DNA from: Acidobacteria bacterium 13_1_20CM_3_53_8
GTDB taxonomy: Bacteria; Acidobacteriota; Blastocatellia; Pyrinomonadales; Pyrinomonadaceae
Assembly (NCBI GenBank): GCA_001920415.1
Contig: MNJR01000059.1
Coordinates: 19,042-83,041 of the forward strand
Direction of reading: 5' to 3'
Length of the DNA: 64,000 nucleotides
The notes beneath the pieces are model-generated. The model was not told where the DNA came from, searched no databases, and saw nothing but the letters and a program-made list of their open reading frames with translations. The stretch's first letter is position 1, and each line of letters starts with the position of its first letter. Made by a program: the position numbers and the translations under genes. Below, one piece after another: positions 1 through 64,000 of this stretch.

Positions 1-61
1 GCCTGCGGTAGCGGGCGGGTAGTATCTGATAGGACAACGACCCGCCCGCTACCGCAGGCGG
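1..61. repeat. Inverted repeat, CCTGCGGTAGCGGGCGGG family
   Basis: Two 20-base arms (1-20 and 40-59) are exact reverse complements around a short loop. The same arms recur at 17056-17127, and a single arm occurs at 32394-32420. It lies just downstream of the 3' end of the GlcD-GlcE gene, so it could act as a transcript-end hairpin. The left arm is cut by the window edge. Confidence 0.9.
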
Positions 62-81
62 TACTGACCTGACGTTTTGTG

Positions 82-2901
82 TTAGAAACGTCCGGGGCTG
101 AGAATATTCTTCGGGTCAAGCTCGGCTTTGATGCGGCGCATCAGTTCCGCCTTTGCTCCAAGCGCGCCCCATGCGTCAACCGCGTTTTTAATCTCAGTCG
201 GCGCTTGTTCGATTACGAGCGCTCCGCCCAACTTTTTCGCCGTATTCCTTAATCGAGTCAGGGATGCTATTGCTGCTTCAACCTCGTTCGTCTCCGTGCT
301 TGCAACGCGCAGCCTTCCGTCTGCGACGCATGCGTGCCAGCGCGCGTTTGAGAAGAGCGCTTCCTTTTTCATCGCTTCGTCAATGAAAGCGCGTAGGTCT
401 GTCAGTCTCACTTTAACGCGCCAGACTAAATGCTGTTTATCTTTCATAGGCATGGCAGCAATCATACGCCACAGCTTCTCATCATCTGTCTCTACAACTG
501 AAAAAATTCTTTCGCGGCCAGCCAACTCGCGCACTTTCATAGTTTGATAAGAGACGGCCTCTTCATTCCCCGCAAACCGAACTAACAGCGCGCGCGAATT
601 CGCTTCTGCTTCAACGCCAAAACTCTGCGCTAGATTTTCAGAGACGATCTCGAATGCAACCGGGAGAAGATGCGCCGCAAGTATGCTCCGTGAGCATTGC
701 CAGAGCGCAGCTTGCTCTGCGGATAGAATGACTGTCGCTGTTCGTGCAGGTCGAGGGCGCAGCTTGAACGCGAGTTCGAGTATGAGGCCGAGCGTGCCGT
801 AGCTGCCTATGAAAAGTTTGCATAGGTCGTAGCCCGCAACGTTTTTCACAACGCGCCCGCCCGACTTAATAACTCTTCCATCAGCGAGCGCTACACGCAT
901 GCCTATCACATGGTTTCGCGGCGAGCCGTAACCTACACTCAAAGCGCCCGCCAAGCCTGTCGCGGCGACGCCTCCGACCGTCTCATTTGCGTCGCCGGGC
1001 GGGTCGAGGGCAAGCCACTGGCCTGAGCCGTTCAGTCTCTCGTTCAAATCCGAAAGTCTCGCGCCTGCTTCTGCGACAGCAATCAGGTCTGCCGGTTCAT
1101 GCTCTATGATTCTGTTCATCCTGCGCGCGCTGATAATGATGTCGCAGCGACGAAGCGGATTGCCAGCATACGGCCAACTCATCGCGCCAGCAGGCATGAC
1201 AGTCAATCCTTCAAGCGCGGCAAATTTGAGAACCTCGCAGGCTTCATCAGCCGATGAGGGCGAAACAACCAACGACGGCTCGACTTCATTATTAACATTC
1301 TCCTCGCCTGCAATTCCGCAGAGAGTTCGGCGCATTGCGTCTAGATTGGATTTGCTAGACGAGCTTTCAATATTCGATGAAGGACGAGCCGATGCGGAAG
1401 AGAGACGCGGGGACGCGGGGAAGAACAGACGCGGAGACGCGGAGACACGGGGACACGGCGATAAAACTAAACGGCTTCTCTCTTTTTCGCCGCGTCTCCG
1501 CGTCTGCGCTTCGCCGCAGCCGCGCAACGTGGGAATGATCTTTCCGGGATTGCACAATCCCGTAGGGTCGAACGCAGCGCGCACACGCAGCATGGCGTCC
1601 ATGTCATCTGCGTTGAAGATGAGCGGCAGGTAATCACTCTTATCAAGCCCAACACCATGCTCGCCCGTGATGCTGCCACCTGCGCGAACGCAAGTCTCCA
1701 TCAACTCGCGCCCGGCCTCTTTAACCCTTAAAACTTCATCCGGGTGGCGCGAGTCGAAGCATATGAACGGGTGTAGATTGCCGTCGCCCGCGTGAAAGAC
1801 GTTCGCAACTCGCAGCCCGTATTTTGTGCCGATTCGATAGCTCGCCGCTAGAATTTCGGGCAGACGCGAGCGCGGAACGACAGCATCCTGAATCATTGTG
1901 TCCGGCGAGATTCTGCCCATCACACCGAACGCGCCCTTGCGCGCAGCCCACAAACGCTTTCGCTCCGCTTCATCTTTAGCGCGACGAACTGCGCGCGCTC
2001 CGTGCTTTCGTAAAATTGCTTCGGCGCGCTCCGCCTCTTCACCAAGCCCTGCTTCCAGCCCGTCAAGCTCTAAGAGAAGCGCTGCTTCGGCGTCCTGCGG
2101 TATCCCAGCCGAAAACGTAGTTGATTCAATGGCGCGTATGATAGCGCCGTCCATCATCTCAAGCGCGGCGGGAACAATTCCGGCGGCGATGATTTCAGAG
2201 ACAGCGCGGCTGGCATCCATAACGTCTGTGAAATCCGCAAGAAGAGTTCGCACGGATTGAGGAAGAGGAACGAGTCGCAGGGTCGCTTCCGTAGCAATCC
2301 CGAATGTTCCTTCCGAGCCAATGAACACGCCAAGAAGATCATAGCCGGGCAATCCTGTTCCAGTCTCTTCCAAATCAACAACCTCGCCTCCGCTCAAAAC
2401 CACACGAGCGGCCATGACGTGATCCACCGTCACGCCGTATTTCAGGCAATGTATTCCGCCGGAATTTTCCGCGAGGTTTCCGCCGATTGTGCACGTTGGC
2501 TGGCTCGAAGGGTCTGGGACGTAGTGAAGATTCAGTGGCGCTGCTGCGCGCGAGACGTGCGAGTTGACGATTCCTGTTTCGACTACGGCCAGACGATTTT
2601 CCGCGTCGAGTTTGAGCAGGCGACGCATGCGCGCAAGCTCTATGACTACGCCCTCCCCGAGCGCGAGCGCCCCGCCCGAAAGCCCTGTGCCTGCGCCGCG
2701 AGGAGAGAAGGGGATTCGCTCGCGCGCAAGCATACGCATGACTTCTGAAACCTCTTCGGTCGAGCGAGGGAAGATGACTGCGCGCGGACGGTGCTTGTGC
2801 TGCGGCAAACCGTCGCACTCGTAAACAAGCAACTCGTCAGGCTCGCTCAGTACATTATCGCGCCCGACAATCGCTTGAAAATTTTTGATGACAGAATCCA
2901 C
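82..2901 (-). CDS. GlcD-GlcE fusion, FAD-linked glycolate/lactate oxidase
   Basis: A 939-residue fusion of two VAO/PCMH-family FAD-binding subunits. Residues 1 to about 455 match the GlcD-type catalytic subunit: the FAD loop PRGAGTGLSGG sits near residues 67-77, followed by FHAGDGNLHP and GEHGVG motifs and a typical C-terminus NPGKIIPT. Residues from about 515 to the end match GlcE, with a second, weaker FAD domain (GDANETVGGVAATGLAG). In most bacteria glcD and glcE are separate genes; here they are joined by about 50 residues encoded by a palindromic repeat (1380-1531) that is also found elsewhere in the window. The expected role is oxidation of glycolate or a similar 2-hydroxyacid at the membrane, with electrons passed to an Fe-S subunit (GlcF). 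No glcF lies in this window; it could lie beyond the left edge. The exact substrate cannot be read from the sequence. Confidence 0.85.
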   Translation of the reverse strand: MDSVIKNFQAIVGRDNVLSEPDELLVYECDGLPQHKHRPRAVIFPRSTEEVSEVMRMLARERIPFSPRGAGTGLSGGALALGEGVVIELARMRRLLKLDAENRLAVVETGIVNSHVSRAAAPLNLHYVPDPSSQPTCTIGGNLAENSGGIHCLKYGVTVDHVMAARVVLSGGEVVDLEETGTGLPGYDLLGVFIGSEGTFGIATEATLRLVPLPQSVRTLLADFTDVMDASRAVSEIIAAGIVPAALEMMDGAIIRAIESTTFSAGIPQDAEAALLLELDGLEAGLGEEAERAEAILRKHGARAVRRAKDEAERKRLWAARKGAFGVMGRISPDTMIQDAVVPRSRLPEILAASYRIGTKYGLRVANVFHAGDGNLHPFICFDSRHPDEVLRVKEAGRELMETCVRAGGSITGEHGVGLDKSDYLPLIFNADDMDAMLRVRAAFDPTGLCNPGKIIPTLRGCGEAQTRRRGEKERSRLVLSPCPRVSASPRLFFPASPRLSSASARPSSNIESSSSKSNLDAMRRTLCGIAGEENVNNEVEPSLVVSPSSADEACEVLKFAALEGLTVMPAGAMSWPYAGNPLRRCDIIISARRMNRIIEHEPADLIAVAEAGARLSDLNERLNGSGQWLALDPPGDANETVGGVAATGLAGALSVGYGSPRNHVIGMRVALADGRVIKSGGRVVKNVAGYDLCKLFIGSYGTLGLILELAFKLRPRPARTATVILSAEQAALWQCSRSILAAHLLPVAFEIVSENLAQSFGVEAEANSRALLVRFAGNEEAVSYQTMKVRELAGRERIFSVVETDDEKLWRMIAAMPMKDKQHLVWRVKVRLTDLRAFIDEAMKKEALFSNARWHACVADGRLRVASTETNEVEAAIASLTRLRNTAKKLGGALVIEQAPTEIKNAVDAWGALGAKAELMRRIKAELDPKNILSPGRF
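1380..1531. repeat. GACGCGGAGACGCGG-type palindromic repeat inside a coding gene
   Basis: Tandem words of the type GACGCGGGGAC run up to about 1460 and their reverse complements (CCGCGTCTCCGCGTCT) follow. Relatives occur at 25135-25243 (intergenic) and 40511-40700 (coding). Here it is read in frame on the minus strand as the Arg/Ser-rich linker between the GlcD and GlcE halves. The peptide GEKERSRL followed by RVSASPRL is shared with the copy in the sensor kinase at 40.5 kb. Confidence 0.9.
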
Positions 2902-3089
2902 GATTTGCTGTTTCTGAAAACGGTTCGTCTGGTTGTTACGCGAGACTCAATGATACACTACGCGCCCGGCCTTAGCGTAACTGAAGCGCACGCGCGATAA
3001 TTTCAAACAAAGCTATATGAAGTCAGAGCTTGTCACTGACAATCAGTCGGGCGTGCTTCATGGCTATGAACTTAACTACACTAAGAGGC

Positions 3090-4700
3090 ATGAGCAAACT
3101 CGCCGCAGACCTTATCATCATCAACGCACAGGTTCGCACGATGGATGCCGACAATCCTCTGGCTCGCGCTGTGGCCGTTTACGGCAATCGAATCGTCGCC
3201 GTAGGTTCTGATGATGATGTCAAAGAATTAAGAGGCGCGCATACGCGCATGATTGATGCGCGCGGGCGACTTGTGCTGCCCGGTTTTAACGACGCGCACG
3301 TTCATTTCATGACAGGGGGCTATCAACTGTCCAGCGTTGACTTGCGCGACGCTGCCAGCCCACAGGAGTTCGCGCAGCGTGTGCGGCGGTTCGCGCAAAC
3401 CATAGAGCGTGGGCGTTGGATTACAGGAGGCAACTGGGATCACGAACGCTGGCATGATACGCCGCTTCCTACCAAAAATTTGATTGATTCTTTTACGCCG
3501 GACACGCCGGTCTTTGTCAGTCGCATGGACGGGCACATGGCGCTTGCAAACAGTCTGGCGCTGAAGATTTCCGGTGTGACACGCGACACAGAAGACCCGC
3601 CCGGCGGACTCATTGTGCGTGACACGGCGACGAATGAGCCAACGGGCGTTTTGAAAGACGCGGCGATGGAGTTTGTTTTCAAAAAAATTCCTGCGCCTGA
3701 GTTTGATGAAAAGCTTACTGCGGCGCGTGCCGCTTCTGAACACGCTGCGAGTCTGGGCGTGACGAGCGTGCAGGACATGTCTGCTGGCGATGACGTGGGC
3801 GTCTATCAAACTCTGCTTGAAAGCGGCGAGTTGAAGAATAGAATCTACGCCGTTTCGCCTCTTCCAGATTGGCAGCGCATGGCTCTAACTGGCGTGCGCA
3901 AATCTTTCGGCAATGAGATGCTTCGCATAGGCGGCTTGAAAGGTTTTGTTGATGGAAGCCTGGGTTCTACCACTGCGCTCTTCTTCGAGCCTTACTGTGA
4001 CGCGCCGGAAACTCGTGGGCTTCCCGCAGGCGAGATGTTTCCCGAAGGCGCTATGCTCAAGCGTATCAAAGAGGCAGACAGCGCAGGGCTTCACGTGATG
4101 ATTCACGCCATAGGAGACCGCGCTAACGATCTTGTGCTCTCTATGTACGAGCAGGTAGGAAGAGAGCACGGCGCGCGCGACAGACGTTTCCGCATCGAGC
4201 ACGCGCAGCATCTCAGGCCGCAGGATATACAGAGATTTGCGCGCGGGTCTGTGATAGCTTCCATGCAGCCTTACCATGCAATTGACGACGGACGCTGGGC
4301 TGAAAGAAGAATCGGCCACAATCGCGCTCAGACGACCTACGCATTTCGCTCGCTTCTGGACGCGGGCGCGCAGCTGGCGTTCGGGACAGACTGGGCTGTT
4401 GCGCCGCTCAACCCTATGCTTACGGTTTACGCCGCAGTCACGCGCCGTACGCTTGACGGACGGTACGCAGATGGCTGGATTCCCGAACAGAAGATCACAG
4501 TCGAAGAGGCTGTTCGCGCCTACACAGTCGGCTCGGCTTACGCAGAGTTTGCGGATGGCGTGAAGGGAGCAATCACGCTCGGCAAGCTGGCGGATATGGT
4601 CATCCTCTCGCGCGACATTTTTGGGACAGAGCCTGCTGAGATTGAACACACTGAAGTCTTGACTACAATCATGGACGGTAGAGTTGTATATGAAAAGTAA
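3090..4700 (+). CDS. YtcJ-type metal-dependent amidohydrolase
   Basis: An amidohydrolase of the superfamily's amidohydrolase-3 group (YtcJ-like), about 536 residues, cytosolic with no signal peptide. Visible features are the N-terminal beta-sandwich strand ([14 protein letters not shown]), the metal-binding HVHF after LPGFNDA, further ligands in HAIGD and HAQHL, and the late aspartate in FGTDWAV. The C-terminus returns to the composite domain ([12 protein letters not shown]). The substrate is probably a cyclic or linear C-N bond, but cannot be named. The start at 3090 is preferred over upstream 3060 because AGAGG precedes it by four bases and the homology-like sequence begins at once. It is divergent from the GlcD-GlcE gene. 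Confidence 0.85.
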
Positions 4701-4719
4701 GAGAGCATTTCAAAACCAC

Positions 4720-4841
4720 TTAGCGAGCTTAAGCATTTAACTTTGCGCCTTTGCGTGAACATGCAATTTACATGAATCTTAAGTGTTAATAGAATTGAGG
4801 GTTCACGCAAAGGCGCAAAGGAAAAACTTAAGCTCGCTAAG
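4720..4841. repeat. Long inverted repeat between genes
   Basis: Arms 4720-4760 and 4801-4841 carry complementary blocks: TTAGCGAGCTTAAG with CTTAAGCTCGCTAA, and TTTGCGCCTTTGCGTGAAC with GTTCACGCAAAGGCGCAAA. It separates the amidohydrolase and the beta-lactamase-fold gene. No ORF of interest lies inside. Confidence 0.9.
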
Positions 4842-4894
4842 AGTTCGACTCCTACAGGGTTTGAAATGATGTCTAAGTAACAAGGATAATTTCT

Positions 4895-5863
4895 ATGACT
4901 CGCAAAATTTTCGCGTTCACAGTCGCGCTCCTGTTTCTATCTCTTCTCTTTCCGTCGTTCGCGCAGAGGAGAAATAATCCTACGCCGCCCGCAATCGAGG
5001 TGACCGCGCAGCAGAGCGCGTTGCAGGAGCTTGTGAACCGCGCGGCGCAGACGGCTTTGCAGCGCTTCGCCAGTAAAAATTTCACGGAGAGAAATCTTTC
5101 AATCACGCTTATTGATCTGCGCGATGCGCAGCATCCCGTTCAGGCGAGCTTTCGGGGCGAAGAGCCGATTTATCCTGCGAGCGTCGTGAAGCTTTTTTAT
5201 CTTGCGGCTGTTCATCGCTGGCTGGAAGACGGCAGATTGAAGATGACGGATGAACTGAATCGCGGGCTTCACGACATGATTGTTGATTCGTCGAACGACG
5301 CGACGCAGTTCATAGTTGATGCTCTGACAGATACTACGAGCGGGCCTGAGTTGCCGCCCGCAGAGATGAAGAAGTGGGCTTACAAAAGAAATGCTGTGAA
5401 CCGTTATTACGCCTCTATGGGCTATAGGAACATAAACGTCAACCAGAAGACCTACTGCGAAGATTCCTACGGGCGCGAGCACGCGTTCCGTGGGGCGCAT
5501 GGCGAGAATCGTAACAAGCTGACGACGAACGCTACGGCTCGCCTGTTGATGGAGATTGCAACGGGCAGGGCTGTCAGCCCAGCGCGCAGCGCACAGATGA
5601 TGGAGTTGTTAAAGCGCAATTTCGCTGGAACGAGCAGTGATTCTGATGACCAAGGACACGGGTTCACAGGCATTGCGCTCGTGCCCGGCGCGCGATTGTG
5701 GTCGAAAGCTGGCTGGACTAGCACCACGCGCCACGACGCGGCCTACATTGAGTTGCCGAACGGAGCGAAGTTTGTTCTAGTAACTTTTACGACAGATCAC
5801 GCCAACGAGCGCGACATCATCCCTACAATCGCGCGTATGATAGTTGAAGAATTTAATCATTAA
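4895..5863 (+). CDS. Exported class A beta-lactamase-fold serine hydrolase
   Basis: A 322-residue protein with a signal peptide (hydrophobic stretch 5-20, cleavage likely after SFA). It has the SxxK nucleophile motif S96-V-V-K99 inside YPASVVKLFY, an SxN-like motif S132-S-N134 (VDSSNDAT) and a C-terminal KTG-equivalent written SKAGW. This fits the beta-lactamase2 family, periplasmic. The canonical class A Glu166 loop is not evident, and the third motif has Ala for Thr. It may therefore be a low-molecular-weight peptidoglycan enzyme or a general serine hydrolase, rather than a resistance beta-lactamase. It is flanked by palindromic repeats on both sides, so it is probably transcribed alone. 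Confidence 0.8.
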   Translation: MTRKIFAFTVALLFLSLLFPSFAQRRNNPTPPAIEVTAQQSALQELVNRAAQTALQRFASKNFTERNLSITLIDLRDAQHPVQASFRGEEPIYPASVVKLFYLAAVHRWLEDGRLKMTDELNRGLHDMIVDSSNDATQFIVDALTDTTSGPELPPAEMKKWAYKRNAVNRYYASMGYRNINVNQKTYCEDSYGREHAFRGAHGENRNKLTTNATARLLMEIATGRAVSPARSAQMMELLKRNFAGTSSDSDDQGHGFTGIALVPGARLWSKAGWTSTTRHDAAYIELPNGAKFVLVTFTTDHANERDIIPTIARMIVEEFNH

Positions 5864-5865
5864 AA

Positions 5866-6000
5866 GGGAAGGCAAAAAAAGGAAAGGTAGAAGTAAAAAG
5901 GCAAAAGTGTGGACACGCCTTGCAGTCGTGAATTAAAGGTTAAAAATCAGAGACGAAAGCTTGTTCTTACTTTTACCTTTTGCCTTTTTACTTTTGACTT
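5866..6000. repeat. GGCAAAAGGTAAAAG-type palindromic repeat
   Basis: Purine-rich words (GGCAAAA, GGTAGAAGTAAAAAGGCAAAAG) occupy 5866-5915, and the complementary pyrimidine words (CTTTTACCTTTTGCCTTTTTAC) occupy 5968-6000. Seven copies of this family lie in the window. Confidence 0.9.
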
Positions 6001-6061
6001 ATTCGCTTGTCCTTCCTTACCACCACAGTTCCAAAAGCAAGCCGAAGAGGAGGCGTGAGAG

Positions 6062-7141
6062 ATGGCAGCAAATCAGACTGAGACGAAGCAGCAGGTCGAA
6101 CAGTTAAAGCAGAACGAGGACGTGAAGCGTGCGCTGAAGCAGACAGCGGGAGCGCAGCAGCCAGAAGAGCCTGTCGAGGTGAAGACAAAAGAGAAAGTTT
6201 TCATAGGCACATACTTGTTGCTGTTGGTCGCGCTCGGCGGCCTCTATTATTTGCTCAACTTGGGTGTGCTGATGCGTGGGGTAGCCAGCACATATGTTGA
6301 TTTCTTTCAGAGGGCAACGCGTGGGGCTATGCTCGTTGTGCTCGTGCTTGCTCTGGAACAACTCGTGGCCGTCTATTTAATCGGTCGGCTGGACGACGCG
6401 GTTCCCAGATATAATTTGAAGCGAATCGTTCGGCTCTTCATCGCGCTGCTCGTCGCCTTGATAGTCTTCTCGGTTATCTTCAAAACGTGGTACACGACGC
6501 TCTTCTCGCTCGGAGTTATCTCATTCATTCTGGGCTTCGCATTTCAAGCGCCGGGCACGAGTTTCCTCGGATGGATTTACATTCTGGTGCGCGCGCCTTA
6601 CAGGGTCGGCGACCGAATCAAGATAGGCGGCGCGACCGGCGACGTGATTGACGTGAGCTATCTGGACACTACACTGTGGGAGTTTGGCGGCGACCTGCTT
6701 TCGTCGGATCATCCTTCGGGTCGCGTGATAAGATTTCCGAACTCAAGCGTCCTCAATACCTCTGTCTTCAATTATTCATGGCCGCTCTTTCCGTATGTCT
6801 GGAACGAGATAAAGTTTCAAGTCTCTTATGACAGCGATCTGGAATTCATAGCGAAGACGATGCAGGAGATTGTTGAAGAGGAGTTGGGCGAGGCGATGTT
6901 GGAACGGGTGAAAATCTTTAGGGAGTTGTTGTCGCAGACGCCTGTGGATCAGTTGCAGGTTAGAGAGCGTCCGTCCGTGCTGTTCCGTGTGAGCGAGAAC
7001 ACATGGCTTGAAGCGATTGTGCGATACGTTGTGCCGCCGCGCGAGGCAGGGAGGATAAAGACTACGTTGATAAAGAAGCTGCTTGCAAGGCTGAACGAAG
7101 AGCCGGACAAGGTCTGTTTCCCGAAGGGGAACATGAGGTGA
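6062..7141 (+). CDS. MscS-family mechanosensitive ion channel
   Basis: A 359-residue inner-membrane protein. A charged, Gln-rich N-terminal tail of about 55 residues is followed by hydrophobic segments at about 57-77, 84-107 and 120-145. The MscS pore and beta domain then follow (FILGFAFQAPGTSFLGWIYILVRAPYRVGDRIKIGG). The sequence FPNSSVLNTSVFNY is typical of the family's middle domain, with a soluble alpha/beta C-terminus. It probably opens under membrane tension to release solutes on hypo-osmotic shock. The ATG at 6062 has a clear AGGAGG about eight bases upstream. A second mechanosensitive channel (MscL) is encoded at 25.2 kb. Confidence 0.9.
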   Translation: MAANQTETKQQVEQLKQNEDVKRALKQTAGAQQPEEPVEVKTKEKVFIGTYLLLLVALGGLYYLLNLGVLMRGVASTYVDFFQRATRGAMLVVLVLALEQLVAVYLIGRLDDAVPRYNLKRIVRLFIALLVALIVFSVIFKTWYTTLFSLGVISFILGFAFQAPGTSFLGWIYILVRAPYRVGDRIKIGGATGDVIDVSYLDTTLWEFGGDLLSSDHPSGRVIRFPNSSVLNTSVFNYSWPLFPYVWNEIKFQVSYDSDLEFIAKTMQEIVEEELGEAMLERVKIFRELLSQTPVDQLQVRERPSVLFRVSENTWLEAIVRYVVPPREAGRIKTTLIKKLLARLNEEPDKVCFPKGNMR

Positions 7142-7173
7142 GAGCGAGTCTTAATCAATCGTGTTTGGTTAAC

Positions 7174-7280
7174 GATTAACCGCAAGTCGCAGAGAGTAAG
7201 CAGAGAGTTTCAAATCTTAAGTCTCAAATTTGAAATCTGGAATTTCAGATAAACTTTCCGCCTAGCCCCTTGCGGTTATC
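7174..7280. repeat. Imperfect inverted repeat in the 301-base gap
   Basis: GATTAACCGCAAG (7174-7186) and CTTGCGGTTATC (7269-7280) frame a shorter internal palindrome, TCAAATCTTAAG / CTCAAATTTGAAATC. The rest of the gap (7142-7442) shows no coding potential; the ExbD ribosome site lies at its end. Confidence 0.7.
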
Positions 7281-7442
7281 ATTTTCAGATACTCACTCGG
7301 AGCATTCTACGATTTCCTCCACGCAGAAAAAGCTAATCAAGGGAACAACACGCGCCTGCTCGGTGTCTAAAAATCGCGGAAGAAGTTGAGAGCAAACTGA
7401 GTATAGAATCAGAGCCGAAGTGTGCGCGTGAAAGGAGCGACA

Positions 7443-7931
7443 ATGAAGGAAGAGAAAGCTGGCAATGCAAGGCCATTTATAAACGTCACGCCGCTGATTG
7501 ACGTGTTGCTCGTTCTGCTGATTATTTTCATGGTCGCGTCGCCGCTCAAGCCAGCGCGCTTCGAGACAAAGATTCCGTCTGAGCCGGATACACATCTTCA
7601 AGGAGTTGAGCCAAATCCACTCGCGCTCGTCGTGACAATCACGCCAGACCTTCAGCTTAGGCTGAACAATATTAGTGACATGGGTTCGGTCAACGATACG
7701 TCACGGCTGAGTGCAAAGCTCGCGGAAGTTTTCCAGCAGCGTGTAGAGAATCGCGCCTATCGCTATGGGATGGAGACTAGAGACGACCTTTCGTATGAAG
7801 AGAGAATCGAGAGAACCGTCTTTATCAAAGCCCCGCGCTCAATACCTTACGGCGACGTTGTAAAAGTGATTGACGGCGTGAAAGGCGCAGGCGCAAAACC
7901 TGTGGGATTGCAGATTGACGACTTGGACTAG
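7443..7931 (+). CDS. ExbD/TolR-family energy-transducing protein
   Basis: A 162-residue ExbD/TolR-type protein: short cytosolic N-terminus with the family motif PFINVTPLIDVLLVLLIIFMV (one membrane helix carrying the functional Asp), then a periplasmic domain. With a TolQ/ExbB proton channel it would power outer-membrane transport or integrity. No exbB/tolQ partner gene is in this window, so it must use one encoded elsewhere. The ATG at 7443 is preferred to the in-frame GTG at 7422 because AAAGGAGCGACA provides a good ribosome site. The periplasmic part contains a long charged insertion (about 75-125) relative to short ExbD proteins. Confidence 0.88.
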   Translation: MKEEKAGNARPFINVTPLIDVLLVLLIIFMVASPLKPARFETKIPSEPDTHLQGVEPNPLALVVTITPDLQLRLNNISDMGSVNDTSRLSAKLAEVFQQRVENRAYRYGMETRDDLSYEERIERTVFIKAPRSIPYGDVVKVIDGVKGAGAKPVGLQIDDLD

Positions 7932-7947
7932 CTTAGTAAGTGATAAG

Positions 7948-8034
7948 GACAGTTTTCAGTTTTTAGTTTTCAGTTTTCAGTTAAGAGCATTTCGCTTCTT
8001 TCTGAAAACTGAAAACTAAAAACTGAAAACTGTC
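7948..8034. repeat. CAGTTTTCAGTTTTTAG-type palindromic hairpin
   Basis: Words GTTTTCAG and TTTTTAG on the left arm (7948-7980) and their complements on the right arm (8001-8034). It sits between two convergent genes and could serve as a bidirectional terminator. Close copies lie at 33205, 50748, 54810 and 60266. Confidence 0.9.
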
Positions 8035-8036
8035 TT

Positions 8037-8765
8037 TCATCGGTAGCCGCCAAAATTCTGCTGCGGTGGTGGAGGCTGCGGAGGTTGAAACCCTGCTCCC
8101 TGCTTCCTTTTCTCGAACAGAGGGACCGAGATGATGCCTCCGAGTGCGCCGAAGACCACCAGAGCGATGAATGCTCCTATGCCGCTCATGAGCAGATAAC
8201 CAGCCGCGCCATATTGTGCGCTGCCTATGTTTGAGTGCATGTTGCTACCATAGACCAAGTAGGCCAGCGGTAGTCCAATAATCGTGTGAATGATTCCACC
8301 AACCACACCCGCGATTCCGCCCAGCATTGCCCCTTCGCCCATCTGCACGGGGCTGCCCGCTCTCTTGATATACATCAACCCTGCAACTGCGCCTCCTGCC
8401 ATAGCCCAAAGACAGCAGCCCCCGCCTACCACAGGTATCGATGTAAGAAATCCCATGACAAGACCGCCTACGAGCACGGGTACGAATTTGCTGCCGCCGC
8501 CAGCATCGCCCTGCGCGCCGTAAACAGGCTGCGGCGTGAATGCGGGCTGAGCTGGAGCAGGAGGTTGATAGGAGGGTGGCGCGCCGAAATTGAATGGAGC
8601 ATCTTGCGGTCTATCGCTCTGCGGCATAGGAGGCGGAGGCGAGGCCATCATCGTCGCCATAGGATCGAACGCTGGCGGGCTATCTTCCACGAGCCGAGTG
8701 CCGTCTTCCGAGCAGAAGATTTGCGGATCCTCAAACGTGCGATTACAAGTTGGGCAGCGCTTCAT
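8037..8765 (-). CDS. Zinc-ribbon, proline-rich, multi-pass membrane protein
   Basis: A 242-residue protein of unknown function. The N-terminus is a small zinc ribbon (CPTCNRTF ... FCSEDG), nearly identical in layout to the start of the protein at 21397-22428 and similar to the kinase at 22609-24270. A Pro/Gln/Ala-rich linker (about 30-85) follows, then three or four hydrophobic segments (about 90-118, 135-165, 185-215) rich in Gly. The C-terminus is again Pro/Gln rich. The layout suggests a cytosolic zinc ribbon tethered to a small membrane domain. No function can be assigned. Confidence 0.75.
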   Translation of the reverse strand: MKRCPTCNRTFEDPQIFCSEDGTRLVEDSPPAFDPMATMMASPPPPMPQSDRPQDAPFNFGAPPSYQPPAPAQPAFTPQPVYGAQGDAGGGSKFVPVLVGGLVMGFLTSIPVVGGGCCLWAMAGGAVAGLMYIKRAGSPVQMGEGAMLGGIAGVVGGIIHTIIGLPLAYLVYGSNMHSNIGSAQYGAAGYLLMSGIGAFIALVVFGALGGIISVPLFEKRKQGAGFQPPQPPPPQQNFGGYR

Positions 8766-8899
8766 ATATTCTCTTCCAGATACTCCCAGAAATTTTTAGA
8801 CTTTACGATTGCAGATTGCACTGAAATTCAGAGTGTCAATTCTACTTCAGTTGTCCGGGAATTAAAATAGGAGCACCGGAAAAGCGCTGTATAAATAGG

Positions 8900-8968
8900 T
8901 TTCAAGTTTCAGGTTTCAAGTTTCAAGTTAGGAAAGCTGATTTAACTTGAAACTTGAAACCTGAAACT
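8900..8968. repeat. TTTCAAGTTTCAGG-type palindromic hairpin
   Basis: Left arm of TTTCAAG/TTTCAGG words and right arm of CTTGAAA/CCTGAAA words around a short loop. It lies in the 211-base gap between two minus-strand genes. Confidence 0.9.
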
Positions 8969-8976
8969 TATCTCCC

Positions 8977-10203
8977 TCACCCGGCAATCCCTTCGCAAAT
9001 CTTCTGCGCGATGATTTCGCCCGCAACGCGATGCCCTTCTTGATTCCAATGACCGCTGCCCAACTGCTCGCCGAACCCGTGCAGGTAAACTTTCTGTTCG
9101 TCCGCGTAAGTCTGTAACAGCGGAGCTAGATTCAGAACAGCGAAACCTTCCCTGTCGCCAAGAGCCTTGATGCGATTGTCAGGGTAGAAAATATCTGTAG
9201 CGCCGAGTTTTTGGAGAAAAGCCTCGCGCCCGGATGCTTCTGGAAAGACCTGAATCCCGCTGCTCAGCGTTACGACCAGAAATTTTGCGTTGCGAGCTTT
9301 CACTTCACGATTCATCTCGGCAATCAAGCCTTCGGTCACACGCCATGCGTTGTTCCAGACTTCGTCACGCGGCTCGCGGTAGATAAGGTTGTCAATCCCC
9401 ATCTCTTCCGAAGCCTGTGAAGCAGGCTGCTCGTTCTGAGCCTGCGCAATGAAGCCTTGCGCGGCACCAGACTTCTTCGATGTCACATAGTATTTCAGGG
9501 CGAGTATAGAGTGGTCAATCAGTTGTATCACGCGCGAGTTGTTTAGAAACCAGTTGCCAAGTCTGCCCGGCATGGAAGTTCGCATACGGAATTTCTTCGT
9601 GTTCCTGAACGAATCATCAAGGACTAGCTGACCATCGCGCAAGATGAAGTAGGGAATCTGATCCGTATTCTTCAACGCGCGCACGTTGTCCGTAATATCG
9701 TTGTACGTTGTGACGGCGAGCAGCACAATGTCCGGCGAATATGCCCAGACCTTCTGGCGCAAAGTTATAAGCTCCTGCGCAGTGCCGTAGCCCGAAACGC
9801 CGAAGTTTATAACCTCGACCCTTTTGCCTGCGAAAGAAGCACAACCCTGAAGCCTCTGTTCCATCACATACCAGAAGGCGTTCTCCATAGGGACTTGAAA
9901 AGCTTCCGCGTAAGAATCGCCTATGACTGCTATGCGAACTGTATCAGCAGGCTTGAGTTTCGCGTGCTCGCGATCTCGAAGCCCTTCGCTGTTAATACGT
10001 ATGAAAGCCTGCCCCTCTTTGCGATACCAACCCTCCATGTTCGGGCGAAGCGCAACACCGCGATCATGGTCAGGCATGTAAAAATTGGGATATGAATAAC
10101 CAATGGCGCGCAAGAATATTTCAGCGAAGGCGATGGCGATAATAATGCTGATGAAGAGAAGTAGAAGTCTCGCCCGTCTGCTGCTTTTGGTCTGAATGCT
10201 CAT
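8977..10203 (-). CDS. Membrane-anchored SGNH/GDSL-type hydrolase
   Basis: About 408 residues. An N-terminal signal anchor (LLLLFISIIIAIAFAEIFL) is followed by an SGNH hydrolase core: block I VIGDSYAEAF with the nucleophile Ser, block II NFGVSGYGTAQ, block III-like TTYNDI and a C-terminal catalytic His in SGHWNQEGH. Such proteins act in the periplasm, often as esterases or O-acetyl transferases on polysaccharide. The layout resembles the AlgX/AlgJ-like subgroup, but the substrate is unknown. The ATG at 10203 is preferred; the frame is open further upstream only through a TTG. It is divergent from the HigBA operon, with a shared 144-base upstream region. Confidence 0.8.
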   Translation of the reverse strand: MSIQTKSSRRARLLLLFISIIIAIAFAEIFLRAIGYSYPNFYMPDHDRGVALRPNMEGWYRKEGQAFIRINSEGLRDREHAKLKPADTVRIAVIGDSYAEAFQVPMENAFWYVMEQRLQGCASFAGKRVEVINFGVSGYGTAQELITLRQKVWAYSPDIVLLAVTTYNDITDNVRALKNTDQIPYFILRDGQLVLDDSFRNTKKFRMRTSMPGRLGNWFLNNSRVIQLIDHSILALKYYVTSKKSGAAQGFIAQAQNEQPASQASEEMGIDNLIYREPRDEVWNNAWRVTEGLIAEMNREVKARNAKFLVVTLSSGIQVFPEASGREAFLQKLGATDIFYPDNRIKALGDREGFAVLNLAPLLQTYADEQKVYLHGFGEQLGSGHWNQEGHRVAGEIIAQKICEGIAG

Positions 10204-10310
10204 CTTTGGAAAGGAAACTGAAGTTGGAGAATCTAACTCACATGATAGGCAGGCCGCAAGCGACAACAGAAGATCAGATCAATTTTAATTCGTGGTGGTG
10301 TAAAACAAAT

Positions 10311-10329
10311 GGTTTGCGAAAAGCAAACC
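10311..10329. promoter_or_regulatory. Candidate HigA operator palindrome
   Basis: GGTTTGC (10311-10317) and GCAAACC (10323-10329) form an exact inverted repeat with a five-base spacer, 18 bases upstream of the toxin start. HigA-type antitoxins bind palindromes in this position and autoregulate. The assignment is positional inference only. Confidence 0.5.
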
Positions 10330-10347
10330 GCTGTGAGACAATAATTC

Positions 10348-10635
10348 ATGCACGTTATTAGCAGAAAGGCTATTAGAGAATTTATAAAAGAATATCCTGA
10401 TGCGGAAAGCTCATTAGACTCATGGTACAGGGAAGCAAAGAAATCCAAATGGCAGAATTTAGCTGAAGTGAAAGAGCAATATTCACATGCTGATTTAGTC
10501 GGTAGGTACATCGTTTTCAACATCAAGAAAAATAGCTATCGCTTGATAACGAGGATACGCTATCGCGGTCAAACTATTTTCATCATAAAAATTCTTACTC
10601 ATAAGCAATACGACGAAGGGAAGTGGAAAGTATGA
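10348..10635 (+). CDS. HigB-family mRNA interferase toxin
   Basis: A 95-residue basic protein matching the HigB toxin family (RelE-like fold): N-terminal HVISRKAIREF, central LVGRYIVFNIKKNSYRLI, then IRYRGQTIFIIKILTHKQYD near the C-terminus. It is expected to cleave mRNA on the ribosome when freed from its antitoxin. The toxin gene comes first, as is usual for higBA. Its TGA overlaps the antitoxin ATG as ATGA. Its codon use is more A/T-rich than the flanking genes, consistent with lateral gain. Confidence 0.87.
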   Translation: MHVISRKAIREFIKEYPDAESSLDSWYREAKKSKWQNLAEVKEQYSHADLVGRYIVFNIKKNSYRLITRIRYRGQTIFIIKILTHKQYDEGKWKV

Positions 10636-11039
10636 GAAGCACGCAAGCAATCAATGAAACTCGCTACAAAAGACTTCTTTCAAAAGCAATGCCAATGATC
10701 ATTGAAACGGAAGAAGAGAATGAGCGTATGTTAGCGGAAGTTAAGAAGCTGTTTGATAAAGGGGAAGATTTGTCGCCTGAAGAAGAAAAAGTTTTTAAAT
10801 TAATGGTGAAACTCGTCGAAGATTTTGAGGAAAAGGCTTATCCAATTAAGAATCCTACCCCTCTAGCTATGTTGGAACATCTGATGGACGCACGCGGGTT
10901 AACGCAGAAAGATTTGTGGGAAGTGTTCGGCTCTAAGAGCACAGCATCACAGGTATTAAATGGCAAGCGTGAACTGAGCAAAACACACATTAAGAAGTTA
11001 GCCGCTTTCTTTAATGTCTCACCTGAATTATTTATTTGA
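10632..11039 (+). CDS. HigA-family antitoxin, HTH regulator
   Basis: About 135 residues. The N-terminal half is helical and acidic (ETEEENERML, EDLSPEEEKVF) and would cover the toxin. The C-terminal half is an XRE-type helix-turn-helix (LTQKDLWEVFGSKSTASQVLNGKRELSKTHIKKLAAFF). The start at 10632 overlaps the toxin stop, and GAAGGGAAG upstream serves as its ribosome site. It should neutralise HigB and repress the operon through the upstream palindrome. Confidence 0.87.
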   Translation: MRSTQAINETRYKRLLSKAMPMIIETEEENERMLAEVKKLFDKGEDLSPEEEKVFKLMVKLVEDFEEKAYPIKNPTPLAMLEHLMDARGLTQKDLWEVFGSKSTASQVLNGKRELSKTHIKKLAAFFNVSPELFI

Positions 11040-11047
11040 GGAGGCAC

Positions 11048-11197
11048 ATGTTTCTCATAATAGATGCGGGATGGATAGGCGCTATTGGAAGTATCACAGC
11101 GGTTATTCTAACCCCTATTATTTTCTTCCTTACACGAAAAAGGAAATCGCTCTCGTATGAAATTCTTTCAGAATATCCGCTCATAAATATAAAATAA
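11048..11197 (+). CDS. Small single-helix membrane protein, third ORF of the HigBA operon
   Basis: A 49-codon ORF beginning nine bases after the antitoxin stop with an excellent ribosome site (GAGGAGG, four bases before the ATG). It encodes one transmembrane helix (about residues 8-28: GWIGAIGSITAVILTPIIFF), then basic RKRK and LSYEILSEYPL. The segment after the helix looks like the start of a longer globular domain seen in larger hypothetical proteins, so it may be the front of a truncated gene; the repeat block starts a few bases further on. Either a real small protein or a remnant. Confidence 0.55.
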   Translation: MFLIIDAGWIGAIGSITAVILTPIIFFLTRKRKSLSYEILSEYPLINIK

Positions 11198-11241
11198 ATT
11201 TTTAGCTTTCAGGTTTTGATTTTCAATCAATGCTTTTTCTT

Positions 11242-11559
11242 AACTCATGTTACGCAGTTGAAATGTTTGAAAGAAAGCGCTCAATGAGTCTGCGCAAGCA
11301 GACGATTAGAGTAAAGCCCCTGACGAAGCGAGAGCGGAGTCTGGGGTTATTCATCACATATGCCACGGAGTCTGCGTGAGCAGACGACAGAGGCGCGAGA
11401 TGATAGACATTTGTAGAGAACGTAAACATCTATCGTCTGCTAACTCAACCTATACCCCAGACTACGCCTTCGGCTTCGTCAGGGGCTTTACTCTGTCCGC
11501 CTGCTACCGCAGGCTCGTTGAAGCGACTTCGACAAAGTTACTGATGCGTAACATCAGTT
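11242..11559. mobile_element. Non-autonomous element with 15-base TIRs (copy 1)
   Basis: About 318 bases bounded by AACTCATGTTACGCA and TGCGTAACATCAGTT, which are near-perfect inverted repeats of each other. Inside are GTCTGCGCAAGCAGAC-type small hairpins and a pair of complementary blocks (AAAGCCCCTGACGAAGCG and CGCTTCGTCAGGGGCTTT-like). No transposase is encoded. A close copy sits at 13269-13591 and a shorter relative at 39509-39727. Degenerate remnants of the TTTTTAG/TTTTCAG hairpin flank it (11205-11235 and 11563-11582), suggesting insertion into an older repeat. Confidence 0.8.
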
Positions 11560-11593
11560 CTTAAAATTAAAAACTGGAAACTGTTCTCACTCC

Positions 11594-12772
11594 TCAAAGC
11601 ACAGATGTCTCTTCGATTAATCTTCCTTCGGCGAATCTTTCTGCGCCGAGCGACGATACATCCATCAGGCGCGCCTCTCCGTCTAGAATCATTTCGGAAA
11701 CGATGCGGCCAGTGGCGGGCGAGTGCATGACGCCGTGCCCGCTGAAACCGTTGGCGAGAAAAAGGCCGCGCACTTCTGGCGCTTCGCCTATGATCGCGTG
11801 ATGATCCGGCGTCACTTCGTAAAGCCCCGCGCGCGAACGAAGAGGCTCTACCTCTGCGCGGGCAAGGACGGGAACGCGCGCCACAGCTCGCTCGAAAATT
11901 TTCGGGACGAAATCCTGGTCGAACTCAGTCTTAAATCCGGGCGTCTCGTCAGGGTCGGGCCATGCCATGAGCACGCCGGGCACTCGACCAGCTTTGAAGT
12001 CTGGCCGGAAATGAAAGCCATTCGACATGTCAATGACCATAGGAATGTTTTCCGGCAAATCGGCGAAAGATTTTGTGCTGACGAGTTGCCGACGCAGAGG
12101 CGTGACAGGAATGTTTACTCCTGCAAGGCGCGCGACCTCACCAGCCCACGCGCCGCTCGCGTTCACAACTGTTCGCGTCGAAATTCTCCCGCTCGTCGTA
12201 CGCACTCCTGCTACGCGCCCGCCCTCTACTTCTATCCCTATGACTTCCGTTCCGAGCCAGAGCGATGCGCCGCGCTCCAATGCTCGCCGCATGAACCCTA
12301 GCATGATGTCTGGCGGCGAGACGAAGCCGTCCGTCTGGCAGAATGAGCCGCCTAGAATATCGTCTGCGCGCAGTTGCGGCACTCTTCTGGAAATCTCTTC
12401 ACGGCTGACTATCTCTACGTTTACGCCGTGCGCAAGCTGAAGCTCGCTACTCTTTTTCAAGTAATCAAGCTGCCGTTCGTCAGTTGCCAGAAACAGATAG
12501 CCAGCGGGTTTATATCCAGATGTGTGCCCTGTCGCTTCCTCGAAATGCGAAAGAAAGTCAATCGAGTAGAGCGACATCTCTATGTTGATAGGCGTGGAGA
12601 ACTGCGCGCGTACTCCGCCCGTTGCTTTGCCGGTCGAGCCGAGTCCCTGCGCTTTCTCGCGTTCTATCACGAGCACATCTGTGCATCCCGCTTCCGTCAG
12701 GTGATATGCGATGCTTGAGCCGACGATTCCGCCGCCGATGATGCAAACGTCCGCTGTTCGATTCGTGCTCAT
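11594..12772 (-). CDS. DAO-family FAD-dependent oxidoreductase (sarcosine/glycine-oxidase-like)
   Basis: About 392 residues. The N-terminal Rossmann motif (DVCIIGGGIVGSSIAYHL) binds the ADP part of FAD. The body follows the DAO fold seen in the beta subunit of sarcosine oxidase and in glycine oxidase (GSTGKATGGVRAQF near the flavin, GRISTRTVVNASGAWAGEVARLAG, and the C-terminal LYEVTPDHHAIIGEAPE and FSGHGVMHSPATGRIVSEM). It likely oxidises an N-methyl or alpha-amino compound in the cytosol. The ATG at 12772 is preferred because it places the dinucleotide fold at the N-terminus; an in-frame ATG at 12829 would overlap the upstream gene by 17 bases. No strong ribosome site is seen for either. Confidence 0.83.
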   Translation of the reverse strand: MSTNRTADVCIIGGGIVGSSIAYHLTEAGCTDVLVIEREKAQGLGSTGKATGGVRAQFSTPINIEMSLYSIDFLSHFEEATGHTSGYKPAGYLFLATDERQLDYLKKSSELQLAHGVNVEIVSREEISRRVPQLRADDILGGSFCQTDGFVSPPDIMLGFMRRALERGASLWLGTEVIGIEVEGGRVAGVRTTSGRISTRTVVNASGAWAGEVARLAGVNIPVTPLRRQLVSTKSFADLPENIPMVIDMSNGFHFRPDFKAGRVPGVLMAWPDPDETPGFKTEFDQDFVPKIFERAVARVPVLARAEVEPLRSRAGLYEVTPDHHAIIGEAPEVRGLFLANGFSGHGVMHSPATGRIVSEMILDGEARLMDVSSLGAERFAEGRLIEETSVL

Positions 12773-12812
12773 GAAGGATTGAGATGGCCGGGAAAGTTTT
12801 CTGAGATGAATG

Positions 12813-13157
12813 TTAGTTGTTTGCCGCATTGTCGCGCGGATGGCTCGTCTCGATTCTGTACCATGGACTCCATTCGCTTTTGCTCTTCTTCTTCAACTGC
12901 TCAGGCGTGACAAGATAGCGAACGATGGTGCGCCCTTCTTCGCATTCAAGCTCGGCTGTGAACATGATGCCGTGCAATGAAGACGAAACAAAATAGGGCG
13001 TGAACTTTGTGCGAATCTCGCCTTCGTAAGCGTCAGATTTGAACGGCTGACGCTCTATTCTTTTTCGTTTCATATGGCGCGCCGTGTCCACGAGAAAATT
13101 TTTTATCTCCTCAGAGAACGGAACGCCGCTGTACATGAGACACTGAAAATCAATCAT
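12813..13157 (-). CDS. Hypothetical protein
   Basis: A 114-residue basic protein, start ATG at 13157. No family is recognised. It has no signal or membrane segment. The sequence alternates charged helices (EEIKNFLVDTARHMKRKRIE) with beta-like segments (HGIMFTAELECEEGRTIVRYLV). It sits directly upstream of the DAO oxidoreductase on the same strand, so the two may be cotranscribed. It could be a small accessory protein, but that is only positional. Confidence 0.55.
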   Translation of the reverse strand: MIDFQCLMYSGVPFSEEIKNFLVDTARHMKRKRIERQPFKSDAYEGEIRTKFTPYFVSSSLHGIMFTAELECEEGRTIVRYLVTPEQLKKKSKSEWSPWYRIETSHPRDNAANN

Positions 13158-13205
13158 TGCAAAACTTACTTTCGCTCTGATTGCAAGAGACAGTCAAGAA
13201 GAAGA

Positions 13206-13652
13206 GGGCAAAGGAAAGGTAAAAGTAAAAAGGCAAAAGGTAAAAGTAAAGACCGAAGCATTTTAATTAACTGATGTTACGCAAAATGCTTCAACGACAA
13301 GTCTGCGCGAGCAGACGGACAGAATGTAGCCCCTGACGAAGCGATAGCGGAGTCTGGGGTCAGCAATCGAATAGATCAATAGAGTCTGCGTGAGCAGACG
13401 ACAGAGAAGAGACAGAAGAATATTTGTAGAATGAGAAAACATCTGCCGTCTGCTCACGCAGACTCTAACCGTTTTCTCAACAGTTTACCCCAGACTACGC
13501 CTTTGGCTTCGTCAGGGGCTTTACTCTTCCGGTCTGCTAACGCAGACCAGGTTTCAGCGCCTATAATACCGACTGCTGCGTAACATCAATTACTTAAAAA
13601 TGGTTCGCGGCCTTACTTTTTCCTTTTACCTTTTTACTTTTGCCTTATCTTA
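13206..13652. repeat. GGCAAAAGGTAAAAG palindrome split by a nested element
   Basis: The left arm (13206-13257) and right arm (13611-13652) of the purine-word palindrome are separated by the TIR element at 13269-13591. In other copies the arms are close together. The natural reading is that the TIR element inserted into the hairpin loop. Confidence 0.8.
13269..13591. mobile_element. Non-autonomous element with 15-base TIRs (copy 2)
   Basis: About 323 bases bounded by AACTGATGTTACGCA and TGCGTAACATCAATT. The interior repeats copy 1: GTCTGCGCGAGCAGAC, CCCCTGACGAAGCGATAGCGG, then the complementary CCCCAGACTACGCC and GGCTTCGTCAGGGGC. No open frame of note. It lies in the 549-base gap before the VPS10/BNR gene. 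Confidence 0.82.
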
Positions 13653-13706
13653 TTCTATCCTTCGTCTTCCGCTCATTTCTAATACTGAAAATTCAGGGGT
13701 TCAAAT

Positions 13707-16700
13707 ATGTCCATACGCAAATTCTCCTTGGCATGGAGTGTCGCACTCCTCGTAGCATTGGTCTGTGGTTCGCACCGCGTTGCATTCGGTCAGGAACCGC
13801 AGGCAAGCCCAAGTCCGACCAACACACCGGAAGCGTCCGACGTGGGGATGAAGACCTTTGACCGTCTGGAATGGCGCAACATAGGCCCGGCTTACATGAG
13901 CGGTCGCGTCTCGGACGTAGAGGGTGTGCCCGGCAACCCAGATATTGTTTACGTCGCGTCCGCATCAGGCGGGCTATGGAAGACTACGAACGGCGGCATA
14001 ACGTGGCAGCCTATATTCGAGCGTCAGGGAACTATCTCGATTGGCGACGTGGCGCTGGAACCCGGCAACCCGGATGTCGTCTGGGTGGGCACGGGCGAGT
14101 CGAACGTGCGCAACTCCATCTCATTCGGCGATGGCGTTTACAAATCAACGGACGGCGGGCATACGTGGGCTAACATGGGTTTGCGCGACACGCGCTGCAT
14201 CTCGAAGATAGTCGTCAACCCGCGCAACCCTGACATCGTTTACGTAGGGGCGCTCGGCCACGTGTTTGGGCCAAACGAAGAGCGCGGCGTTTTTATGACT
14301 ACGGACGGTGGACGCACCTGGACGAAGACGCTCTACATTGATCAGAATCACGGCGTAGCAGACCTGACTATTGACCCCTCTAATCCAAACATAGTCTACG
14401 CGGCGATGTGGGCATTCAGACGAACGCCCTGGACGCATACGAGCGGGAGCGAGCGTGGCGGAATCTTCAAGTCAACGGATGGTGGGAGAACTTGGAAGAA
14501 GTTGACGGAAGGCTTGCCAAAGCTGATTGGTCGAATCGGCATCGCAGTTGCGCCGTCGAACTCGAACGTTGTTTACGCCATCATGGAGGCGAAAGAGGGA
14601 ACGCTCTATCGCTCGGATGATAGAGGCGAGACCTGGCGCAACGTATCGAAACAGACTTCAATCGTCTCGCGCGGCTTCTACTATACGCGCGTACGCGTTG
14701 ACCCCATTAATGAGAATCGCGTTTACGCCGTCGCCTCTACACTTTTTGTTTCGATTGACGGCGGGCGCTCCTTTCGTCCCATCAGCGGCAACACGCACGT
14801 TGATTTTCATGCGCTGTGGATTGACCCGCTAGACCCGAAGAGAATCTGGCAGGGACAGGATGGCGGCGCGGCCTTTTCAAACGATCAAGGACAGACGTGG
14901 CAGGTCGTACACAACTTGCCCGTAGGTCAGTTCTACCAGATTCACGTTGATAACCGTCAGCCATTCTATTACGTGATGGGCGGCCTTCAGGATAACGGCA
15001 CGTGGGCTGGCCCAAGCCGCACGCGTGAACCTGCGGGGATTCAGAACGATGACTGGCGAATGCTCAGTTTTGGCGACGGATTTTTCGTTACGAATTATGC
15101 GGACGACCCAGACATATATATCTCAGAATCGCAGGGCGGCGGCATCGTTCGCACGGACATGCGCAACCGTGAGCAGCAGTTGATAGCGCCGTATCTTGGA
15201 GACGACGAAGGCCCTGCTGTGGACGTGAAATACCGCTTCAACTGGAACTCGCCTATCATTCAATCGCCGCATGATAACAACACCATCTATCTGACGGGCA
15301 ACGTTGTCTTCAAATCAACTGACTTCGGCAGAACGTGGACTACGATCAGTCCAGACCTTACGAAGAGCATAAGAGAGAGGCTGCAATCCGCAGGCGGCCC
15401 CGTTGCGTTCGAGAATACGGGTGCGGAGTATTACGGCACGGTCATTAGCTTTGCGGAATCGCCGTTGCGCGCTGGCGTCTTGTGGGCGGGAACGGATGAC
15501 GGCCAGTTGCAACTGTCAACGGATGGCGGGAGCAACTGGACGAATTTGATAAAAAACGTGCCGGGACTCGGCCCCGATTCGCCCGTCTCGCACATAGAGC
15601 CTTCGCGCGTTGACGAGAATCTAGTTTACGCGGCTTTCGACCGTCACGCGCTTGATGACTTGAAGCCTTACGTTTACAAGTCAACTGACCAGGGGCGCTC
15701 GTGGCAGAACATTTCGGGCAATCTGCCCGCGAACGCTTACGTCTGGGCTTTGCGCGAAGACCCAAGAAATCCGCGACTGATTTACGCTGGGACTGAATCA
15801 GGGCTTTTCATCTCTTACACTGGCGGAGATTCGTGGCAGCGTCTTGAATTGAAGAACCTGCCGCACGTGGCCGTGCACGACATAATAATTCACCCGCAGC
15901 AGAACGATTTGATACTCGCCACACACGGGCGCGGAATATGGATTCTTGACGACGCAACGCCAATTCAACAGTTGACGCCAGAAGCGGCGCGCTCGAACGA
16001 TGCTCTCCTTTTCGACATGCGACCAGCGTTGCGATTCACCACGCGCTTTACTCGTTACGGCATAGGCAACGCCATGTTCACAGCGCCGAACCCGCCGTAC
16101 GGTGCGCTAATCAGCTACTACTTTAAGACGAAGCCAGCCGATAGCGTGAAGCCGAAGATTCAGATTCTGGACAGCAGCAACAAGGTGATTGCAGAGCTTG
16201 AGAACATTGCTCATGAGCAGGGCATCAATCGCGTCTCGTGGAATCTGCGCTACGGCGGGCCGCAGGTGCGCCGTCCGCCTACGGATGAAGAGGTTCAGTT
16301 CACAGGCGGGCCGCGCGGGCCACAGGTGCTGCCCGGCACATACACTGTGCGTCTAGTCATAGGCAGCAAGACCTATGAGAAGAAGATTGAAGTCAGACTC
16401 GACCCGACAGTTTCTGTACAGGCCGCAGACCTGCAAGCGCAGTTGGACATGTCGCTGAAGCTGCGCGATATGCAGTCAACAGTAAACACTGCGCTACGCA
16501 CCGTTGACAGCTTGAAATCTCAAGTTGATTTCGTTGAGAAGACTGTGAAGGAACGTTTGACGACAGTGCCCGCAGATTTGTCTCAGGGAATTGCAGATAT
16601 GAAGAAACAGGTCGAAGCTTTGCAGAACAGATTAGCGCAGCCCGAAGGTGGACTCGGTTTTTCTGGCCGCTCGCAGTTGGTTGATCGCATAGGCGGTCTC

Positions 16701-16904
16701 TTCTTCGCAATTGACGCGACGAACGCCGCGCCTACCGCCGCCATGCGCGAGCAGTACCAGAGGATTCAGACCGAGTACGACCAGCGTATGACGGAGGTCA
16801 ACAACTTCATGACCAAGACCGTGCCGCAGTTCAACGAACTGCTGCGCCGCTACGACGCGCCAACTCTTATGGTAGGTAAGCCGATTGAACCGCCTAGACA
16901 GTAA
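13707..16904 (+). CDS. Exported VPS10/BNR-repeat beta-propeller protein
   Basis: A 1065-residue protein with a signal peptide (1-29, ending VAFGQ). Residues about 50-760 form BNR/Asp-box blades of the sortilin/VPS10 type, with recurring STDGGRTW or TTDGGRTW turns and NPDIVYV-type strands, enough for one or two propellers. The C-terminal 300 residues hold a FlgD/Ig-like region (ALISYYFKTKP ... LPGTYTVRLVIGSKTYEKKIEV) and a helical tail. This architecture is common in secreted proteins of Acidobacteriota and Bacteroidota. It may bind or hydrolyse glycans, but no catalytic residues are identifiable. Repeats flank it on both sides. Confidence 0.85.
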   Translation: MSIRKFSLAWSVALLVALVCGSHRVAFGQEPQASPSPTNTPEASDVGMKTFDRLEWRNIGPAYMSGRVSDVEGVPGNPDIVYVASASGGLWKTTNGGITWQPIFERQGTISIGDVALEPGNPDVVWVGTGESNVRNSISFGDGVYKSTDGGHTWANMGLRDTRCISKIVVNPRNPDIVYVGALGHVFGPNEERGVFMTTDGGRTWTKTLYIDQNHGVADLTIDPSNPNIVYAAMWAFRRTPWTHTSGSERGGIFKSTDGGRTWKKLTEGLPKLIGRIGIAVAPSNSNVVYAIMEAKEGTLYRSDDRGETWRNVSKQTSIVSRGFYYTRVRVDPINENRVYAVASTLFVSIDGGRSFRPISGNTHVDFHALWIDPLDPKRIWQGQDGGAAFSNDQGQTWQVVHNLPVGQFYQIHVDNRQPFYYVMGGLQDNGTWAGPSRTREPAGIQNDDWRMLSFGDGFFVTNYADDPDIYISESQGGGIVRTDMRNREQQLIAPYLGDDEGPAVDVKYRFNWNSPIIQSPHDNNTIYLTGNVVFKSTDFGRTWTTISPDLTKSIRERLQSAGGPVAFENTGAEYYGTVISFAESPLRAGVLWAGTDDGQLQLSTDGGSNWTNLIKNVPGLGPDSPVSHIEPSRVDENLVYAAFDRHALDDLKPYVYKSTDQGRSWQNISGNLPANAYVWALREDPRNPRLIYAGTESGLFISYTGGDSWQRLELKNLPHVAVHDIIIHPQQNDLILATHGRGIWILDDATPIQQLTPEAARSNDALLFDMRPALRFTTRFTRYGIGNAMFTAPNPPYGALISYYFKTKPADSVKPKIQILDSSNKVIAELENIAHEQGINRVSWNLRYGGPQVRRPPTDEEVQFTGGPRGPQVLPGTYTVRLVIGSKTYEKKIEVRLDPTVSVQAADLQAQLDMSLKLRDMQSTVNTALRTVDSLKSQVDFVEKTVKERLTTVPADLSQGIADMKKQVEALQNRLAQPEGGLGFSGRSQLVDRIGGLFFAIDATNAAPTAAMREQYQRIQTEYDQRMTEVNNFMTKTVPQFNELLRRYDAPTLMVGKPIEPPRQ

Positions 16905-16920
16905 AGAGAGGAAAATAATA

Positions 16921-17010
16921 ATCCACGAAGTCACACGAAGAAACACGAAAGGAGGATATAAACCTTAACCTCGCTCTTTTCTTCGTGTCGTTTCGTGTGG
17001 CTTCGTGGAT
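16921..17010. repeat. CACGAAG-word palindromic hairpin
   Basis: ATCCACGAAGTCACACGAAG on the left arm is answered by CTTCGTGTCGTTTCGTGTGG and CTTCGTGGAT on the right. A relative with the same word is at 29418-29492. Confidence 0.9.
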
Positions 17011-17030
17011 AAATCTTCTTCCTTTAATTA

Positions 17031-17168
17031 TACCAAGTTGCAATAGAAAGAGAGGTCAGTACCGCCTGCGGTAGCGGGCGGGTAGTCATTGCATCCATCA
17101 CCCGCCCGCTACCGCAGGCGGTACTGACTGCGTGACTCTACGACCTCTTTTTCTATTGCAACTTGGTA
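17031..17168. repeat. Nested double palindrome
   Basis: Outer arms TACCAAGTTGCAATAGAAA (17031-17049) and its exact complement (17150-17168) enclose an inner 28-base inverted repeat (17056-17083 and 17100-17127) of the CCTGCGGTAGCGGGCGGG family. The inner unit also stands alone at 1-61, so it seems to have inserted into the outer one. It ends at the stop codon of the gene at 17169. Confidence 0.92.
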
Positions 17169-17774
17169 TTAGCTATTCGACTTGAGAATGTCCCATTGAA
17201 CATTCTCGTCTTCGTCCAGAGTTCCTACAAGAGTACAACGTAGCGGTGGCACTGCGCGCGGGCGTTGCTGGCGTGATAGTTGAGTAAAAAGGATCATGGG
17301 ATCGTAATTGAAATTGACAGTTTGCGACCGCGCCGCTTCTTCATGCTGGCATGGACGCTGAAGCTCTAGAGCAGCGCGTTCGTAAGAGACAATCTCATAC
17401 AAATATTTGACGCGCAGGCCAGACGCAAGGCGCTTTAGCAGATGGTCGCAGAAGTCTATTGCCTCTTGAAGAAAATAGTGGCTGACGGGTGGATTCACAG
17501 ACCAGAAGGCGCTCGCCTCTCTTATCATGCGCTTACGGCCCAAGAGAAAGCGCGTGAGCGGGAGCATTATGTAAAGCTTGCTCAAGCGAAAGTCTTTATG
17601 CACTAAGCGAGTAGCCTCCATGCCTCTGTCGGAAGCAACCTGAAGCAAGCGTTCCTGCTCAAGAGGCGTCAAATCATCTGCAAGCGACTGTAGACCATGC
17701 TCGCGTACGTGCGCGCGAAACTCCGTGTCAACGACCATTCGCGCGATTATTGTTTGAAAGCTGCGCTGGCTCAT
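17169..17774 (-). CDS. Partner protein of the DUF692 enzyme (candidate RiPP recognition/accessory protein)
   Basis: A 201-residue protein, start ATG overlapping the DUF692 stop as ATGA, so translation is coupled. The N-terminal 70 residues are helical (FQTIIARMVVDTEFRAHVRE, DDLTPLEQERLLQVASDRGME), followed by PLTRFLLGRKRM and a mid-region VSHYFLQEAIDFCDHLL. This gene position and size are those of the DUF2063/MbnC-like partners that present the peptide substrate to DUF692-family enzymes. I cannot confirm family membership from sequence alone. No signal peptide, so it is cytosolic. The stop codon abuts the nested palindrome. Confidence 0.65.
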   Translation of the reverse strand: MSQRSFQTIIARMVVDTEFRAHVREHGLQSLADDLTPLEQERLLQVASDRGMEATRLVHKDFRLSKLYIMLPLTRFLLGRKRMIREASAFWSVNPPVSHYFLQEAIDFCDHLLKRLASGLRVKYLYEIVSYERAALELQRPCQHEEAARSQTVNFNYDPMILFTQLSRQQRPRAVPPLRCTLVGTLDEDENVQWDILKSNS

Positions 17775-18688
17775 ACGGTCGCCTCAAAGGGTTGCGGCGC
17801 TGGCTGGTGGCGCATCCACATCTCTTTCATGCGCGCAAGCTGCGCGGTCAACCCGTCTTCGCCAACATCAACCAGCCAGGAGCCTATCATCTCAAACGTG
17901 ACGCCTCCCAGATTCGGAACTCGCGGCAACACCCAATCCAGAAGCTCCCAAACTTTCTGTGGACTCACGCCCGAATGCGCGTCGAAATAGAAACCTTGCG
18001 CCTCCATTCCTCCGGCGACGTGAATCTCCAGAACGTTTTCAAGGTTTAGCTTTTCAAGGAAGCGGTAAGGGTCGTCACGGTGGTTGCGACAGTTGGTGTA
18101 GAGATTATGAAGGTCTAGCAGAAGACGACAGCCGCTCTGTTCACATAATTGATTGAGAAAAGCGGCCTCATCGAAATCTTGTTGAGAATACTTGAAGAAG
18201 TAAACGTTGTTCTCAAGCAGAAAGGGAATAGGAACGCTGGAGCGCATTTCGCGCACGCGCGGCATCAAAAGGTCTAGAGACTCTTGATCGTATGGCAGCG
18301 GCATGGTCACGCCTACGTTCAACTCGGACGTGGCGTGTTCGGTGAACATGAAGGCCAGATGGTCGCTGTGCCAGGGGAACTTGAGCCATTCATACCAGCG
18401 AGCTATCTGCGCTATGTGTTCGCGGTCGAAGCGGTGTGCGCTGCCTATGGAGAAACCTATGCTGTGAAGAATGACAGGCATCTCCCTGTGCAGTTGTCGT
18501 AGCAGACTAATCCCTCGCCTGTTCTCAATGAAGCGCGGACTGCTGCCATAGCCCATGTCCGTCCACATGATGTCTGGGATTAGCTCAAGAAAATCGAAGT
18601 GCTGCTGTTCGCGCTCGATAAAGGGGCGCAATTGTTCTTGATAGAGCAGGCCTATGCCGAGTTTGGGAACTGACGATTGCTGGTGCAT
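17771..18688 (-). CDS. DUF692-family (MNIO) multinuclear iron-dependent oxidative enzyme
   Basis: A 305-residue TIM-barrel protein of the DUF692 family (MbnB, TglH relatives). Family features visible are the N-terminal LGIGLLYQEQLRPFI, FDFLELIPDIMW, HSIGFSIGSAHRFD (H75), PWHSDHLAF (H107, D109, H110), LLENNVYFF, LLLDLHNLYTN, EIHVAGG and the late VTFEMIGSW. The His/Asp/Glu residues are those expected to hold two or three iron ions. Known members oxidatively modify cysteines or nearby residues of ribosomal peptides. Its gene lies between a Cys-x-x-Cys peptide gene and the partner protein, on one strand, which fits a RiPP pathway. The start ATG at 18688 directly begins the homology. Confidence 0.88.
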   Translation of the reverse strand: MHQQSSVPKLGIGLLYQEQLRPFIEREQQHFDFLELIPDIMWTDMGYGSSPRFIENRRGISLLRQLHREMPVILHSIGFSIGSAHRFDREHIAQIARWYEWLKFPWHSDHLAFMFTEHATSELNVGVTMPLPYDQESLDLLMPRVREMRSSVPIPFLLENNVYFFKYSQQDFDEAAFLNQLCEQSGCRLLLDLHNLYTNCRNHRDDPYRFLEKLNLENVLEIHVAGGMEAQGFYFDAHSGVSPQKVWELLDWVLPRVPNLGGVTFEMIGSWLVDVGEDGLTAQLARMKEMWMRHQPAPQPFEATV

Positions 18689-18727
18689 TGCCGAATATTC
18701 TGTCGGGAACGTGAGCGACGCTTATGA

Positions 18728-18769
18728 CTCACAAGGAACGAGCAGATCGAACGGCTCGTTCCTTGTGAG
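18728..18769 (-). promoter_or_regulatory. Strong hairpin between precursor and enzyme genes
   Basis: CTCACAAGGAACGAGC (18728-18743) and GCTCGTTCCTTGTGAG (18754-18769) form a perfect 16-base-pair stem with a ten-base loop in the 155-base gap between peptide and DUF692 genes. No T-run follows on the minus strand. It may be a partial terminator or an RNA-stability element giving more precursor than enzyme, as is frequent in RiPP operons. Confidence 0.7.
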
Positions 18770-18843
18770 AAACCAGAGAGCATCAGAGTTAAATTGATGC
18801 GCGAGGGCAGCCCCTGTGCTTATAGCGCAAGGCGTGGCCTCAG

Positions 18844-19182
18844 TTATCCGCCGCCTCCTGCGGATATATCCTGAAGGGTGATCTTTTCAAAGCCGGATTT
18901 GCAACCGGGGCATCCCGCATTTCTGAATGCCAGCTTCGTCGCAGCGACGATGTCGTTGATACCGGCATTACGAGGCACAGCTACTCTTAGCTCTTTTCTT
19001 GATCCTGCGATAGCTCCCACAGAACCCGCGATTCCGCCCACAGTGCTGGCAATCGAGCCTAGGTCACTGAGGAATCCGCGCGTCTGCCCGCCTTTTTTGG
19101 CCGCGCCCTTTTTGGCTCCGCCCTTTTTAGACGCCCCTTTTTTAGCTGCGCCCTTTTTGCTTCCTCTCTTAGTTGCTGCCAT
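18844..19182 (-). CDS. Lys-rich peptide with C-terminal CPGC motif, candidate RiPP precursor
   Basis: A 112-residue peptide. The start at 19182 has AAAGGAGAAC eight bases upstream and beats the in-frame upstream ATG at 19248. Residues 5-36 are repeats of KKGA/KKGG, strongly basic. Residues 38-62 are Gly/Ala/Ser-rich (SIASTVGGIAGSVGAIAGS). Residues 64-86 are a more ordinary, helical stretch. The end is AGCPGCKSGF (C91, C94), then ITLQDISAGGGG. The gene is first in a three-gene run with a DUF692 enzyme, which in known systems acts on cysteines, so C91/C94 are the likely targets. It matches no precursor class I recognise. It could instead be a small DNA- or polyphosphate-binding protein. Confidence 0.7.
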   Translation of the reverse strand: MAATKRGSKKGAAKKGASKKGGAKKGAAKKGGQTRGFLSDLGSIASTVGGIAGSVGAIAGSRKELRVAVPRNAGINDIVAATKLAFRNAGCPGCKSGFEKITLQDISAGGGG

Positions 19183-19346
19183 AAAATGTTCTCCTTTTCT
19201 GTAGTTGGCATGTTTGGTTGTTGCGCAAGGTTTACGAGTCATCTTCACAAGCAGATTAGCCGGGGCTTCTCAGAGCGGTTCAGGAAAAGCGAGCATGAGT
19301 GAAGCCTCGATTAACTAGAAGCATGAGGTACAGATAGAACGAGAGC

Positions 19347-19375
19347 AACTTATTCCTGTCTTAACAAAATGTCAA
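19347..19375 (-). promoter_or_regulatory. Candidate sigma-70 promoter for the peptide/DUF692 cluster
   Basis: On the minus strand TTGACA (19370-19375) is followed after exactly 17 bases by TAAGTT (19347-19352). It is about 165 bases upstream of the peptide start, implying a long leader. The -35 is consensus, the -10 is weak (three of six). Confidence 0.45.
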
Positions 19376-19476
19376 TACTTAATAGTTGTTGGCCTGATGC
19401 TCAAATTGTCTTGAGATTACTTTCTCAGACGGACAGGTCGTAGATGACGGTCTTGACATGATGGGGGAACAGAATG

Positions 19477-19507
19477 AGAAAGAGCATCCATCGCGGATGC
19501 TCTTTCT
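19477..19507 (-). terminator. Terminator hairpin after tRNA-Lys
   Basis: AGAAAGAGCATCC (19477-19489) pairs exactly with GGATGCTCTTTCT (19495-19507) around a five-base loop, 16 bases downstream of the tRNA 3' end on the minus strand. The following bases are only moderately T-rich. Confidence 0.7.
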
Positions 19508-19560
19508 TATTGATTTAATTGATGGGCCGTGCAAGACTCGAACTTGCGACCCGCTGATTA

Positions 19561-19865
19561 CTTACCACCTCGACTTTCGCCGCCCCAAATAAGTCAAAAG
19601 GTAAAAAGGTAAAAGGCAAAAGAAAAACTGCTTGATATTCATCCTTTTTGCCTTTTTACTTCTACCTTTTGCCTTCCTTTTGGGTTCGTGGTCTGGACTA
19701 TCCCTTCACCATATCTCTCACGAGATTTAGGTGGGCATCGTCTAGTCTCTACACCTTCCCTGTTATCGCAGGGCTTGGCTCGGGATCGCCATCGCACGCA
19801 GGCGGAAGGGTTCCCCGACTTTGACGCCTTTTCGCTCACCCGTTTCCAGGCAAGGCTCCCATTTG
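19561..19865 (-). ncRNA. Group I (IC3-like) self-splicing intron in tRNA-Lys
   Basis: A 305-nt intron. The 5' exon ends in U and the intron ends in G, as required. The guide GGAG a few bases inside the intron pairs with exon CUCU, with the conserved G-U at the splice site (P1). Core elements typical of bacterial tRNA introns are present: GAGCCAAGCC (Q/P region), GGUGUAGAGACUAGACG (R, 19739-19755) and GGGAUAGUCC (S, 19695-19704), whose GACUA/UAGUC blocks form P7. No homing endonuclease is encoded. Removing an inserted repeat (19587-19682) leaves about 210 nt, close to the small tRNA introns of Azoarcus and cyanobacteria. Confidence 0.9.
19587..19682. repeat. GGCAAAAGGTAAAAG palindrome inserted in the tRNA intron
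   Basis: The same purine-word palindrome found in intergenic gaps elsewhere lies near the 3' end of the group I intron, beyond P7, where it would simply extend a peripheral (P9-type) stem. Left arm 19592-19622, right arm 19643-19678. Confidence 0.88.
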
Positions 19866-19910
19866 AGAGTCAGCTGCTCTACCAACTGAGCTAACGGCCC
19901 GTGATTAGAA

Positions 19911-19938
19911 ATTATCTTGTTGCGATGATTAGTGTCAA
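19911..19938 (-). promoter_or_regulatory. Promoter of the tRNA-Lys gene
   Basis: Minus-strand TTGACA (19933-19938), a 16-base spacer, and GATAAT (19911-19916) end 11 bases before the tRNA 5' end. This is a near-consensus sigma-70 promoter in the right place for a tRNA. Confidence 0.7.
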
Positions 19939-19983
19939 GCGAGCGCTTGATGAAATCATTCGCGCCATGTGTTGAATGCTCTC

Positions 19984-21294
19984 TTACTGGTATTGCGCAA
20001 GAGCGTTGCGCATGTCGGCGGCTGTAGCCCAGCGTTGCGCGGGGTCTTTTGCCAGCGCTCTCTCTACGACTTCGGCTATGCGCGGCGGAACATCCGGCGT
20101 GCGGTGGCGCAAAGGGACTATGGGCTTGTCGAAGATGGCTTTGATGGTTTCGGTTACGTCAGCGCGTGGGCCAATGTCTAATGCGAGTTGTCCTGAAATT
20201 AAACTGTATGCGGTCATGCCCATAGCGTAGATGTCGGATGAGGGGCGCACGTCCCGAAAATTTCTCAACTGTTCGGGCGGCATATAGACGATTGTGCCCG
20301 CCACGTCTCCGGCCATAGAGATGCCGCTCATGCCGGATTGCTTGAAGCTTTTCGCCAATCCGAAATCCGTGAGCTTAGCATTGTAGTTAGGCCATTGGCC
20401 GCTCACCAGTATGTTCTGATCTTTGATGTCGCGGTGAATGTAACCTTGCGTGTGAGCGTAAGCCAGAGCGTCAAGTGTCTGAGTCAGTATGGGCAGCGCT
20501 TCTTCGTAAGGTAGATGCCCGCCGCGCGCTTCTGCCAGCTTCGCAGCATCAACTCCTTCGACGAACTCTGTAATCAGATAGACGATGCCCTGATGCTGGC
20601 CGCGATCAAGGAACTTTACAATGTGCGGGTGCTGAAGGGTTGCGGCAACGTCAATCTCTCGCATGAAGCGACGAAGAGCCTGATCGCTGACGGCCACCTC
20701 CGGCAACAGAGTTTTGATTGCTACGGGGCGTCCAGTCTTTTGATCTCGCGCCAGCATCACGCAGCCCATCCCGCCTTTTCCAAGAACCTTCACCATATCG
20801 TAGCCGGGAACGGGCTGAGGCTCTTGCTTCAACTCATTGCGACAGTCTTCGCAGAGATAGATCATCTTCTCGTCCGGCGCAGAGGCTTCGGCCTGGCTGG
20901 GCCGCCCGCAACGCTGGCAGTGGACTGTGATGATTGAAGGCTGTGTGTCCAGCAGCGACGGGCGCTGCTCTTGCTGAACTGCTTGAGACTGTGGGTCAGC
21001 AGTAACTTCGACGGCCAGAACTGTCTGGCCGCCCTGAATGCGGTCGCCGTTCTGTAGAAAAATTTCCGAGACGCGGCGACCGTTAACGTAAGTGCCGTTG
21101 GTAGAGCCAAGGTCGCGCAGGAAGCAACGAGGCGGCGCGATCTCTATCAGACAGTGGTTGCGCGAGAAGAATCGGTCGTCGGGCAGATAGAGCTGCGCTG
21201 CGTTGCTGCGGCCTATCAGAAAAGTATCGTGGCGGTCGAACGTGAAGGTATGCCCCACGTGAGGCCCCGACAGCACACGTAAATTGACTCGCAT
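19984..21294 (-). CDS. FHA-domain Ser/Thr protein kinase
   Basis: A 436-residue cytosolic kinase. Residues about 20-85 are an FHA phosphothreonine-binding domain (LIGRSNAAQLYLPDD, SRNH, LGSTNGTYVNGR). A four-cysteine zinc ribbon (CQRCG ... CEDC) follows at about 125-155. The kinase domain from about 165 has the P-loop LGKGGMGCVMLA, VAIK lysine, HRDIKDQN catalytic loop and DFGLAK, plus the MPPEQL activation-segment end. No membrane segment. It likely phosphorylates its own FHA partners. The kinase at 22609-24270 and the zinc-ribbon protein at 21397 are encoded next to it in the same direction, suggesting a shared signalling module. Confidence 0.92.
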   Translation of the reverse strand: MRVNLRVLSGPHVGHTFTFDRHDTFLIGRSNAAQLYLPDDRFFSRNHCLIEIAPPRCFLRDLGSTNGTYVNGRRVSEIFLQNGDRIQGGQTVLAVEVTADPQSQAVQQEQRPSLLDTQPSIITVHCQRCGRPSQAEASAPDEKMIYLCEDCRNELKQEPQPVPGYDMVKVLGKGGMGCVMLARDQKTGRPVAIKTLLPEVAVSDQALRRFMREIDVAATLQHPHIVKFLDRGQHQGIVYLITEFVEGVDAAKLAEARGGHLPYEEALPILTQTLDALAYAHTQGYIHRDIKDQNILVSGQWPNYNAKLTDFGLAKSFKQSGMSGISMAGDVAGTIVYMPPEQLRNFRDVRPSSDIYAMGMTAYSLISGQLALDIGPRADVTETIKAIFDKPIVPLRHRTPDVPPRIAEVVERALAKDPAQRWATAADMRNALAQYQ

Positions 21295-21396
21295 CTTCCG
21301 CGTTAAGAGATTCGAGCGAGAAGGGAAGAGGCGCGAGGGCTGGCAAGCAATACTACGCGCGCGCCCGTCCCTTCGCGCCCTTTAAGATTCAAGATT

Positions 21397-22428
21397 CTAC
21401 TGGCGAGTGGCGTACCAGGTGAAACTCCTTCCCTGGACTACGCCCGTGCCATTGATACGATTGCCCACTATTTGACCTTCTCTGGTGTAGCCGTTGATGT
21501 CAATGTGTAGCGTCGAACCGCTCTGAGTCCACTGGCCGTGATAGGCGGTTCCATCTTGTCCAGTCATCTTCAGATCGCCGCCTGACTGGAAATCGTAAGT
21601 TCTGTTCAGGTGGTCGTCAGAATCTGGACCGCGCCAGCTTGTTCCAAGCAGGTTAGCGCTGCTCGTGCTGCTCGAACTGCTTGAGCCGCTCGACGTAGAG
21701 CACGAAGACGTGCTCGCAGCCTCGGAAGATTTCACGGCGTACCACTTGAATGGCCGCCCCTGCACCACTCCTGTGCCTTCTATGCGCTGGCCTTGAATGT
21801 TGCCCTCTCGCGTATAGCCGTTAATGTCTATGTGCAGAGTCTTGCCTGTCTGCGTCCATGTGCCGCAGTAAACGGTTCCGTCTTCGCCGGTCATGCGCAG
21901 GTCGCCGCCCGACAGAAACTCGTAGGTGCGTGTCTTGTTGTCGTCGTTGTCCGGGCCTGACCATTTAGTAGTGAGCAGGTCATCAGAACTCGTCGAACTC
22001 GTCGAGCGGGATGAATTGCTCGTAGAGCTATTGGAGCCAAGGTTGCTGGAGATCGCTCCGTTATCCGACGATTTCTTCACGCTCGCGCCGATGAGCGCAA
22101 GAACGACGATAGCTCCTATGATGAAAACGACTCCGACAACCAGCCCGCCTATTATCCAGGGTAGCGCGCTCTTTTTGCGCGCAGGCGCGGGCGGCGGCGT
22201 TGGCCCCCAACTCGGCGGAGGCGGCGCGCCGTATTGGTTCTGCGATGGCGGCGGCTGCGCATTATATGACGGAGGAGGCGGTGGCTGCGGCGAAGTGTCG
22301 CGCGGCGGAGGGTAGACGAGTGTTGCGTTCGGGTCCGACTCGGCGTTCACCAAGGGCGAGCCGTCGTCCAGGCAAAAGCTGAGCGCGTCATCAGTGTACG
22401 TGCGATTGCAATTGGGGCATCTTTTCAT
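21397..22428 (-). CDS. Zinc-ribbon membrane protein with duplicated C-terminal domain
   Basis: About 343 residues with start ATG at 22428, chosen because the frame then opens on the zinc ribbon MKRCPNCNRTYTDDA...FCLDDG shared with other proteins here. A Pro/Gln-rich linker is followed by one membrane helix (ALPWIIGGLVVGVVFIIGAIVVLALIG at about 110-135), Ser/Thr-rich spacers and two near-identical beta-rich units of about 80 residues. Each unit runs from SGPD/RGPD through GGDL(R/K)MTG and LHIDINGYTREG to GTGVVQGR. The units would lie outside the cytoplasm. It lies between two Ser/Thr kinases. It may be a kinase substrate or sensor; function unknown. Confidence 0.75.
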   Translation of the reverse strand: MKRCPNCNRTYTDDALSFCLDDGSPLVNAESDPNATLVYPPPRDTSPQPPPPPSYNAQPPPSQNQYGAPPPPSWGPTPPPAPARKKSALPWIIGGLVVGVVFIIGAIVVLALIGASVKKSSDNGAISSNLGSNSSTSNSSRSTSSTSSDDLLTTKWSGPDNDDNKTRTYEFLSGGDLRMTGEDGTVYCGTWTQTGKTLHIDINGYTREGNIQGQRIEGTGVVQGRPFKWYAVKSSEAASTSSCSTSSGSSSSSSTSSANLLGTSWRGPDSDDHLNRTYDFQSGGDLKMTGQDGTAYHGQWTQSGSTLHIDINGYTREGQIVGNRINGTGVVQGRSFTWYATRQ

Positions 22429-22608
22429 ATCAGTTCTCGTTTCATTGTTTTCAAAGTGGATGGTGTAGTTCGATACGGGTACAAACAGCCCAGCTTCTAT
22501 TTCAGGGAAGGTAGAACAGCCCAGCCGAATAGTTTCGGAGAAAGCCGCATGGTCTGTCCGGTGCATTATACGCGAAGCGGCGCGCGGCTCAAGCCCTAAA
22601 TGGAAAAA

Positions 22609-24270
22609 TTAGAGAGAGCCGCCGCAACGCCCGCAAAACTTGGTTGAGCCGGAAGAGCGCGTGCCGCACCTGCGGCAAACCTTTTCAACCACAGATGGCG
22701 GCTGATTGAAACTCTGCGCGCTAGAAATGAATATACCGCAGCGCCCGCAGAATTTCGTCTGCGGCGGATAGTTCGTCCCGCATCGCTGGCAGCGTGTGCC
22801 TGCAACGTGCCCGGCGATTGATCCGCCCATAGAGCCACCGGCAAGACTAGACCCGCTCTGACTCTGCGCGCCTTGATGTTCCGTGTTCAGATGAACGAAG
22901 CTGGTGCTCCCGCATCTGCCGCAAAAATTCACGCCCGACGCGAAGCGCGAGCCGCAGCGTGCACAGGCAATGACGCTGGGCATGCTGGACGAAGGGCTTC
23001 CTATGCTGCCGCCTTGCGATGGCGATAGCTGGCTGCCGCTTGATGTGGGCGGGCGCAACTGCGCTTCTATAATCTGTTCGCTAGCGTCCGGGCGAACTTC
23101 TATCACGCGCTCGTCATCGCGCGCACCCGTTTGCGCGACTCTGAGTATATGTTTGCCCGGCGCAATTGAAGTAAGGATGATGCGACCAGAGCGACCGACG
23201 CTTCCGTGTCTTTCATCATCAACGTAAACTTCCGCGCCTGTGGGCGCGAGGATGACAACGCGCGATTCGCCATTGTCCTCTTCATCTTTCCCTTCGTCGC
23301 CGCCAGCCTTTTCTAATTCTTCAATCCACTCTGCGACGCTTGCAGGGCGCGCTTCGACTCTTCTTTCAAGAGAACGCGCAATCGCTCGCTCGACTTCAGG
23401 CGATATGTCCGAGCGCAAACTGCTGAGCGACGGAGCCGCGTCCATTTTCTTCTGCATGATTAGCTGCGCCAGATCGCCTGTGAACGGCGGGCGACCTCCC
23501 AGCATGTGATAGGCGATTGTGCCGAGCGCGTAAACATCGCAACGCGCGTCCAGAGGCGTGCCCGGCTTCATCTGTTCAGGAGCCATATATTCGGGCGTTC
23601 CAATGATTCCGCGCGACATTGGCCCACTAGCAGAATCAATCTCTTCAGCAGCGTCCTTAACAATCTTCGCAAGCCCGAAATCGCCGACCTTCACAAAACC
23701 GTCGCCGGAGATGCTGCCATTCTTCTTCTTCTTCTGCATGATGAAGATGTTTGCGGGCTTCAGGTCGCGGTGAAGTATTCCTTCGTCGTGCGCCGCTTCT
23801 ATTCCTGCTGCGGCCTGTCGCAAAAGATTCAGTGCGCGCTGAACGCTCAATGTGCCTTCACGCCGGAGCAGTTGATGAAGGGTTTCGCCCTGCACATACT
23901 CCATAACAAGATAGAAGACGCCTTCAGGGCTTTTGCCGAAATCAAGCACGGCGACGACGTTAGGATGGTTGACTGTTGCGGCAGCGCGAGCCTCGCGCTC
24001 GAACCGCGCTATAGCTTCGCCTTCGGCTATGCCGTCGTCTGTGAGCAGATCAGGGCGAACGGTCTTGATGGCTACGCGGCGCGTGGCAAGGTTCTGGTCG
24101 CGTGCGACGTAAACCTGTCCCATAGCGCCTCGGCCCAGACGCTTTTCCAGCAGGTAGCGGCTCGCAAGCAAGGAGCTTCCCGGCAAAGTGCGCTTGGTGT
24201 CGAAGCCGTCTTCTAGACAGATTTCCACCTCGTCGCCATAACATCTTTCGCATCTGGGGCATTCGCGCAT
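22609..24270 (-). CDS. Zinc-ribbon Ser/Thr protein kinase with PEGA-like domain
   Basis: A 553-residue kinase. The N-terminal ribbon (CPRCERCYGDEVEICLEDG) resembles those of the two membrane proteins. The kinase domain at about 40-310 has LGRGAMGQVYVARD, VAIK, HRDLKPAN and DFGLAK motifs, and the insert QKKKKNG before the DFG. A PEGA-like surface-binding module follows (GAEVYVDDERHGS ... IAPGKHILRV). The C-terminus carries three CxxCG..FCGRCG zinc ribbons separated by Ser/Gly/Gln linkers. No membrane helix. The many ribbons suggest a scaffold role. Confidence 0.92.
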   Translation of the reverse strand: MRECPRCERCYGDEVEICLEDGFDTKRTLPGSSLLASRYLLEKRLGRGAMGQVYVARDQNLATRRVAIKTVRPDLLTDDGIAEGEAIARFEREARAAATVNHPNVVAVLDFGKSPEGVFYLVMEYVQGETLHQLLRREGTLSVQRALNLLRQAAAGIEAAHDEGILHRDLKPANIFIMQKKKKNGSISGDGFVKVGDFGLAKIVKDAAEEIDSASGPMSRGIIGTPEYMAPEQMKPGTPLDARCDVYALGTIAYHMLGGRPPFTGDLAQLIMQKKMDAAPSLSSLRSDISPEVERAIARSLERRVEARPASVAEWIEELEKAGGDEGKDEEDNGESRVVILAPTGAEVYVDDERHGSVGRSGRIILTSIAPGKHILRVAQTGARDDERVIEVRPDASEQIIEAQLRPPTSSGSQLSPSQGGSIGSPSSSMPSVIACARCGSRFASGVNFCGRCGSTSFVHLNTEHQGAQSQSGSSLAGGSMGGSIAGHVAGTRCQRCGTNYPPQTKFCGRCGIFISSAQSFNQPPSVVEKVCRRCGTRSSGSTKFCGRCGGSL

Positions 24271-24493
24271 GTGACAGGGGAAGAAGCCGGTGACGCGCCT
24301 AGGTCACTAGGCCGCGCGCTTCATCAGGTTAAATGAACTTTGAATTGCCTGAGCCGGAATTTCACCGAGCGGCAACGGTAGATAAATGGCGTGCGGGCGA
24401 GTCGTTCGCGCTCTCTAACCTCTCTACACCACGCTCGCGTTGACAGGAAAAGAATAAAGCGTAGGGCAAGTCCGCGTCAAACCAAAGAAGAAA

Positions 24494-24571
24494 AAGTCTG
24501 GAGTCAAAAGCAAAAACTAAAAACTGTCTTTGACCTCGGACTCCAGACTCTAGACTCCAGACTCCAGACTT
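24494..24571. repeat. GACTCCAGACT-word palindromic repeat
   Basis: AAGTCTGGAGTC on the left and repeated GACTCCAGACT words on the right, with a fragment of the AAAACTAAAAACTG family between them. The rest of the 302-base gap (24271-24493) shows no gene; two in-frame short ORFs there are not credible. Confidence 0.8.
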
Positions 24572-24572
24572 C

Positions 24573-25025
24573 TTAACCGGCGGCTGCTTTCTTCTCCTCT
24601 TTTTTCGCGGCTTCCATTCGCGCGCCTAGGGTTTCAATCTGCTCACGGCTTAAAACCTTGCGCGCGCCCTTGAACATCTCGCCCTCTTCTTCTTCTACGT
24701 GATGCTCTACATTCTCTCTCAGAACTTTAAGCTTGGCAGACCATTCTTCGGTCTCCTTCGGCTCGGATGCAAGCTCTTCCAAAAGAGTCTTGACAACGGC
24801 GTGCTCCTCAAAGGCTTCCAAGGTTATCTCATGAGTCTCTTCCGCATCCTTGATTGCAGGATAGAAGATTTGCTCTTCGACTTTGGCATGCGCTTCAAGC
24901 TCCGTCTGCAAACGCCCAAAAAGTTCTTCGCGGGTCTTCACTGCGCGCTCGGTCGTCTCTTCAAGTTTAGCGAAAATCTCAGCAACCTTCTTGTGGTCTT
25001 CCTTCAACAACTCAAATGCATTCAT
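24573..25025 (-). CDS. Hemerythrin HHE-domain protein
   Basis: A 150-residue helical protein of the hemerythrin HHE family: LLKEDHKKV (first His), ELEAHAKVEEQIFYPAI (His-x3-Glu), EHAVVKTLL and VEHHVEEEEGEMF (His-His...Glu), which together form a four-helix bundle with a di-iron site. It is cytosolic. Such proteins bind O2 or help in oxidative or nitrosative stress. The C-terminal tail is Lys/Glu/Ala rich. It is the second gene after MscL in the same direction, but the repeat at 25135-25243 lies between them. Confidence 0.9.
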   Translation of the reverse strand: MNAFELLKEDHKKVAEIFAKLEETTERAVKTREELFGRLQTELEAHAKVEEQIFYPAIKDAEETHEITLEAFEEHAVVKTLLEELASEPKETEEWSAKLKVLRENVEHHVEEEEGEMFKGARKVLSREQIETLGARMEAAKKEEKKAAAG

Positions 25026-25134
25026 CTCGTGTACTCCCTCCGTTCAATCATCAGATGTTAATTACAAAAATGCACGCTAACGCTACGCGCACGCGCTCAC
25101 GATGAACGGTCAGGGCAACTCGAATGCCGCGTGG

Positions 25135-25243
25135 AGAAAGGACGCGGAGACGCGGGGACACGGCGACGCGGAGAAAAAAGAGCGAGTATGGCCAAAAGAT
25201 TTCTTTCGCCGCGTCTCCCACTCCCCGCGTCTCCGCGTATCTT
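25135..25243. repeat. GACGCGGAGACGCGG-type palindrome (intergenic copy)
   Basis: Left arm GACGCGGAGACGCGGGGACAC (from 25140) and right arm CGCCGCGTCTCCC...CCGCGTCTCCGCG (to 25238). It ends directly at the MscL stop codon. This is the noncoding member of a family that is translated at 1.4 and 40.6 kb. Confidence 0.9.
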
Positions 25244-25245
25244 CT

Positions 25246-25683
25246 TCATCCCAGTTCAGCGCAGCATTCTTTGCAGCGCGTAGCTTTGAGCGGGATTGTT
25301 GAAAGGCAGAGCGGGCAGTCTTTCGTTGTTATCTCCGCAGATTCTTGCTTGCTCTTCATGGCGTTAACCTGCCTGACGATTAGAAAGACGACGAATGCGA
25401 TTATCAAAAAATTGATTATGTCGTTGATGAACTGGCCGTAGGCTATGACTGGGACGCCCAATCCTTTCGCCTCTTCGAGCGATGCTGGCTTGCCCTTGCT
25501 TGCGTCCAGCACATAGAAGAGGCTTGCGAAATCCACTTTGCCAAGCGCCATTCCTATGGGCGGCATGATGACTCCTTCTACAAGCGTCGTCACGATCTTG
25601 CCGAACGCAGCGCCGATGATGACCGCAACGGCGAGGTCCATAACGTTTCCGCGATTGATGAATTCTCGGAATTCTCTGAACAT
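25246..25683 (-). CDS. mscL: Large-conductance mechanosensitive channel MscL with C-terminal zinc ribbon
   Basis: About 145 residues with the start at 25683 (MFREFREFINRGNVMDLAVAVIIGAAFGKIV, the classical MscL N-terminus). Two membrane helices surround a short periplasmic loop (VDFASLFYVLDASKGK). The second helix (INDIINFLIIAFVVFLIV) is followed, where normal MscL has a short helical bundle, by a zinc ribbon CPLCLSTIPLKATRCKEC. It probably releases osmolytes at high tension. The ribbon is an addition also seen in some other bacteria; it may bind a partner or metal. Confidence 0.93.
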   Translation of the reverse strand: MFREFREFINRGNVMDLAVAVIIGAAFGKIVTTLVEGVIMPPIGMALGKVDFASLFYVLDASKGKPASLEEAKGLGVPVIAYGQFINDIINFLIIAFVVFLIVRQVNAMKSKQESAEITTKDCPLCLSTIPLKATRCKECCAELG

Positions 25684-25828
25684 TCTTCCAGGTCTCCTCT
25701 CAGAAAAGAAGTGCAGGCTTGAGATAGCTAGGTCGAAAAACAATATGGCTTTTATAACAGCAGAGGTGAGCCGTCAATAGAAATATTGCGCGGGCGAACG
25801 GATTGAAGCGTATCCAAAAAGAAGAAGA

Positions 25829-25851
25829 CCGCGCAAACAGATGATGCGCGG
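25829..25851 (-). terminator. Terminator of the subtilase gene
   Basis: CCGCGC/GCGCGG stem around an 11-base loop. On the minus strand, downstream of the subtilase stop, it is followed by CTTCTTCTTTTT. Confidence 0.6.
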
Positions 25852-25918
25852 CCCTTTTCTAATGATTAAGTCTGTAGTCTAAGAAACGATTGCTCGCTAG
25901 CCCTTCAGACCTCTCCTT

Positions 25919-28141
25919 CTACTTCTTCGTCGTCGCCGAAGCAGTGCTGGAGTAAGCTGAGTTTCCGCTAACACTGTAAGCGCGAACACGATAGTAATAC
26001 TTCTTAGCGGCCAGCAGACCAGTGCTGGAATAGGTCTTCACGCCAGCGCCGACCGTGCCGACCTGTGCGAAGCTAATTCCGTCGGTCGAGCGTTCGATTG
26101 AAAAGCCGGTCTCGTTCGTGGAGTTGTCCGACCAGGAGAGATTTATCTGGCTGTTAGAGTATGCTGTTGCGCTCAGATTGCCGGGCGCACTCGGCAGGTC
26201 AGAGACGATCTTCATGACAGAGCCTGAATCGCCACTGGTAAGCGCTTTCTTCGATTGAGTGAGCATGTCGCCTAACAAAACTCCATCGCCTAAGAGAACG
26301 CCATCGCCTAATAGAACGCCGTCGCCCAGAAGGACTCCATCGCCTAATAGGACTCCATCACCCAGAAGCACGCCGTTTGCGCAGAAGGTTGTGCCTTCGT
26401 TAATACTGATGCCCATAGTGGACGGGTCTGTGTCGGCGTAGATAAGAATGTTATCGCCAAGCAGCACGCCGTCGCCCAGTAGGACTCCGTCGCCCAACAG
26501 AACGCCGTTGCTCTCTATAGTTCCATCGCCGAGCAGCACGCCCTGGCTGTAAACTTTCTGGTAGTTCGTAATCAGGTTTGTTCCATAGCCGTATGTCTGA
26601 TCGAAAATAACTCCCTGACTCCACGCGAAGCTGAACCCGCTGATACTCGTCTGCGCCGTAGGCACTGAGCAGGTCGAGCAGAGCATGGGAGCGTTCAGCG
26701 GCGTGCTTGAATTCAAATCCGTGCGAATAGCTTTTGCGAGTCGTATAGCGCCTTCGATGTTTATTTCGCCAGCGCCCTGCTCCAATTGATTGAATCCTGC
26801 GAGCGGCTGAGCCGTGTACATCAGAATCATCTTCACCATGTTCGGCGTCAGACTGGGATTGGCTTGAAGCACTAAAGCGGCTGCGCCGGAAACCACCGGC
26901 GTCGCCATAGAAGTTCCGCTCAAGTACATCATCTCGCGTGCGCTGCTTCCGCTCACACCAGCGTCGAGCGCCGGGTTCTGAGTCACTATATAATTATTTA
27001 CAGCTTCGGCGCTGAGGAGCTTGTTGCCCGGAGCTGCGACATCGGGTTTGATTACATTATCGTAATGCTTAACGCCTGTATCGTCCGTCCAGAAGCCACG
27101 CGTTGGCCCACGCGAGCTATATGTAGTGATGCCGTCATCGGCACGAGAGTCCGTACCGAATGAATTGGCAGCGCCGACTGTGATGACGGAAGGCTCTATG
27201 CCGGGCGAGTGAATCTGGCCGTAAACTTTCTGGCCTGAGCCGTTCTTGCCCTCGTTGCCCGCAGCCGCGACGACTACTACGCCAGCGTCAACTAGGCGAC
27301 GAGCGGCCATGCAGAGCACGTCCGTTTTGTAAGAATCAATGGCAGCCGTTCCCAAACTCATGTTGACGACGCGTATGTTGTAGGTCGTACGGTAGGTCAT
27401 TACCCAATCAAGCGCGTTTAGAAGGCTTGCTGTGTTGCCCTTTCCGTTGGAATCCAGAACGCGAAGATTGTAGACGTTTGCTCCGCTGGCTATGCCTTCA
27501 TAAGCGCCGCTGGAAATGTTGTTGCTGCCAGCGGCAAGGCCAGCCACGTGCGTGCCGTGTCCGTAAGGATCATCAGTCCTGCCTTCGCCCGTAAAATCAA
27601 CGCTCATCTGTAGGTGAGCGTTAACAGCCGTGTGATTGGAATCAATGCCGGAATCTAGAACTGCTATGCCTATGCCGCTGCCGTCGAGCGTCGTGCCGGG
27701 AACCATCGAACGAGCGGCGTCCGCGCCCGTCGTCAATGAAACGTGGCCCAGGAGTTTGAGGTCTCTATTCATTGAGACATACCCAACGTCACTACGAGCC
27801 GCGAGCGTATCAACGGCAGATGTAGGAAGGTCTACTACGCGAGCGCCAAAATTTTTGAAGGAGCGTTTGACGGATCCGCCATTGCTACTGATTGCTAAAT
27901 CCAGATTTTGGCTCCAAGAGCTGGAAGGTTGAATGAGTACGCTGACGTGAGTGCCGAGCAGCGCGTCTAACACCTTCTGCTTCAGGTCTTGAGAAACTTT
28001 CTGTTTCTTCGAGGAGCCTGACGTGCTGGAGGAGGTTGATCCGCTTGCGAGGCTTGCAACGGGAGCGCCCGCGAGGAGAGCCAGCGCGAGAAGCAGTGCG
28101 GTGAATCTGGTTAGATGTTTGTGTGCGGTAGCCAATTTCAT
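25919..28141 (-). CDS. Exported subtilisin-like (S8) protease with GVLLGD repeats
   Basis: A 740-residue protein with a signal peptide (about 1-33) and a Ser-rich propeptide region. The S8 triad is D163 (VLDSGID), H198 (GHGTHVAG) and S411 (SGTSMATP), with the oxyanion Asn in AAAGNEG. Between about 535 and 630, a run of GVLLGD hexapeptides (three to six in a row, in two blocks) separates the protease from a fibronectin type III domain (about 655-740). The repeats could form a beta-roll or solenoid spacer. It is most likely secreted or surface-bound. Confidence 0.93.
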   Translation of the reverse strand: MKLATAHKHLTRFTALLLALALLAGAPVASLASGSTSSSTSGSSKKQKVSQDLKQKVLDALLGTHVSVLIQPSSSWSQNLDLAISSNGGSVKRSFKNFGARVVDLPTSAVDTLAARSDVGYVSMNRDLKLLGHVSLTTGADAARSMVPGTTLDGSGIGIAVLDSGIDSNHTAVNAHLQMSVDFTGEGRTDDPYGHGTHVAGLAAGSNNISSGAYEGIASGANVYNLRVLDSNGKGNTASLLNALDWVMTYRTTYNIRVVNMSLGTAAIDSYKTDVLCMAARRLVDAGVVVVAAAGNEGKNGSGQKVYGQIHSPGIEPSVITVGAANSFGTDSRADDGITTYSSRGPTRGFWTDDTGVKHYDNVIKPDVAAPGNKLLSAEAVNNYIVTQNPALDAGVSGSSAREMMYLSGTSMATPVVSGAAALVLQANPSLTPNMVKMILMYTAQPLAGFNQLEQGAGEINIEGAIRLAKAIRTDLNSSTPLNAPMLCSTCSVPTAQTSISGFSFAWSQGVIFDQTYGYGTNLITNYQKVYSQGVLLGDGTIESNGVLLGDGVLLGDGVLLGDNILIYADTDPSTMGISINEGTTFCANGVLLGDGVLLGDGVLLGDGVLLGDGVLLGDGVLLGDMLTQSKKALTSGDSGSVMKIVSDLPSAPGNLSATAYSNSQINLSWSDNSTNETGFSIERSTDGISFAQVGTVGAGVKTYSSTGLLAAKKYYYRVRAYSVSGNSAYSSTASATTKK

Positions 28142-28387
28142 TCGTGACTCCTTAACCCTTAAGGAATAACCGTTCGCTTAATCTCAATCCTTCAAAACTT
28201 CATGCGGATGGAAAACTCAAGACACCCGCGCCCGCCATTCACTAAACAAGAGCCGTGCCAAGTCATGACCGAAAGCTGAAGTTATTGTTAACGTGGGGGT
28301 TAGAGGTTTGGGCGGGGCTTTAGAGAAACTCTTTTGACAGGTCAAAGCTGTCAGAATGAAAAGCTGTGGCTTTCAAATTGACTAATC

Positions 28388-28510
28388 TGACCGCCGTTGG
28401 AAGTCAAAGGAAGGCAAAAGGTAAAAGTAAAAAGGCAAAAGTGAAGAAGGTCGAATCTCTTCCTAACTTTTGCCTTTTACCTTTTTACTTTTGACTTCCA
28501 ACGGCGGTCA
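28388..28510. repeat. Nested palindrome at the 3' end of the TPR gene
   Basis: Outer arms TGACCGCCGTTGGAAGTCAA and its complement enclose a GGCAAAAGGTAAAAG-type palindrome. The right arm supplies the stop codon of the TPR lipoprotein gene (28508-28510). The remaining part of the gap (28142-28387) contains the presumed subtilase promoter region; a small TGACAG...CTGTCA palindrome is at 28335-28353. Confidence 0.85.
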
Positions 28511-29266
28511 TGGGCTTGGCGCGGGCGCAAGCGCAGGATTCTGTTTGAGATTCGAGTTGATAGAGTTTGCATTGTTCGCATTTTTCTTCAACTCCTCCTG
28601 CCTGCGCAATTCGTCCGCCTGATGTTTTATGATCGCCTGTTGTCGCTGCAAATCAATCCTGGCTTTTTCGAGCGCGTCGCTCGCGCGGAAATTGTCCGGG
28701 TCGAGCTCTGTGGCGCGCTCCAGAGCCGCCACTGCCTCAGAGTATTGGGCCAACTTGTTGTGAGCAATGCCAAGCTCGTAGTAATAGTCTGCGTTGTCAT
28801 CCTGCAACTTCACAGCCTGCTTGTAAGCCTTTACAGCCTCTTCGTATTTGCCCAACCGGCTATAAGCCTGCCCCAGATTGAATTGCGCTTCCGCGCTTTT
28901 GGGATTCTGTCGCAAAATCTTTTCGTAAGCTTCTACAGCCTTTTTGTATGCTTCGTCCGCATCCTGCTTCTGACCAAGCGAATCGAGCGCGAGTCCCAGA
29001 CGATAATGTGCTTCCGCCAAGTCCGGGTCTAATTCTGTAGCCTTGCGAAAAGCGTCAGCGGCATCCTGATCTCTGTCATTCATATAAAACTCTTTGCCCT
29101 GATCTAAAAGCCTCTGCGCTTCGGCCTGATTAACCACGCCGCCCGCGCTCTCAGAAGAGCTAGAGTTTGACTGCGCGCCATTTTGCGAAGACTGAGCGCC
29201 CTTCTTCTTACAACCGCTCAAAGATAGGAACAGGCACAAGAATACAGGTATGAGCTTTCGCGTCAT
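28508..29266 (-). CDS. TPR-repeat lipoprotein
   Basis: 252 residues. A lipoprotein signal ends in LSGC (Cys at about residue 19), then a low-complexity Ser/Gln linker. Four TPR units span about 45-205 (QRLLDQGKEFYMNDRDQDAADAFRKATELDPDL... , YRLGLALDSLGQKQDADEAYKKAVEAYE, FNLGQAYSRLGKYEEAVKAYKQAVKL, YYELGIAHNKLAQYSEAVAALERATEL). The C-terminal tail is Lys/Gln/Asn-rich. It probably scaffolds an envelope complex. It lies downstream of the envelope block 29.5-39.3 kb on the same strand. Confidence 0.87.
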   Translation of the reverse strand: MTRKLIPVFLCLFLSLSGCKKKGAQSSQNGAQSNSSSSESAGGVVNQAEAQRLLDQGKEFYMNDRDQDAADAFRKATELDPDLAEAHYRLGLALDSLGQKQDADEAYKKAVEAYEKILRQNPKSAEAQFNLGQAYSRLGKYEEAVKAYKQAVKLQDDNADYYYELGIAHNKLAQYSEAVAALERATELDPDNFRASDALEKARIDLQRQQAIIKHQADELRRQEELKKNANNANSINSNLKQNPALAPAPSP

Positions 29267-29337
29267 GAAAGAAGCAACCTTACGATAGAAGATGCGCGCG
29301 ATTTTAACTTATTTGAGAATTCAATGCGAGAAGAGAA

Positions 29338-29556
29338 GAAAAGGCAAAAGTAAAAAGGTAAAAGGCAAAAGGAAGGCCGCAGACCGCTTTATCAGATTAA
29401 GAAAGAGTAAAAGCTGTCCACGCGCCTCACACGAAATAACACGAATTTCATGTGGCTCGTTTCGTGTCGTGCGCGTGTGAGGCGCGTGGACAATTCTTTT
29501 ATAGAAATGATTTCATCCTTATCCCTTTTGCCTTTTACCTTTTTACTTTTACCTTA
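29338..29556. repeat. Palindrome within palindrome (GGCAAAAGG arms, CACGAAA core)
   Basis: Outer purine-word arms (29338-29372, 29524-29556) enclose GTCCACGCGCCTCACACGAA and its complement TTCGTGTCG...GAGGCGCGTGGAC (29417-29492). The right arm overlaps the last codons of the PBP fusion gene. Confidence 0.87.
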
Positions 29557-32353
29557 TTCCAAATGCGCGCCGCCATACGGATGCTTCGCCTTCCGTGCGT
29601 ATTAGCTTCTGCACTTCTCTGTAGGCGGCGAAGTAGAGCGAGCGCATCTCTTCAGGTGACGAAGGCCGCTCCAACCTTTGTGCGAGTTCGTCTGTCGTCA
29701 GATTAAGTTGAAACGCGGAACGCGCAAGCTGCGCGCCCTCACCTGCGACATAGATGGCAAGCCCTTCTTCCAGCCAGTGCGGAGTTCCACCGTGCGAAAG
29801 GGCAGCGATAACAGTGTGTACAAACTCGTGGCGCAATGTTGTCGGCAACACACCGCGCCTGCGCAAGACTTCAAGTGGTTGCATCTCGATTCGATTCCCG
29901 CGCGTAGCGCCTGCTGCCCAGTAAGGTTCGCCCGTAGCGGAAACAAAATCGCCCGTCGTCTCGTGAATTACAACATCAACCATAGGAAGCTCTGAGCGCA
30001 ACGAAGCGATTGCGAGACGGTGCTGCATCGAAGCGCGCGCCGCTTCAAGAGTTCGCAGCACAAACTCCGCATCTCGCCGCCCGACGCTGGCCGGAAAGTT
30101 TAATCGAAAGTGCTCGCTCGATAGCTGTATGCTTCGTGAAGCACGTAGCGTGCTAAAAAATTGGGCTAGTGATGAGTGAAAACTGTCAGAACTATCGGCA
30201 AGCGGGTTGCGCTTCGCTCCATGAACTGCCGACGACGTTTCGCGCCGAACCTCTCTTCCTGAGAGAACATCTGCGCGCCACGAATTGAAATCAGAGTGAA
30301 GCGCTGGCTGATTATAATTGCGTCCAGTCTCTTCGCCAGCGCGCTCTCGTACGGCACTGCTCAAATGTGTGGTCGGGAAATAATGAATGAGAATCGCGCG
30401 CGTTGGCATACCGCGCTGCGCCATGACGTGCGCGCCCTCCTGGCAGAGACCTAGTCCGTGCCCGAAACCGCTGCCTCGGAAGACAAAACTCTCGCCCGCG
30501 CGCGTGACTTCAAAGCGAGAGCTTTTGATAAAATTCCAGCCCAGCGTTCGGCCAACTATCAATTTGAAATCCCAGCCACGAACAGTTCGCCTTGTTTCGC
30601 CAACGAGCATGATAGTTTCGGCGCGCCCCGTCACATCACGTTTCGTGACTATTATCTGATTCAAGTTTGGGCCAACATCCGTCCGAGCATCTCTTTGAAG
30701 CGCGTATGCAAGCTGCGAAGCGAGGATAGTATCCGTCCAACTGTGGTGCGGCATCCCTTCACAGTAAATGTCGCGCACGCCGCGAAGGTATTCAACAGCG
30801 TGCGCTCCCCATAGCGAATCAATGCGCGCAGTCACTCCGCCGCACGCTGCATGAAAGTATGCGTCAATCAAATGACCCTGTTCGTCGCGCAAAACTTGGC
30901 CGCTGGTTTCCGCTACGGCGCGCCGCATCAGTTCGGTCGGATGATTCGTCCCATCGCTGAAGGAAACGAAACGCTGGCAGTGCGTGGTACTGCAAAAGTC
31001 GAAGCCTTCGCTGCCGTGACGCTTCAGATTTTTGAGGGCAAACGTGCGCGTGACTATAGCCTGCGCTTTCAGCGCTTCAAGCTCAGTCTCCCAGCTAGCC
31101 TCTGCCGCAAGCACGCCGAGCACGTAGTCTTCCAATGAAAGAGTCTGCGTTACATTCTGGCCGACTAGATGAACTCTTATCTGCAAAGAGTCTTCAGGGT
31201 GGGAAGGGGCGACGCTGCCACCTTGCGACGGCCCGCGATTGTTCGACGCAAAATAGTGTTGCCGCCCTCCCCGGTCGCCCGAACTCCCCAGCCGGGCGAA
31301 CTCGTCAAAAATCTTTTGGGAAACTTCAGCGCACTCCGCGCCATGCGAATGTTTTAGGAAAACAAGCACGGCGAGTTTCACGGCTTCAGGTTGCGAAATA
31401 ATTTCTGCGCTCTCGTCCGCCGCGAATCCTACGAACCAACCGTTCGTTCTGAAGCCGCCGACCTCTGTGGCCGTTCCCGTCTTGCCTATGATTTTCAGAG
31501 GCAGTTGATTCAAACCCGAATGCGCTGCCGTGCCATACTTGATTGCGCCGCGCATCCCTTCAATCAAAACGGCTCTGTGTGATTGTGCTATCTCAATTCT
31601 CGCGCGCTCACGTGGAGTGAAACTCGCGGCTTGATTGAGTTGAGGCGCGTTAAGATGTCCGCCGTTAATGAGCGCAGAGTAGGCCGCTAGCAACTGCAAA
31701 GGAGTGACTAGCAGACGGTCGCTTTCGCCCAGTGCGTCGCCAGCGTTCAATCTTCCGCTTGGAATTTTCCCGACCTCCTCGCCCTCGCCGAAACCGATGG
31801 GCTGGCCGAAGCCGAAAGACGCGAGCGTGCTGGTAAAATCAGATGGGCGCAGCCGTCCTCCCAACTCTCCAAAATAGAAGTTGCATGAATAGGCCAGCGC
31901 TTGAGACGGATTGAACGGCGCGCTGATTTTGGGATGAGAGCAGTTGAGCGAAAAGTTCTCGCGGTGAAATCCTCCGTGACAGAGCAGGCGCGAGTCTTCG
32001 TCAATTAAATGTGATTGAAGCGCGGCGAGCGCCGTGAAAGGCTTGATGGTAGAGCCGGGCGGAAATGCCTGCCCAATAGCGAGCGAAGGATTTACAATGG
32101 TGCGCACTCTGCCTGTCTGCGCGTCCATAATTACGACGGCTCCATCGCGCGTGCCCAGTGCTTCTGTAGCTGCCAGTTGCAAGCGAGCGTCAATCTCATC
32201 TTCGCTCGCTGGCTCTGAGCTTTCAGTGAAATTTATTGATTCTAATTTCGGCGGAGAGTTTCCGATTGAAAGGACTGCGACACAGATAGAGAGCGCCATC
32301 AACAGATGTATGACAGGCGAAGACGGATTCAGAATGAAACTTCGGCTACCCAT
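29549..32353 (-). CDS. Three-domain fusion: PBP transpeptidase, SpoIID/LytB domain, gluzincin peptidase
   Basis: A single 934-residue frame, unusual in its domain set. After an N-terminal anchor (about 15-32), residues 65-350 form a penicillin-binding transpeptidase: S101-TIK (SxxK), S156-C-N and KTGTA near 290. Residues about 390-650 are a SpoIID/LytB domain (LSLEDYVLGVLAAEASWETE, ALKAQAIVTRTFALKN, FGHGLGLCQEGAHVMA), known as a denuded-glycan lytic transglycosylase or amidase enhancer. The last 200 residues have LRHEFVHTVIAAL (HExxH) with downstream HWLEEGLAIY, a gluzincin-type zinc peptidase signature. All three would act in the periplasm on peptidoglycan. The frame is open throughout, so a missed stop is not needed, but assembly across the joints should be checked. 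Confidence 0.85.
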   Translation of the reverse strand: MGSRSFILNPSSPVIHLLMALSICVAVLSIGNSPPKLESINFTESSEPASEDEIDARLQLAATEALGTRDGAVVIMDAQTGRVRTIVNPSLAIGQAFPPGSTIKPFTALAALQSHLIDEDSRLLCHGGFHRENFSLNCSHPKISAPFNPSQALAYSCNFYFGELGGRLRPSDFTSTLASFGFGQPIGFGEGEEVGKIPSGRLNAGDALGESDRLLVTPLQLLAAYSALINGGHLNAPQLNQAASFTPRERARIEIAQSHRAVLIEGMRGAIKYGTAAHSGLNQLPLKIIGKTGTATEVGGFRTNGWFVGFAADESAEIISQPEAVKLAVLVFLKHSHGAECAEVSQKIFDEFARLGSSGDRGGRQHYFASNNRGPSQGGSVAPSHPEDSLQIRVHLVGQNVTQTLSLEDYVLGVLAAEASWETELEALKAQAIVTRTFALKNLKRHGSEGFDFCSTTHCQRFVSFSDGTNHPTELMRRAVAETSGQVLRDEQGHLIDAYFHAACGGVTARIDSLWGAHAVEYLRGVRDIYCEGMPHHSWTDTILASQLAYALQRDARTDVGPNLNQIIVTKRDVTGRAETIMLVGETRRTVRGWDFKLIVGRTLGWNFIKSSRFEVTRAGESFVFRGSGFGHGLGLCQEGAHVMAQRGMPTRAILIHYFPTTHLSSAVRERAGEETGRNYNQPALHSDFNSWRADVLSGREVRRETSSAVHGAKRNPLADSSDSFHSSLAQFFSTLRASRSIQLSSEHFRLNFPASVGRRDAEFVLRTLEAARASMQHRLAIASLRSELPMVDVVIHETTGDFVSATGEPYWAAGATRGNRIEMQPLEVLRRRGVLPTTLRHEFVHTVIAALSHGGTPHWLEEGLAIYVAGEGAQLARSAFQLNLTTDELAQRLERPSSPEEMRSLYFAAYREVQKLIRTEGEASVWRRAFGIR

Positions 32354-32356
32354 CGT

Positions 32357-33197
32357 TTATAGCGGTTTGCTGCTCTCCGCGACTGAAGACAGGTCAGTAC
32401 CGCCTGCGGTAGCGGGCGGGACAAGGGATTTTGGATTTTGGATTTCGGATTTTGGATTAATAAGAGGTTTGCTGTCTTTCAATCCGAAATCCGAAATCCA
32501 AAATCCAAAATTGAATTGGCGCTTCAACGCGCCGATTGTTACGAGCCAGCCTATCAGCACAAAAACGAGAGCAAGCACAATTCGCGCGACGAAGAATGCG
32601 ATTTCAGTTGAAGCTTTCTGCGCGGGCGTCTTCGTGATTAGAAGCAGATAGGGAATAAGAATGAAAAGGGGCGTGCCGAGCAGATAGATCATAAGGGATT
32701 GCGGCGCGAACGCCTGTCTGAAAATCTGTTGAGACCTCTTGAAAGTCTCCACAAACCCGTCGCTCAAAGAGACTAGCCAGAGGTGAACCAGAGCGAGCGG
32801 CAAAGCAAGGCCGAAGAGCAGTAGGCGAAGCGTGGAAAAAGTTATGGGCGTCCACCGCGATTGCAACGAGTGTGGCATGTGCGCCTCTAGTTTTGTCAGA
32901 AGATAGTTGATAACGAGCGCGGCTATCACAGGCGGGATGCTCACCACCATTAGCTTCGCTCCGGTTAAAGCTCAAGACCATTCTGTGAAGAACGAAGAAG
33001 AGAACCGGCGCTGCGAGGAAGAGCAGCAAGGTCAACAACACTTGCCACAAACTGGCCTGCCCCATAGCCGCGAAAAAATAGATGCTGGCAAGCATCAGCG
33101 CGTAAAGCCCTACAAAACTCGCCGTCATAGGCCACCTGCGCCACAACTCGCGCGCCGAAGCCGCAATGTCACTGAAAACTTTCTTCACCATCTTCAC
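32357..33197 (-). pseudogene. Membrane protein gene broken by a frameshift, with a repeat-encoded tail
   Basis: Two overlapping frames together make one protein. 33197 to about 32955 encodes a cytosolic start and two membrane helices (TASFVGLYALMLASIYFFA, VLLTLLLFLAAPVLFFVLHRMVLS). The next frame, from about 32965 to 32357, continues with ALTGAKLMVVSIPPVIAAL and three more helices. The join needs a one-base shift near 32960. The last 50 residues (from FGFWISDFGL to SSVAESSKPL) are encoded by two palindromic repeats (32392-32515). It lies between alpha-2-macroglobulin and the PBP fusion. It may be real decay or a sequencing error. No family is recognised. Confidence 0.65.
32392..32515. repeat. 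Two adjacent repeat families, translated
   Basis: A solo CCTGCGGTAGCGGGCGGG arm (32394-32420) followed by a GGATTTTGGATTTC-word palindrome (32428-32511; left arm TTTTGGATTTTGG, right arm CCGAAATCC/CCAAAATCC). All of this is in frame in the downstream half of the membrane protein. Confidence 0.85.
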
Positions 33198-33204
33198 CTC
33201 CTAA

Positions 33205-33293
33205 AAGCAGTTTACAGTTTTTAGTTTTCAGTTTTCAGCAAGAAGCGAAATGCTTTTACTGAAAACTGAAAACTGTAAACTAAAAACTGCTTT
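33205..33293. repeat. CAGTTTTCAGTTTTTAG-type palindromic hairpin
   Basis: AGTTTACAGTTTTTAGTTTTC on the left and CTGAAAACTGTAAACTAAAAACTG on the right. It separates the alpha-2-macroglobulin stop from the membrane protein start. Confidence 0.9.
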
Positions 33294-33294
33294 T

Positions 33295-36200
33295 TCACCT
33301 TCTATCCAAAATACTGAGCCGCGAGTTGGCAGTGTTGGCCTGAACGCTAGGCTGGTACATCTGCTCTACGCGCGCGGGCGCTACGCGGAACTGTCCGGGA
33401 ATCTCTACGCGCATTGCGTACTGGAACGTCGCATCGCCGTCAAAGCGGTCAAGGAATAGAACAGTACGATTGTCCCTGAACTCTCTGGCGCTATACCAGT
33501 CGCTCCAATATTTTTCCGTGTAGTTGAGATTGATTCCGCTCACGTATGCCACCTGCTCGCATCCGGCAGGAATAGGGTCTTCGATCATCATGTATTGCGC
33601 GTGCGCGCCCTTTATGTGAAGACGCGAGACGATCAGATCGCCTGAGCGCAATTCACCTGTGAGCGGCTCAACCTTCCAAGTGGGATTCCCGTCCTCATGC
33701 TCTTCAACGCGAAGCCGCATGTACTCGCGCGTTATCTGCAAATCCCCGGAACTTTGAGCCTGAACCTCGTCCTCGCCTGTGAAATATTCTAGCGAGGTCG
33801 AGAGATAGACTACGCCATGACCGTGTTTGACCACGCGCACGCGGTTCGCGCTGCCAACGTCAACGCCCTTTCGTTCGACCACTATGCTCTGCGCGTTTTT
33901 CAGATCATCAGCATTGACGTGGCGCGAGATGACGCGCTCGTCGTTGACGTAAACTTCCAGATCGTAATCGGGCGAAAGCTCGTTGCTTACTTTCAGATAA
34001 GCGGTCAAGCCGTAGATTGCGAACGCCGTCTGTTTCGTTGTGTCCCAGTAATAACCGTTGCGACGGTTCGAGACGAGCCAGCGCGCGGCCTTCGCAAGCA
34101 AAGGATTTTCGGGATTGATCTCGGCAAGAGCTTTTAGGGAAAGAGCAGTTGCTTCAACATCAATCGTATATTTGTAATCCGACCAGTGCGATTTCTGGAA
34201 AGACTCCCAGTGCGCGTCGAAATCGTTTGCGCGAGCCGAAGACTCGATCTCATGAGCAACAGATGTTGCTCTACCATCGCCATGCTGCTTCATAGTGAGC
34301 GCGAGCAGTGCAAGACCATAAGGTTGAAGCTGTGCGCGATTTGTGAACGCATCGTCAATGAATCCAGAATCAGCGCCGCCCGATTCTTCTAGCGCGTAGA
34401 TCATGTATGCGCGCGCGTCCGGGTCAAACGGATTGTTATCTTCCGCATGATTCTCTTCAAGAAGTTTCTGTAGCTTCGCATGCGCGCTCGTCAATCTCTC
34501 CTCTTCAATCACGTAGCCCGCGCGCTTGGCCTGCGCGAGTCCGTCCACAACGTAAGCGGTCATGAACGGGTCTGTCTGGTCGTTCTTCCACCAGCCCCAA
34601 CCGCCGTCCGCGTGCTGGTAACTGTATAGACGGTCAAGCCCGCGCTGAACCTTCTGGTTAAGATTATTGTTCTCGCGAATCCTGGCCGTCTGCACATCCT
34701 GTAAAGTTTGAGCGACGATTACGTCGGGCAGAAACTGAGACATTGTTTGCTCTGTGCAGCCGTAAGGATAGGCGGTCAAATAATCCAGCGCGCCGAAAAG
34801 CGTGCTTGCAATTGAAGGCGCGGCTTCGATTCTAAGTTTTCTGGCTTGCTGGTCTGGATGGGCTGGCAAATCAAGCGAGATTGTTTGATCCGCATTGTCA
34901 TCCGTAATAGCAGTCGAGCCGCCCATCGTCTGACGCAATCCGTGCGGAATGACTTCAATCGTTAATTCGACCGCATCGGATTCCGAATCAGTCAACGCTT
35001 TCGCAAGAAGACGAACTTCGCCTGCCTGCTGCGCGTTGATGCGCCAGTCAAAGCGGTGCTGCCCCTGATTTGCTATGGTCAAAGTCTCTTCGGCAGGACT
35101 TAAGAGTTGCGCGCCAGTGACTTCTAATGAAACGTGCGTGACCTTGCTTGATTTCAAAAAGTTGTGAACGACGCCCGAGATGGTCACAGTGTCGCCTTCT
35201 GTCATAAATCTTGGCATCTCAAGGCGCATTATCAGGTCTTTGCGCGCGAGAACTTTCTGCACAGCAGAGCCAACGCGCGTGTCATCTGTGACAGCGCGCG
35301 CCGTTGCTCGCCAAGTTGTCAAATTGTCTGGAAGCGCAACTTCAACCGTTGCTCTTCCGTCCGCGCCTGTGATTACGTCCGGCTGCCAGAAGGCAGTGTC
35401 CCTGAAATCGCGTCGAACAGTAGGCTCGCTCGATTCGCTGTTCTTGAAATCAGCGAGTTGATAAGAAGGCTTGTTGCGCGCAAGATTCGCCGGACGGTCT
35501 CCTGCGTAGCCTGTGAATGTGAAATCGTTCGAGAGATTGGTCTGCACTTCGTTAGAGCGCTGGCCGTAAAACTCGTGTCGAATGTTTCCGGCTGCTTCAG
35601 GCTCTATGCTGTAGATGGCTTCGTCAACAACGCCGAAGCTGACTTCAGCATTCGCGGCGGGCGACCCATCCGAGTTGCGCGCCAAGATTGTGTACGAGGC
35701 TGTCTCGCGCGGCTTGTACTCCGCCTTGTTCGGGATGATTTGAAGATCGAGCATACGCTCGCGCGCCGGAACGCTGAGCACGTGATCTTCCGAATACATC
35801 TCGTCATCGCGCACGTAAGCTACGCTAAGGAAAACATCCGGCTCGAAACGTTGCTCTATGGGAACATCAATGACGACAGTTCGACCTGTAGTTTTAATTT
35901 CGCGCGCGGTTAGAACGCTTGCCAGTTCCGTAGTCACCAGAAGGTGAACATTTTCAACGGGCAGCATCACAAGCACGTGAGCAGTATCGCCGGGCGCGTA
36001 AGATTTGCGATCAGGGACTAGCTTGATGGAGTTCTCGTCGCCGTTCCTGTAAGAAAAATCTGCCCACTGGTTCGTGCGATCCGCGACCCAGAACGAGCCG
36101 CCGCGATTCGTAATCTGTTTAGCCCCTTCGTGTATGATCGCCTTGACGTATATATCGCCAAGAGCGTTTAAGGGATATTCGTAAACTGCTTCACCCTGCT

Positions 36201-38211
36201 CGTTCGTCTTCACTTCCGCGTCGAACAACTCGCTCTCGTGCAGATCATAATCTGTGTACTTGCCATAGCCTTCGTCTCTTTCAACTTTCACCCATTCCTG
36301 TTTGATAAACTTGAGAGTGACGCTGGCCGGAACAGGATGACCCAGGTAATCGCCAGCGCGCACCTTAATCTTCGCCGTGTCGCCCTGAAAATATAGATAT
36401 TGGTCGGGCTGAGCTTCTGCGATTGTATGACCGCGCGTGCCAACAAATTCGGCGCTCGCCTGCATCTCGCGGCGCGATGAATCCGTCACCTGAGCTTCCA
36501 GACGATAGGTGTAATCCCACTCATCTCCCTCTTCAGGCTCAGGCACTTCAAACGTTACGGTCATGTGGCCGCTTGAATCCAGATGCCCTTCCCCTTGGTC
36601 AACCATGTCGTTCGAGTCGCCGCCATAACTTTCCGCATCGTCGTCGCCCTCGTTCAAGTTGCCAGTGCCTTCGTCCGTATCGTCGCTGCTATTTTCTTCC
36701 TCATCCCACCACCATCTGTAATAGCGCGAGCGATAGATGTAATATTGCACGTCAGCATTAGCCACAGGCGCGCCGAAGAAATATTTCGCGTCAACCGAAA
36801 ACTTCACGTGCTCGCCAACAGAGGCGAACTGTTTTGGCCCCGTGACCTTCACTTTGTATTCAGGCTTCTTGTACTCCTCTACATTGAAATATGCTGTGGC
36901 CGTCGAATCTCCGATTTTTGCTGTGATGTTGTAATTCCCAAGAGGCGCTTCATCGGGAATATCAACTTCGCCGCTGAATGTGCCGCGAGAGGAAAGCTGC
37001 AAGTCTCGCTCGAAAATTTTTCCGTTGTCAGGGTCTTCTATAGTGACTTTAACTCGATTTCCCTCGACCATCTCGTATCCCTGAGCACCCCAGCGCCGCA
37101 TGATGCCTTTGAAATAGACCTTCTGAGCGGGGCGATAGACGGGGCGATCTGTGTATATGTATCCGGTCAAATCCGGGTCGTAGCCTTCGCCGTAATCGCT
37201 GAAGTAGAACGAATCAAGATCGGAGACTGCGAAGTTGTCATGGTCGCTCGCCGTGATTAGATAAGTAGTTCCTTTCGGTCTCTCAGCGCCGGGTTCAGTC
37301 TCCTGCTCCTCGTCTTGATGAGGAGTTGGCGGCGGCGGCGCGACTTTCGTCTGCATGATGCCTTCGCCGTTTGTGCTTCCCGTAGCAAGCGTCTCAATTC
37401 CGCGAATGACTTCGACGGAAACGCCTGCGTGCGGCGCTCCTGTCTTGCGGTCAACTGCATAGACCATCACGTCGCCCTGTCTAGAAGTCTTCGTCACCAT
37501 CGTCATGTCGCTGACGATTGCGACAGCATAAGCTCGAAGATCATTGTGAACTGCTTCGACCAGATAGACGCCCGGCTCGCGTCTTCCCAATGAAACCATG
37601 CGCTGGTCATATTCGCTCTCGGTAGGCTGTAATCTTTCGCGCCAACTGCTCACCAGTTGATTCGGATTAATAAGAGGCACGCGCGCGTAATCTGAAAAGT
37701 TGAGCGGAGTCTGACGGCGCTCTTCGTCGCTATGAAATTTTTGATTCACCTGCTGACGAACATCATGATTCAGTTGCTCTCGAACGTAAGATTTGAAAGA
37801 TTGATAGAGATAGTTTTTCAGCGAACGAAGAGCTTCTAAAATCGAAAGACGATACCTGTAGCTTCCTGCAACGTCTGTCTTCTCGCGGTCACCGAATTGA
37901 TGCGGGTCGTCGAGTTGCTTGAAGAATCTGACAGGATTGCTGACGCGATAGACTCGGAAATCCAGGCTGTCAACTCCCTGATAGCTGACCCACATCTTTG
38001 GGCGCTCGTTCGTTCCGTAAGTTCTATTGGTTGTTAGAGAGAAGAAGGGTTTTACATCTGAACTCTCTACGGCAGAATTCTGCCGGGCGGTTTGCGAGCG
38101 CATGCGAAGATACGCGAAAGAGAAGGCGAGTATGATTGCAGCTACATAGACTGCGGTTTTGCTCGCGCTGCGACTGATTTTGTAATTAAGCACTTTCGTT
38201 AACCCCCACAT
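33295..38211 (-). CDS. Bacterial alpha-2-macroglobulin with intact thioester
   Basis: A 1638-residue envelope protein with an N-terminal signal anchor (AVYVAAIILAFSFAYLRM). MG-type beta-sandwich domains follow (TDRPVYRPAQKVYFKGI, SYAPGDTAHVLVMLP), an acidic low-complexity insert at about 495-540, the bait/TED boundary and a thioester domain with YGCTEQ near residue 1153. The thioester Cys and Gln are both present, so it can trap proteases covalently. The layout is YfaS-like: the neighbour upstream is the DUF1175 (YfaT) gene and no PBP1C is linked. It likely guards the periplasm against host or predator proteases. Confidence 0.93.
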   Translation of the reverse strand: MWGLTKVLNYKISRSASKTAVYVAAIILAFSFAYLRMRSQTARQNSAVESSDVKPFFSLTTNRTYGTNERPKMWVSYQGVDSLDFRVYRVSNPVRFFKQLDDPHQFGDREKTDVAGSYRYRLSILEALRSLKNYLYQSFKSYVREQLNHDVRQQVNQKFHSDEERRQTPLNFSDYARVPLINPNQLVSSWRERLQPTESEYDQRMVSLGRREPGVYLVEAVHNDLRAYAVAIVSDMTMVTKTSRQGDVMVYAVDRKTGAPHAGVSVEVIRGIETLATGSTNGEGIMQTKVAPPPPTPHQDEEQETEPGAERPKGTTYLITASDHDNFAVSDLDSFYFSDYGEGYDPDLTGYIYTDRPVYRPAQKVYFKGIMRRWGAQGYEMVEGNRVKVTIEDPDNGKIFERDLQLSSRGTFSGEVDIPDEAPLGNYNITAKIGDSTATAYFNVEEYKKPEYKVKVTGPKQFASVGEHVKFSVDAKYFFGAPVANADVQYYIYRSRYYRWWWDEEENSSDDTDEGTGNLNEGDDDAESYGGDSNDMVDQGEGHLDSSGHMTVTFEVPEPEEGDEWDYTYRLEAQVTDSSRREMQASAEFVGTRGHTIAEAQPDQYLYFQGDTAKIKVRAGDYLGHPVPASVTLKFIKQEWVKVERDEGYGKYTDYDLHESELFDAEVKTNEQGEAVYEYPLNALGDIYVKAIIHEGAKQITNRGGSFWVADRTNQWADFSYRNGDENSIKLVPDRKSYAPGDTAHVLVMLPVENVHLLVTTELASVLTAREIKTTGRTVVIDVPIEQRFEPDVFLSVAYVRDDEMYSEDHVLSVPARERMLDLQIIPNKAEYKPRETASYTILARNSDGSPAANAEVSFGVVDEAIYSIEPEAAGNIRHEFYGQRSNEVQTNLSNDFTFTGYAGDRPANLARNKPSYQLADFKNSESSEPTVRRDFRDTAFWQPDVITGADGRATVEVALPDNLTTWRATARAVTDDTRVGSAVQKVLARKDLIMRLEMPRFMTEGDTVTISGVVHNFLKSSKVTHVSLEVTGAQLLSPAEETLTIANQGQHRFDWRINAQQAGEVRLLAKALTDSESDAVELTIEVIPHGLRQTMGGSTAITDDNADQTISLDLPAHPDQQARKLRIEAAPSIASTLFGALDYLTAYPYGCTEQTMSQFLPDVIVAQTLQDVQTARIRENNNLNQKVQRGLDRLYSYQHADGGWGWWKNDQTDPFMTAYVVDGLAQAKRAGYVIEEERLTSAHAKLQKLLEENHAEDNNPFDPDARAYMIYALEESGGADSGFIDDAFTNRAQLQPYGLALLALTMKQHGDGRATSVAHEIESSARANDFDAHWESFQKSHWSDYKYTIDVEATALSLKALAEINPENPLLAKAARWLVSNRRNGYYWDTTKQTAFAIYGLTAYLKVSNELSPDYDLEVYVNDERVISRHVNADDLKNAQSIVVERKGVDVGSANRVRVVKHGHGVVYLSTSLEYFTGEDEVQAQSSGDLQITREYMRLRVEEHEDGNPTWKVEPLTGELRSGDLIVSRLHIKGAHAQYMMIEDPIPAGCEQVAYVSGINLNYTEKYWSDWYSAREFRDNRTVLFLDRFDGDATFQYAMRVEIPGQFRVAPARVEQMYQPSVQANTANSRLSILDRR

Positions 38212-38217
38212 AGGAAG

Positions 38218-38352
38218 AAGTCAAAAGTAAAAAGGTAAAAGGCAAAGGAAAGGCAAAAGGTAAAAGTAAAAAGTGCGGACAAAAGCATTTTTAATTAAAA
38301 GTGGTTTCCTCCTAACTTTTGCCTTTTACCTTTTTACTTTTGCCTTTCTTCT
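38218..38352. repeat. GGCAAAAGGTAAAAG-type palindromic repeat
   Basis: Left arm 38218-38276, right arm 38312-38352. It fills nearly the whole gap between the DUF1175 stop and the alpha-2-macroglobulin start. Confidence 0.9.
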
Positions 38353-38362
38353 GCCTTTCTTT

Positions 38363-39298
38363 TCACTCAAGAATCTTCAATCTATAAAACCCAAGAAAAT
38401 TTCTGTTTCCCTCAATGGGTCGCCAGCGTGGGTCTGGATGATGATCCAGAACGGACAATCTAACTTTCTTCACAACACCTTCGTCCGTAGGCGTAGAACC
38501 CGTGTGATAAACAACCCAGTCGTTCGCGCCCTCCGCGTCGTTGTGCGCCTCTCCTAGAAAAATCATCACGTGATAGGGAAGCTTCTGAACCCAGGGCTGG
38601 TAGAAGAAGAGCAGATCGCCCGGCTCAGCGCGGCGACGGTCGCGGCCAACGAACTCGCAATTAAACTGCTCGAGCGTGCGCGCGTCCGCGAACTCTGAAA
38701 ACTTTCTGTTTCTCACATCGCTCACCACGAAACGTCCTCCCGCTGTTCTGAAAAGCTGTTCGCCCAACGGACTTGTCTCAAGCGTGTATACCGAAACGTC
38801 CGGCGCTACACGTTCATACCCTTCGCCCATTCTCTGAAACCAACTGCGGTCATGCTTTCGCAAAGCCTCGCGCCAGGCGAATCGGATAAGGCCAGCGCAA
38901 TCTCTCTGCTCTGTGTTCCACGCATCGCTCAACCTGTAAAACTGCATCTCGGCAATCGCCGTGAACCACTTTCGGAAATTCTCCCTGTCCCCGAACGACT
39001 GCAACTCCAAAGCATCCGGCACACCATCGCCATCCTCATCACCCAACCTCGTTGCCCCCGCTCGCACACCATTCACCAATGCCCGCTTGCCATGCGTATC
39101 TTCTTCATTAACCCTCATCCCTCCGCCCTCATCCCTCATCCCTTCGGAAGGTCGTGCCTCTTCGCCGCCAGCCCCGTGCAGAGTTTCCGAGCAGAGACTC
39201 CACGCGAGTGACGCAAGGAGCAGGAGGAGCAGGCTCGCCAGCGTCCAAGCCTTTAGCGAAGAGGCACGTCTGTTTGGAAGGAAGCGGGTTGACATCAC
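38363..39298 (-). CDS. DUF1175 (YfaT-like) exported protein
   Basis: A 311-residue protein with a signal anchor (ASLLLLLLASLAWSL). A low-complexity patch (SEGMRDEGGGMRV, about 50-65) and a calcium-type DEDGDGVPDALEL loop precede the DUF1175 domain (about 105-311): WNTEQRDCAGLIRFAWREAL with a probable catalytic Cys (NlpC/P60-like fold), FFYQPWVQKLPYHVMIFLG with a His, and YHTGSTPTDEGVVKKVRL. In Proteobacteria DUF1175 genes sit beside A2M genes of the YfaS group; the same order is seen here. Its role may be to process peptidoglycan or the A2M partner. Confidence 0.85.
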   Translation of the reverse strand: MMSTRFLPNRRASSLKAWTLASLLLLLLASLAWSLCSETLHGAGGEEARPSEGMRDEGGGMRVNEEDTHGKRALVNGVRAGATRLGDEDGDGVPDALELQSFGDRENFRKWFTAIAEMQFYRLSDAWNTEQRDCAGLIRFAWREALRKHDRSWFQRMGEGYERVAPDVSVYTLETSPLGEQLFRTAGGRFVVSDVRNRKFSEFADARTLEQFNCEFVGRDRRRAEPGDLLFFYQPWVQKLPYHVMIFLGEAHNDAEGANDWVVYHTGSTPTDEGVVKKVRLSVLDHHPDPRWRPIEGNRNFLGFYRLKILE

Positions 39299-39508
39299 CA
39301 GCGATTATTTCAGGCCGAAAGCAAAGGGAAAACGCGGACGCCGACAGCGCTAGAGAAGGCTAACAACAGTGCTGCACGGGCATTCCACGCACCTTGTGAC
39401 TGTGGTTATCCACATTGACCGAACAAAGCACAGGGCGTAGAAAAATTTGTCTGGATGTAAGGATTCTTGATAAACAATAGATTCGTTAAAAACAGGCTGG
39501 TAGTATTT

Positions 39509-39727
39509 AACTCATGTTACGCAACGAAAAATTTCTAAGCCGTCGAAGACGGCGACAGCATAAAGCCCAGTGCGTAAGCGCTGGGTTAAAGATTATTATG
39601 GGCTGTCGCCCGCTCACGCGGGCTTAGGTAATCTTGATGGCTATCTTCCCCAGCGCTAACGCACTGGGCTTTAGACGGTCGCCCACTGTCGTGGGCTGAA
39701 ATCAAACAATCACGTAAGGTGAGTATT
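39509..39727. mobile_element. Shortened relative of the TIR element with GCGCTGGG hairpins
   Basis: The left end AACTCATGTTACGCA matches the TIR of the elements at 11.2 and 13.3 kb. The right end (TCACGTAAGGTGAG) is degenerate. The inside carries AAAGCCCAGTGCGTAAGCGCTGGG and its complement. The inner part matches the repeat at 49472-49682. The rest of the 439-base gap (39299-39508) shows no gene. Confidence 0.7.
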
Positions 39728-39737
39728 TAAGGTAAAA

Positions 39738-40511
39738 ATGTCCATTCTTATCGCAGAAGATAACGTTGCACAGCGGAGTTACTTGAAAGAGTTGCTTGAG
39801 CGGGAGTTCGCGGGTCATGCGCCGGTGATTGAGGCGGCGGATGGTGAGGAAGCTGTCGAACTGGCTCTGAAGCAGAGGCCGGAGTTGTGTGTGTTCGACA
39901 TACAGATGCCTGGGCTGTCGGGCGTAAAAGCTGCGCGCACCATTTGGCGCGAGTTCCCGGCGGCGCGCGTTATCTTCTGGACGCAGTTTCCGCACGAGGT
40001 CTACATCAACGAGATACGCAAGATCATTCGCTCGGTTGACCCGCCGCCCGCTTACGGTTTCATACACAAGAACAATCCAGAATCTCGCTTCCTTCGTTTT
40101 GTCGCCGCCGTGCTGGAAGACGGCGCGGACATGATTGACCCTGCGTTCAAGGATTCATTCAAGCGACCGCTCTTGACTGAGTTTGAGAGTGAAGCTCTCT
40201 ATTATCTAGCGCTCGGTCTGTCGAACTGGGCCATTGCGCGAAAGTGCAGCCTCTCTCTGCGCGGAGTGGAATCCCGTCTCGCCACGCTCTACGAAAAACT
40301 TTTCGTCTCAACGCCGGAAGGCACGCCGCACGAATCCTATGACAAGCTGGCTTACAACGTGCGCACGCGCGCGTTCTTTGAAGCATTGCGGCGCGGTCTT
40401 ATCAACAACGACGAACTGGAAAAAGCCGAGCGCGATCTTGAAGCGTGGATCGAGCGCGACCGCAAGCGCTTTCTGGACGAAGAGAAGAAGAGCGGAAAAG
40501 GGAAGCAATGA
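39738..40511 (+). CDS. Response regulator with LuxR-like HTH
   Basis: 257 residues. The receiver domain (about 1-125) has the acidic pair ED near the N-terminus, the phospho-acceptor Asp in CVFDIQMPGLSG and a conserved Lys in GFIHKNN. The C-terminal domain contains a LuxR/FixJ-type helix-turn-helix (LTEFESEALYYLALGLSNWAIARKCSLSLRGVESRLATLYEKL). A charged tail of about 35 residues follows. The stop overlaps the start of the histidine kinase as ATGA, so they are one translational unit and a cognate pair. Confidence 0.92.
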   Translation: MSILIAEDNVAQRSYLKELLEREFAGHAPVIEAADGEEAVELALKQRPELCVFDIQMPGLSGVKAARTIWREFPAARVIFWTQFPHEVYINEIRKIIRSVDPPPAYGFIHKNNPESRFLRFVAAVLEDGADMIDPAFKDSFKRPLLTEFESEALYYLALGLSNWAIARKCSLSLRGVESRLATLYEKLFVSTPEGTPHESYDKLAYNVRTRAFFEALRRGLINNDELEKAERDLEAWIERDRKRFLDEEKKSGKGKQ

Positions 40512-43500
40512 AGAGAGACGCGGAGACACGGGAGGGCAATGACGCGGGGACGCAGAGACGCGGCGACGCGGGGAAGAACAGACGCGGAGACGCGGGGACG
40601 CGGGGACGCGGCGAAAAAGAGAGAAGCCGTTTGCTTTTATCTCCGCGTCTCCGCGTCTCCGCGTCGCCGCGTCTCTCCTTCATCGCGTCTCCGCGTCTTC
40701 TTCTTCTCTTCGCAATCCTGTTTTCAATCGCAATTGCATCGCTGCGCGCAGAGAGTACGAATGATGATGCTTCTGCGCGTGCGCGCAATCTTCATCAGTG
40801 GGGCGCAGTGACTTTATTTCACGGGCTGCCGTCGGATCGTGTGAGGGCGATTGCGCAAGACCGTGACGGCGTGATGTGGTTCGGGACAGAGCGCGGGCTT
40901 GCCAAGTACGACGGGCGACGCGTTGTTGCGATTGCGAATGAAGGATTGCCTGCGGGTCGCGTGCTCGCGCTGAAGATTGACGCGGACGGAGTGCTGTGGA
41001 TTGGAACTGAGTCGGGCGCGGCTCGCTTTGTCAACGGGGATTTTAGGAAGATTGAAGAGACTGCGAACAAAGTTGTGACGGCGATAATCACGCCGGAGGC
41101 TGGGCGCGCAATCTTAGCAACAGAGCAGGGCGTAGTCTTCGATTGCAGGAAGAATGCGGACAATTCGCTTTCGGTGAAAGCTATTCCCCAAGAACCACTG
41201 ACAAGCGCGGACGTTGACCATCCGGGACAGCTTCAAATCAGTTCGCTCGCCGTTAAGAACCCGAAAATCTACATGGGCACGCGAAGTCGTGGCTTGATGG
41301 AGATTGAAGACGATATTGCGAAAGAGATTCTGAGCCGCCCGCGACCTTTCTTCATAGGCGCAATCGAAGTTGACACGCGCGGTCGTCTATGGTTCGGCGC
41401 TAAAGCCGGGAGCGAAGACAGCGGACTTTACGAGGCGGAAAACATTCAGCATCCAGTGAAAATTGAGAGCGGGATTGGCACAGTAACTTCGATTTCGATT
41501 GACGAGCATGGTGACGTTTGGGTTGGCACTGAAGGACAGGGCGCGTTTCGATTCAGAGACACGAAGAAGCTTGACCATTTCAGTTTCGCTGGAACGGCAG
41601 GCGGCTTGCGATCCGACAATGTTTACGCGACGTTTGTTGACCGAGAGGGCGTCGTATGGTTTGGAACAGATCGCGGAGTCTGTCGCTACGACCCGCATAG
41701 CCCGCGCAGCGAGGACATCTCGCAAGATCGTCAGGCCAATTTCATTCGCACGCTCTTTCGCAGAAAGAACGGCCAACTCTTGTGCGGCACGAACGGCGGG
41801 CTGTTCGCTTATGATGAGAAGAAATCTTCATGGCGGCCTTATACACAGTTTCAAGGCAAGACGGTTTTCGCTATTGCAGAAGACGATGCGGGACGACTTC
41901 TCGTTGGTTCATCAACAGGGCTTTATCTTGACGTGAAGCCTGAGCAGCCCAAGCCGCAAATCGAGGAAGAGATCATTGATGAATCAACGTTGCCGATTGA
42001 AGGTCTTTCTTCCTCTTCGCAAACGCCGCAGGCTTCACCCGCTCAGCAGCCACAGCCTACTCCTACGCCGCAGCCCCCGAATGAAAGCGTTCGTGCGATA
42101 GAAGCTTTCCAAAACTCTCTTTACATAGCCATCTACGGGCGCGGCGTTGAAAGATTGGATGGAAGACGGCGCACGCTTGTGTGGCCTACGGATTCTACGG
42201 ACTCGCATCTGCGAGAAGTCACATGCCTGCACGCGGACGCAGACGGAAAACTCTGGATTGGCACGGCGCACGCGGGCGTCTTCTATTTGACGGGCAGGCA
42301 GGTGAATCAGGTCGCGACGCTAGATAAATTGAGAGAGGCAGCCGTTTGGGCCATAGAAGGATCAAGCTCTGGCGGCATGTGGTTCGCTACGGGCAAGGGG
42401 CTTTACAAATTTCATGCTGAACAGTTGACGGAAGTTGCGCCGGGCGTTGACGTGCGAAGCGTCGTTGTAAATGACGAGCAATCAAACTCGCCTCAAATAT
42501 GGTGCGCGACGAGCGGCGGCGGCCTGTTGCGAATTGCTATTGATCCTGAGTTCGGCGTTCTCACTTCGCAACTGGACGTAGAGCAGGGTCTTTCATCCCA
42601 AAAAGCTTTCGCGCTGCTGTGGCTTCCAGCAGGCGAAGACGGCGATGAGCTTTTGATTGGGACAACGCGTGGGCTTGTTCGTTACAGTCCCGGAAGGCGC
42701 GCGCCCTTTCTCGCGCCGACCAGAATCTTAAGCCGCCGCCTTCACGCTACGGAAGAGCTTCACGCGGGGTTGAATCTGGATTACCCCCAAAACAGTCTGG
42801 CTCTGGATGTCGCGGCGCTCAGCAGCCGAACTTTCCCGGAACAATTTCAGTACGCATTCATACTGCGCGATTCCGCCAACAACGTCATCAAGAAAAAGCT
42901 TTCGCACGACGCGCAATTTTTGATGGACAACTTGAAGCCGGGCACGTACCGTGTGGAGGCTAGAGCTTTCACACGAGATTTAATCTCTTCCGAACCGCTC
43001 GCTTTCCAATTCACAGTTGCGCGAGCGCCTTTCCCGCGAACCACAGTTGCTCTCTCAGTGCTTCTAGCCCTTGCCCTGGTCGCGCTCCTCTGGGCGATCA
43101 TAGAGCACCGCCGCATCAAGCGAACAAGCGCAGAGCTTGTGACGGCGCACCACGATCTTGCAGGCGCGCGTCTTCAACTGGCTAATGAAGCCGAGCGCGA
43201 ACGGCGTCGCATTGCGCGCGATCTTCATGACCAGACGCTGGCAGACCTGCGCCACCTGATGATGATGACGGATCAGGTGCGCGCAAACGGCGGCGCTGGC
43301 AACGGCCATGAAGCTTCTATTGACCCTGCCATCTTTCGCTCGGAAATCGAATCGGTCTCGAACGAGATTCGACGCATCTGCGAAGATTTGAGTCCTTCGG
43401 TTCTGGAAAACGTAGGCTTCGCAGCCGCGCTCGAATGGGCGCTTGCAAACGCGGTGGCGCACGCGCCGCAAGATTCCAAATTCGATTATGAGTTCATCTG

Positions 43501-43861
43501 CCCGGAAGATTTCGACGAGCGCGTGGAGCTTGAACGAGGCGTACAGATGCAGATTTACCGCATAGCCCAGGAGGTTGTTACGAACATCTGTCGTCACGCC
43601 GGAGCCAGGCACGTTCGGATGACTGTCGGCGCGTCCACCGAAGGCGATTTTCTGTTGGAGATAGAGGACGACGGGCGAGACTTCTATCCGCATGTTAAGA
43701 AAGAGAAGAAGGGAAGAGGTCTTGCGAACATACGCGCGCGCGCAAGCTTGATAGAAGCCGAAATCAATTGGGGCAGAAGCCAGCGCGGGCAGAATCTATT
43801 CACTCTCACGAAGAAGAACGGCGTGAAGGTTGTTCGTGAAGAGCAAGAGATAGAAGCATAG
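40508..43861 (+). CDS. Propeller-type sensor histidine kinase (HisKA_3)
   Basis: About 1117 residues from the ATG at 40508. The first 55 residues are repeat-derived (Arg/Asp/Gly-rich, then GEKERSRLLLSP and RVSASPRL), placed before the signal segment LLLLFAILFSIAIASLRAE. Residues about 90-800 are two-component-regulator propeller blades (DGVMWFGTERGLAKYDG, DGVLWIGTESGAARF and similar). A Y_Y_Y-type domain follows, then one membrane helix (TVALSVLLALALVALLWAII). The cytosolic part has a HisKA_3 box (RRRIARDLHDQTLADLRHL) and an HATPase of the NarX/LiaS type (EDDGRDF). The likely ligand is an extracellular sugar or polymer, not identified. Partner: the response regulator just upstream. Confidence 0.9.
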   Translation: MKRDAETREGNDAGTQRRGDAGKNRRGDAGTRGRGEKERSRLLLSPRLRVSASPRLSFIASPRLLLLFAILFSIAIASLRAESTNDDASARARNLHQWGAVTLFHGLPSDRVRAIAQDRDGVMWFGTERGLAKYDGRRVVAIANEGLPAGRVLALKIDADGVLWIGTESGAARFVNGDFRKIEETANKVVTAIITPEAGRAILATEQGVVFDCRKNADNSLSVKAIPQEPLTSADVDHPGQLQISSLAVKNPKIYMGTRSRGLMEIEDDIAKEILSRPRPFFIGAIEVDTRGRLWFGAKAGSEDSGLYEAENIQHPVKIESGIGTVTSISIDEHGDVWVGTEGQGAFRFRDTKKLDHFSFAGTAGGLRSDNVYATFVDREGVVWFGTDRGVCRYDPHSPRSEDISQDRQANFIRTLFRRKNGQLLCGTNGGLFAYDEKKSSWRPYTQFQGKTVFAIAEDDAGRLLVGSSTGLYLDVKPEQPKPQIEEEIIDESTLPIEGLSSSSQTPQASPAQQPQPTPTPQPPNESVRAIEAFQNSLYIAIYGRGVERLDGRRRTLVWPTDSTDSHLREVTCLHADADGKLWIGTAHAGVFYLTGRQVNQVATLDKLREAAVWAIEGSSSGGMWFATGKGLYKFHAEQLTEVAPGVDVRSVVVNDEQSNSPQIWCATSGGGLLRIAIDPEFGVLTSQLDVEQGLSSQKAFALLWLPAGEDGDELLIGTTRGLVRYSPGRRAPFLAPTRILSRRLHATEELHAGLNLDYPQNSLALDVAALSSRTFPEQFQYAFILRDSANNVIKKKLSHDAQFLMDNLKPGTYRVEARAFTRDLISSEPLAFQFTVARAPFPRTTVALSVLLALALVALLWAIIEHRRIKRTSAELVTAHHDLAGARLQLANEAERERRRIARDLHDQTLADLRHLMMMTDQVRANGGAGNGHEASIDPAIFRSEIESVSNEIRRICEDLSPSVLENVGFAAALEWALANAVAHAPQDSKFDYEFICPEDFDERVELERGVQMQIYRIAQEVVTNICRHAGARHVRMTVGASTEGDFLLEIEDDGRDFYPHVKKEKKGRGLANIRARASLIEAEINWGRSQRGQNLFTLTKKNGVKVVREEQEIEA
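40511..40700. repeat. GACGCGGAGACGCGG-type palindrome at the start of the sensor kinase
   Basis: Starts just after the kinase ATG. Left arm words GACGCGGGGACGC run to about 40610; right arm CTCCGCGTCTCCGCGTC and CCGCGTCTC follow to 40700. It is read in the same frame and orientation as the copy in GlcD-GlcE. Confidence 0.9.
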
Positions 43862-43881
43862 AGATTCAATCACATAGCCTC

Positions 43882-44439
43882 ATGTGGCGACCGCTTATAA
43901 AGAATCGGCTCGTTTGGTCTGCATCGTTAATGCTAATCATAGCCGTCTTCGTCTGCATTAAAATTTCTGGCACGCTCCCTTCGGATTCAGCACTAACGCA
44001 AAATTTTCTTGACCACGAAGCCGAGTTTAATAAGCTCTTGAGCATGGCTGATGAAAATTCCGATGTGGTTGTAATTGATTCTAACTTCACCTTGCTGAAA
44101 AACAGGTACGTCTGGCCTCGCCCTGAATCGGAGCTTGGTTTTTCAAGGCAAAGGTGGGATGAGTACCGCAGCTTGTTCAAGAGACTGAACATCATGGGAA
44201 CGATGCGGCGATCAGATATGACGGGCGTTCTATTCTTTACAGCCAAAATTAAGTCTAACGAGCTTGATGATTACGAGACCGAGCTGTTTGAAAAAGGATA
44301 CGTTTATAGCCCCGGACAATTGTATCCGCTTGCTGAATCATTGGATAATGAAGATGATGTTTGGCCGGAAACTACATATAAGAAACTTAAGGGCAATTGG
44401 TATCTCTACTATGATCGAGGAATCTGCAAGCCCGAATAG
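43882..44439 (+). CDS. Hypothetical membrane-anchored protein
   Basis: 185 residues. One N-terminal membrane segment (LVWSASLMLIIAVFVCIKI) and an extracytoplasmic domain rich in charged and aromatic residues (VVVIDSNFTLLKNRYVWPRPESELGFSRQRWDEYRSLFKRL). No known family is recognised. It follows the propeller kinase by 20 bases in the same direction and may be cotranscribed, but a regulatory link is not shown. Its codon use is more A/T-rich than the kinase gene. Confidence 0.6.
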   Translation: MWRPLIKNRLVWSASLMLIIAVFVCIKISGTLPSDSALTQNFLDHEAEFNKLLSMADENSDVVVIDSNFTLLKNRYVWPRPESELGFSRQRWDEYRSLFKRLNIMGTMRRSDMTGVLFFTAKIKSNELDDYETELFEKGYVYSPGQLYPLAESLDNEDDVWPETTYKKLKGNWYLYYDRGICKPE

Positions 44440-44464
44440 GATTGAATTATAAGAGAAGGGGATT

Positions 44465-45415
44465 ATGAAGATTCGATACTTAAAGTCGCGCAACATTATG
44501 ACGCTGATTCTGAGCGCTATGATTCTTCTTGCTCTCGCGTGCTCGAAGCAAAAGCCTAAGCTTGACGAGAACGCTTATCGTCAGGAGATTGAAAATTATC
44601 GTAGCAAGCGCATTAAGAATTTGACGAGCGATGACGGGTGGCTCACGCTCGTTGGACTGTACTGGCTGCAAGAGGGCGAGAACAAGTTCGGAAGCGACCC
44701 GCACAACGTAGTAGTCTTGCCGCAGGGAAAATCGCCAGCCGTTGCCGGTTCGTTCTTTCTGGAAAACGGAAATGTCCGTGTGGAAGCAAAGCCGGACAGC
44801 GGAGTTACCAGCGAAGGCAAGCCCGTCACCACGCTCGCTCTTAAAACTGACGAGAACGCTGGCAAGCCTACAGTTCTTCATCTAGGCTCGCTCAGCTTTT
44901 ATGTCATAAAGCGCGGCGACCAGTTCGGCATTCGCGTGAAAGACAGCGACAACCCGCCGCGTAAACAGTTCGCAGGGATTCAATATTTCCCGACCGACAC
45001 GCGCTGGCGCATTGAAGCCCGGTTCGAGCCTTACAACCCGCAGAAAAAGATTCCCATCACGAACGTGCTAGGCCAGACCAGCGACGAAGTGTCGCCGGGC
45101 GCGATTGTCTTCGAGATGAACGGGAACACTTACCGTCTTGACCCGATTCTGGAAGAGGGAAGCGACGAGCTTTTCATAATCTTCGCAGACCAGACGAGCG
45201 CGCGCGAAACCTACGGCGCTGGCCGCTTCCTCTACGCAGCGAAGCCCGGCGCTGACAATCGCCTGATTCTGGATTTCAACAAAGCCTACAACCCGCCCTG
45301 CGCCTTCACGCCCTACGCAACCTGTCCGCTGCCGCCGCAGCAGAATCGTCTGCCTGTAAGAGTTGAAGCGGGCGAGAAGAAGTACGAAGGGTTAGGGCAT
45401 CACGAAGTTTCGTGA
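44465..45415 (+). CDS. DUF1684 lipoprotein
   Basis: A 316-residue DUF1684-family protein. A lipoprotein signal ends LLALACS. The DUF1684 body starts with YRQEIENYRSKRIKNLTSDDGWLTLVGLYWL, with VVLPQGKSPAVAG, KQFAGIQYFPTD and the typical C-terminus NPPCAFTPYATCPLPPQQNRLPV. AGAAGGGGATT before the ATG is a good ribosome site. The function of DUF1684 proteins is unknown. Confidence 0.85.
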   Translation: MKIRYLKSRNIMTLILSAMILLALACSKQKPKLDENAYRQEIENYRSKRIKNLTSDDGWLTLVGLYWLQEGENKFGSDPHNVVVLPQGKSPAVAGSFFLENGNVRVEAKPDSGVTSEGKPVTTLALKTDENAGKPTVLHLGSLSFYVIKRGDQFGIRVKDSDNPPRKQFAGIQYFPTDTRWRIEARFEPYNPQKKIPITNVLGQTSDEVSPGAIVFEMNGNTYRLDPILEEGSDELFIIFADQTSARETYGAGRFLYAAKPGADNRLILDFNKAYNPPCAFTPYATCPLPPQQNRLPVRVEAGEKKYEGLGHHEVS

Positions 45416-45433
45416 GATGAAAAAGAAGTAATC

Positions 45434-47014
45434 ATGATAAAAGTTTTGATATTAGTCCTCTTCAATTTAATCATCGGTTCAATGGGAGGACAAAGCGCTC
45501 AGCAACCGTCCGGCTATCCTGACTTTTCAGGCCGCTATGAGGGGTTAGTCAAATCGCAGTCACACGGAGATGTTCCGGTTGTAGTAGATATTAGGCAAGA
45601 TAATAGAAACATCAATGGCCTTATGCACACTCCTCTGGGTGATTTTGAAATCACTCGCGGTGACTTTAACGCAGGCAAACTTATTCTTGTGGTTGAGTCC
45701 TATGACGATGATGGCACTATTACTGTCAGGCTTGAAGGCGACCGTCTTGTGGGTGATTTTGTAGGATTCGGTGATAGTGGACGAGTGGAGCTTAGAAGGA
45801 CTAGCCCTCCCAGTCCCATAGTCCGCCCTATCATAGTCCGCCCTATCCTCTCACTCACAAGAGAGAGATGGCGAGAGGACTTGCAGTATCTAGCCAGAGA
45901 ACTCCCGCAGAAACATAAAAATGCTTTTCACCGCATCAGTCGAGAGCAGTTTGAGCGGGCTGTCGCTGAACTGGATTCCAAGATACCTACTCTTCAAGAT
46001 AGCGATATAGTGATGGAGATGAGCCATATTGTCGCCATGATTGGAGACGGTCACACGAATCTTGGCTGGCATGGGCTTTTCCCGCGAGTTCCTCTTAGAC
46101 TGTTCTGGTTCGGCAAAGAACTTCGTGTGATTGAGACCGTTGGTGCTTACAGTAAAGCATTAGGAACGCGAGTCGTGAAGATAGGTGGCGTTGATATACG
46201 GGAAGCTTACCGCCGTGACCAGCCTTACATCTCACAGGGCGAAACCCTTGAGTTCATTCTTAATGCTAATGCACAAAATATGATCTATCCTGCGCATCTG
46301 CATACGCTCGGACTCGCGCCCGATACAACACATGCCCTCTACACTTTTGAAGATGATAGAGGCAAGCGATTTACTCTAGACCTAAAAGCAATCCCATTGG
46401 AAGAACATCTTAACTGGCTTGACGCTGCAAAGAAAAAGGCGCTTTACGTGGAGCGCCCGGATGAGCCTCTCTGGTACAAGTATTTGCCTGAGACTCAAAC
46501 TCTCTACTTTAACTTCAATGGCTATCCGCGACGGCGCGCATTCAGTAAATTCTCACAGGAGCTTTTTGATTTTATAGACCATCAACGAGTCAATAAGCTT
46601 ATCGTTGACATGCGCCAGAACGGCGGCGGCGATTTTAGCCGTGGACGTGAGTTTATTATTTCAAAACTCAAGCAGCGCCCATCTATCATCAAGCGTGGGC
46701 ATCTATTCGTTATCATTGGACGCAGAACTTTCTCAGCGGGCATGGTCAATGCCGCAGATTTCAGAAGTGAGATGCAGGCGATCATTGTCGGTGAGCCGAC
46801 CGGACAGAGACCCAATAGTTATTCAGAGAATCGCGGCTTCTCATTACCTAATTCTCACCTAGATGTCTCTTATTCGACGCAATACTACAAGTTTCAAGAG
46901 ACGGACACGCCAGGGCTAATCCCTGATATAAGGATTGATCCTGATTGGGACTCTTACAAGCAGGGACGCGATAGTGCGCTGGAGCGCATACTTGCATACT
47001 CATCCAGTAACTAA
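45434..47014 (+). CDS. Exported S41-like peptidase
   Basis: A 526-residue protein. An N-terminal signal (VLILVLFNLIIGSMGGQSAQ) leads to a beta domain and then a tail-specific-protease fold. The core has LIVDMRQNGGGDFSRGREF, and the nucleophile Ser sits in VIIGRRTFSAGMVNAADF; the general-base Lys may lie in a later position (QYYKFQETDTPGLIPDI). It is periplasmic. It could process the lipoproteins encoded just upstream. Codons are more A/T-rich than the region's average. No repeat separates it from the DUF1684 gene, so the two may be cotranscribed. Confidence 0.82.
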   Translation: MIKVLILVLFNLIIGSMGGQSAQQPSGYPDFSGRYEGLVKSQSHGDVPVVVDIRQDNRNINGLMHTPLGDFEITRGDFNAGKLILVVESYDDDGTITVRLEGDRLVGDFVGFGDSGRVELRRTSPPSPIVRPIIVRPILSLTRERWREDLQYLARELPQKHKNAFHRISREQFERAVAELDSKIPTLQDSDIVMEMSHIVAMIGDGHTNLGWHGLFPRVPLRLFWFGKELRVIETVGAYSKALGTRVVKIGGVDIREAYRRDQPYISQGETLEFILNANAQNMIYPAHLHTLGLAPDTTHALYTFEDDRGKRFTLDLKAIPLEEHLNWLDAAKKKALYVERPDEPLWYKYLPETQTLYFNFNGYPRRRAFSKFSQELFDFIDHQRVNKLIVDMRQNGGGDFSRGREFIISKLKQRPSIIKRGHLFVIIGRRTFSAGMVNAADFRSEMQAIIVGEPTGQRPNSYSENRGFSLPNSHLDVSYSTQYYKFQETDTPGLIPDIRIDPDWDSYKQGRDSALERILAYSSSN

Positions 47015-47201
47015 AGCGGTTTTCGATTGAACGTATTGAAGAGATGAATGAAGCGGTAGCAGATGCACGTGGATCAATGCTGAGCAGAATAGATTGCAGC
47101 CTACATCCATTCATCTGCAATTCACTCTATTTTTCTAGAATTGTGCTATGAAGAAACCGCGCATGACAATCATCTCATTTGACCGCGCTTGCCTCTCATC
47201 A

Positions 47202-48843
47202 TTAGCCGCGCGTCAACTGACGATACTTGATTCGATGCGGCTGTTCTGCTGCCGCGCCTAATCTCATCTTCCGGTCTGCTTCGTAATCCGAATAGTTTCC
47301 CTCGAACCATTCGACGTGGCTGTCGCCTTCAAAGGCTAGAATGTGCGTTGCTATGCGATCTAGAAACCAACGGTCGTGGCTAATCACAACTGCGCAGCCA
47401 GCGAAATTCTCAAGCGCCTCTTCAAGAGCGCGCATGGTGTTCACGTCCAAATCGTTCGTAGGTTCGTCAAGCAATAAAACGTTCGCGCCCTCTTTCAACA
47501 TGCGCGCCAAGTGAACGCGGTTGCGCTCGCCGCCCGAAAGTGTGCCGACCCTTTTCTGCTGGTCGCTGCCGGAAAAGTTGAAGCGTGCGACGTAGGCACG
47601 CGACTGCATCTCGCGTTGGCCCAACTGAATCACGTCCTGCCCGTCAGAAATCATCTCCCAGATGGTCTTGTTCGGTTCAAGCACATCGCGGCTCTGGTCA
47701 ACGTAGGCGAGTTTCACGGTCTGGCCTATGCGAATCGCGCCCCGGTCGGGTTGCTCCTGCCCTGTAATCATCCTGAAGAGAGTCGTCTTGCCAGCGCCGT
47801 TTGGGCCAATCACACCGACTATGCCGCCGGGCGGAAGATGAAAAGTCATCTCTTCTACAAGCACGCGGTTGCCGTAAGCTTTGGTCACGCCGTCAGCTTC
47901 TACGACGACATCTCCAAGTCGCGGCCCCGGCGGAATGTAAATCTCCAGGTCAGATGCGGCGCGCCCGTTCGTAGCCTGCGTCAAAAGCGATTCGTAAGAG
48001 TTGATACGCGCTTTGCCTTTGGCGTGTCGCGCCTTCGGCGACATGCGAATCCATTCCAGTTCGCGCTCCAGAGTGCGCTGGCGTTCAGATTCCGCCTTCT
48101 CCTCACGTCTCAATCTCTCCTGCTTCTGCTCAAGCCAGGAAGAGTAGTTGCCGTGATAAGGAATGCCGGTAACGGTCATGCGTAACTGCGATTACAGTCC
48201 CTTGGTACTGTTGCAGGTGATGTTCGAGCCACGCTACGGATTCGGCATCCAGATGATTCGTAGGCTCGTCCAGCAAAAGAATGTCCGGCTTCTGCAAAAG
48301 CAGTCGGCAAAGCGCAACGCGACGACGCTCGCCGCCAGAAAGCACGCTGACGGGTGTGTCGCCCGGCGGGCATCTGAGCGCATCCATAGCCATCTCAAGC
48401 CGCGAATCCAAGTCCCAGGCATCGAGCGCATCCAACTTCTCCTGCACCGCGCCCTGACGTTCCAGAAGCTTCGTCATCTCGTCGTCCGACAGATTTTCGG
48501 CGAATCGCGCGTTAATCTCATCGAACTCTTTCAGTAGATTAACCGTCTCACCGACAGCCTCTTCAACCGTCTCGCGCACGGTCTTTGTGTTATCAAGCTG
48601 CGGCTCCTGTTCCAACAGGTCAATCGTGTAACCCGGCGAGATAACAGTTTCGCCTACGAACTCCTGATCGCGCCCTGCGAGTATGCGCAGCAGCGAAGAT
48701 TTGCCTGAGCCGTTCAAGCCCAGCACGCCAATCTTCGCGCCATAAAAATATGAGAGCGAGATGTCTTTCAACACGGCGCGCTTGTCGTAAAACTTGCTGA
48801 CGCCGATCATAGAGTAGATGATTTTGTTAGGTTGTGTGCTCAT
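47202..48843 (-). pseudogene. ettA: EttA-type ABC-F ATPase, split by a small deletion
   Basis: The 5' part (48843 to about 48165) encodes the first ABC domain ([36 protein letters not shown]). The 3' part (from about 48179 to 47202, another frame) resumes at [16 protein letters not shown] with the second ABC domain ([37 protein letters not shown]) and ends [11 protein letters not shown]. The intervening residues expected in EttA (about 16, just after VTHDRY) are missing: roughly 47 bases seem deleted, which also shifts the frame. EttA gates the ribosome exit state by energy level. Whether the gene is dead, reads through a shift, or is a sequence error cannot be told here. Confidence 0.8.
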
Positions 48844-48887
48844 GATTTCGGATTTAGATTATGAAGATTAGCAAAGTTCATGTGGTT

Positions 48888-48917
48888 TTGCACAAAACGA
48901 TTCGCCTGTGCGAAAAT
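48888..48917 (+). promoter_or_regulatory. Candidate promoter of tRNA-Arg
   Basis: TTGCAC (48888-48893), 18 bases, GAAAAT (48912-48917), ending 11 bases before the tRNA. Positionally right, moderate consensus. Confidence 0.4.
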
Positions 48918-48927
48918 CTTTTCCCAA

Positions 48928-49000
48928 GCGCCTGTAGCTCAGCGGATAGAGCACCTGCCTCCGGAGCAGGGGGCCGCAAGTTCGAGTCTTGCCAGGCGCA
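48928..49000 (+). tRNA. tRNA-Arg(CCG)
   Basis: 73 nt. Acceptor GCGCCUG/CAGGCGC, D arm GCUC-AGCGGAUA-GAGC, anticodon stem CCUGC/GCAGG with loop CUCCGGA (anticodon CCG), T arm GCAAG-UUCGAGU-CUUGC, discriminator A. CCA is not encoded. It reads CGG arginine codons. No intron. Confidence 0.95.
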
Positions 49001-49105
49001 TCATCTCTCTTAAAATTTCAAGCGTTGCAAAATCTTTCAATCATCATGCTCTTTTCAATCTTTGCGCGCCGTAAGCCTGCGTTCTGTTATAGGCATTGAT
49101 TCGAT

Positions 49106-49468
49106 ATGAAAATTATAAACCACAGCCAAGCTAAGATAATCAACACGCCACACGGCTCGGAGATTCGCCCGCTTATTGACCGCACGACTTCAAGCATAGA
49201 GCTTTGTAGTCTCGCGGAAGAGGTTCTACCAGTGGGCGCGAAAGTTGGAAGACATTATCACAACGAGACGGAAGAGATTTACTACATTCTGAGCGGCAGG
49301 GGATTGATGACTGTGGGCGATGAAACGCGGAAGGTTGAAGCTGGCGATGCCATATTCATTCCGCTTGGGCAAAAGCATACGCTGGAAAATAATGGCGACA
49401 AACCTCTGACGCTTCTGCTCGTCTGCGGCCCTGCGTACAGTGCTAAAGATCATCGTTCTGTTGATTGA
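49106..49468 (+). CDS. Cupin-domain protein
   Basis: A 120-residue single cupin. The metal-binding motif GRHYHNETEEIYYILSGRG (two His, one Glu) and the second motif PLGQKHTLENNG (His) are complete. Cytosolic. It may act as a small isomerase or binding protein; the ligand is unknown. Downstream is a palindromic repeat. Confidence 0.85.
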   Translation: MKIINHSQAKIINTPHGSEIRPLIDRTTSSIELCSLAEEVLPVGAKVGRHYHNETEEIYYILSGRGLMTVGDETRKVEAGDAIFIPLGQKHTLENNGDKPLTLLLVCGPAYSAKDHRSVD

Positions 49469-49471
49469 AAT

Positions 49472-49682
49472 AAGCCGTCTTTAGACGGCGGCAGAGTAAA
49501 GCCCAGTGCGTGAGCGCTGGGTTAAGATTGGAAAAAGATAATCAAGCCCGCGTTAGCGGGCGACGGCGCGTTGATAATGTAACGGCTGTCGCTATCTCCG
49601 ATAGCTCTAATCCTCTTCTTTTGACTCTTAACCCAGCGCTCACGCACTGGGCTTTAGACGGTCGCCCGCTTGCGCGGGCTGA
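49472..49682. repeat. GCGCTGGG-type palindromic block
   Basis: AAAGCCCAGTGCGTGAGCGCTGGGTTA and its complement AACCCAGCGCTCACGCACTGGGCTTT frame a centre rich in GCCCGCG hairpins. The same core lies in 39540-39690. It separates the convergent cupin and Pit genes. Confidence 0.88.
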
Positions 49683-49702
49683 ATACGGGTTAAAATGATC
49701 TT

Positions 49703-50746
49703 TCAATGAGATGCGAAGCGCTGTATGAATACAATGATTAAGTATGAGAGTGCGGCTATAAAGGCCGCCATTGGAATCGTGAGAATCCATGCCCAGACTA
49801 TTCTGCCCGCCACGCCCCACTTGACTGCTGAGAGGCGGCGAGTTGCGCCGACGCCTACGATTGCGCCTGTGATGGTGTGAGTGGTGGAGACGGGGATGCC
49901 CGCAAACGTTGCACCGAATAATGTGATTGCGCCAGCAGTCTCCGCGCAGAAGCCTCCGACGGGTTTGAGCTTGGTAATCTTTGATCCCATTGTATGCACA
50001 ATGCGCCAGCCGCCCGATAGAGTTCCAAGACCCATCGCCGCATGAGCAGAAAGCACAACCCACAACGGTATGGACGGCAAAGTGTGGTTCGGCCCCGGCG
50101 CTAGAAGTCCGCCTGAAACCAGAACGGCTGTGATTATCCCCATAGTCTTTTGTGCGTCGTTGCCGCCGTGCCCAAGCGAATACGCTGCGGCTGAGAACAG
50201 TTGGCCGCGCCGGAAAAATTTGTCAACGTTTCCCGGCGTCCACCGCCGGAAAATCCAATAGACGGCAACCATCAATAAGAAACCGAGACTCATGCCTATG
50301 AGAGGCGAGAGAACAATAAAAGTTACAGTCTTTTCCCATACATCCGGTTTCAATAGCCCACTAATGCCTCCGTATGCAGTGATGCCTGCCCCGGCATAAC
50401 CGCCTAAAATGGCGTGCGAACTGGAAGTCGGCAGCCCCAGATACCATGTGATGAGATTCCATATGATCGCCCCAATCAAAGCCGCAACTAGAACGTAGAG
50501 TCGCATCTCCGGCGCAATGAGTTCTAAACGCACACCTTCACCCACAGCTTTGGCAACGCGTGTCCCTAAAATTGCAAAGGCTACGAAATTGAAGAAAGCT
50601 GCCCAGATGACTGCCAAACCGGGCGAGAGCACGCGAGTCGAGACGACCGTAGCAATCGAGTTGGCGGCATCATGGAAACCGTTAATGTAATCGAAGAAGA
50701 GCGCTACGAAGATGATTAGGATAACGAAACTGAGTGTGGCGGTCAT
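49703..50746 (-). CDS. PiT-family inorganic phosphate transporter
   Basis: A 347-residue multi-pass permease with the PHO4/Pit signature at both ends: FDYINGFHDAANSIATVVSTRVL near the N-terminus, SSSHAILGGYAGAG in the middle, and SLGHGGNDAQKTMGIIT and GIPVSTTHTITGAIVGVG in the second half. It would import phosphate with a cation. The DUF47 gene lies just upstream in the same direction, as usual for pit operons, although a palindromic hairpin (50748-50846) separates them. Confidence 0.95.
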   Translation of the reverse strand: MTATLSFVILIIFVALFFDYINGFHDAANSIATVVSTRVLSPGLAVIWAAFFNFVAFAILGTRVAKAVGEGVRLELIAPEMRLYVLVAALIGAIIWNLITWYLGLPTSSSHAILGGYAGAGITAYGGISGLLKPDVWEKTVTFIVLSPLIGMSLGFLLMVAVYWIFRRWTPGNVDKFFRRGQLFSAAAYSLGHGGNDAQKTMGIITAVLVSGGLLAPGPNHTLPSIPLWVVLSAHAAMGLGTLSGGWRIVHTMGSKITKLKPVGGFCAETAGAITLFGATFAGIPVSTTHTITGAIVGVGATRRLSAVKWGVAGRIVWAWILTIPMAAFIAALSYLIIVFIQRFASH

Positions 50747-50747
50747 A

Positions 50748-50846
50748 AAACAGTTTTCAGTTTTTAGTTTTCAGTTTTCAGTTTTCAGTAAAAAGCTTTC
50801 TGGTTTTCTTCTGAAAACTGAAAACTAAAAACTGAAAACTGTTTTT
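50748..50846. repeat. CAGTTTTCAGTTTTTAG-type palindromic hairpin within the pit operon
   Basis: Left arm 50750-50788, right arm 50809-50842. It lies between the DUF47 stop and pit start. Confidence 0.9.
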
Positions 50847-51468
50847 ACGTGTGTTTGATAATTACGCTCTCTATGATGTTGGCGACGTTCTCGCAGCGGT
50901 CAACGGCTGCTTCCAGCTTTTCGTAGATGTCTTTCCACTTGATGACGGTGAGCGGGTCTGTGGCGTTGCGGAAAAGCTCCGCGATTGCCGCATGATATGT
51001 GTCGTCGCCCTCGTTCTCAAGGCGATGAAGCTCTACCAGACGCGGCGTCAAACCCTTCGGATGCTCCAGCATTGAAACAATCTCGTGCAGCTCTATAGCC
51101 ATTTTCTGAATCACTTCGGCAAACTTTCGTGCGTGCGGCGTGCTCTCGTGTATGTTGTACATCATCATAGCGCGGGCAACGTCGTCTATAAGGTCAACGA
51201 TGTCGTCTAAGGCGCTGGACATCAGATAAATGTCTTCGCGGTCGAACGGCGTTATGAATGATTTGTTGAGCTTTGTCGAGATGTTGTGCGTGAGATTGTC
51301 ACACTCATGCTCTATGTTTTTGATGCGCTGGACATACTCTTCATAATTGCCGTCCGGGTGTGCGAACATCTTAACGAGCACGTTCGCGGCGTCCGAAATG
51401 TATGAAGTCATCCGCGTGAAGAGGGCGAAATACTGCTCTTCTCTCGGTAGAAAGTTGAAGATTGGCAT
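50845..51468 (-). CDS. DUF47 / PhoU-like phosphate-transport accessory protein
   Basis: A 207-residue helical protein of the DUF47 family (PhoU fold): FFLPREEQYF-like start (FLPREEQYFALFTRM), IKNIEHECDNLTHNISTKLNKSFITPFDREDIY and RCENVANIIESVIIKHT at the end. Such proteins control or assemble with Pit transporters. First gene of the pair. The final codons run into the hairpin. Confidence 0.92.
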   Translation of the reverse strand: MPIFNFLPREEQYFALFTRMTSYISDAANVLVKMFAHPDGNYEEYVQRIKNIEHECDNLTHNISTKLNKSFITPFDREDIYLMSSALDDIVDLIDDVARAMMMYNIHESTPHARKFAEVIQKMAIELHEIVSMLEHPKGLTPRLVELHRLENEGDDTYHAAIAELFRNATDPLTVIKWKDIYEKLEAAVDRCENVANIIESVIIKHT

Positions 51469-51526
51469 CGAAGCTACAAACCTCGGCTCAACGAAGGAAT
51501 ACTATGAAAGAGAAACGGCAATATAG

Positions 51527-51692
51527 TCGAAAGAAAGGCAAAAGGGAAGGCAAAAGAAAGTAAAAAGGTAAAAGTAAAAAGGCAAAAGTTAGGCGGAAGC
51601 CGCTTTTACAGATTTATAGAAAGAGTAATAAAACTCTCTTCATCCTTATCCCTTTTGCCTTTTTACTTTTGCCTTTTGCCTTTCTTTCATCC
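51527..51692. repeat. GGCAAAAGGTAAAAG-type palindromic repeat
   Basis: Left arm 51534-51590 and right arm 51650-51690. It fills most of the 301-base gap between divergent genes; a promoter for the KdsD gene may lie in 51690-51765. Confidence 0.88.
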
Positions 51693-51769
51693 TTGTTATT
51701 GCTGGCTGCTTCGTCGTATGCTCCAGACTCTCCCTGTCTGCTCTATAACGGCAGGCGCGAAAACTTCGC

Positions 51770-52753
51770 ATGAACAACGATAACTATTTTGCTCAGGTCA
51801 AAGAGTTGCTACGGATTGAGGCTGACGCCATAGAACGCACGGCGTCGCGTATTGAGCGCGAGGCTGTAGAGCGAGCAGTAGAGCTTTTGATGAACTGTCC
51901 GGGCAAGGTCGTGCTGGTAGGCGTGGGGAGATCCGGCAACATTGCCCAGAAGATTGCGGCCACCATGACGAGCACAGGCACGCCTGCCATCTTTCTTCAT
52001 CCTTCCGATGCTATGCACGGCGGCATGGGCGTCGTCACGCAAGGTGATGTTGTCATTGCATTGAGCAACAGCGGCGAGACTGACGAAATCATAGGAATGC
52101 TCCCTTTCCTGAACCCCAGGCAAGTTCCTCTGCTCGCAATCGTAGGCAACGTGGACTCAACGCTCGCGCGAAAGGCTGATGTTGTTCTGGACGCAAGCGT
52201 TGAAGAGGAGGCATGCCCTCTGAATCTAGCGCCAACGACAAGCACGACCGTCGCGCTCGCAATCGGCGACGCGATTGCTATGACCTTGATGCGGTCGAAG
52301 GGGTTGACCGCAGACGATTTCGCAATGAACCATCCGGGCGGGCGTCTGGGCAAGCGACTCACGCTAAGGGTCGCTGACCTGATGCACGGCGGCGCGGAGA
52401 ATCCTACTGTGAATCCTGAAGCGCCCTGGCTCGAAGTGGTCGCTGCTATAAGCAGAGGGGGCTTGGGCGCGGTCAACGTCGTGGATGAAAAAAAACGACT
52501 CGTAGGCGTCATTACGGACGGCGACCTGCGCCGCACCATACAGAAGATTAATCATGCGGAACTGGAACACCTTACGAGCGTGGGCTTGATGACGCGCGAG
52601 CCTGTGGTTGCGTCGCCTGAACTGCTGGCCTACGACGCGCTGCAATTGATGGAGGATCGCCCTTCGCAAATCTCCGTTCTACCAGTCGTCAACGGCGAAG
52701 GAATCTGCGTAGGGCTTATTCGCCTTCATGACATAGTGCGAAGCGGTATATAA
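51770..52753 (+). CDS. kdsD: Arabinose-5-phosphate isomerase (KdsD/KpsF family)
   Basis: 327 residues. The SIS sugar-isomerase domain (about 30-180) has GVGRSGNIAQKIAATMTSTGTPAIFLHPSDAMHGGMG and SNSGETDEIIGMLPF. Two CBS domains follow (about 205-325; DLMHGGAENPTV, MTREPVVASPELLAYDALQLM). It makes arabinose 5-phosphate, the first step of Kdo synthesis for lipopolysaccharide, which together with LpxC confirms an LPS-bearing cell. Confidence 0.92.
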   Translation: MNNDNYFAQVKELLRIEADAIERTASRIEREAVERAVELLMNCPGKVVLVGVGRSGNIAQKIAATMTSTGTPAIFLHPSDAMHGGMGVVTQGDVVIALSNSGETDEIIGMLPFLNPRQVPLLAIVGNVDSTLARKADVVLDASVEEEACPLNLAPTTSTTVALAIGDAIAMTLMRSKGLTADDFAMNHPGGRLGKRLTLRVADLMHGGAENPTVNPEAPWLEVVAAISRGGLGAVNVVDEKKRLVGVITDGDLRRTIQKINHAELEHLTSVGLMTREPVVASPELLAYDALQLMEDRPSQISVLPVVNGEGICVGLIRLHDIVRSGI

Positions 52754-52762
52754 AAAGTCTGG

Positions 52763-52860
52763 AGTCAGATTGATTTTCGATTTTGGATTTTAGATTTTCG
52801 ATTGGAAGAAGCGGAAAGCTTTTAAATCGAAAATCGCAAATCTAAAATCCAAAATCCTCA
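52763..52860. repeat. GATTTTGGATTTTAGATT-word palindromic hairpin
   Basis: GATTTTCGATTTTGGATTTTAG on the left and CTAAAATCCAAAATCC on the right. Same family as 32428-32511. Confidence 0.88.
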
Positions 52861-52880
52861 GACTTATTGGAGATTTTTGT

Positions 52881-53605
52881 ATGAAAAAGCGGGTGGTTGG
52901 GTTTCTGTTGGGAGTTGTTTTGAGCGCATGTGTGGTTGTGCCTGAGAATGCTTTTGCTCAGGCGGAGCATCGAACGCGCGCTAGACAGGTGGAGGAGGCG
53001 CAGCCAGCCGCAGAGGCGACTGTCGTTCTTCCCGAACAATTTCTGAATTCGCTGCTAGACGTGATGTTCACCAAGCTGAGAGCGCCTTCGTTCCCGCTCT
53101 CGATTGCAGGTAATTCACAACAGAATCGCATTCCTTCAAACGCGCTTCGTCACGCTGCTTCTTCGCCAGCTTCGTCCGCAACAGAACAGTGCGCGCCGCC
53201 GTTAAATTTATCAACGGAAAGATCGTTGCGCCGATTGCTTTCACAGGCTCTTACAACGTTGCCATGCTTGGCTGCATACGGTTTCAGGGCTGGGCAGACA
53301 CAGACATCAATCTGGAATTCGACCGCGCGCGCCAGGTCTTGAGCGCTCGTGTTCAGGTCACAGACATTCACCTGAGCAATGTGCCCACGCTCGTCAACGG
53401 AATCGTCGTTGATATGGTGCAAAGCTCAATTGACCAGCGAATAAATCCTGTGGAAATTCTGCAAGCCGCTCAACTCTCCACACGCCTGCCTATAGCTGCT
53501 GCGGGCGGCGCGCTCCGCTTGCGTGCTACAGAAGTGCGTCCGGAAATAGTTGACGGCGCGCTCCGTCTTCACATCTTTTACGAATTCGTGAGGGATGATA
53601 GCTGA
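52881..53605 (+). pseudogene. Exported protein gene broken by a frameshift
   Basis: The first frame (52881 to about 53130) encodes a signal peptide (MKKRVVGFLLGVVLSACVVVPENAFAQ) and a domain start (VVLPEQFLNSLLDVMFTKLRAPSFPLSI). After about 53130 it becomes low-quality Ala/Ser sequence, while another frame takes over with AAVKFINGKIVAPIAFTGSY and continues smoothly (IHLSNVPTLVNGIVVDMVQSSID) to 53605. The join (53110-53200) needs a one-base shift. The full protein would be about 235 residues, exported, with no family that I recognise. It could be a sequencing error. Confidence 0.65.
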
Positions 53606-53606
53606 A

Positions 53607-53712
53607 AAGAAAAGGGTCAAAGGGGAAGAGGGTAAAAGGTGAAAAGGATAATGACTAACTGCCTTCTCCTTTTTCCCTCTTCCCCTCTTCCCCTTTGACC
53701 CCTTCTTCTTTC
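53607..53712. repeat. GGTCAAAGGGGAAGAGGG-type palindromic hairpin
   Basis: Purine-rich left arm (53614-53650) and complementary CTTCTCC, TTTTTCCCTCTTCCCC, CCTTTGACCCC on the right arm. It lies between convergent genes. Confidence 0.85.
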
Positions 53713-53734
53713 ATCCTTCGGTCTATTGCGTGAA

Positions 53735-54619
53735 TTACAAGACAACTGAAAGCCCTGCGGTCACAGGCATGTCAACTATCTCCCATGCCCTGTCATCTCT
53801 CAGTAGCTTCGTCATGAGTGAGGCGTGCAACAGGTGGCCGCTTCGTTGCGCCGTCACGCGCCCGACCAGAGGCATGCCAAGGAGCGCCAGATCGCCTATG
53901 ATGTCCAGAATCTTGTGGCGCACGAACTCATCCTTGAAACGCAAGCCCGTCTCGTTGAGCATGCCGCCATCAGGTGTCAGCACGATTGCATTTTCCAATG
54001 AACCTCCGCGAATCAGGTTTGCGCGCCTGAGCGCTTCCACTTCTTCCGTGAACCCGAAGGTGCGCGCAGAGGCTATCTCGCGCCCGAACGCTCCGTTCGT
54101 CATATAGAAGAAGTAGCGCTGCGCGCCTATCATCGGGTGCTTGAAATCAATCATGCAGTCAATCTCGAAACCGTCGGCAGGCTCAATCTGAATCCTGCGA
54201 TCTCCTTCTTCGACTAAAACGCGCTCGCGCACTCGCAAAGCTTTTCGTGCGAGTGGCTGTTCGACAACTCGAGCGCTCTCTATCATCTCCGCAAAAACTT
54301 CAGCCGAGCCGTCCATGATCGGAATCTCAAGGTTGTCAACTTCTATGAAAACGTTGTCAACGCCCCCGCCGCGCAACGCCGCGAGCAGATGCTCGACCGT
54401 AGAGAGCATCACCCCTGTGCGCATCAGCGTCGTTGCGTAGCTGCAATGCGCGACAGATTCAACTGTAGCTGGAATCTCAAAGCCGCCCAAGTCTGTGCGG
54501 CGGAAAACGTATCCAGTGTCAGTCGGCGCAGGCAGCAGGCGCACTATGACGGGCACAGCCGAGTGCAGTCCCACACCGCTAGTCTCGACCACGTCTCTGA
54601 TTGTTGTCTGTTTAATCAA
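53735..54619 (-). CDS. lpxC: UDP-3-O-acyl-N-acetylglucosamine deacetylase
   Basis: A 294-residue LpxC: TTIRDVVETSGVGLHS start, STVEHLLAALRG with the zinc His (H77), VDNVFIEVDN, IPIMDGSAEVF, and HKILDIIGDLALLG with the second His and Asp. This is the committed step of lipid A synthesis. It is the clearest evidence for an outer membrane in this organism. Confidence 0.95.
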   Translation of the reverse strand: MIKQTTIRDVVETSGVGLHSAVPVIVRLLPAPTDTGYVFRRTDLGGFEIPATVESVAHCSYATTLMRTGVMLSTVEHLLAALRGGGVDNVFIEVDNLEIPIMDGSAEVFAEMIESARVVEQPLARKALRVRERVLVEEGDRRIQIEPADGFEIDCMIDFKHPMIGAQRYFFYMTNGAFGREIASARTFGFTEEVEALRRANLIRGGSLENAIVLTPDGGMLNETGLRFKDEFVRHKILDIIGDLALLGMPLVGRVTAQRSGHLLHASLMTKLLRDDRAWEIVDMPVTAGLSVVL

Positions 54620-54809
54620 AACCTTAGCTTGTACCCTCTGTGGTTCGGCGCAATCACATTAAAGAGGCCGCGCCTTTGTGAAGAGCGATCATAACCCAGC
54701 AACGCACGTGCCGCGAATCTCTCACGCGCCAAACAGCAGAAACGCAACCCGGATGTTGCACACCGGCTACGCATGAAACGGAAGTGTGCGGCGCACACGC
54801 CACAAGAGC

Positions 54810-54897
54810 AGTTTTCAGTTTTTAGTTTTCAGTTTTCAGTGAAAAGCTTTTCGCTCATCTTTCTGAAAACTTAAAACTAAAAACTGAAAACTGCTCT
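54810..54897. repeat. CAGTTTTCAGTTTTTAG-type palindromic hairpin
   Basis: Left arm 54812-54840, right arm 54860-54894. It lies in the 316-base gap between lpxC and polA; 54620-54809 shows no gene. Confidence 0.9.
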
Positions 54898-54935
54898 TGT
54901 CACTTGTCACTGCTTTATCTATCATCGGACATACA

Positions 54936-57900
54936 ATGCCAACCGGGAAATCGAACGACCCAGCAGCGCCTACGGAGCGGCTGTATCTTATAGACTCTAT
55001 GTCGCACATCTTCCGCGCGTTTTTTGCGCCGATGGGCGGGCGCGTAGAGCCTTTGACGAACACGAAGGGGCAGGTCACACAGGCCGTCTTCATCTTCACG
55101 AGCATGCTGAGAAAACTGCTCTCCGAAGAGAAGCCGCACTATATTGCTGCTGTTTTTGAGTCGGGCGAACCTACGTTTCGTCACGAGACCTTTAGCGGTT
55201 ACAAAGCGCATCGAGCGGAGATGCCCGATGACCTGACGTCTCAGATTCCTTACATCATACGAGTCTGCGAAGCCTACAACGTTCCCATCCTGAACGCGCC
55301 CGGCTTCGAGGCCGACGACGTTATTGGCACGCTTGCAATTCAGGCAGCCGCGCGCGGACTGCAAGCAGTAATCGTCTCGAACGATAAGGACATGTGCCAA
55401 CTTGTGCGCGATCCGTGGATTATCTGCATGCGGCAGAACTCGCAGAACGTGAAGCGCAAAGAGCCTGTGCCGCCCGTAGAGTGGTGCGACGAAGCCTGGG
55501 TCGAGAACAAGTTCGGCGTGCCGCCCGCGCAGATAGTTGATCTTCTAGGCTTGATGGGCGATGCGGTTGACAACATTCCCGGCGCGCCCGGCATAGGCGC
55601 GAAAGGCGCTGTGCAGTTGATCCAAACGTACGGCTCAATCGAAAACGCTATGGCGCACTGGGAAGAGGTCAAGCACAAAACTTATAGAGAATCTTTGCGC
55701 GATAACGTTGAGTTGATACGACAGTCAAAAGAGCTTGCGACTATAAGGACGGACGTGAACATAGAGCTTGATCTTGAAAAGTTGCAGTGCAAGCCGCCAG
55801 ACCGCGCCGCTGCATACAAACTTTTCCGAGAACTTGAATTCCAATCGCTCACACGCGAATTCTCTGACGCCGCGACCGCTGAAATGGAGGCCGAGCAGCA
55901 GCCCAGACGATACAGAGTTATACGCAAGCGCGCAGAGCTTGAAAATCTGGTTCGCGGTCTATGGGATGCCGAGCACATTGGATTCGCCGTCGCAGATACT
56001 ACGCCTGCGGGCGCTGGTCTTCAGGGCGGCGCTCATGACGACGCGCGCGCATCTGGTGTGGCGCTCTCTACAGCCGCAGGGTCGTCCGTCTATGTTGACC
56101 TGGAAAATTTTGAAGACGGAGCAGACAACGCCATAGGCCCGTTGCGCGATGTTCTATCGAACGGTCTTCTGGAAAAGAGCGTTCACGATTTAAAACGCGC
56201 CGTTGCACTCGTTGAGCCGCTAGGCATTGAGCTTGAGGGAATCACGGATGACACTCTCTTGGCCGCGTACCTGCTAGACCCTATTCGTAGTAAGTACGAA
56301 CTTGCAGACCTTGCGCGCGAAGCTGTTAATGTTGAGAGCGCTGGCGAGTTTCCCAAAAATTGGACAGAAGCTGGTTGGCGAACTGCTGAGGCGGCAGACC
56401 TGACGGCGCAGACCGCAGGCGTGCTCAGGGGGCGAATACTTGAGCAGGGGCTTGAGGTAATTTATACGGAGATGGAGATACCGCTCGCTCCTCTGCTCTA
56501 CAGAATGGAGCGCGCAGGGCTGAAGGTTGACACGAAAGTTCTCTCGGAGCTTTCAAAATATCTTGGCAAAGAGTTAGACAAGCTGACGAAGAAGATTTAC
56601 AAAGTCGCAGGGCGTGAATTCAAGATCAATTCGCCGAAGCAGGTCGGCGAGGTTCTGGAAGAGCTTAACATCAGTTCTGGTCGCAAGACTTCTACGGGAA
56701 GAGTTTCGACTAGCAAAGCGGTTCTGGAAGAACTTGCACAGACGTACGAACTGCCGCGCCTCATCATAGAATACCGCGAGCTTGATAAACTGAAAACGGT
56801 TTACACAGACGCGCTGCCCAATCAGATAGCGGAAGACGGGCGCATACACGGTCATCTTAATCAAACAGTGACAGCGACAGGGAGGCTCTCCTGTTTGCCT
56901 GCGGGAACACTTGTCAATACAGAGCGAGGGTTGGTTGGTATTGAGACCGTACAAGTCGGCGAAATAGTACGCACTCCATATGGCCCGCGCAATGTTGTCG
57001 CATGGCAGGCAACGGGCGAGAAGCCGGTAGTTTCCTTGAAGCTTTCTAATGGTCTTACGTTTCGGTGTAGTTCAGAGCATCGCATCCGCAGTCGCGGCGC
57101 ATGGGTTGAAGCTAAGGACATATCAATCGATGATCCGGTGTACATGAGTTTCACTGAAGGGTTGTTTGGCGATCAAACGGAATTACACCTGACCCCAATC
57201 GCGGCATATACGACTCGAAAGTCTCCCATATTGCCCAGACGATGGACTGGATCGCTGGCTGAATTTGTCGGCTACTGCATGGCAGACGGCCACATTGTTC
57301 ACAGCAATTACAATCATAAGCCCGATAAAATAGTGTTGGCATTTGATTGGAGAGATGATGGTCTGATTGAGTATTTTACAGAAATAATTCGCCTGCAATT
57401 CGGTAAGAACCCGACCCGTCGCGTGACCAGAACGTGCCTGACATTGGATGTGTCAGGCGTTGACATTGCTGGTGCCATGATTCAACTAGGCGCAGGTGGA
57501 AAGTCGGGAGATATTCGCGTGCCGCCGAGTCTCTTCAGCGCGCCAGAAGAGATTGTTGCGGCGTTCTTGCGCGGTTATTTTGAGGGCGATGGGTGTGTTG
57601 GTAATAACGCTGGAATACAAGTTCGTTCTGTAAGCCGAGCAATGTTGGAAGACGTGCAGCAACTGCTTACGCTATTCGGTATCCCCTCGACCGTCAGGAC
57701 TGGCTCGCGAGATCCGCGTGGCTACGCTCCTCGCCATACTCTCCGAATACTTGGCGATAGATCGAAACTGACTTTTCAAAATCGCATTGGATTTCTAAGT
57801 GAAAAGAAACAGCGGAACTGTCGCGATATTGCCTGTAGTGCAAAAGATAAAAGCACTGCTGAATTACTTTCTCTGCCATCCGGGTTTGATATCAATGTTT

Positions 57901-60269
57901 TGAAACCTGCTTTTTATAATTCATCGCGCCAGAGTAATGGGAGAGTGCCGATGCCTGTTATGGTCTTCGCTTCTAAGTACAGGGCGGGCGGCTTGCGAAC
58001 TATGACTCTTTCCCGTGCGGAGTGGATTGCCAAGTCGTTGCTGACGGAGGTTGTGGAGAGTGCAAATGCAGATGCAGCTAAAGAAACGCTAAGATTTGTG
58101 AAGGAAGCTGTCGCTTCTCAGCTTTATGAAATTCATGTCGTAGGCATCTCTCATGAACCAGCTATACCGATGTACGATATTGCAGTAGATGAAGTCGAGC
58201 AATACATGGCACAGGGAATTGTCGTACACAATTCCAGTGACCCGAATCTCCAGAATATTCCAATCCGCACAGAGTTGGGCCAACGCATACGCCGCGCGTT
58301 CGTGCCGGAAAAAGGTTTTAAGCTGATTTCGGCTGATTACTCTCAGTTGGAATTGCGACTGCTGGCCCACGTCACGCACGACCCTGAAATGCTGGACGCT
58401 TTCCAGAAGGGCGAAGACATACACGAACGCACCGCGCGGCTAGTCTTCGGCGCGAAGACGAAAGAGGAGTTGAAGGAGGCACGCCGCTTCGCCAAGATTG
58501 TCAATTTCGCAATCGCATACGCGATTGAGCCGTTCGGTCTGTCGCAGCGCGTAGGCATCACGCGCAAAGAGGCGAAGAAGGTTATTGACGATTACTACGC
58601 GACATACAAAGGCGTGCGCAAATTCATGGAAGAGGTTCCCGAACGGGCGCGCGAACATGGTTACGTGCGCTCGCTCTACGGTCGCATACGCCCCATCCCA
58701 AGCATCAACGACCGCAACGGCAACATACGCAACCGCGCCGAGCGCGAGGCCATTAATCATCCGATTCAGGGCTGCCTACCTTATCAGACAAAAGTATTAA
58801 CTTCTGAGGGCTATTATCCAATCGGAGAATTATACGAGCGCGGGACAGTTGGATTACAGGTGTGGACTGGAGTTCAATTCGCTAACTTTGAAGTTCTGAA
58901 TCGGGGCTTATGTGAATTGGCCGAACTCCATTTAACTAACGGCCAAGTACTGAACTGTGATACTAGGCACGAAGTATTGGTAATGATGGAGGATGGCTAT
59001 TGTTGGAAGCGCTACTGTGACCTTCAACTCGGAGAACGCATCTGCCTGAGTTTAGCTCAGGAGATTGAGTTCGGCTCTCTGAATAGTTTGCAATCTATCC
59101 AGCAACAAACTGCTAACTGTCTCTTATCTCTCAATATTGGTGAGTTCGGAAATGATTTCTTCTACTGGCTAGGATATTACATCGGAGACGGATGGATAAC
59201 TCATCGGCTAGATACACATCGCTGGTGTTTGAGCTACTCCTTGGGCGTATCTAAGGCTGAAAACCGTGCCGAAATAATTGCTAGAGCAGCCAACTGTACC
59301 TCTTATTTTGAAAGTGTAGGTCTGAGAACAAACTTCCGTTGGCAGTCAGAACAGAAAGGTGAATTGACTATTTATTCAAAAGGTTTGATTGAGTTTCTGG
59401 CTAGGGCCGGAGTCAACACCTGTGCGACTGCTTCTACAAAAAGGGTTCCAAGCTTTATCTTCCGCAGTCCTTTGTTCGCGCGCAAGGCTTTCCTTCGCGG
59501 CGTTCTTGAGTCAGATGGCTGCGAAGGGGGTGATGGTGCAACCACCCCATCCATCCATTTATGCCAGCGCGAGCTTCTAGCTGATCTGCAACTCCTTTTC
59601 CGCACTATCGGTGTGGAGAGCAAACTGCGCGGGCCTTACAATTACAGAGGCCATGTTTCGTACCGTTTGGATTTGATTGGCGGTATGTTAGGCAAGACAC
59701 TGGGTTACAGTAATTGCTACATAGTGCGTACGCAGGGAATTCACGCTCCAAATTTTCTCATCTCAGCATTCCTTAAAGAGGTTTCATGCGGGCAACTGAG
59801 CCAACACTCTCATAAGGTTTTATATAGTCGCCTCAAACACGGCGGTTCAATCTTAATCTATACATTGGCCGAGATGCTCAAAGCCTCTGGCGTAAAGTTT
59901 TCGCTTCCTCTGTATTCGTGGAGCGCTTTGCGTGAGAGGCGCACTTTGGGAAAATCTGAAGAGACGTTCACCTTGGCTGTTGATAATCCGCTACACCGTT
60001 TCGACTCAGAGGGGGTCATCTCCAAAAATACAGCTAGCGACATCATGAAGATCGCCATGCTCAAAGTTGACGACGCAATAAGGCGCGAGCACCCTGCCGC
60101 TAAGATACTCATGCAGGTGCACGACGAGCTTCTACTTGAAGCGCCCGAAGCGGAAGCCGCGAGCGTAGCCCGCATCGTCAAACGCGAGATGGAGACGGCA
60201 GTCGAACTGTTCGTTCCGCTCATAGCCGAAGTCGGCGTGGCCGATAACTGGATGGACACGAAAAGATAG
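54936..60269 (+). CDS. polA: DNA polymerase I with two inteins
   Basis: A 1777-residue precursor; about 911 residues remain after removal of both inteins, normal for PolA. The start at 54936 (MPTGKSND) is preferred over an upstream TTG that lies in a repeat. Residues about 15-290 are a full 5'-3' exonuclease domain (FRAFFAPMGG, YKAHRAEMPDDL, GFEADDVIGTLA, GLMGDAVDNIPGAPGIGAKGA). The 3'-5' exonuclease domain is degenerate: DxE is replaced in GFAVADTTPAG and the exo II aspartate is Ala in SVHDLKRAVAL. The polymerase domain is intact outside the inteins (TGRLSSSDPNLQNIP, DYSQLELRLLAH, RRFAKIVNFAIAYA, MQVHDELLLEA). Confidence 0.96.
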   Translation: MPTGKSNDPAAPTERLYLIDSMSHIFRAFFAPMGGRVEPLTNTKGQVTQAVFIFTSMLRKLLSEEKPHYIAAVFESGEPTFRHETFSGYKAHRAEMPDDLTSQIPYIIRVCEAYNVPILNAPGFEADDVIGTLAIQAAARGLQAVIVSNDKDMCQLVRDPWIICMRQNSQNVKRKEPVPPVEWCDEAWVENKFGVPPAQIVDLLGLMGDAVDNIPGAPGIGAKGAVQLIQTYGSIENAMAHWEEVKHKTYRESLRDNVELIRQSKELATIRTDVNIELDLEKLQCKPPDRAAAYKLFRELEFQSLTREFSDAATAEMEAEQQPRRYRVIRKRAELENLVRGLWDAEHIGFAVADTTPAGAGLQGGAHDDARASGVALSTAAGSSVYVDLENFEDGADNAIGPLRDVLSNGLLEKSVHDLKRAVALVEPLGIELEGITDDTLLAAYLLDPIRSKYELADLAREAVNVESAGEFPKNWTEAGWRTAEAADLTAQTAGVLRGRILEQGLEVIYTEMEIPLAPLLYRMERAGLKVDTKVLSELSKYLGKELDKLTKKIYKVAGREFKINSPKQVGEVLEELNISSGRKTSTGRVSTSKAVLEELAQTYELPRLIIEYRELDKLKTVYTDALPNQIAEDGRIHGHLNQTVTATGRLSCLPAGTLVNTERGLVGIETVQVGEIVRTPYGPRNVVAWQATGEKPVVSLKLSNGLTFRCSSEHRIRSRGAWVEAKDISIDDPVYMSFTEGLFGDQTELHLTPIAAYTTRKSPILPRRWTGSLAEFVGYCMADGHIVHSNYNHKPDKIVLAFDWRDDGLIEYFTEIIRLQFGKNPTRRVTRTCLTLDVSGVDIAGAMIQLGAGGKSGDIRVPPSLFSAPEEIVAAFLRGYFEGDGCVGNNAGIQVRSVSRAMLEDVQQLLTLFGIPSTVRTGSRDPRGYAPRHTLRILGDRSKLTFQNRIGFLSEKKQRNCRDIACSAKDKSTAELLSLPSGFDINVLKPAFYNSSRQSNGRVPMPVMVFASKYRAGGLRTMTLSRAEWIAKSLLTEVVESANADAAKETLRFVKEAVASQLYEIHVVGISHEPAIPMYDIAVDEVEQYMAQGIVVHNSSDPNLQNIPIRTELGQRIRRAFVPEKGFKLISADYSQLELRLLAHVTHDPEMLDAFQKGEDIHERTARLVFGAKTKEELKEARRFAKIVNFAIAYAIEPFGLSQRVGITRKEAKKVIDDYYATYKGVRKFMEEVPERAREHGYVRSLYGRIRPIPSINDRNGNIRNRAEREAINHPIQGCLPYQTKVLTSEGYYPIGELYERGTVGLQVWTGVQFANFEVLNRGLCELAELHLTNGQVLNCDTRHEVLVMMEDGYCWKRYCDLQLGERICLSLAQEIEFGSLNSLQSIQQQTANCLLSLNIGEFGNDFFYWLGYYIGDGWITHRLDTHRWCLSYSLGVSKAENRAEIIARAANCTSYFESVGLRTNFRWQSEQKGELTIYSKGLIEFLARAGVNTCATASTKRVPSFIFRSPLFARKAFLRGVLESDGCEGGDGATTPSIHLCQRELLADLQLLFRTIGVESKLRGPYNYRGHVSYRLDLIGGMLGKTLGYSNCYIVRTQGIHAPNFLISAFLKEVSCGQLSQHSHKVLYSRLKHGGSILIYTLAEMLKASGVKFSLPLYSWSALRERRTLGKSEETFTLAVDNPLHRFDSEGVISKNTASDIMKIAMLKVDDAIRREHPAAKILMQVHDELLLEAPEAEAASVARIVKREMETAVELFVPLIAEVGVADNWMDTKR
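56892..58232 (+). other. Intein 1 in PolA (between TGRLS and SSDPNLQNIP)
   Basis: 447 residues. It starts with Cys (CLPAGTLVNTERGL, block A), has the block B His in CSSEHRI, and ends YDIAVDEVEQYMAQGIVVHN with the next extein residue Ser. The centre is a LAGLIDADG homing endonuclease with two motifs (LAEFVGYCMADGHI and VAAFLRGYFEGDGCVG). The insertion site is the DNA-contacting motif RLSS-DPNLQNIP, one of the most conserved in the family. All splicing residues look intact. Confidence 0.95.
58773..60029 (+). other. Intein 2 in PolA (between INHPIQG and TASDIMK)
   Basis: 419 residues. It starts CLPYQTKVLTSEGYYPIGEL (block A), has the block B Thr and His in CDTRHEVLVM, two LAGLIDADG motifs (YWLGYYIGDGWI and KAFLRGVLESDGCEG) and ends FDSEGVISKN, next extein residue Thr. 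The penultimate residue is Lys instead of the usual His. Its base composition is visibly more A/T-rich than the surrounding extein. The site is the O-helix-proximal motif NxPIQGTAAD. Confidence 0.93.
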
Positions 60270-60352
60270 TTTTCAGTTTTTAGTTTTCAGTTTTGAGTAA
60301 AAAGCTTGTTCGCTCTTCTTCTGAAAACTAAAAACTGAAAACTGAAAACTGT
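60266..60352. repeat. CAGTTTTTAGTTTTCAG-type palindromic hairpin
   Basis: Left arm 60269-60296, right arm 60320-60352. The start codon of the histidine kinase follows within three bases, so this gene has no normal ribosome site outside the repeat. Confidence 0.9.
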
Positions 60353-60354
60353 TT

Positions 60355-62214
60355 ATGCTCGAAGATAGAGACAAGACGGAGACGCATGACGAGGGGGGCG
60401 AGGTCGTGTATCGCCGCGTTGTGCTGCCGGACGAAGCGCCCGACGGGCAGAATGGTGGCGAGCGACGAAGGCATGGCTTGCGTTTGGGCGAGAAGGGGAT
60501 TGCGCCTGCGCTCACGCCGCTTGTAGTCGGTTTCGCTCTGCTGCTTGTGCTCATCTTTCTTCTGGGCTATCTCAGCCGCAATAAGCTTGAAGAGGCTAGT
60601 CGCCAGATTCTATATCTTGAGCAGGGGCATGCAGAGAAGAGCACGCGGCTGCTTGAGTTTCGCATGGCGCTTACCCGTCTGGATAATGAGGCGCGAATAC
60701 GCGAGCAGGCGCGCGCGCGCGGGGAATTGATGCCGCCGTTTGAAATCCGTTTGAATACGGCGCGCGAAGAGTTCAGAAAACTGCTGCTCTGGCTTGATAA
60801 CGCGGAGTTAGCGCGCCAGCAGAAGTGGCGCGACCTGAAGCGCGATGCTGAAGAGTATGCACGTGTGACGGAAGATTCCACTCGTTACTCGCTCGAAGGA
60901 TTCGAGAAGTTTCGCTTAGTGGATTCCCGTCTGGACGATTTGCAGACTGAGATGAAGCGCGAACAGGAGGCAATCGGGCGAGCGAGCGCAGAGATACAGA
61001 AGAGCGCGGAGAGAACAATCAGGCTGTGGATGCTGATAGCTTTGCTGACGGGCGTAGTCGTTGCGGTCGGCACAATCTGGGAAGTGCAGCGCCGTTTCCG
61101 TCAGATGCGCGAGAGCATGGAAGAGGCGCGGCGCGAGCGAGCGTTTAGTTCGCAGATGCTGGAAGGCATGGTGAGCGCAGTTGCGGCCATTGACGTGCAC
61201 GACCGAATAAGAAGCGCGAACCATACATTCTTCGAGATATTCCCGAATGCGAAGATTGGCGATTCCGTCCACGACAAATTCGCATCCCCCGCCGCCATGA
61301 AGATGCTCGAATCCGCAACCGCTTCGCGCGTAGTGGAGGCTACGTATCGTGGTCGCTGGGTTTGCAGCATTGACGACGAGCAGTACAACGAGCGCAGCTT
61401 TGATGTTTATTCGTCGCCGCTCACGATTGACAACGAGCCTGGACAGATTCTCACGCTTGTTGACGTAACGGACGCGGCCAAAGCCGAAGAAGTTGCTAGA
61501 AGAACAGAAGCGCTCGCCGCCGTCGGTCAGGCTTCGGCGCAGGTCGCGCACGAGATAAAAAATCCACTTGGCAGCATACGACTTGGCGTATCAATGCTGC
61601 GCGACACGACCACGGACAAAGAGGCGCTGAACACTATTGACCTGGTCGAACGCGGCATCAATCATCTAAACAAACTCGTCGTTGACGTAACGCAGTTTTC
61701 AAGACGCAAGCCTCTTGAGCTTATCCCAGCAGACCTGAACCAGATTGTTGACGCTAGCCTTGAGCTTATCGCAGACAAATTGCGCGAGAGGCGCACGCCT
61801 ATAGAGAAAAATTATTTTCAGGAAAAAATAGAGGGCGAGTGGGACGCGGATCAGCTAGAGCAGGTCTTCGTCAACCTGATTGCCAATGCGATTGACGCAA
61901 GCCGCGAAGGTGAGCCCGTGACAATCTCAACCGGCCTTGCTTCTGAGATCGGCGGCAACGGCGTCCCATCACGAGGCCGCCTTGCGCGCGTTCAGATAAC
62001 AGACACGGGCACGGGCATGGACGAAGCAACGCACGCGCGCATCTATGAGCCGTTCTTTTCAACTAAGAAGCGCGGCACAGGACTCGGCCTGGCAATAGTC
62101 AAACAGATAGTCGAGCAACACGGCGGCGCTATTAACGTAGAGAGCGAGCCGCAGAAGGGAACTACTTTCACGATTGACCTGCCTTTGAAATCACAGCCGA
62201 GCGTTAAGTCCTGA
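60355..62214 (+). CDS. NtrB-like transmembrane sensor histidine kinase
   Basis: 619 residues. Two membrane helices (ALTPLVVGFALLLVLIFLLGYL near 48-68 and TIRLWMLIALLTGVVVAVGTIW near 220-243) bracket a helical periplasmic domain of about 150 residues. A PAS domain follows (EGMVSAVAAIDVHDRIRSANHTFFEIFPNA) and a HisKA box (QVAHEIKNPLGSIRLGVSML, phospho-His), then an HATPase with NLIANAIDAS, DTGTGMD and GTGLGLAIVKQIVEQHGG. No response regulator lies next to it, so its partner is encoded elsewhere. Confidence 0.93.
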   Translation: MLEDRDKTETHDEGGEVVYRRVVLPDEAPDGQNGGERRRHGLRLGEKGIAPALTPLVVGFALLLVLIFLLGYLSRNKLEEASRQILYLEQGHAEKSTRLLEFRMALTRLDNEARIREQARARGELMPPFEIRLNTAREEFRKLLLWLDNAELARQQKWRDLKRDAEEYARVTEDSTRYSLEGFEKFRLVDSRLDDLQTEMKREQEAIGRASAEIQKSAERTIRLWMLIALLTGVVVAVGTIWEVQRRFRQMRESMEEARRERAFSSQMLEGMVSAVAAIDVHDRIRSANHTFFEIFPNAKIGDSVHDKFASPAAMKMLESATASRVVEATYRGRWVCSIDDEQYNERSFDVYSSPLTIDNEPGQILTLVDVTDAAKAEEVARRTEALAAVGQASAQVAHEIKNPLGSIRLGVSMLRDTTTDKEALNTIDLVERGINHLNKLVVDVTQFSRRKPLELIPADLNQIVDASLELIADKLRERRTPIEKNYFQEKIEGEWDADQLEQVFVNLIANAIDASREGEPVTISTGLASEIGGNGVPSRGRLARVQITDTGTGMDEATHARIYEPFFSTKKRGTGLGLAIVKQIVEQHGGAINVESEPQKGTTFTIDLPLKSQPSVKS

Positions 62215-62704
62215 CTTCATTATCAAATGACTCTAAAATTTTCACCATCGTAAACAGAGGTGTTCCAAACAACTCGTGTGGGCCTTCATCGCAACGCTTA
62301 AAACCAAAATTCTCGTAGAGCCGAATGGCGCGATTCAAAAAAGGAGTAGTGCTTAAGAATAGACGCTTGAATCCTCGCTCGGAAGCGAAACTATCTATAC
62401 GCGTCAAAAGTAATTCCCCGATTCTTTCACCTCTTGCCGCAGGAATTATGCCCATCCCTCGAATGTAGAGCGCCTCTCCTTTTGCAACTGCGGAGACTGT
62501 GCCAACGATAGCGCCATCTTTCAGAGCAACCCACACGGGGCCTTCTTCCATACGTTTTAGTACCTGATCGCTCGCAGGCGTAGTAGCATCGAATCCCTCA
62601 CGTGTGTAAAAAGATTCGTACTCAATAAACGACTCGTGCAGAACTGACGCAACCGCCGACGCATCATTCGGCGCAGCCATTCGTATCTGTATGTTTGATC
62701 TCAT
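62204..62704 (-). CDS. GNAT-family N-acetyltransferase
   Basis: About 166 residues with the ATG at 62704, preferred because the GNAT fold begins at IQIRMAAPNDASAVASVL. Motif A (GMGIIPAARGERIGELLLTRI) carries the acetyl-CoA-binding R-G-x-G-x loop, and LYENFGFKRCDEGPHE marks the C-terminal half. The substrate cannot be told. Its last 11 bases overlap the end of the histidine kinase gene, which converges on it. Confidence 0.85.
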   Translation of the reverse strand: MRSNIQIRMAAPNDASAVASVLHESFIEYESFYTREGFDATTPASDQVLKRMEEGPVWVALKDGAIVGTVSAVAKGEALYIRGMGIIPAARGERIGELLLTRIDSFASERGFKRLFLSTTPFLNRAIRLYENFGFKRCDEGPHELFGTPLFTMVKILESFDNEVRT

Positions 62705-62750
62705 GTCGTGAGGCGCTTTCCGGTTTCCGATTATATTTTTCAGATAGATT

Positions 62751-63101
62751 CTATATCGCCCGCCATAAGCTTTGAACCACATCTCGCATTACGAGTAACA
62801 GGCCAGTCCATTCATTCTCGGAATATTGCCCCATCGCTCGCATCACTCTTTCATGAATCTTCTGTTCGTTCGGCTGCCGTAATCGCACGACGAGAATTCC
62901 ATAGTGAGACTCATTACGGTGCTGAACAAAACCCTTGTCGGTGGTTATCAATAGGCGGCCTTGCTTTTGCGCCAAGTCCCACAGAAGATCATCTGCGATA
63001 CCTTGATTATCTGTACCGCGTATGTCTAAAACATCGTGGCCGAGGTCTCTTAATTCCGCTACCGTGCCCATCGGGATGTTTTCATCCACACATATCTTCA
63101 T
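62751..63101 (-). CDS. DUF5615 PIN-like protein (probable toxin)
   Basis: 116 residues. The DUF5615/PIN-like motif opens with the N-terminal Asp and Glu (MKICVDENIP) and continues with GHDVLDI and LLITTDKGF (second Asp). It is expected to be a VapC-like RNase fold. Its ATG overlaps the DUF433 stop as ATGA, giving a toxin-antitoxin-like pair. Confidence 0.82.
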   Translation of the reverse strand: MKICVDENIPMGTVAELRDLGHDVLDIRGTDNQGIADDLLWDLAQKQGRLLITTDKGFVQHRNESHYGILVVRLRQPNEQKIHERVMRAMGQYSENEWTGLLLVMRDVVQSLWRAI

Positions 63102-63334
63102 GCGCCGCTCGCCACTTCTTCAATTGGTGTGACTTGTTCCTCAGCCAGCCATGCGGCGTACTCCAAACAGGCAAGAACATCTTCGCGGCTAATATTCGGA
63201 TACGCTTCCAAGAGACTTTCAACAGTATCGCCATTTGCCAGCATACCGACGATTTGATGTACAGGTATGCGCGTTCCCTTGATACACGCTTGCCCGTGAC
63301 AAACTTTCGGGTCAATTGAAATACGATCGAACAT
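63098..63334 (-). CDS. DUF433 antitoxin-like protein
   Basis: About 78 residues. The start at 63334 has AGGAGG upstream (GTAGGAGGCAGATT) and begins MFDRISIDPKVCHGQACIKGTRIPVHQIVGMLANG, the DUF433 hallmark. The rest is the helix-turn-helix part (VESLLEAYPNISREDVLACLEYA). It is the first gene of the pair and probably binds both the promoter and the DUF5615 protein. Confidence 0.87.
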   Translation of the reverse strand: MFDRISIDPKVCHGQACIKGTRIPVHQIVGMLANGDTVESLLEAYPNISREDVLACLEYAAWLAEEQVTPIEEVASGA

Positions 63335-63490
63335 AATCTGCCTCCTACTTACGGCTGGCTCGAAAGACTTGTTATCCCGCACAGAAGAATTGTAGCGGTA
63401 TACCTACTGATTAAGTTGAGCGATTCCATACAACACTCTCCTGAAGCGTATTATACCGAATCATTCCAGATAATCACGCTCTGGTTAATG

Positions 63491-64000
63491 CTATACGTCG
63501 TGCTTTTTGAGTTGACTCAGAGCCGTGCGCGCGGCCTCTATTGTTCGGTCAAGCAGTTCGTCTGTGTGGGCTGTGCTGATGAACCCTGCCTCGAATTGCG
63601 AGGGCGCAAGGTAGACGCCTTGCTCAAGCATCAAGTGGAAGAATCTGCCGAAGAGGTCGCGGTCGCTTTTTGATGAAGATGTCCAGTCCGTTACAGGTTC
63701 ACCCGTGAAGAATGTTGTCCACATAGAGCCTACGCGGTTCGTGACTGTTGCTATGCCTGCTTCACGCGCAGCCGCGCTCAAGCCGTCGCAGAGCCGTTGG
63801 CCTGCGCGCTCTAATCTTTCGTAGATTGAAGCATCGCGCAGGCGTCGAAGCGTGACGAGTCCGGCGGTCATGGCTAGCGGGTTTCCTGAAAGAGTCCCGG
63901 CTTGATAGATAGTCCCGGCGGGCGCTATGTGATTCATGATGTCGCGGCTCGCGCCGTATGCTCCGACGGGGAGGCCGCCGCCTATTATCTTGCCCAGGGT
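63491..64000 (-). CDS. hemL: Glutamate-1-semialdehyde 2,1-aminomutase, C-terminal part
   Basis: The frame runs off the right edge. The visible C-terminal part contains KIIGGGLPVGAYGASRDIM, the GTLSGNPLAMTAGLVTL motif (PLP pocket and active-site loop) and a terminal GFISTAHTDELLDRTIEAA. It is a class III aminotransferase that makes 5-aminolevulinate for tetrapyrroles by the C5 pathway. The PLP-binding Lys is presumably just inside or outside the window. Confidence 0.92.
   Translation of the reverse strand, partial: TLGKIIGGGLPVGAYGASRDIMNHIAPAGTIYQAGTLSGNPLAMTAGLVTLRRLRDASIYERLERAGQRLCDGLSAAAREAGIATVTNRVGSMWTTFFTGEPVTDWTSSSKSDRDLFGRFFHLMLEQGVYLAPSQFEAGFISTAHTDELLDRTIEAARTALSQLKKHDV

Follow-up and report, generated by a model that had tools for sequence, protein, structure and literature searches.

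A three-gene MNIO operon with a CxxC precursor in an acidobacterial genome, very probably of the adjamnio-7 kind

Several unusual reactions are known for MNIO enzymes, a family whose members are for the most part uncharacterised. TglH acts on a C-terminal Cys; in its substrate TglA, the modified residue is a Cys added at the C-terminus, and other tgl enzymes are needed. In bufferins and captophorins (BufABC, HvfABC, FonABC), an MNIO and its partner modify Cys-containing precursors that carry Sec signal peptides and Cys motifs of the DUF2282 or EGKCG kind; Cys is converted to 5-thiooxazole, copper is bound, and the partners are of PME-type 1 (DUF2063). Thiooxazole formation is the chemistry described for BufB (PMC12452194, PMC12668002). 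The survey of Antoine et al. (2025, PMC12452194) also named the adjamnio-7 type, i.e., signal-less CxxC precursors beside MNIO enzymes of SSN cluster 7, the chemistry of which is not established. The named example comes from Novilysobacter spongiicola of the Lysobacteraceae (WP_078758616) (PMC12452194). In our literature search, MNIO and CxxC were found together only in this survey, and no report was found in which the product of such a trio was characterised or its chemistry established.

The locus studied here lies in the window, by which we mean the whole stretch of 64,000 nucleotides that was analysed. The preliminary description had proposed three genes on the minus strand, coding for a 112-aa CPGC peptide, a DUF692/MNIO enzyme and a coupled partner, and ORF calling confirmed them. 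The genes are consecutive, in the order precursor, MNIO, partner. The features of the operon are as follows:

19182..18844, minus strand: precursor gene, 112 aa (ORF call, homologue alignment)
19076..19170, minus strand: Lys/Gly/Ala-rich front of the precursor, tandem repeat with five overlapping copies at 15-nt spacing (repeat search)
18889..18915, minus strand: conserved core motif GCPGCKSGF, residues 90–98, presumed modification site (alignment, motif enrichment)
18728..18769, minus strand: perfect 16-bp hairpin in the gap between the precursor and MNIO genes, candidate attenuator or processing site (RNA fold)
18688..17771, minus strand: MNIO (DUF692, MbnB_TglH_ChrH family) oxidase gene, 305 aa (PF05114 match)
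17774..17169, minus strand: partner protein gene, 201 aa (predicted structure, Foldseek)

The start of the partner gene overlaps the MNIO stop by 4 nt (ATGA), and AAAAGGAG stands immediately before the ATG of the precursor. The promoter that had been proposed for the operon proved weak: a perfect TTGACA is present at 19375–19370 without a good -10 element, and a promoter scan detected none at 19375; chance alone would give 2.0 matches in the region, and the single one obtained lies far upstream. The intergenic hairpin folds with a z-score of -4.67 and occurs once in the host genome, which ruled it out as a dispersed repeat. In the nearest relatives, the gap between the precursor and MNIO genes is only 0–45 nt, in contrast to the hairpin-bearing gap here. 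It is plausible that the hairpin, a candidate only, acts as an attenuator or processing site leaving the precursor in excess.

The flanks of the operon contain several further elements. Directly 3' of the partner gene, a palindromic MITE/REP-like element is located at 17028–17171; the host genome contains some 40 copies of its core, one of them nearly full-length at 97%. A second inverted repeat at 16914–17017, 81% complementary (CCACGAAG...CACGAA), separates the operon from a convergent large gene (13707–16904). On the other side, the operon is adjoined by a tRNA-Lys(CTT) gene on the minus strand (19523–19900). A group I intron of about 305 nt splits its anticodon loop; the Rfam Intron_gpI model scores this intron at 45.3 bits, slightly short of the 50-bit cut-off. 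The joined exons were identified by ARAGORN as tRNA-Lys(ctt); the unjoined gene was missed by the standard ARAGORN and Rfam scans.

The enzyme matched Pfam PF05114 with 190.9 bits (cut-off 25), and the putative metal ligands H75, H110, E159, D192, H223, D236, H238, and E266 were identical in all 59 aligned MNIOs. This agrees with the earlier reading of a DUF692/MNIO enzyme that retains its ligands, most of which also occur in TglH according to the profile alignment (matches to TglH 8hci and to 3bww). The invariance of C187, L190, L191, D192, L193, and N195 in the MNIO set was partly forced by the search pattern; thus, D192 is the ligand with the weakest evidence. Among the NCBIfam equivalog models, BufB scored best (155 bits, cut-off 310), followed by HvfB (128.2, cut-off 360), ApyH (116.7, cut-off 400), and ChrH (67.7, cut-off 600). 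No cut-off of a characterised equivalog was reached among the aminopyruvatide, chryseobasin, oxazolin, and bufferin models, and the MbnB model was absent from the NCBIfam matches of the enzyme. Since the score is far below the BufB cut-off, a bufferin product is not necessarily made.

The partner from the window had no Pfam or NCBIfam match above cut-off, including no Pfam match to DUF2063; some of its homologues weakly match DUF2063, HvfC, and ApyI. A sequence search of the PDB with the partner profile gave no match, and structure comparison was used instead. The AlphaFold2 model, built with 41 sequences (pLDDT 92.9), predicts an all-helical domain and, after it, a short RRE-like alpha/beta domain. 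Significant Foldseek matches in the PDB were limited to TglI in the TglHI complex (8hi7, E 1.2e-4, TM 0.70; 8hci), followed by NGO1945 (3dee, E 0.019). Judged from this model, the partner fits PME-type 2 as defined in PMC12452194, i.e., an NGO1945/TglI-like predicted structure without the DUF2063 Pfam signature.

Residues 89–98 of the precursor read AGCPGCKSGF, with Cys at positions 91 and 94, and the core has the sequence ...ELRVAVPRNAGINDIVAATKLAFRNAGCPGCKSGFEKITLQD... The protein has no Pfam or NCBIfam family above cut-off; therefore, such genes are likely missed or left unnamed in annotation. Cys residues that vary among homologues, which the preliminary description had listed as evidence against its reading, were not seen: C91 and C94 were invariant in the 39 homologous precursors aligned. 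The Gly of CxxCxSG (G97) was conserved in at least 90% of them, and the SG[LFI][DE] stretch was also largely conserved, with differences among relatives in the residues after SG. In two members (L138, L141), the Cys residues are spaced as C-x-C, a difference that the alignment accommodates with a gap.

The homologues share the core and mostly comprise only 65–90 residues, so that the extra length of the window's precursor consists of the Lys/Gly/Ala-rich front and a Gly/Ala-rich stretch (SIASTVGGIAGSVGAIAGS). The KKGA-repeat front reported earlier does exist and derives from a 15-nt tandem repeat; however, it is absent from the homologues and thus stands outside the family signature. As the fronts of the nearest relatives (e.g., L084, L083, L089) are short and mildly basic, the window's front looks like an exaggerated basic leader, probably a lineage-specific extension that arose by repeat slippage. 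None of the other homologues seen carries such a long Lys-rich/Gly-rich front. By inspection, the N-terminus is hydrophilic and Lys-rich and contains no signal peptide. The AlphaFold model of the precursor was poor overall (pLDDT 58.6) and better for residues 61–90; it places a strand at 64–67 and a helix at 75–87 ahead of the CxxC motif, and a strand at 100–103 after it.

A search of the order, class, and phylum of the genome detected the trio at six further loci (L003, L062, L063, L036, L004, L005), and the same trio in the same gene order was found in distant genomes. The single-protein query against GTDB representative contigs gave no match; the alignment query succeeded, and the profile scan of these contigs yielded 80 named loci. 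The alignment query had no match in viral contigs, and the core query found nothing meaningful in plasmids. Upstream of most of the 80 loci lies a small ORF with the core [GA]C-x-x-C-x-SG-[LFI]-D, in Lysobacter, Luteimonas, Hydrogenophaga, Archangium, Nitrospira, Reyranella, Dyella, Nostoc, and Taibaiella, as well as in Acidobacteriota and Planctomycetota MAGs.

On the MNIO tree, a clade of 65 members from at least eight phyla (SH-aLRT 88) had a CxxC precursor upstream in 64 cases, and in the window's subclade (49 rows, SH-aLRT 95) the CxxC-type precursor was present in all 49. In the remaining clade member (L143), an ABC-transporter-ATPase-like gene occupies the slot directly upstream. Along the 138-row tree, the precursor-type label changed 3 times versus 46 times with shuffled labels, which is clustering rather than independent discovery, because the “CxxC” label was assigned after inspection of the upstream ORFs. 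The phylum's bufferin-like and TIGR04222-like MNIOs fall elsewhere in the tree. For the strict motif, the slot was defined as an ORF within 700 nt upstream of the MNIO gene: the motif occurred there on the coding strand at 56 of 65 loci, on the opposite strand at 1 of 65, and in 2 of 962 other 720-nt stretches from the same loci. None of 14 Myxococcaceae MNIO loci from another clade contained it.

The linkage to MNIO was confirmed from the precursor side too. The precursor profile was run on 396 Acidobacteriota, 16 distant-relative, and 149 Lysobacteraceae genomes (about 560) and gave matches in 4, 12, and 8 genomes, respectively, one per genome. All the matches in Acidobacteriota and distant relatives were, by coordinates, known MNIO-linked copies; of those in Lysobacteraceae, four were already known and four were new. 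Three of the new precursors (E 5e-7 to 1.4e-4) adjoin an MNIO gene (tblastn E about 1e-47). The fourth match (G661, E 8.5e-4), inside a 666-aa frame with no MNIO nearby, was rejected as an orphan precursor and looks like chance. Homologues widely present without a DUF692 neighbour, the other finding previously held to count against the proposal, were likewise not encountered, as these genomes contained no convincing orphan precursor. Thus, with the invariant Cys residues and the MNIO linkage, the sequence data support the earlier reading of an MNIO-type RiPP or modified-protein cluster with a partner.

In an all-against-all comparison of the flanks, the genes shared besides the partner were mostly confined to one genus, and no dedicated exporter, tailoring enzyme, or protease was found family-wide. 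One group of shared genes covered seven loci over several genera and may represent a grouping of common genes.

The core was also observed on other fronts. By eye, it follows double-glycine-type leaders in Cyanobacteriota and Bacteroidota, including Nostoc and Taibaiella (L094–L096, L112; L105, L114, L115, L133), and twin-arginine-like fronts in Cellvibrio, Hahella, and Myxococcus (L113, L119, L122, L125). As the leader types vary between branches, the destination appears to differ while the core is kept. Some Bacteroidota precursors contain two CxxCRSG motifs or are encoded by tandem genes. In an Anaerolineae MAG (L142), the CPECCSG core lies in the N-terminal part of a 175-aa protein, and the neighbouring MNIO frame is exceptionally long (499 aa). 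In addition, a second MNIO of the host genome (L002, contig C95) is bufferin-like and has no CxxC precursor upstream. At ten loci of the same family (L006, L009, L012, L014, L015, L017, L019, L022, L026, L028), other MNIOs are preceded, by eye, by TIGR04222-like proteins with very Cys/Gly/Ser-rich tails.

The reading that we prefer is that the MNIO and its partner modify the CxxC motif of the precursor, with a probability of about 0.78, and the Cys pair is in all likelihood the target. The three genes would form a minimal operon modifying one small protein. By analogy with MbnBC and HvfBC (PMC13419390) and FonBC (PMC12668002), the most likely mechanism would be partner binding followed by thiolate oxidation at a diiron centre. 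The partner would bind the precursor, probably via the beta-strand ELRVAV just ahead of the core, and present the C-terminal CPGCKSGF to the MNIO. A substrate Cys thiolate would then bind the ferric site of the mixed-valent diiron centre, and C91 and/or C94 would be oxidised with O2 by the MNIO–partner complex. The likeliest single product may be a Cys-derived 5-thiooxazole-type heterocycle, a compact soft-metal (copper) ligand. The thiooxazole assignment is tentative, its one advantage being that BufB is the closest subfamily described; a role in copper binding is somewhat more doubtful. The modified protein would probably remain in the cytoplasm, which is the simplest reading because no signal peptide, protease, or exporter is common to the family.

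A different Cys reaction on CxxCxSG, about as likely as the 5-thiooxazole, has a serious chance that falls a little short of even. It would yield a non-copper product, either by a ChrH-like cross-link or macrocycle (Cys–Cys or with the backbone) or by TglH-like excision of a Cys carbon. The enzyme's place outside every NCBIfam equivalog and the TglI-nearest fold of the partner are consistent with such a reaction, and a joint product is suggested by the almost constant distance between the two Cys and the nearly invariant Gly after them. However, BufB ranks first in NCBIfam and ChrH well below it (155 versus 67.7 bits), the Cys pair in the window is internal, unlike the TglH target, and the C-x-C spacing in two members argues against a rigid cross-link. 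A broader proposal, according to which the CxxCxSG proteins constitute a widespread MNIO substrate class in their own right, with a distinct non-thiooxazole chemistry on a small folded intracellular domain, and the Lys-rich version from the window is a modified nucleic-acid- or membrane-associated metalloprotein, is speculative and rather unlikely. It is less probable still that the MNIO acts on a residue other than Cys close to the motif (Gly, or Asp/Glu after SG) and that the Cys residues only bind metal or form a disulfide: Asp, Asn, or Phe are targets of other MNIOs (PMC12452194), and the conservation of SG[LFI][DE] would fit, but the two Cys are the only invariant positions and the residues after SG vary among relatives. 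Finally, a histone-like, Lys-rich DNA-binding role for the 112-aa protein, with only accidental adjacency to the MNIO, is hardly credible, since the weak matches of its front to HC2/H1-like histones (E 0.015 to 0.03) are far under the cut-offs and confined to the low-complexity repeat, and the conserved part is the CxxC core, common to 38 MNIO-linked homologues without the repeat.

From this one operon, the analysis arrives at a defined substrate family: a short alignable core with two invariant Cys, which lies upstream of a single MNIO clade spread over eight or more phyla, usually accompanied by a partner gene alone. The family offers a small testable set for new cysteine chemistry. Special to this operon are the K/G/A front on 15-nt tandem repeats, the glycine-rich centre, and the intergenic hairpin.

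Comparison with the known systems demonstrated partial similarity to several of them. With TglH-TglI (3-thiaglutamate/pearlin), the operon shares the partner fold, for which TglI was the best match, and an MNIO whose profile aligns over nearly full length with shared ligands; however, no other tgl enzymes were seen at the window's locus. Like bufferins and captophorins, it combines an MNIO and a partner with a Cys-containing precursor, but it lacks a signal peptide (by inspection) and a PME-type 1 partner, its MNIO reaches half the BufB cut-off, and in the tree this enzyme is separated from the bufferin-like MNIOs found in the same phylum. The Adjamnio-2 (Hahella) type (PMC12452194) may be represented in the sister group by Hahella sp. 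HN01 (L119), with a GCPTCGLVGLD core upstream of the MNIO; it differs in longer precursors, a twin-arginine-like front, and CG-x-x-G replacing CxSG, as seen in HN01 rather than in the KA22 reference.

The adjamnio-7 type (PMC12452194) fits on every feature checked, so the earlier statement that the peptide matches no known class is not supported. A CxxC motif, the lack of a signal peptide, and a small precursor gene adjoining the MNIO gene are common to both, and Lysobacteraceae (L083, L085, L088, L089, L091) rank with the closest relatives of the MNIO from the window. The operon thus very probably belongs to the adjamnio-7 kind, an assignment based on the published description and, indirectly, on the Lysobacteraceae members of the same clade, rather than on the WP_078758616 sequence. 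The difference is the Lys/Gly-rich extension of the window's precursor, which the homologues lack. Of the proposed undescribed system, the unreported chemistry stands, whereas the type itself had very probably been named already in the 2025 survey (PMC12452194). Thus, the system is real and uncharacterised, it is of a kind that bioinformatics had already brought to light, and its front is unusual.

What the first reader, a model, noticed from the sequence alone, without database searches (positions are those of the whole stretch)
19523..19900. Group I intron splitting the anticodon of tRNA-Lys(CUU)
Directly seen: joined halves give a perfect 73-nt tRNA-Lys, while the inner 305 nt begin after a U, end in G, carry a P1 guide (GGAG to CUCU with G-U) and P7 blocks GACUA/UAGUC. 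Known bacterial tRNA introns are best described in tRNA-Leu(UAA), tRNA-Arg(CCU), tRNA-Ile(CAU) and tRNA-fMet. I do not recall a lysine CUU case, so the host tRNA may be new or little described.
Basis: partly seen in the sequence, partly recalled or inferred. Interest (0 to 1): 0.85.

Follow-up and report, generated by a model that had tools for sequence, protein, structure and literature searches.

The report
Self-splicing intron in lysine tRNA gene
A lysine tRNA gene of an uncultured soil-type bacterium is cut in the middle of its anticodon by a self-splicing RNA intron; the same site is interrupted in dozens of bacteria from four phylum-level groups, although the papers I could search name only four other tRNA genes as hosts.

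Summary
Window 19900-19523 (minus) is tRNA-Lys(CUU) split after U35 by a 305-nt group I intron. The joined exons fold as a 73-nt tRNA-Lys(CUU). Rfam RF00028 scores 45.3 bits (E 2.4e-10), just under its cut-off of 50. Twelve homologous introns support P1-P9 and the P3/P7 pseudoknot by covariation: 98% of cells paired, 27 pairs with double changes, 0/500 shuffles. A sigma-70-like promoter and a terminator frame the gene, and a sister genome has the intact gene next to the same kinase. Of 60 family genomes, 9 have this split gene and none of those has a standard intact copy; 38 have an intact one. It is not a decayed relic by sequence: 1 of 91 otherwise invariant core positions differs, and that change strengthens a pair. 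A divergent intact Lys(CUU) does lie in a tRNA array elsewhere in the assembly, so this gene need not be essential. The site is recurrent: 45 further genomes (Acidobacteriota, Alphaproteobacteria, Methylococcales, Bacillota/Mycoplasmatota) carry a Lys(CUU) intron after U35, in at least three intron lineages. The family is an intron hotspot (Asn, Lys, Leu, Arg-UCU, CAU tRNAs). Splicing itself is inferred, not observed.

The parts
19866..19900 (-). 5' exon of tRNA-Lys(CUU), positions 1-35, ends in anticodon C34 U35
   Evidence: joined gene folds as tRNA-Lys(ctt)
19561..19865 (-). group I intron, 305 nt, no ORF of 70 aa or more
   Evidence: RF00028 45.3 bits E 2.4e-10; covariation; ORFs
19523..19560 (-). 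3' exon of tRNA-Lys(CUU), begins with anticodon U36; CCA not encoded
19856..19859 (-). internal guide sequence GGAG, pairs with exon CUCU (19869-19866) to form P1 with U-G at the splice site
   Evidence: invariant in all 12 homologues
19823..19828 (-). P3 5' strand GGCGUC, pairs with 19739-19734 GAUGCC
   Evidence: 3 pairs with double changes, 100% paired
19814..19818 (-). P4 5' strand UCGGG, pairs with 19784-19780 CCCGA
   Evidence: invariant
19743..19747 (-). P7 5' strand GACUA, pairs with 19700-19696 UAGUC; guanosine-binding helix by homology
   Evidence: 2 of 5 pairs with double changes
19565..19568 (-). P9 3' strand GUGG, pairs with 19691-19688 CCAC; closes the loop that holds the repeat
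19591..19681 (-). copy of an AT-rich imperfect palindromic dispersed repeat inserted in the P9 loop, absent from the 11 other homologues
   Evidence: 76 BLAST matches in the genome; inverted repeat; alignment gap
19911..19938 (-). sigma-70-like promoter TTGACA-16-GATAAT, 10 bp upstream of the tRNA
   Evidence: 11 of 12 match; shuffles mean 0.3
19477..19507 (-). intrinsic-terminator-like hairpin just after the tRNA
   Evidence: consensus match only

Best explanation
[quoted passage not shown] The precursor is transcribed from its own promoter. The intron guide GGAG pairs with exon CUCU to make P1 with a U-G pair; guanosine bound in P7 would cut after U35; the freed U35 would then attack after the terminal G and join C34-U35 to U36, restoring the CUU anticodon. 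Anatomy and conservation are shown; the two splicing steps are inferred from the family. The intron is a stable allele at an otherwise intact locus, without its own endonuclease, and tolerates a dispersed repeat in its P9 loop.
For: RF00028 hit. All 58 modelled pairs are standard in the window copy; in the alignment 98.1% of cells pair, 27 pairs have double changes, 0/500 shuffles equal it, slid controls pair 35-45%. Joined exons give tRNA-Lys(CUU). All resolved related introns leave a 5' exon ending in U and end in G, with 7/7 acceptor pairs for the 45 Lys genes found elsewhere. Intact allele at the same locus beside a 71.5% identical FHA-kinase orthologue in a sister genome. Split and standard intact Lys(CUU) never co-occur in 60 genomes (9 vs 38, hypergeometric 3e-5). 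One deviation in 91 conserved columns, strengthening P3 from U-G to U-A. Promoter and terminator in place.
Against: The score is below the Rfam gathering cut-off. No transcript evidence is available. The minimum-free-energy fold alone does not show the core, as expected for a pseudoknotted ribozyme carrying a strong insert hairpin. A divergent intact Lys(CUU) on contig C9 and intact Lys(UUU) genes, which can read AAG by wobble (established knowledge), mean splicing failure might be tolerated.
Confidence: 0.93

Rival explanations
1. A decayed or splicing-dead relic: the array copy of tRNA-Lys(CUU) and tRNA-Lys(UUU) cover AAG codons, and the repeat insertion has inactivated the intron.
For: Intact Lys(CUU) in a 17-tRNA array on C9 with encoded CCA; Lys(UUU) genes present; 91-nt repeat in the P9 loop.
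Against: All 58 core pairs intact and 1/91 conserved positions changed; exons without defects and promoter present; P9 pairing on both sides of the repeat preserved. The array copy is divergent and may belong to a mobile island or to a contaminant (MAG contamination 3.9%).
Confidence: 0.06
2. Not a tRNA intron but a recombination junction or assembly error that separated two tRNA halves.
For: Mobile elements do split tRNA genes in this family: in G007 a tRNA-Lys(UUU) is cut by a tyrosine-recombinase-like element (L241).
Against: The same split with homologous intron is found in independent genomes of several phyla, and the insert is a group I RNA.
Confidence: 0.01

Closest known systems
Group I introns of bacterial tRNA-Leu(UAA), tRNA-Ile(CAU), tRNA-Arg(CCU) and tRNA-fMet (IC3-type and others)
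   Same: Small, usually ORF-less ribozyme in the anticodon loop; P1-P9 core; U-G at the 5' splice site; terminal G.
   Different: Host is tRNA-Lys(CUU) and the site is between 35 and 36. The 2007 paper PMC1995217 counts four interrupted bacterial tRNA genes; which four is from my own knowledge. tRNAscan-SE 2.0 reports fMet and Ile2 only (PMC8450103).
Synechocystis tRNA-fMet intron with I-Ssp6803I
   Same: Another Lys(CUU) intron lineage (Acidobacteriota type 2 and Methylococcales) encodes a PD-(D/E)XK endonuclease of family PF11645 and matches PDB 2ost weakly (E 7.5e-4); I identify 2ost as I-Ssp6803I from memory.
   Different: The window intron belongs to a different lineage and has no endonuclease.
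'Group I intron' of Gloeocapsa PCC 73106 tRNA-Lys(CTT) (PMC5733544)
   Same: Same tRNA name.
   Different: Reported as 37-49 nt, too short for a group I ribozyme; placed at nucleotide 38, not inside the anticodon.

Membership tests
Group I intron (RF00028) | match to the covariance model | tested here: met
   45.3 bits, E 2.4e-10 over 601 bases; below the gathering score of 50
Group I intron (RF00028) | P3-P7 pseudoknot and P4-P6 domain supported by covariation | tested here: met
   P4 itself is invariant and so neutral
Group I intron (RF00028) | P1 with U-G pair at 5' splice site; last nucleotide G | tested here: met
Group I intron (RF00028) | guanosine-initiated self-splicing | not testable with these tools
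   needs in vitro transcript
IC3 subgroup | subgroup-specific core and peripheral elements | not tested
   no subgroup model was run; inference from small size, tRNA host and look of the core
Functional tRNA-Lys(CUU) | joined exons fold as canonical tRNA with CUU anticodon | tested here: met
Mobile (homing) group I intron | encoded homing endonuclease | tested here: not met
   longest intron ORF 68 aa; endonuclease ORFs occur in other Lys introns

The most novel reading that the evidence does not exclude
tRNA-Lys(CUU) position 35/36 is a recurrent, largely undescribed group I intron site across bacteria, invaded independently by at least three intron lineages, and Pyrinomonadaceae are a hotspot in which introns have spread to five tRNA species at positions 33, 34 and 35 by re-targeting of the guide sequence.
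Probability: 0.7. Interest if true: 0.65.

Novelty: new member of a known kind. Interest (0 to 1): 0.55.

Why it matters
It adds a lysine tRNA (and, from the relatives, asparagine and arginine-UCU tRNAs) to the short list of bacterial tRNA hosts of self-splicing introns, in Acidobacteriota where no paper found describes any. Standard tRNA finders and the default Rfam cut-off miss such genes, so genomes look as if they lack an essential tRNA: 14 of 60 family genomes show only a split standard tRNA-Asn gene. Many guide/exon combinations in close relatives make a natural data set for testing how tRNA introns change target. One cultured strain, Skermanella stibiiresistens SB22, carries the Lys intron and allows direct tests.

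Tried and rejected
Default Rfam scan: no intron hit, resolved by the E-value scan. miRNA families on the repeat hairpin: chance hits to an AT-rich palindrome. ARAGORN intron mode on the window locus gave Arg(ccg), a misplacement because it does not know group I splice rules. Genus search: only one genome held. L118 (intact tRNA-Lys followed by GGAGC) and L119 were false positives of the pattern scan; L132, L134, L139 and L144 end before the 3' half. RF00028 did not detect the Bacilli, Clostridia or Christensenella Lys introns tested (L108, L111, L116); their group I identity rests on homology or on P1/P7-like pairing seen by eye. MFE folding does not recover the core. Literature searches for Acidobacteria plus group I intron plus tRNA gave nothing; only open-licence papers could be searched.

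Full report
OBSERVATION. On the minus strand the window holds a 35-nt 5' tRNA half (19900-19866), 305 nt (19865-19561) and a 38-nt 3' half (19560-19523). Joined, the halves are 73 nt and ARAGORN calls tRNA-Lys(ctt) with complete stems. ARAGORN without introns does not see the gene.

GROUP I IDENTITY. The default Rfam scan misses the intron; the E-value scan finds RF00028 over its whole length at 45.3 bits, E 2.4e-10, just under the gathering score of 50. I aligned 12 homologous Lys introns from Acidobacteriota and Alphaproteobacteria and wrote out P1-P9 with the P3/P7 pseudoknot. 98.1% of 690 cells form standard pairs, 27 of 58 pairs have changes on both sides, no shuffle of 500 reaches this, and slid versions pair only 35-45%. 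Examples: P3 C-G/U-A/G-C, P5 C-G/G-C, P7 U-A/C-G and A-U/U-A, P9 A-U/G-C. One caution: I derived the structure from the window sequence, so percent paired leans towards it; the double changes in the other rows are the stronger evidence. All 58 pairs are intact in the window copy.

FUNCTIONAL OR RELIC. The window intron differs from the other 11 at 1 of 91 otherwise invariant columns, and that change makes a P3 U-G into U-A. A TTGACA-16-GATAAT promoter-like site ends 10 bp upstream of the tRNA and a terminator-like hairpin follows it (consensus matches only). A sister genome (G006, L170) has an uninterrupted tRNA-Lys(CUU) beside a kinase 71.5% identical to the window's FHA kinase (window 19984-21294), so the window gene is the same locus with an intron. 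Over 60 genomes of the family, 9 carry a split Lys(CUU) and none of these has a standard intact copy, while 38 others do (hypergeometric 3e-5; the one pattern hit in an intron genome, G014, is its split gene). The same holds for tRNA-Asn(GUU): 14 split, 37 intact, no overlap (5e-8). Because Asn has no other isoacceptor, the Asn introns must be spliced in those genomes unless a non-standard copy exists.

THE SECOND GENE. The host assembly does contain an intact, divergent tRNA-Lys(CUU) (GCCTCCATAGCTTAATTGG...CCA) in a 17-tRNA array on C9 (L035 1434-1510), and an array-type tRNA-Asn at the end of C53. The C9 array lies near SSB, XPB-like helicase, DUF790, CoiA-like and HNH genes, which looks like a mobile island; contamination of the MAG (3.9%) is not excluded. 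So the refutation criterion 'a second intact gene' is literally met, but the core conservation speaks against a relic. Whether the intron gene is essential is open.

DISPERSED REPEAT. The intron is about 90 nt longer than its relatives because a copy of an AT-rich imperfect palindrome lies in the P9 loop (19591-19681). This repeat has 76 BLAST matches in the genome (both strands of several palindromic copies are counted), one more copy being at window 28406-28497. P9 pairing on either side is kept.

RELATIVES. Family: contigs of the unnamed family genomes have the same lengths as named records (for example G014:C276 29,511 = JACDEG010000010, G037:C42 33,374 = JALHNX010000042, G007:C47 87,567 = JANDLT010000015, all 'Pyrinomonadaceae'), so I infer that the family is Pyrinomonadaceae, Acidobacteriota. 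The genus holds one genome. In 60 family genomes 35 have group I hits, 57 in all. I resolved 50 as anticodon-loop insertions: Asn(GUU) after U35 (14), CAU tRNA (Ile2 or elongator Met) after U33 (15), Lys(CUU) after U35 (9), Leu(UAA) after U34 (7), Arg(UCU) after U34 (5). In every case the 5' exon ends in U and the intron in G. The rest are rRNA introns by eye, with one incomplete CAU case. The host itself has four: Lys, Asn, CAU tRNA and 23S rRNA.

BEYOND THE FAMILY. A pattern of tRNA-Lys 5' exon plus guide found 51 stretches in the collection of 84,980 species genomes. Forty-five resolve into complete tRNA-Lys(CUU) genes split after U35, each with 7/7 acceptor pairs: 13 Acidobacteriota, 9 Alphaproteobacteria (including cultured Skermanella stibiiresistens SB22), 6 Methylococcales, 17 Bacilli/Mycoplasma/Clostridia/Christensenella. 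A maximum-likelihood tree (206 columns; deep nodes weak) puts them in three places: the window type with Alphaproteobacteria, Clostridia and Christensenella; a second acidobacterial type with Methylococcales, next to Arg(UCU) introns (support 98); and a Bacilli/Mycoplasma type on a long branch. The nesting of Methylococcales introns among acidobacterial type-2 introns with short branches suggests horizontal transfer. Several type-2 introns encode a PD-(D/E)XK endonuclease (PF11645) that weakly matches PDB 2ost, which I take from memory to be I-Ssp6803I. Rfam detects the Alphaproteobacteria, Methylococcales and type-2 examples named but not the Bacilli, Clostridia or Christensenella ones tested.

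KNOWN OR NEW. A 2007 paper states that group I introns interrupt four bacterial tRNA genes (PMC1995217); tRNAscan-SE 2.0 names fMet and Ile2 (PMC8450103); the 2014 review does not mention Acidobacteria (PMC3984707). A 2017 paper uses the words for a Gloeocapsa tRNA-Lys(CTT) insertion of 37-49 nt, which cannot be this ribozyme (PMC5733544). Subscription papers and GISSD/CRW tables were not searchable, so 'undescribed' is limited to the open library. The element is a new member of a known kind; what is unusual is the host, the recurrence of the site and the density in one family.

Noticed in passing
L001 1476-1812; L004 1335-1813; L002 1-450: Three more group I introns in the host genome: tRNA-Asn(GUU) after U35, a CAU tRNA after U33 (405 nt, with another palindrome inside), and 23S rRNA.
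   Followed up: partly
window 19591-19681 and 28406-28497: Dispersed AT-rich palindromic repeat of about 90 bp with 76 BLAST matches in the genome, one copy inside the Lys intron.
   Followed up: partly
window 17169-19248: Probable RiPP cluster: MbnB/TglH/ChrH-family enzyme (17771-18688), a 201-aa partner with no Pfam match, and a short Lys/Ala/Gly-rich peptide containing CPGC as candidate precursor.
   Followed up: no
L035 121-1978 (G000:C9:132420-134277): Array of 17 tRNA genes, several low scoring, with encoded CCA; possible mobile island near SSB, XPB-like helicase, DUF790 and HNH genes.
   Followed up: partly
L241 (G007:C104 near 2596-2636): tRNA-Lys(UUU) interrupted just after the anticodon loop by DNA encoding a tyrosine-recombinase-like protein; probably an integrated element at an att site.
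   Followed up: no
L001 about 1780-2640: The 3' end of tRNA-Asn is repeated about 820 bp downstream, flanking a small antitoxin-like ORF and a PIN-like ORF: a possible small island at the intron-bearing tRNA gene.
   Followed up: no
L070, L073, L087, L092 and others: Introns of about 640 nt in CAU tRNA genes carry a 122-aa HNH-looking ORF on the strand opposite to the tRNA (no Pfam match for the one tested).
   Followed up: partly
window 25919-28141: Subtilisin-like 740-aa protein with many tandem GVLLGD repeats.
   Followed up: no
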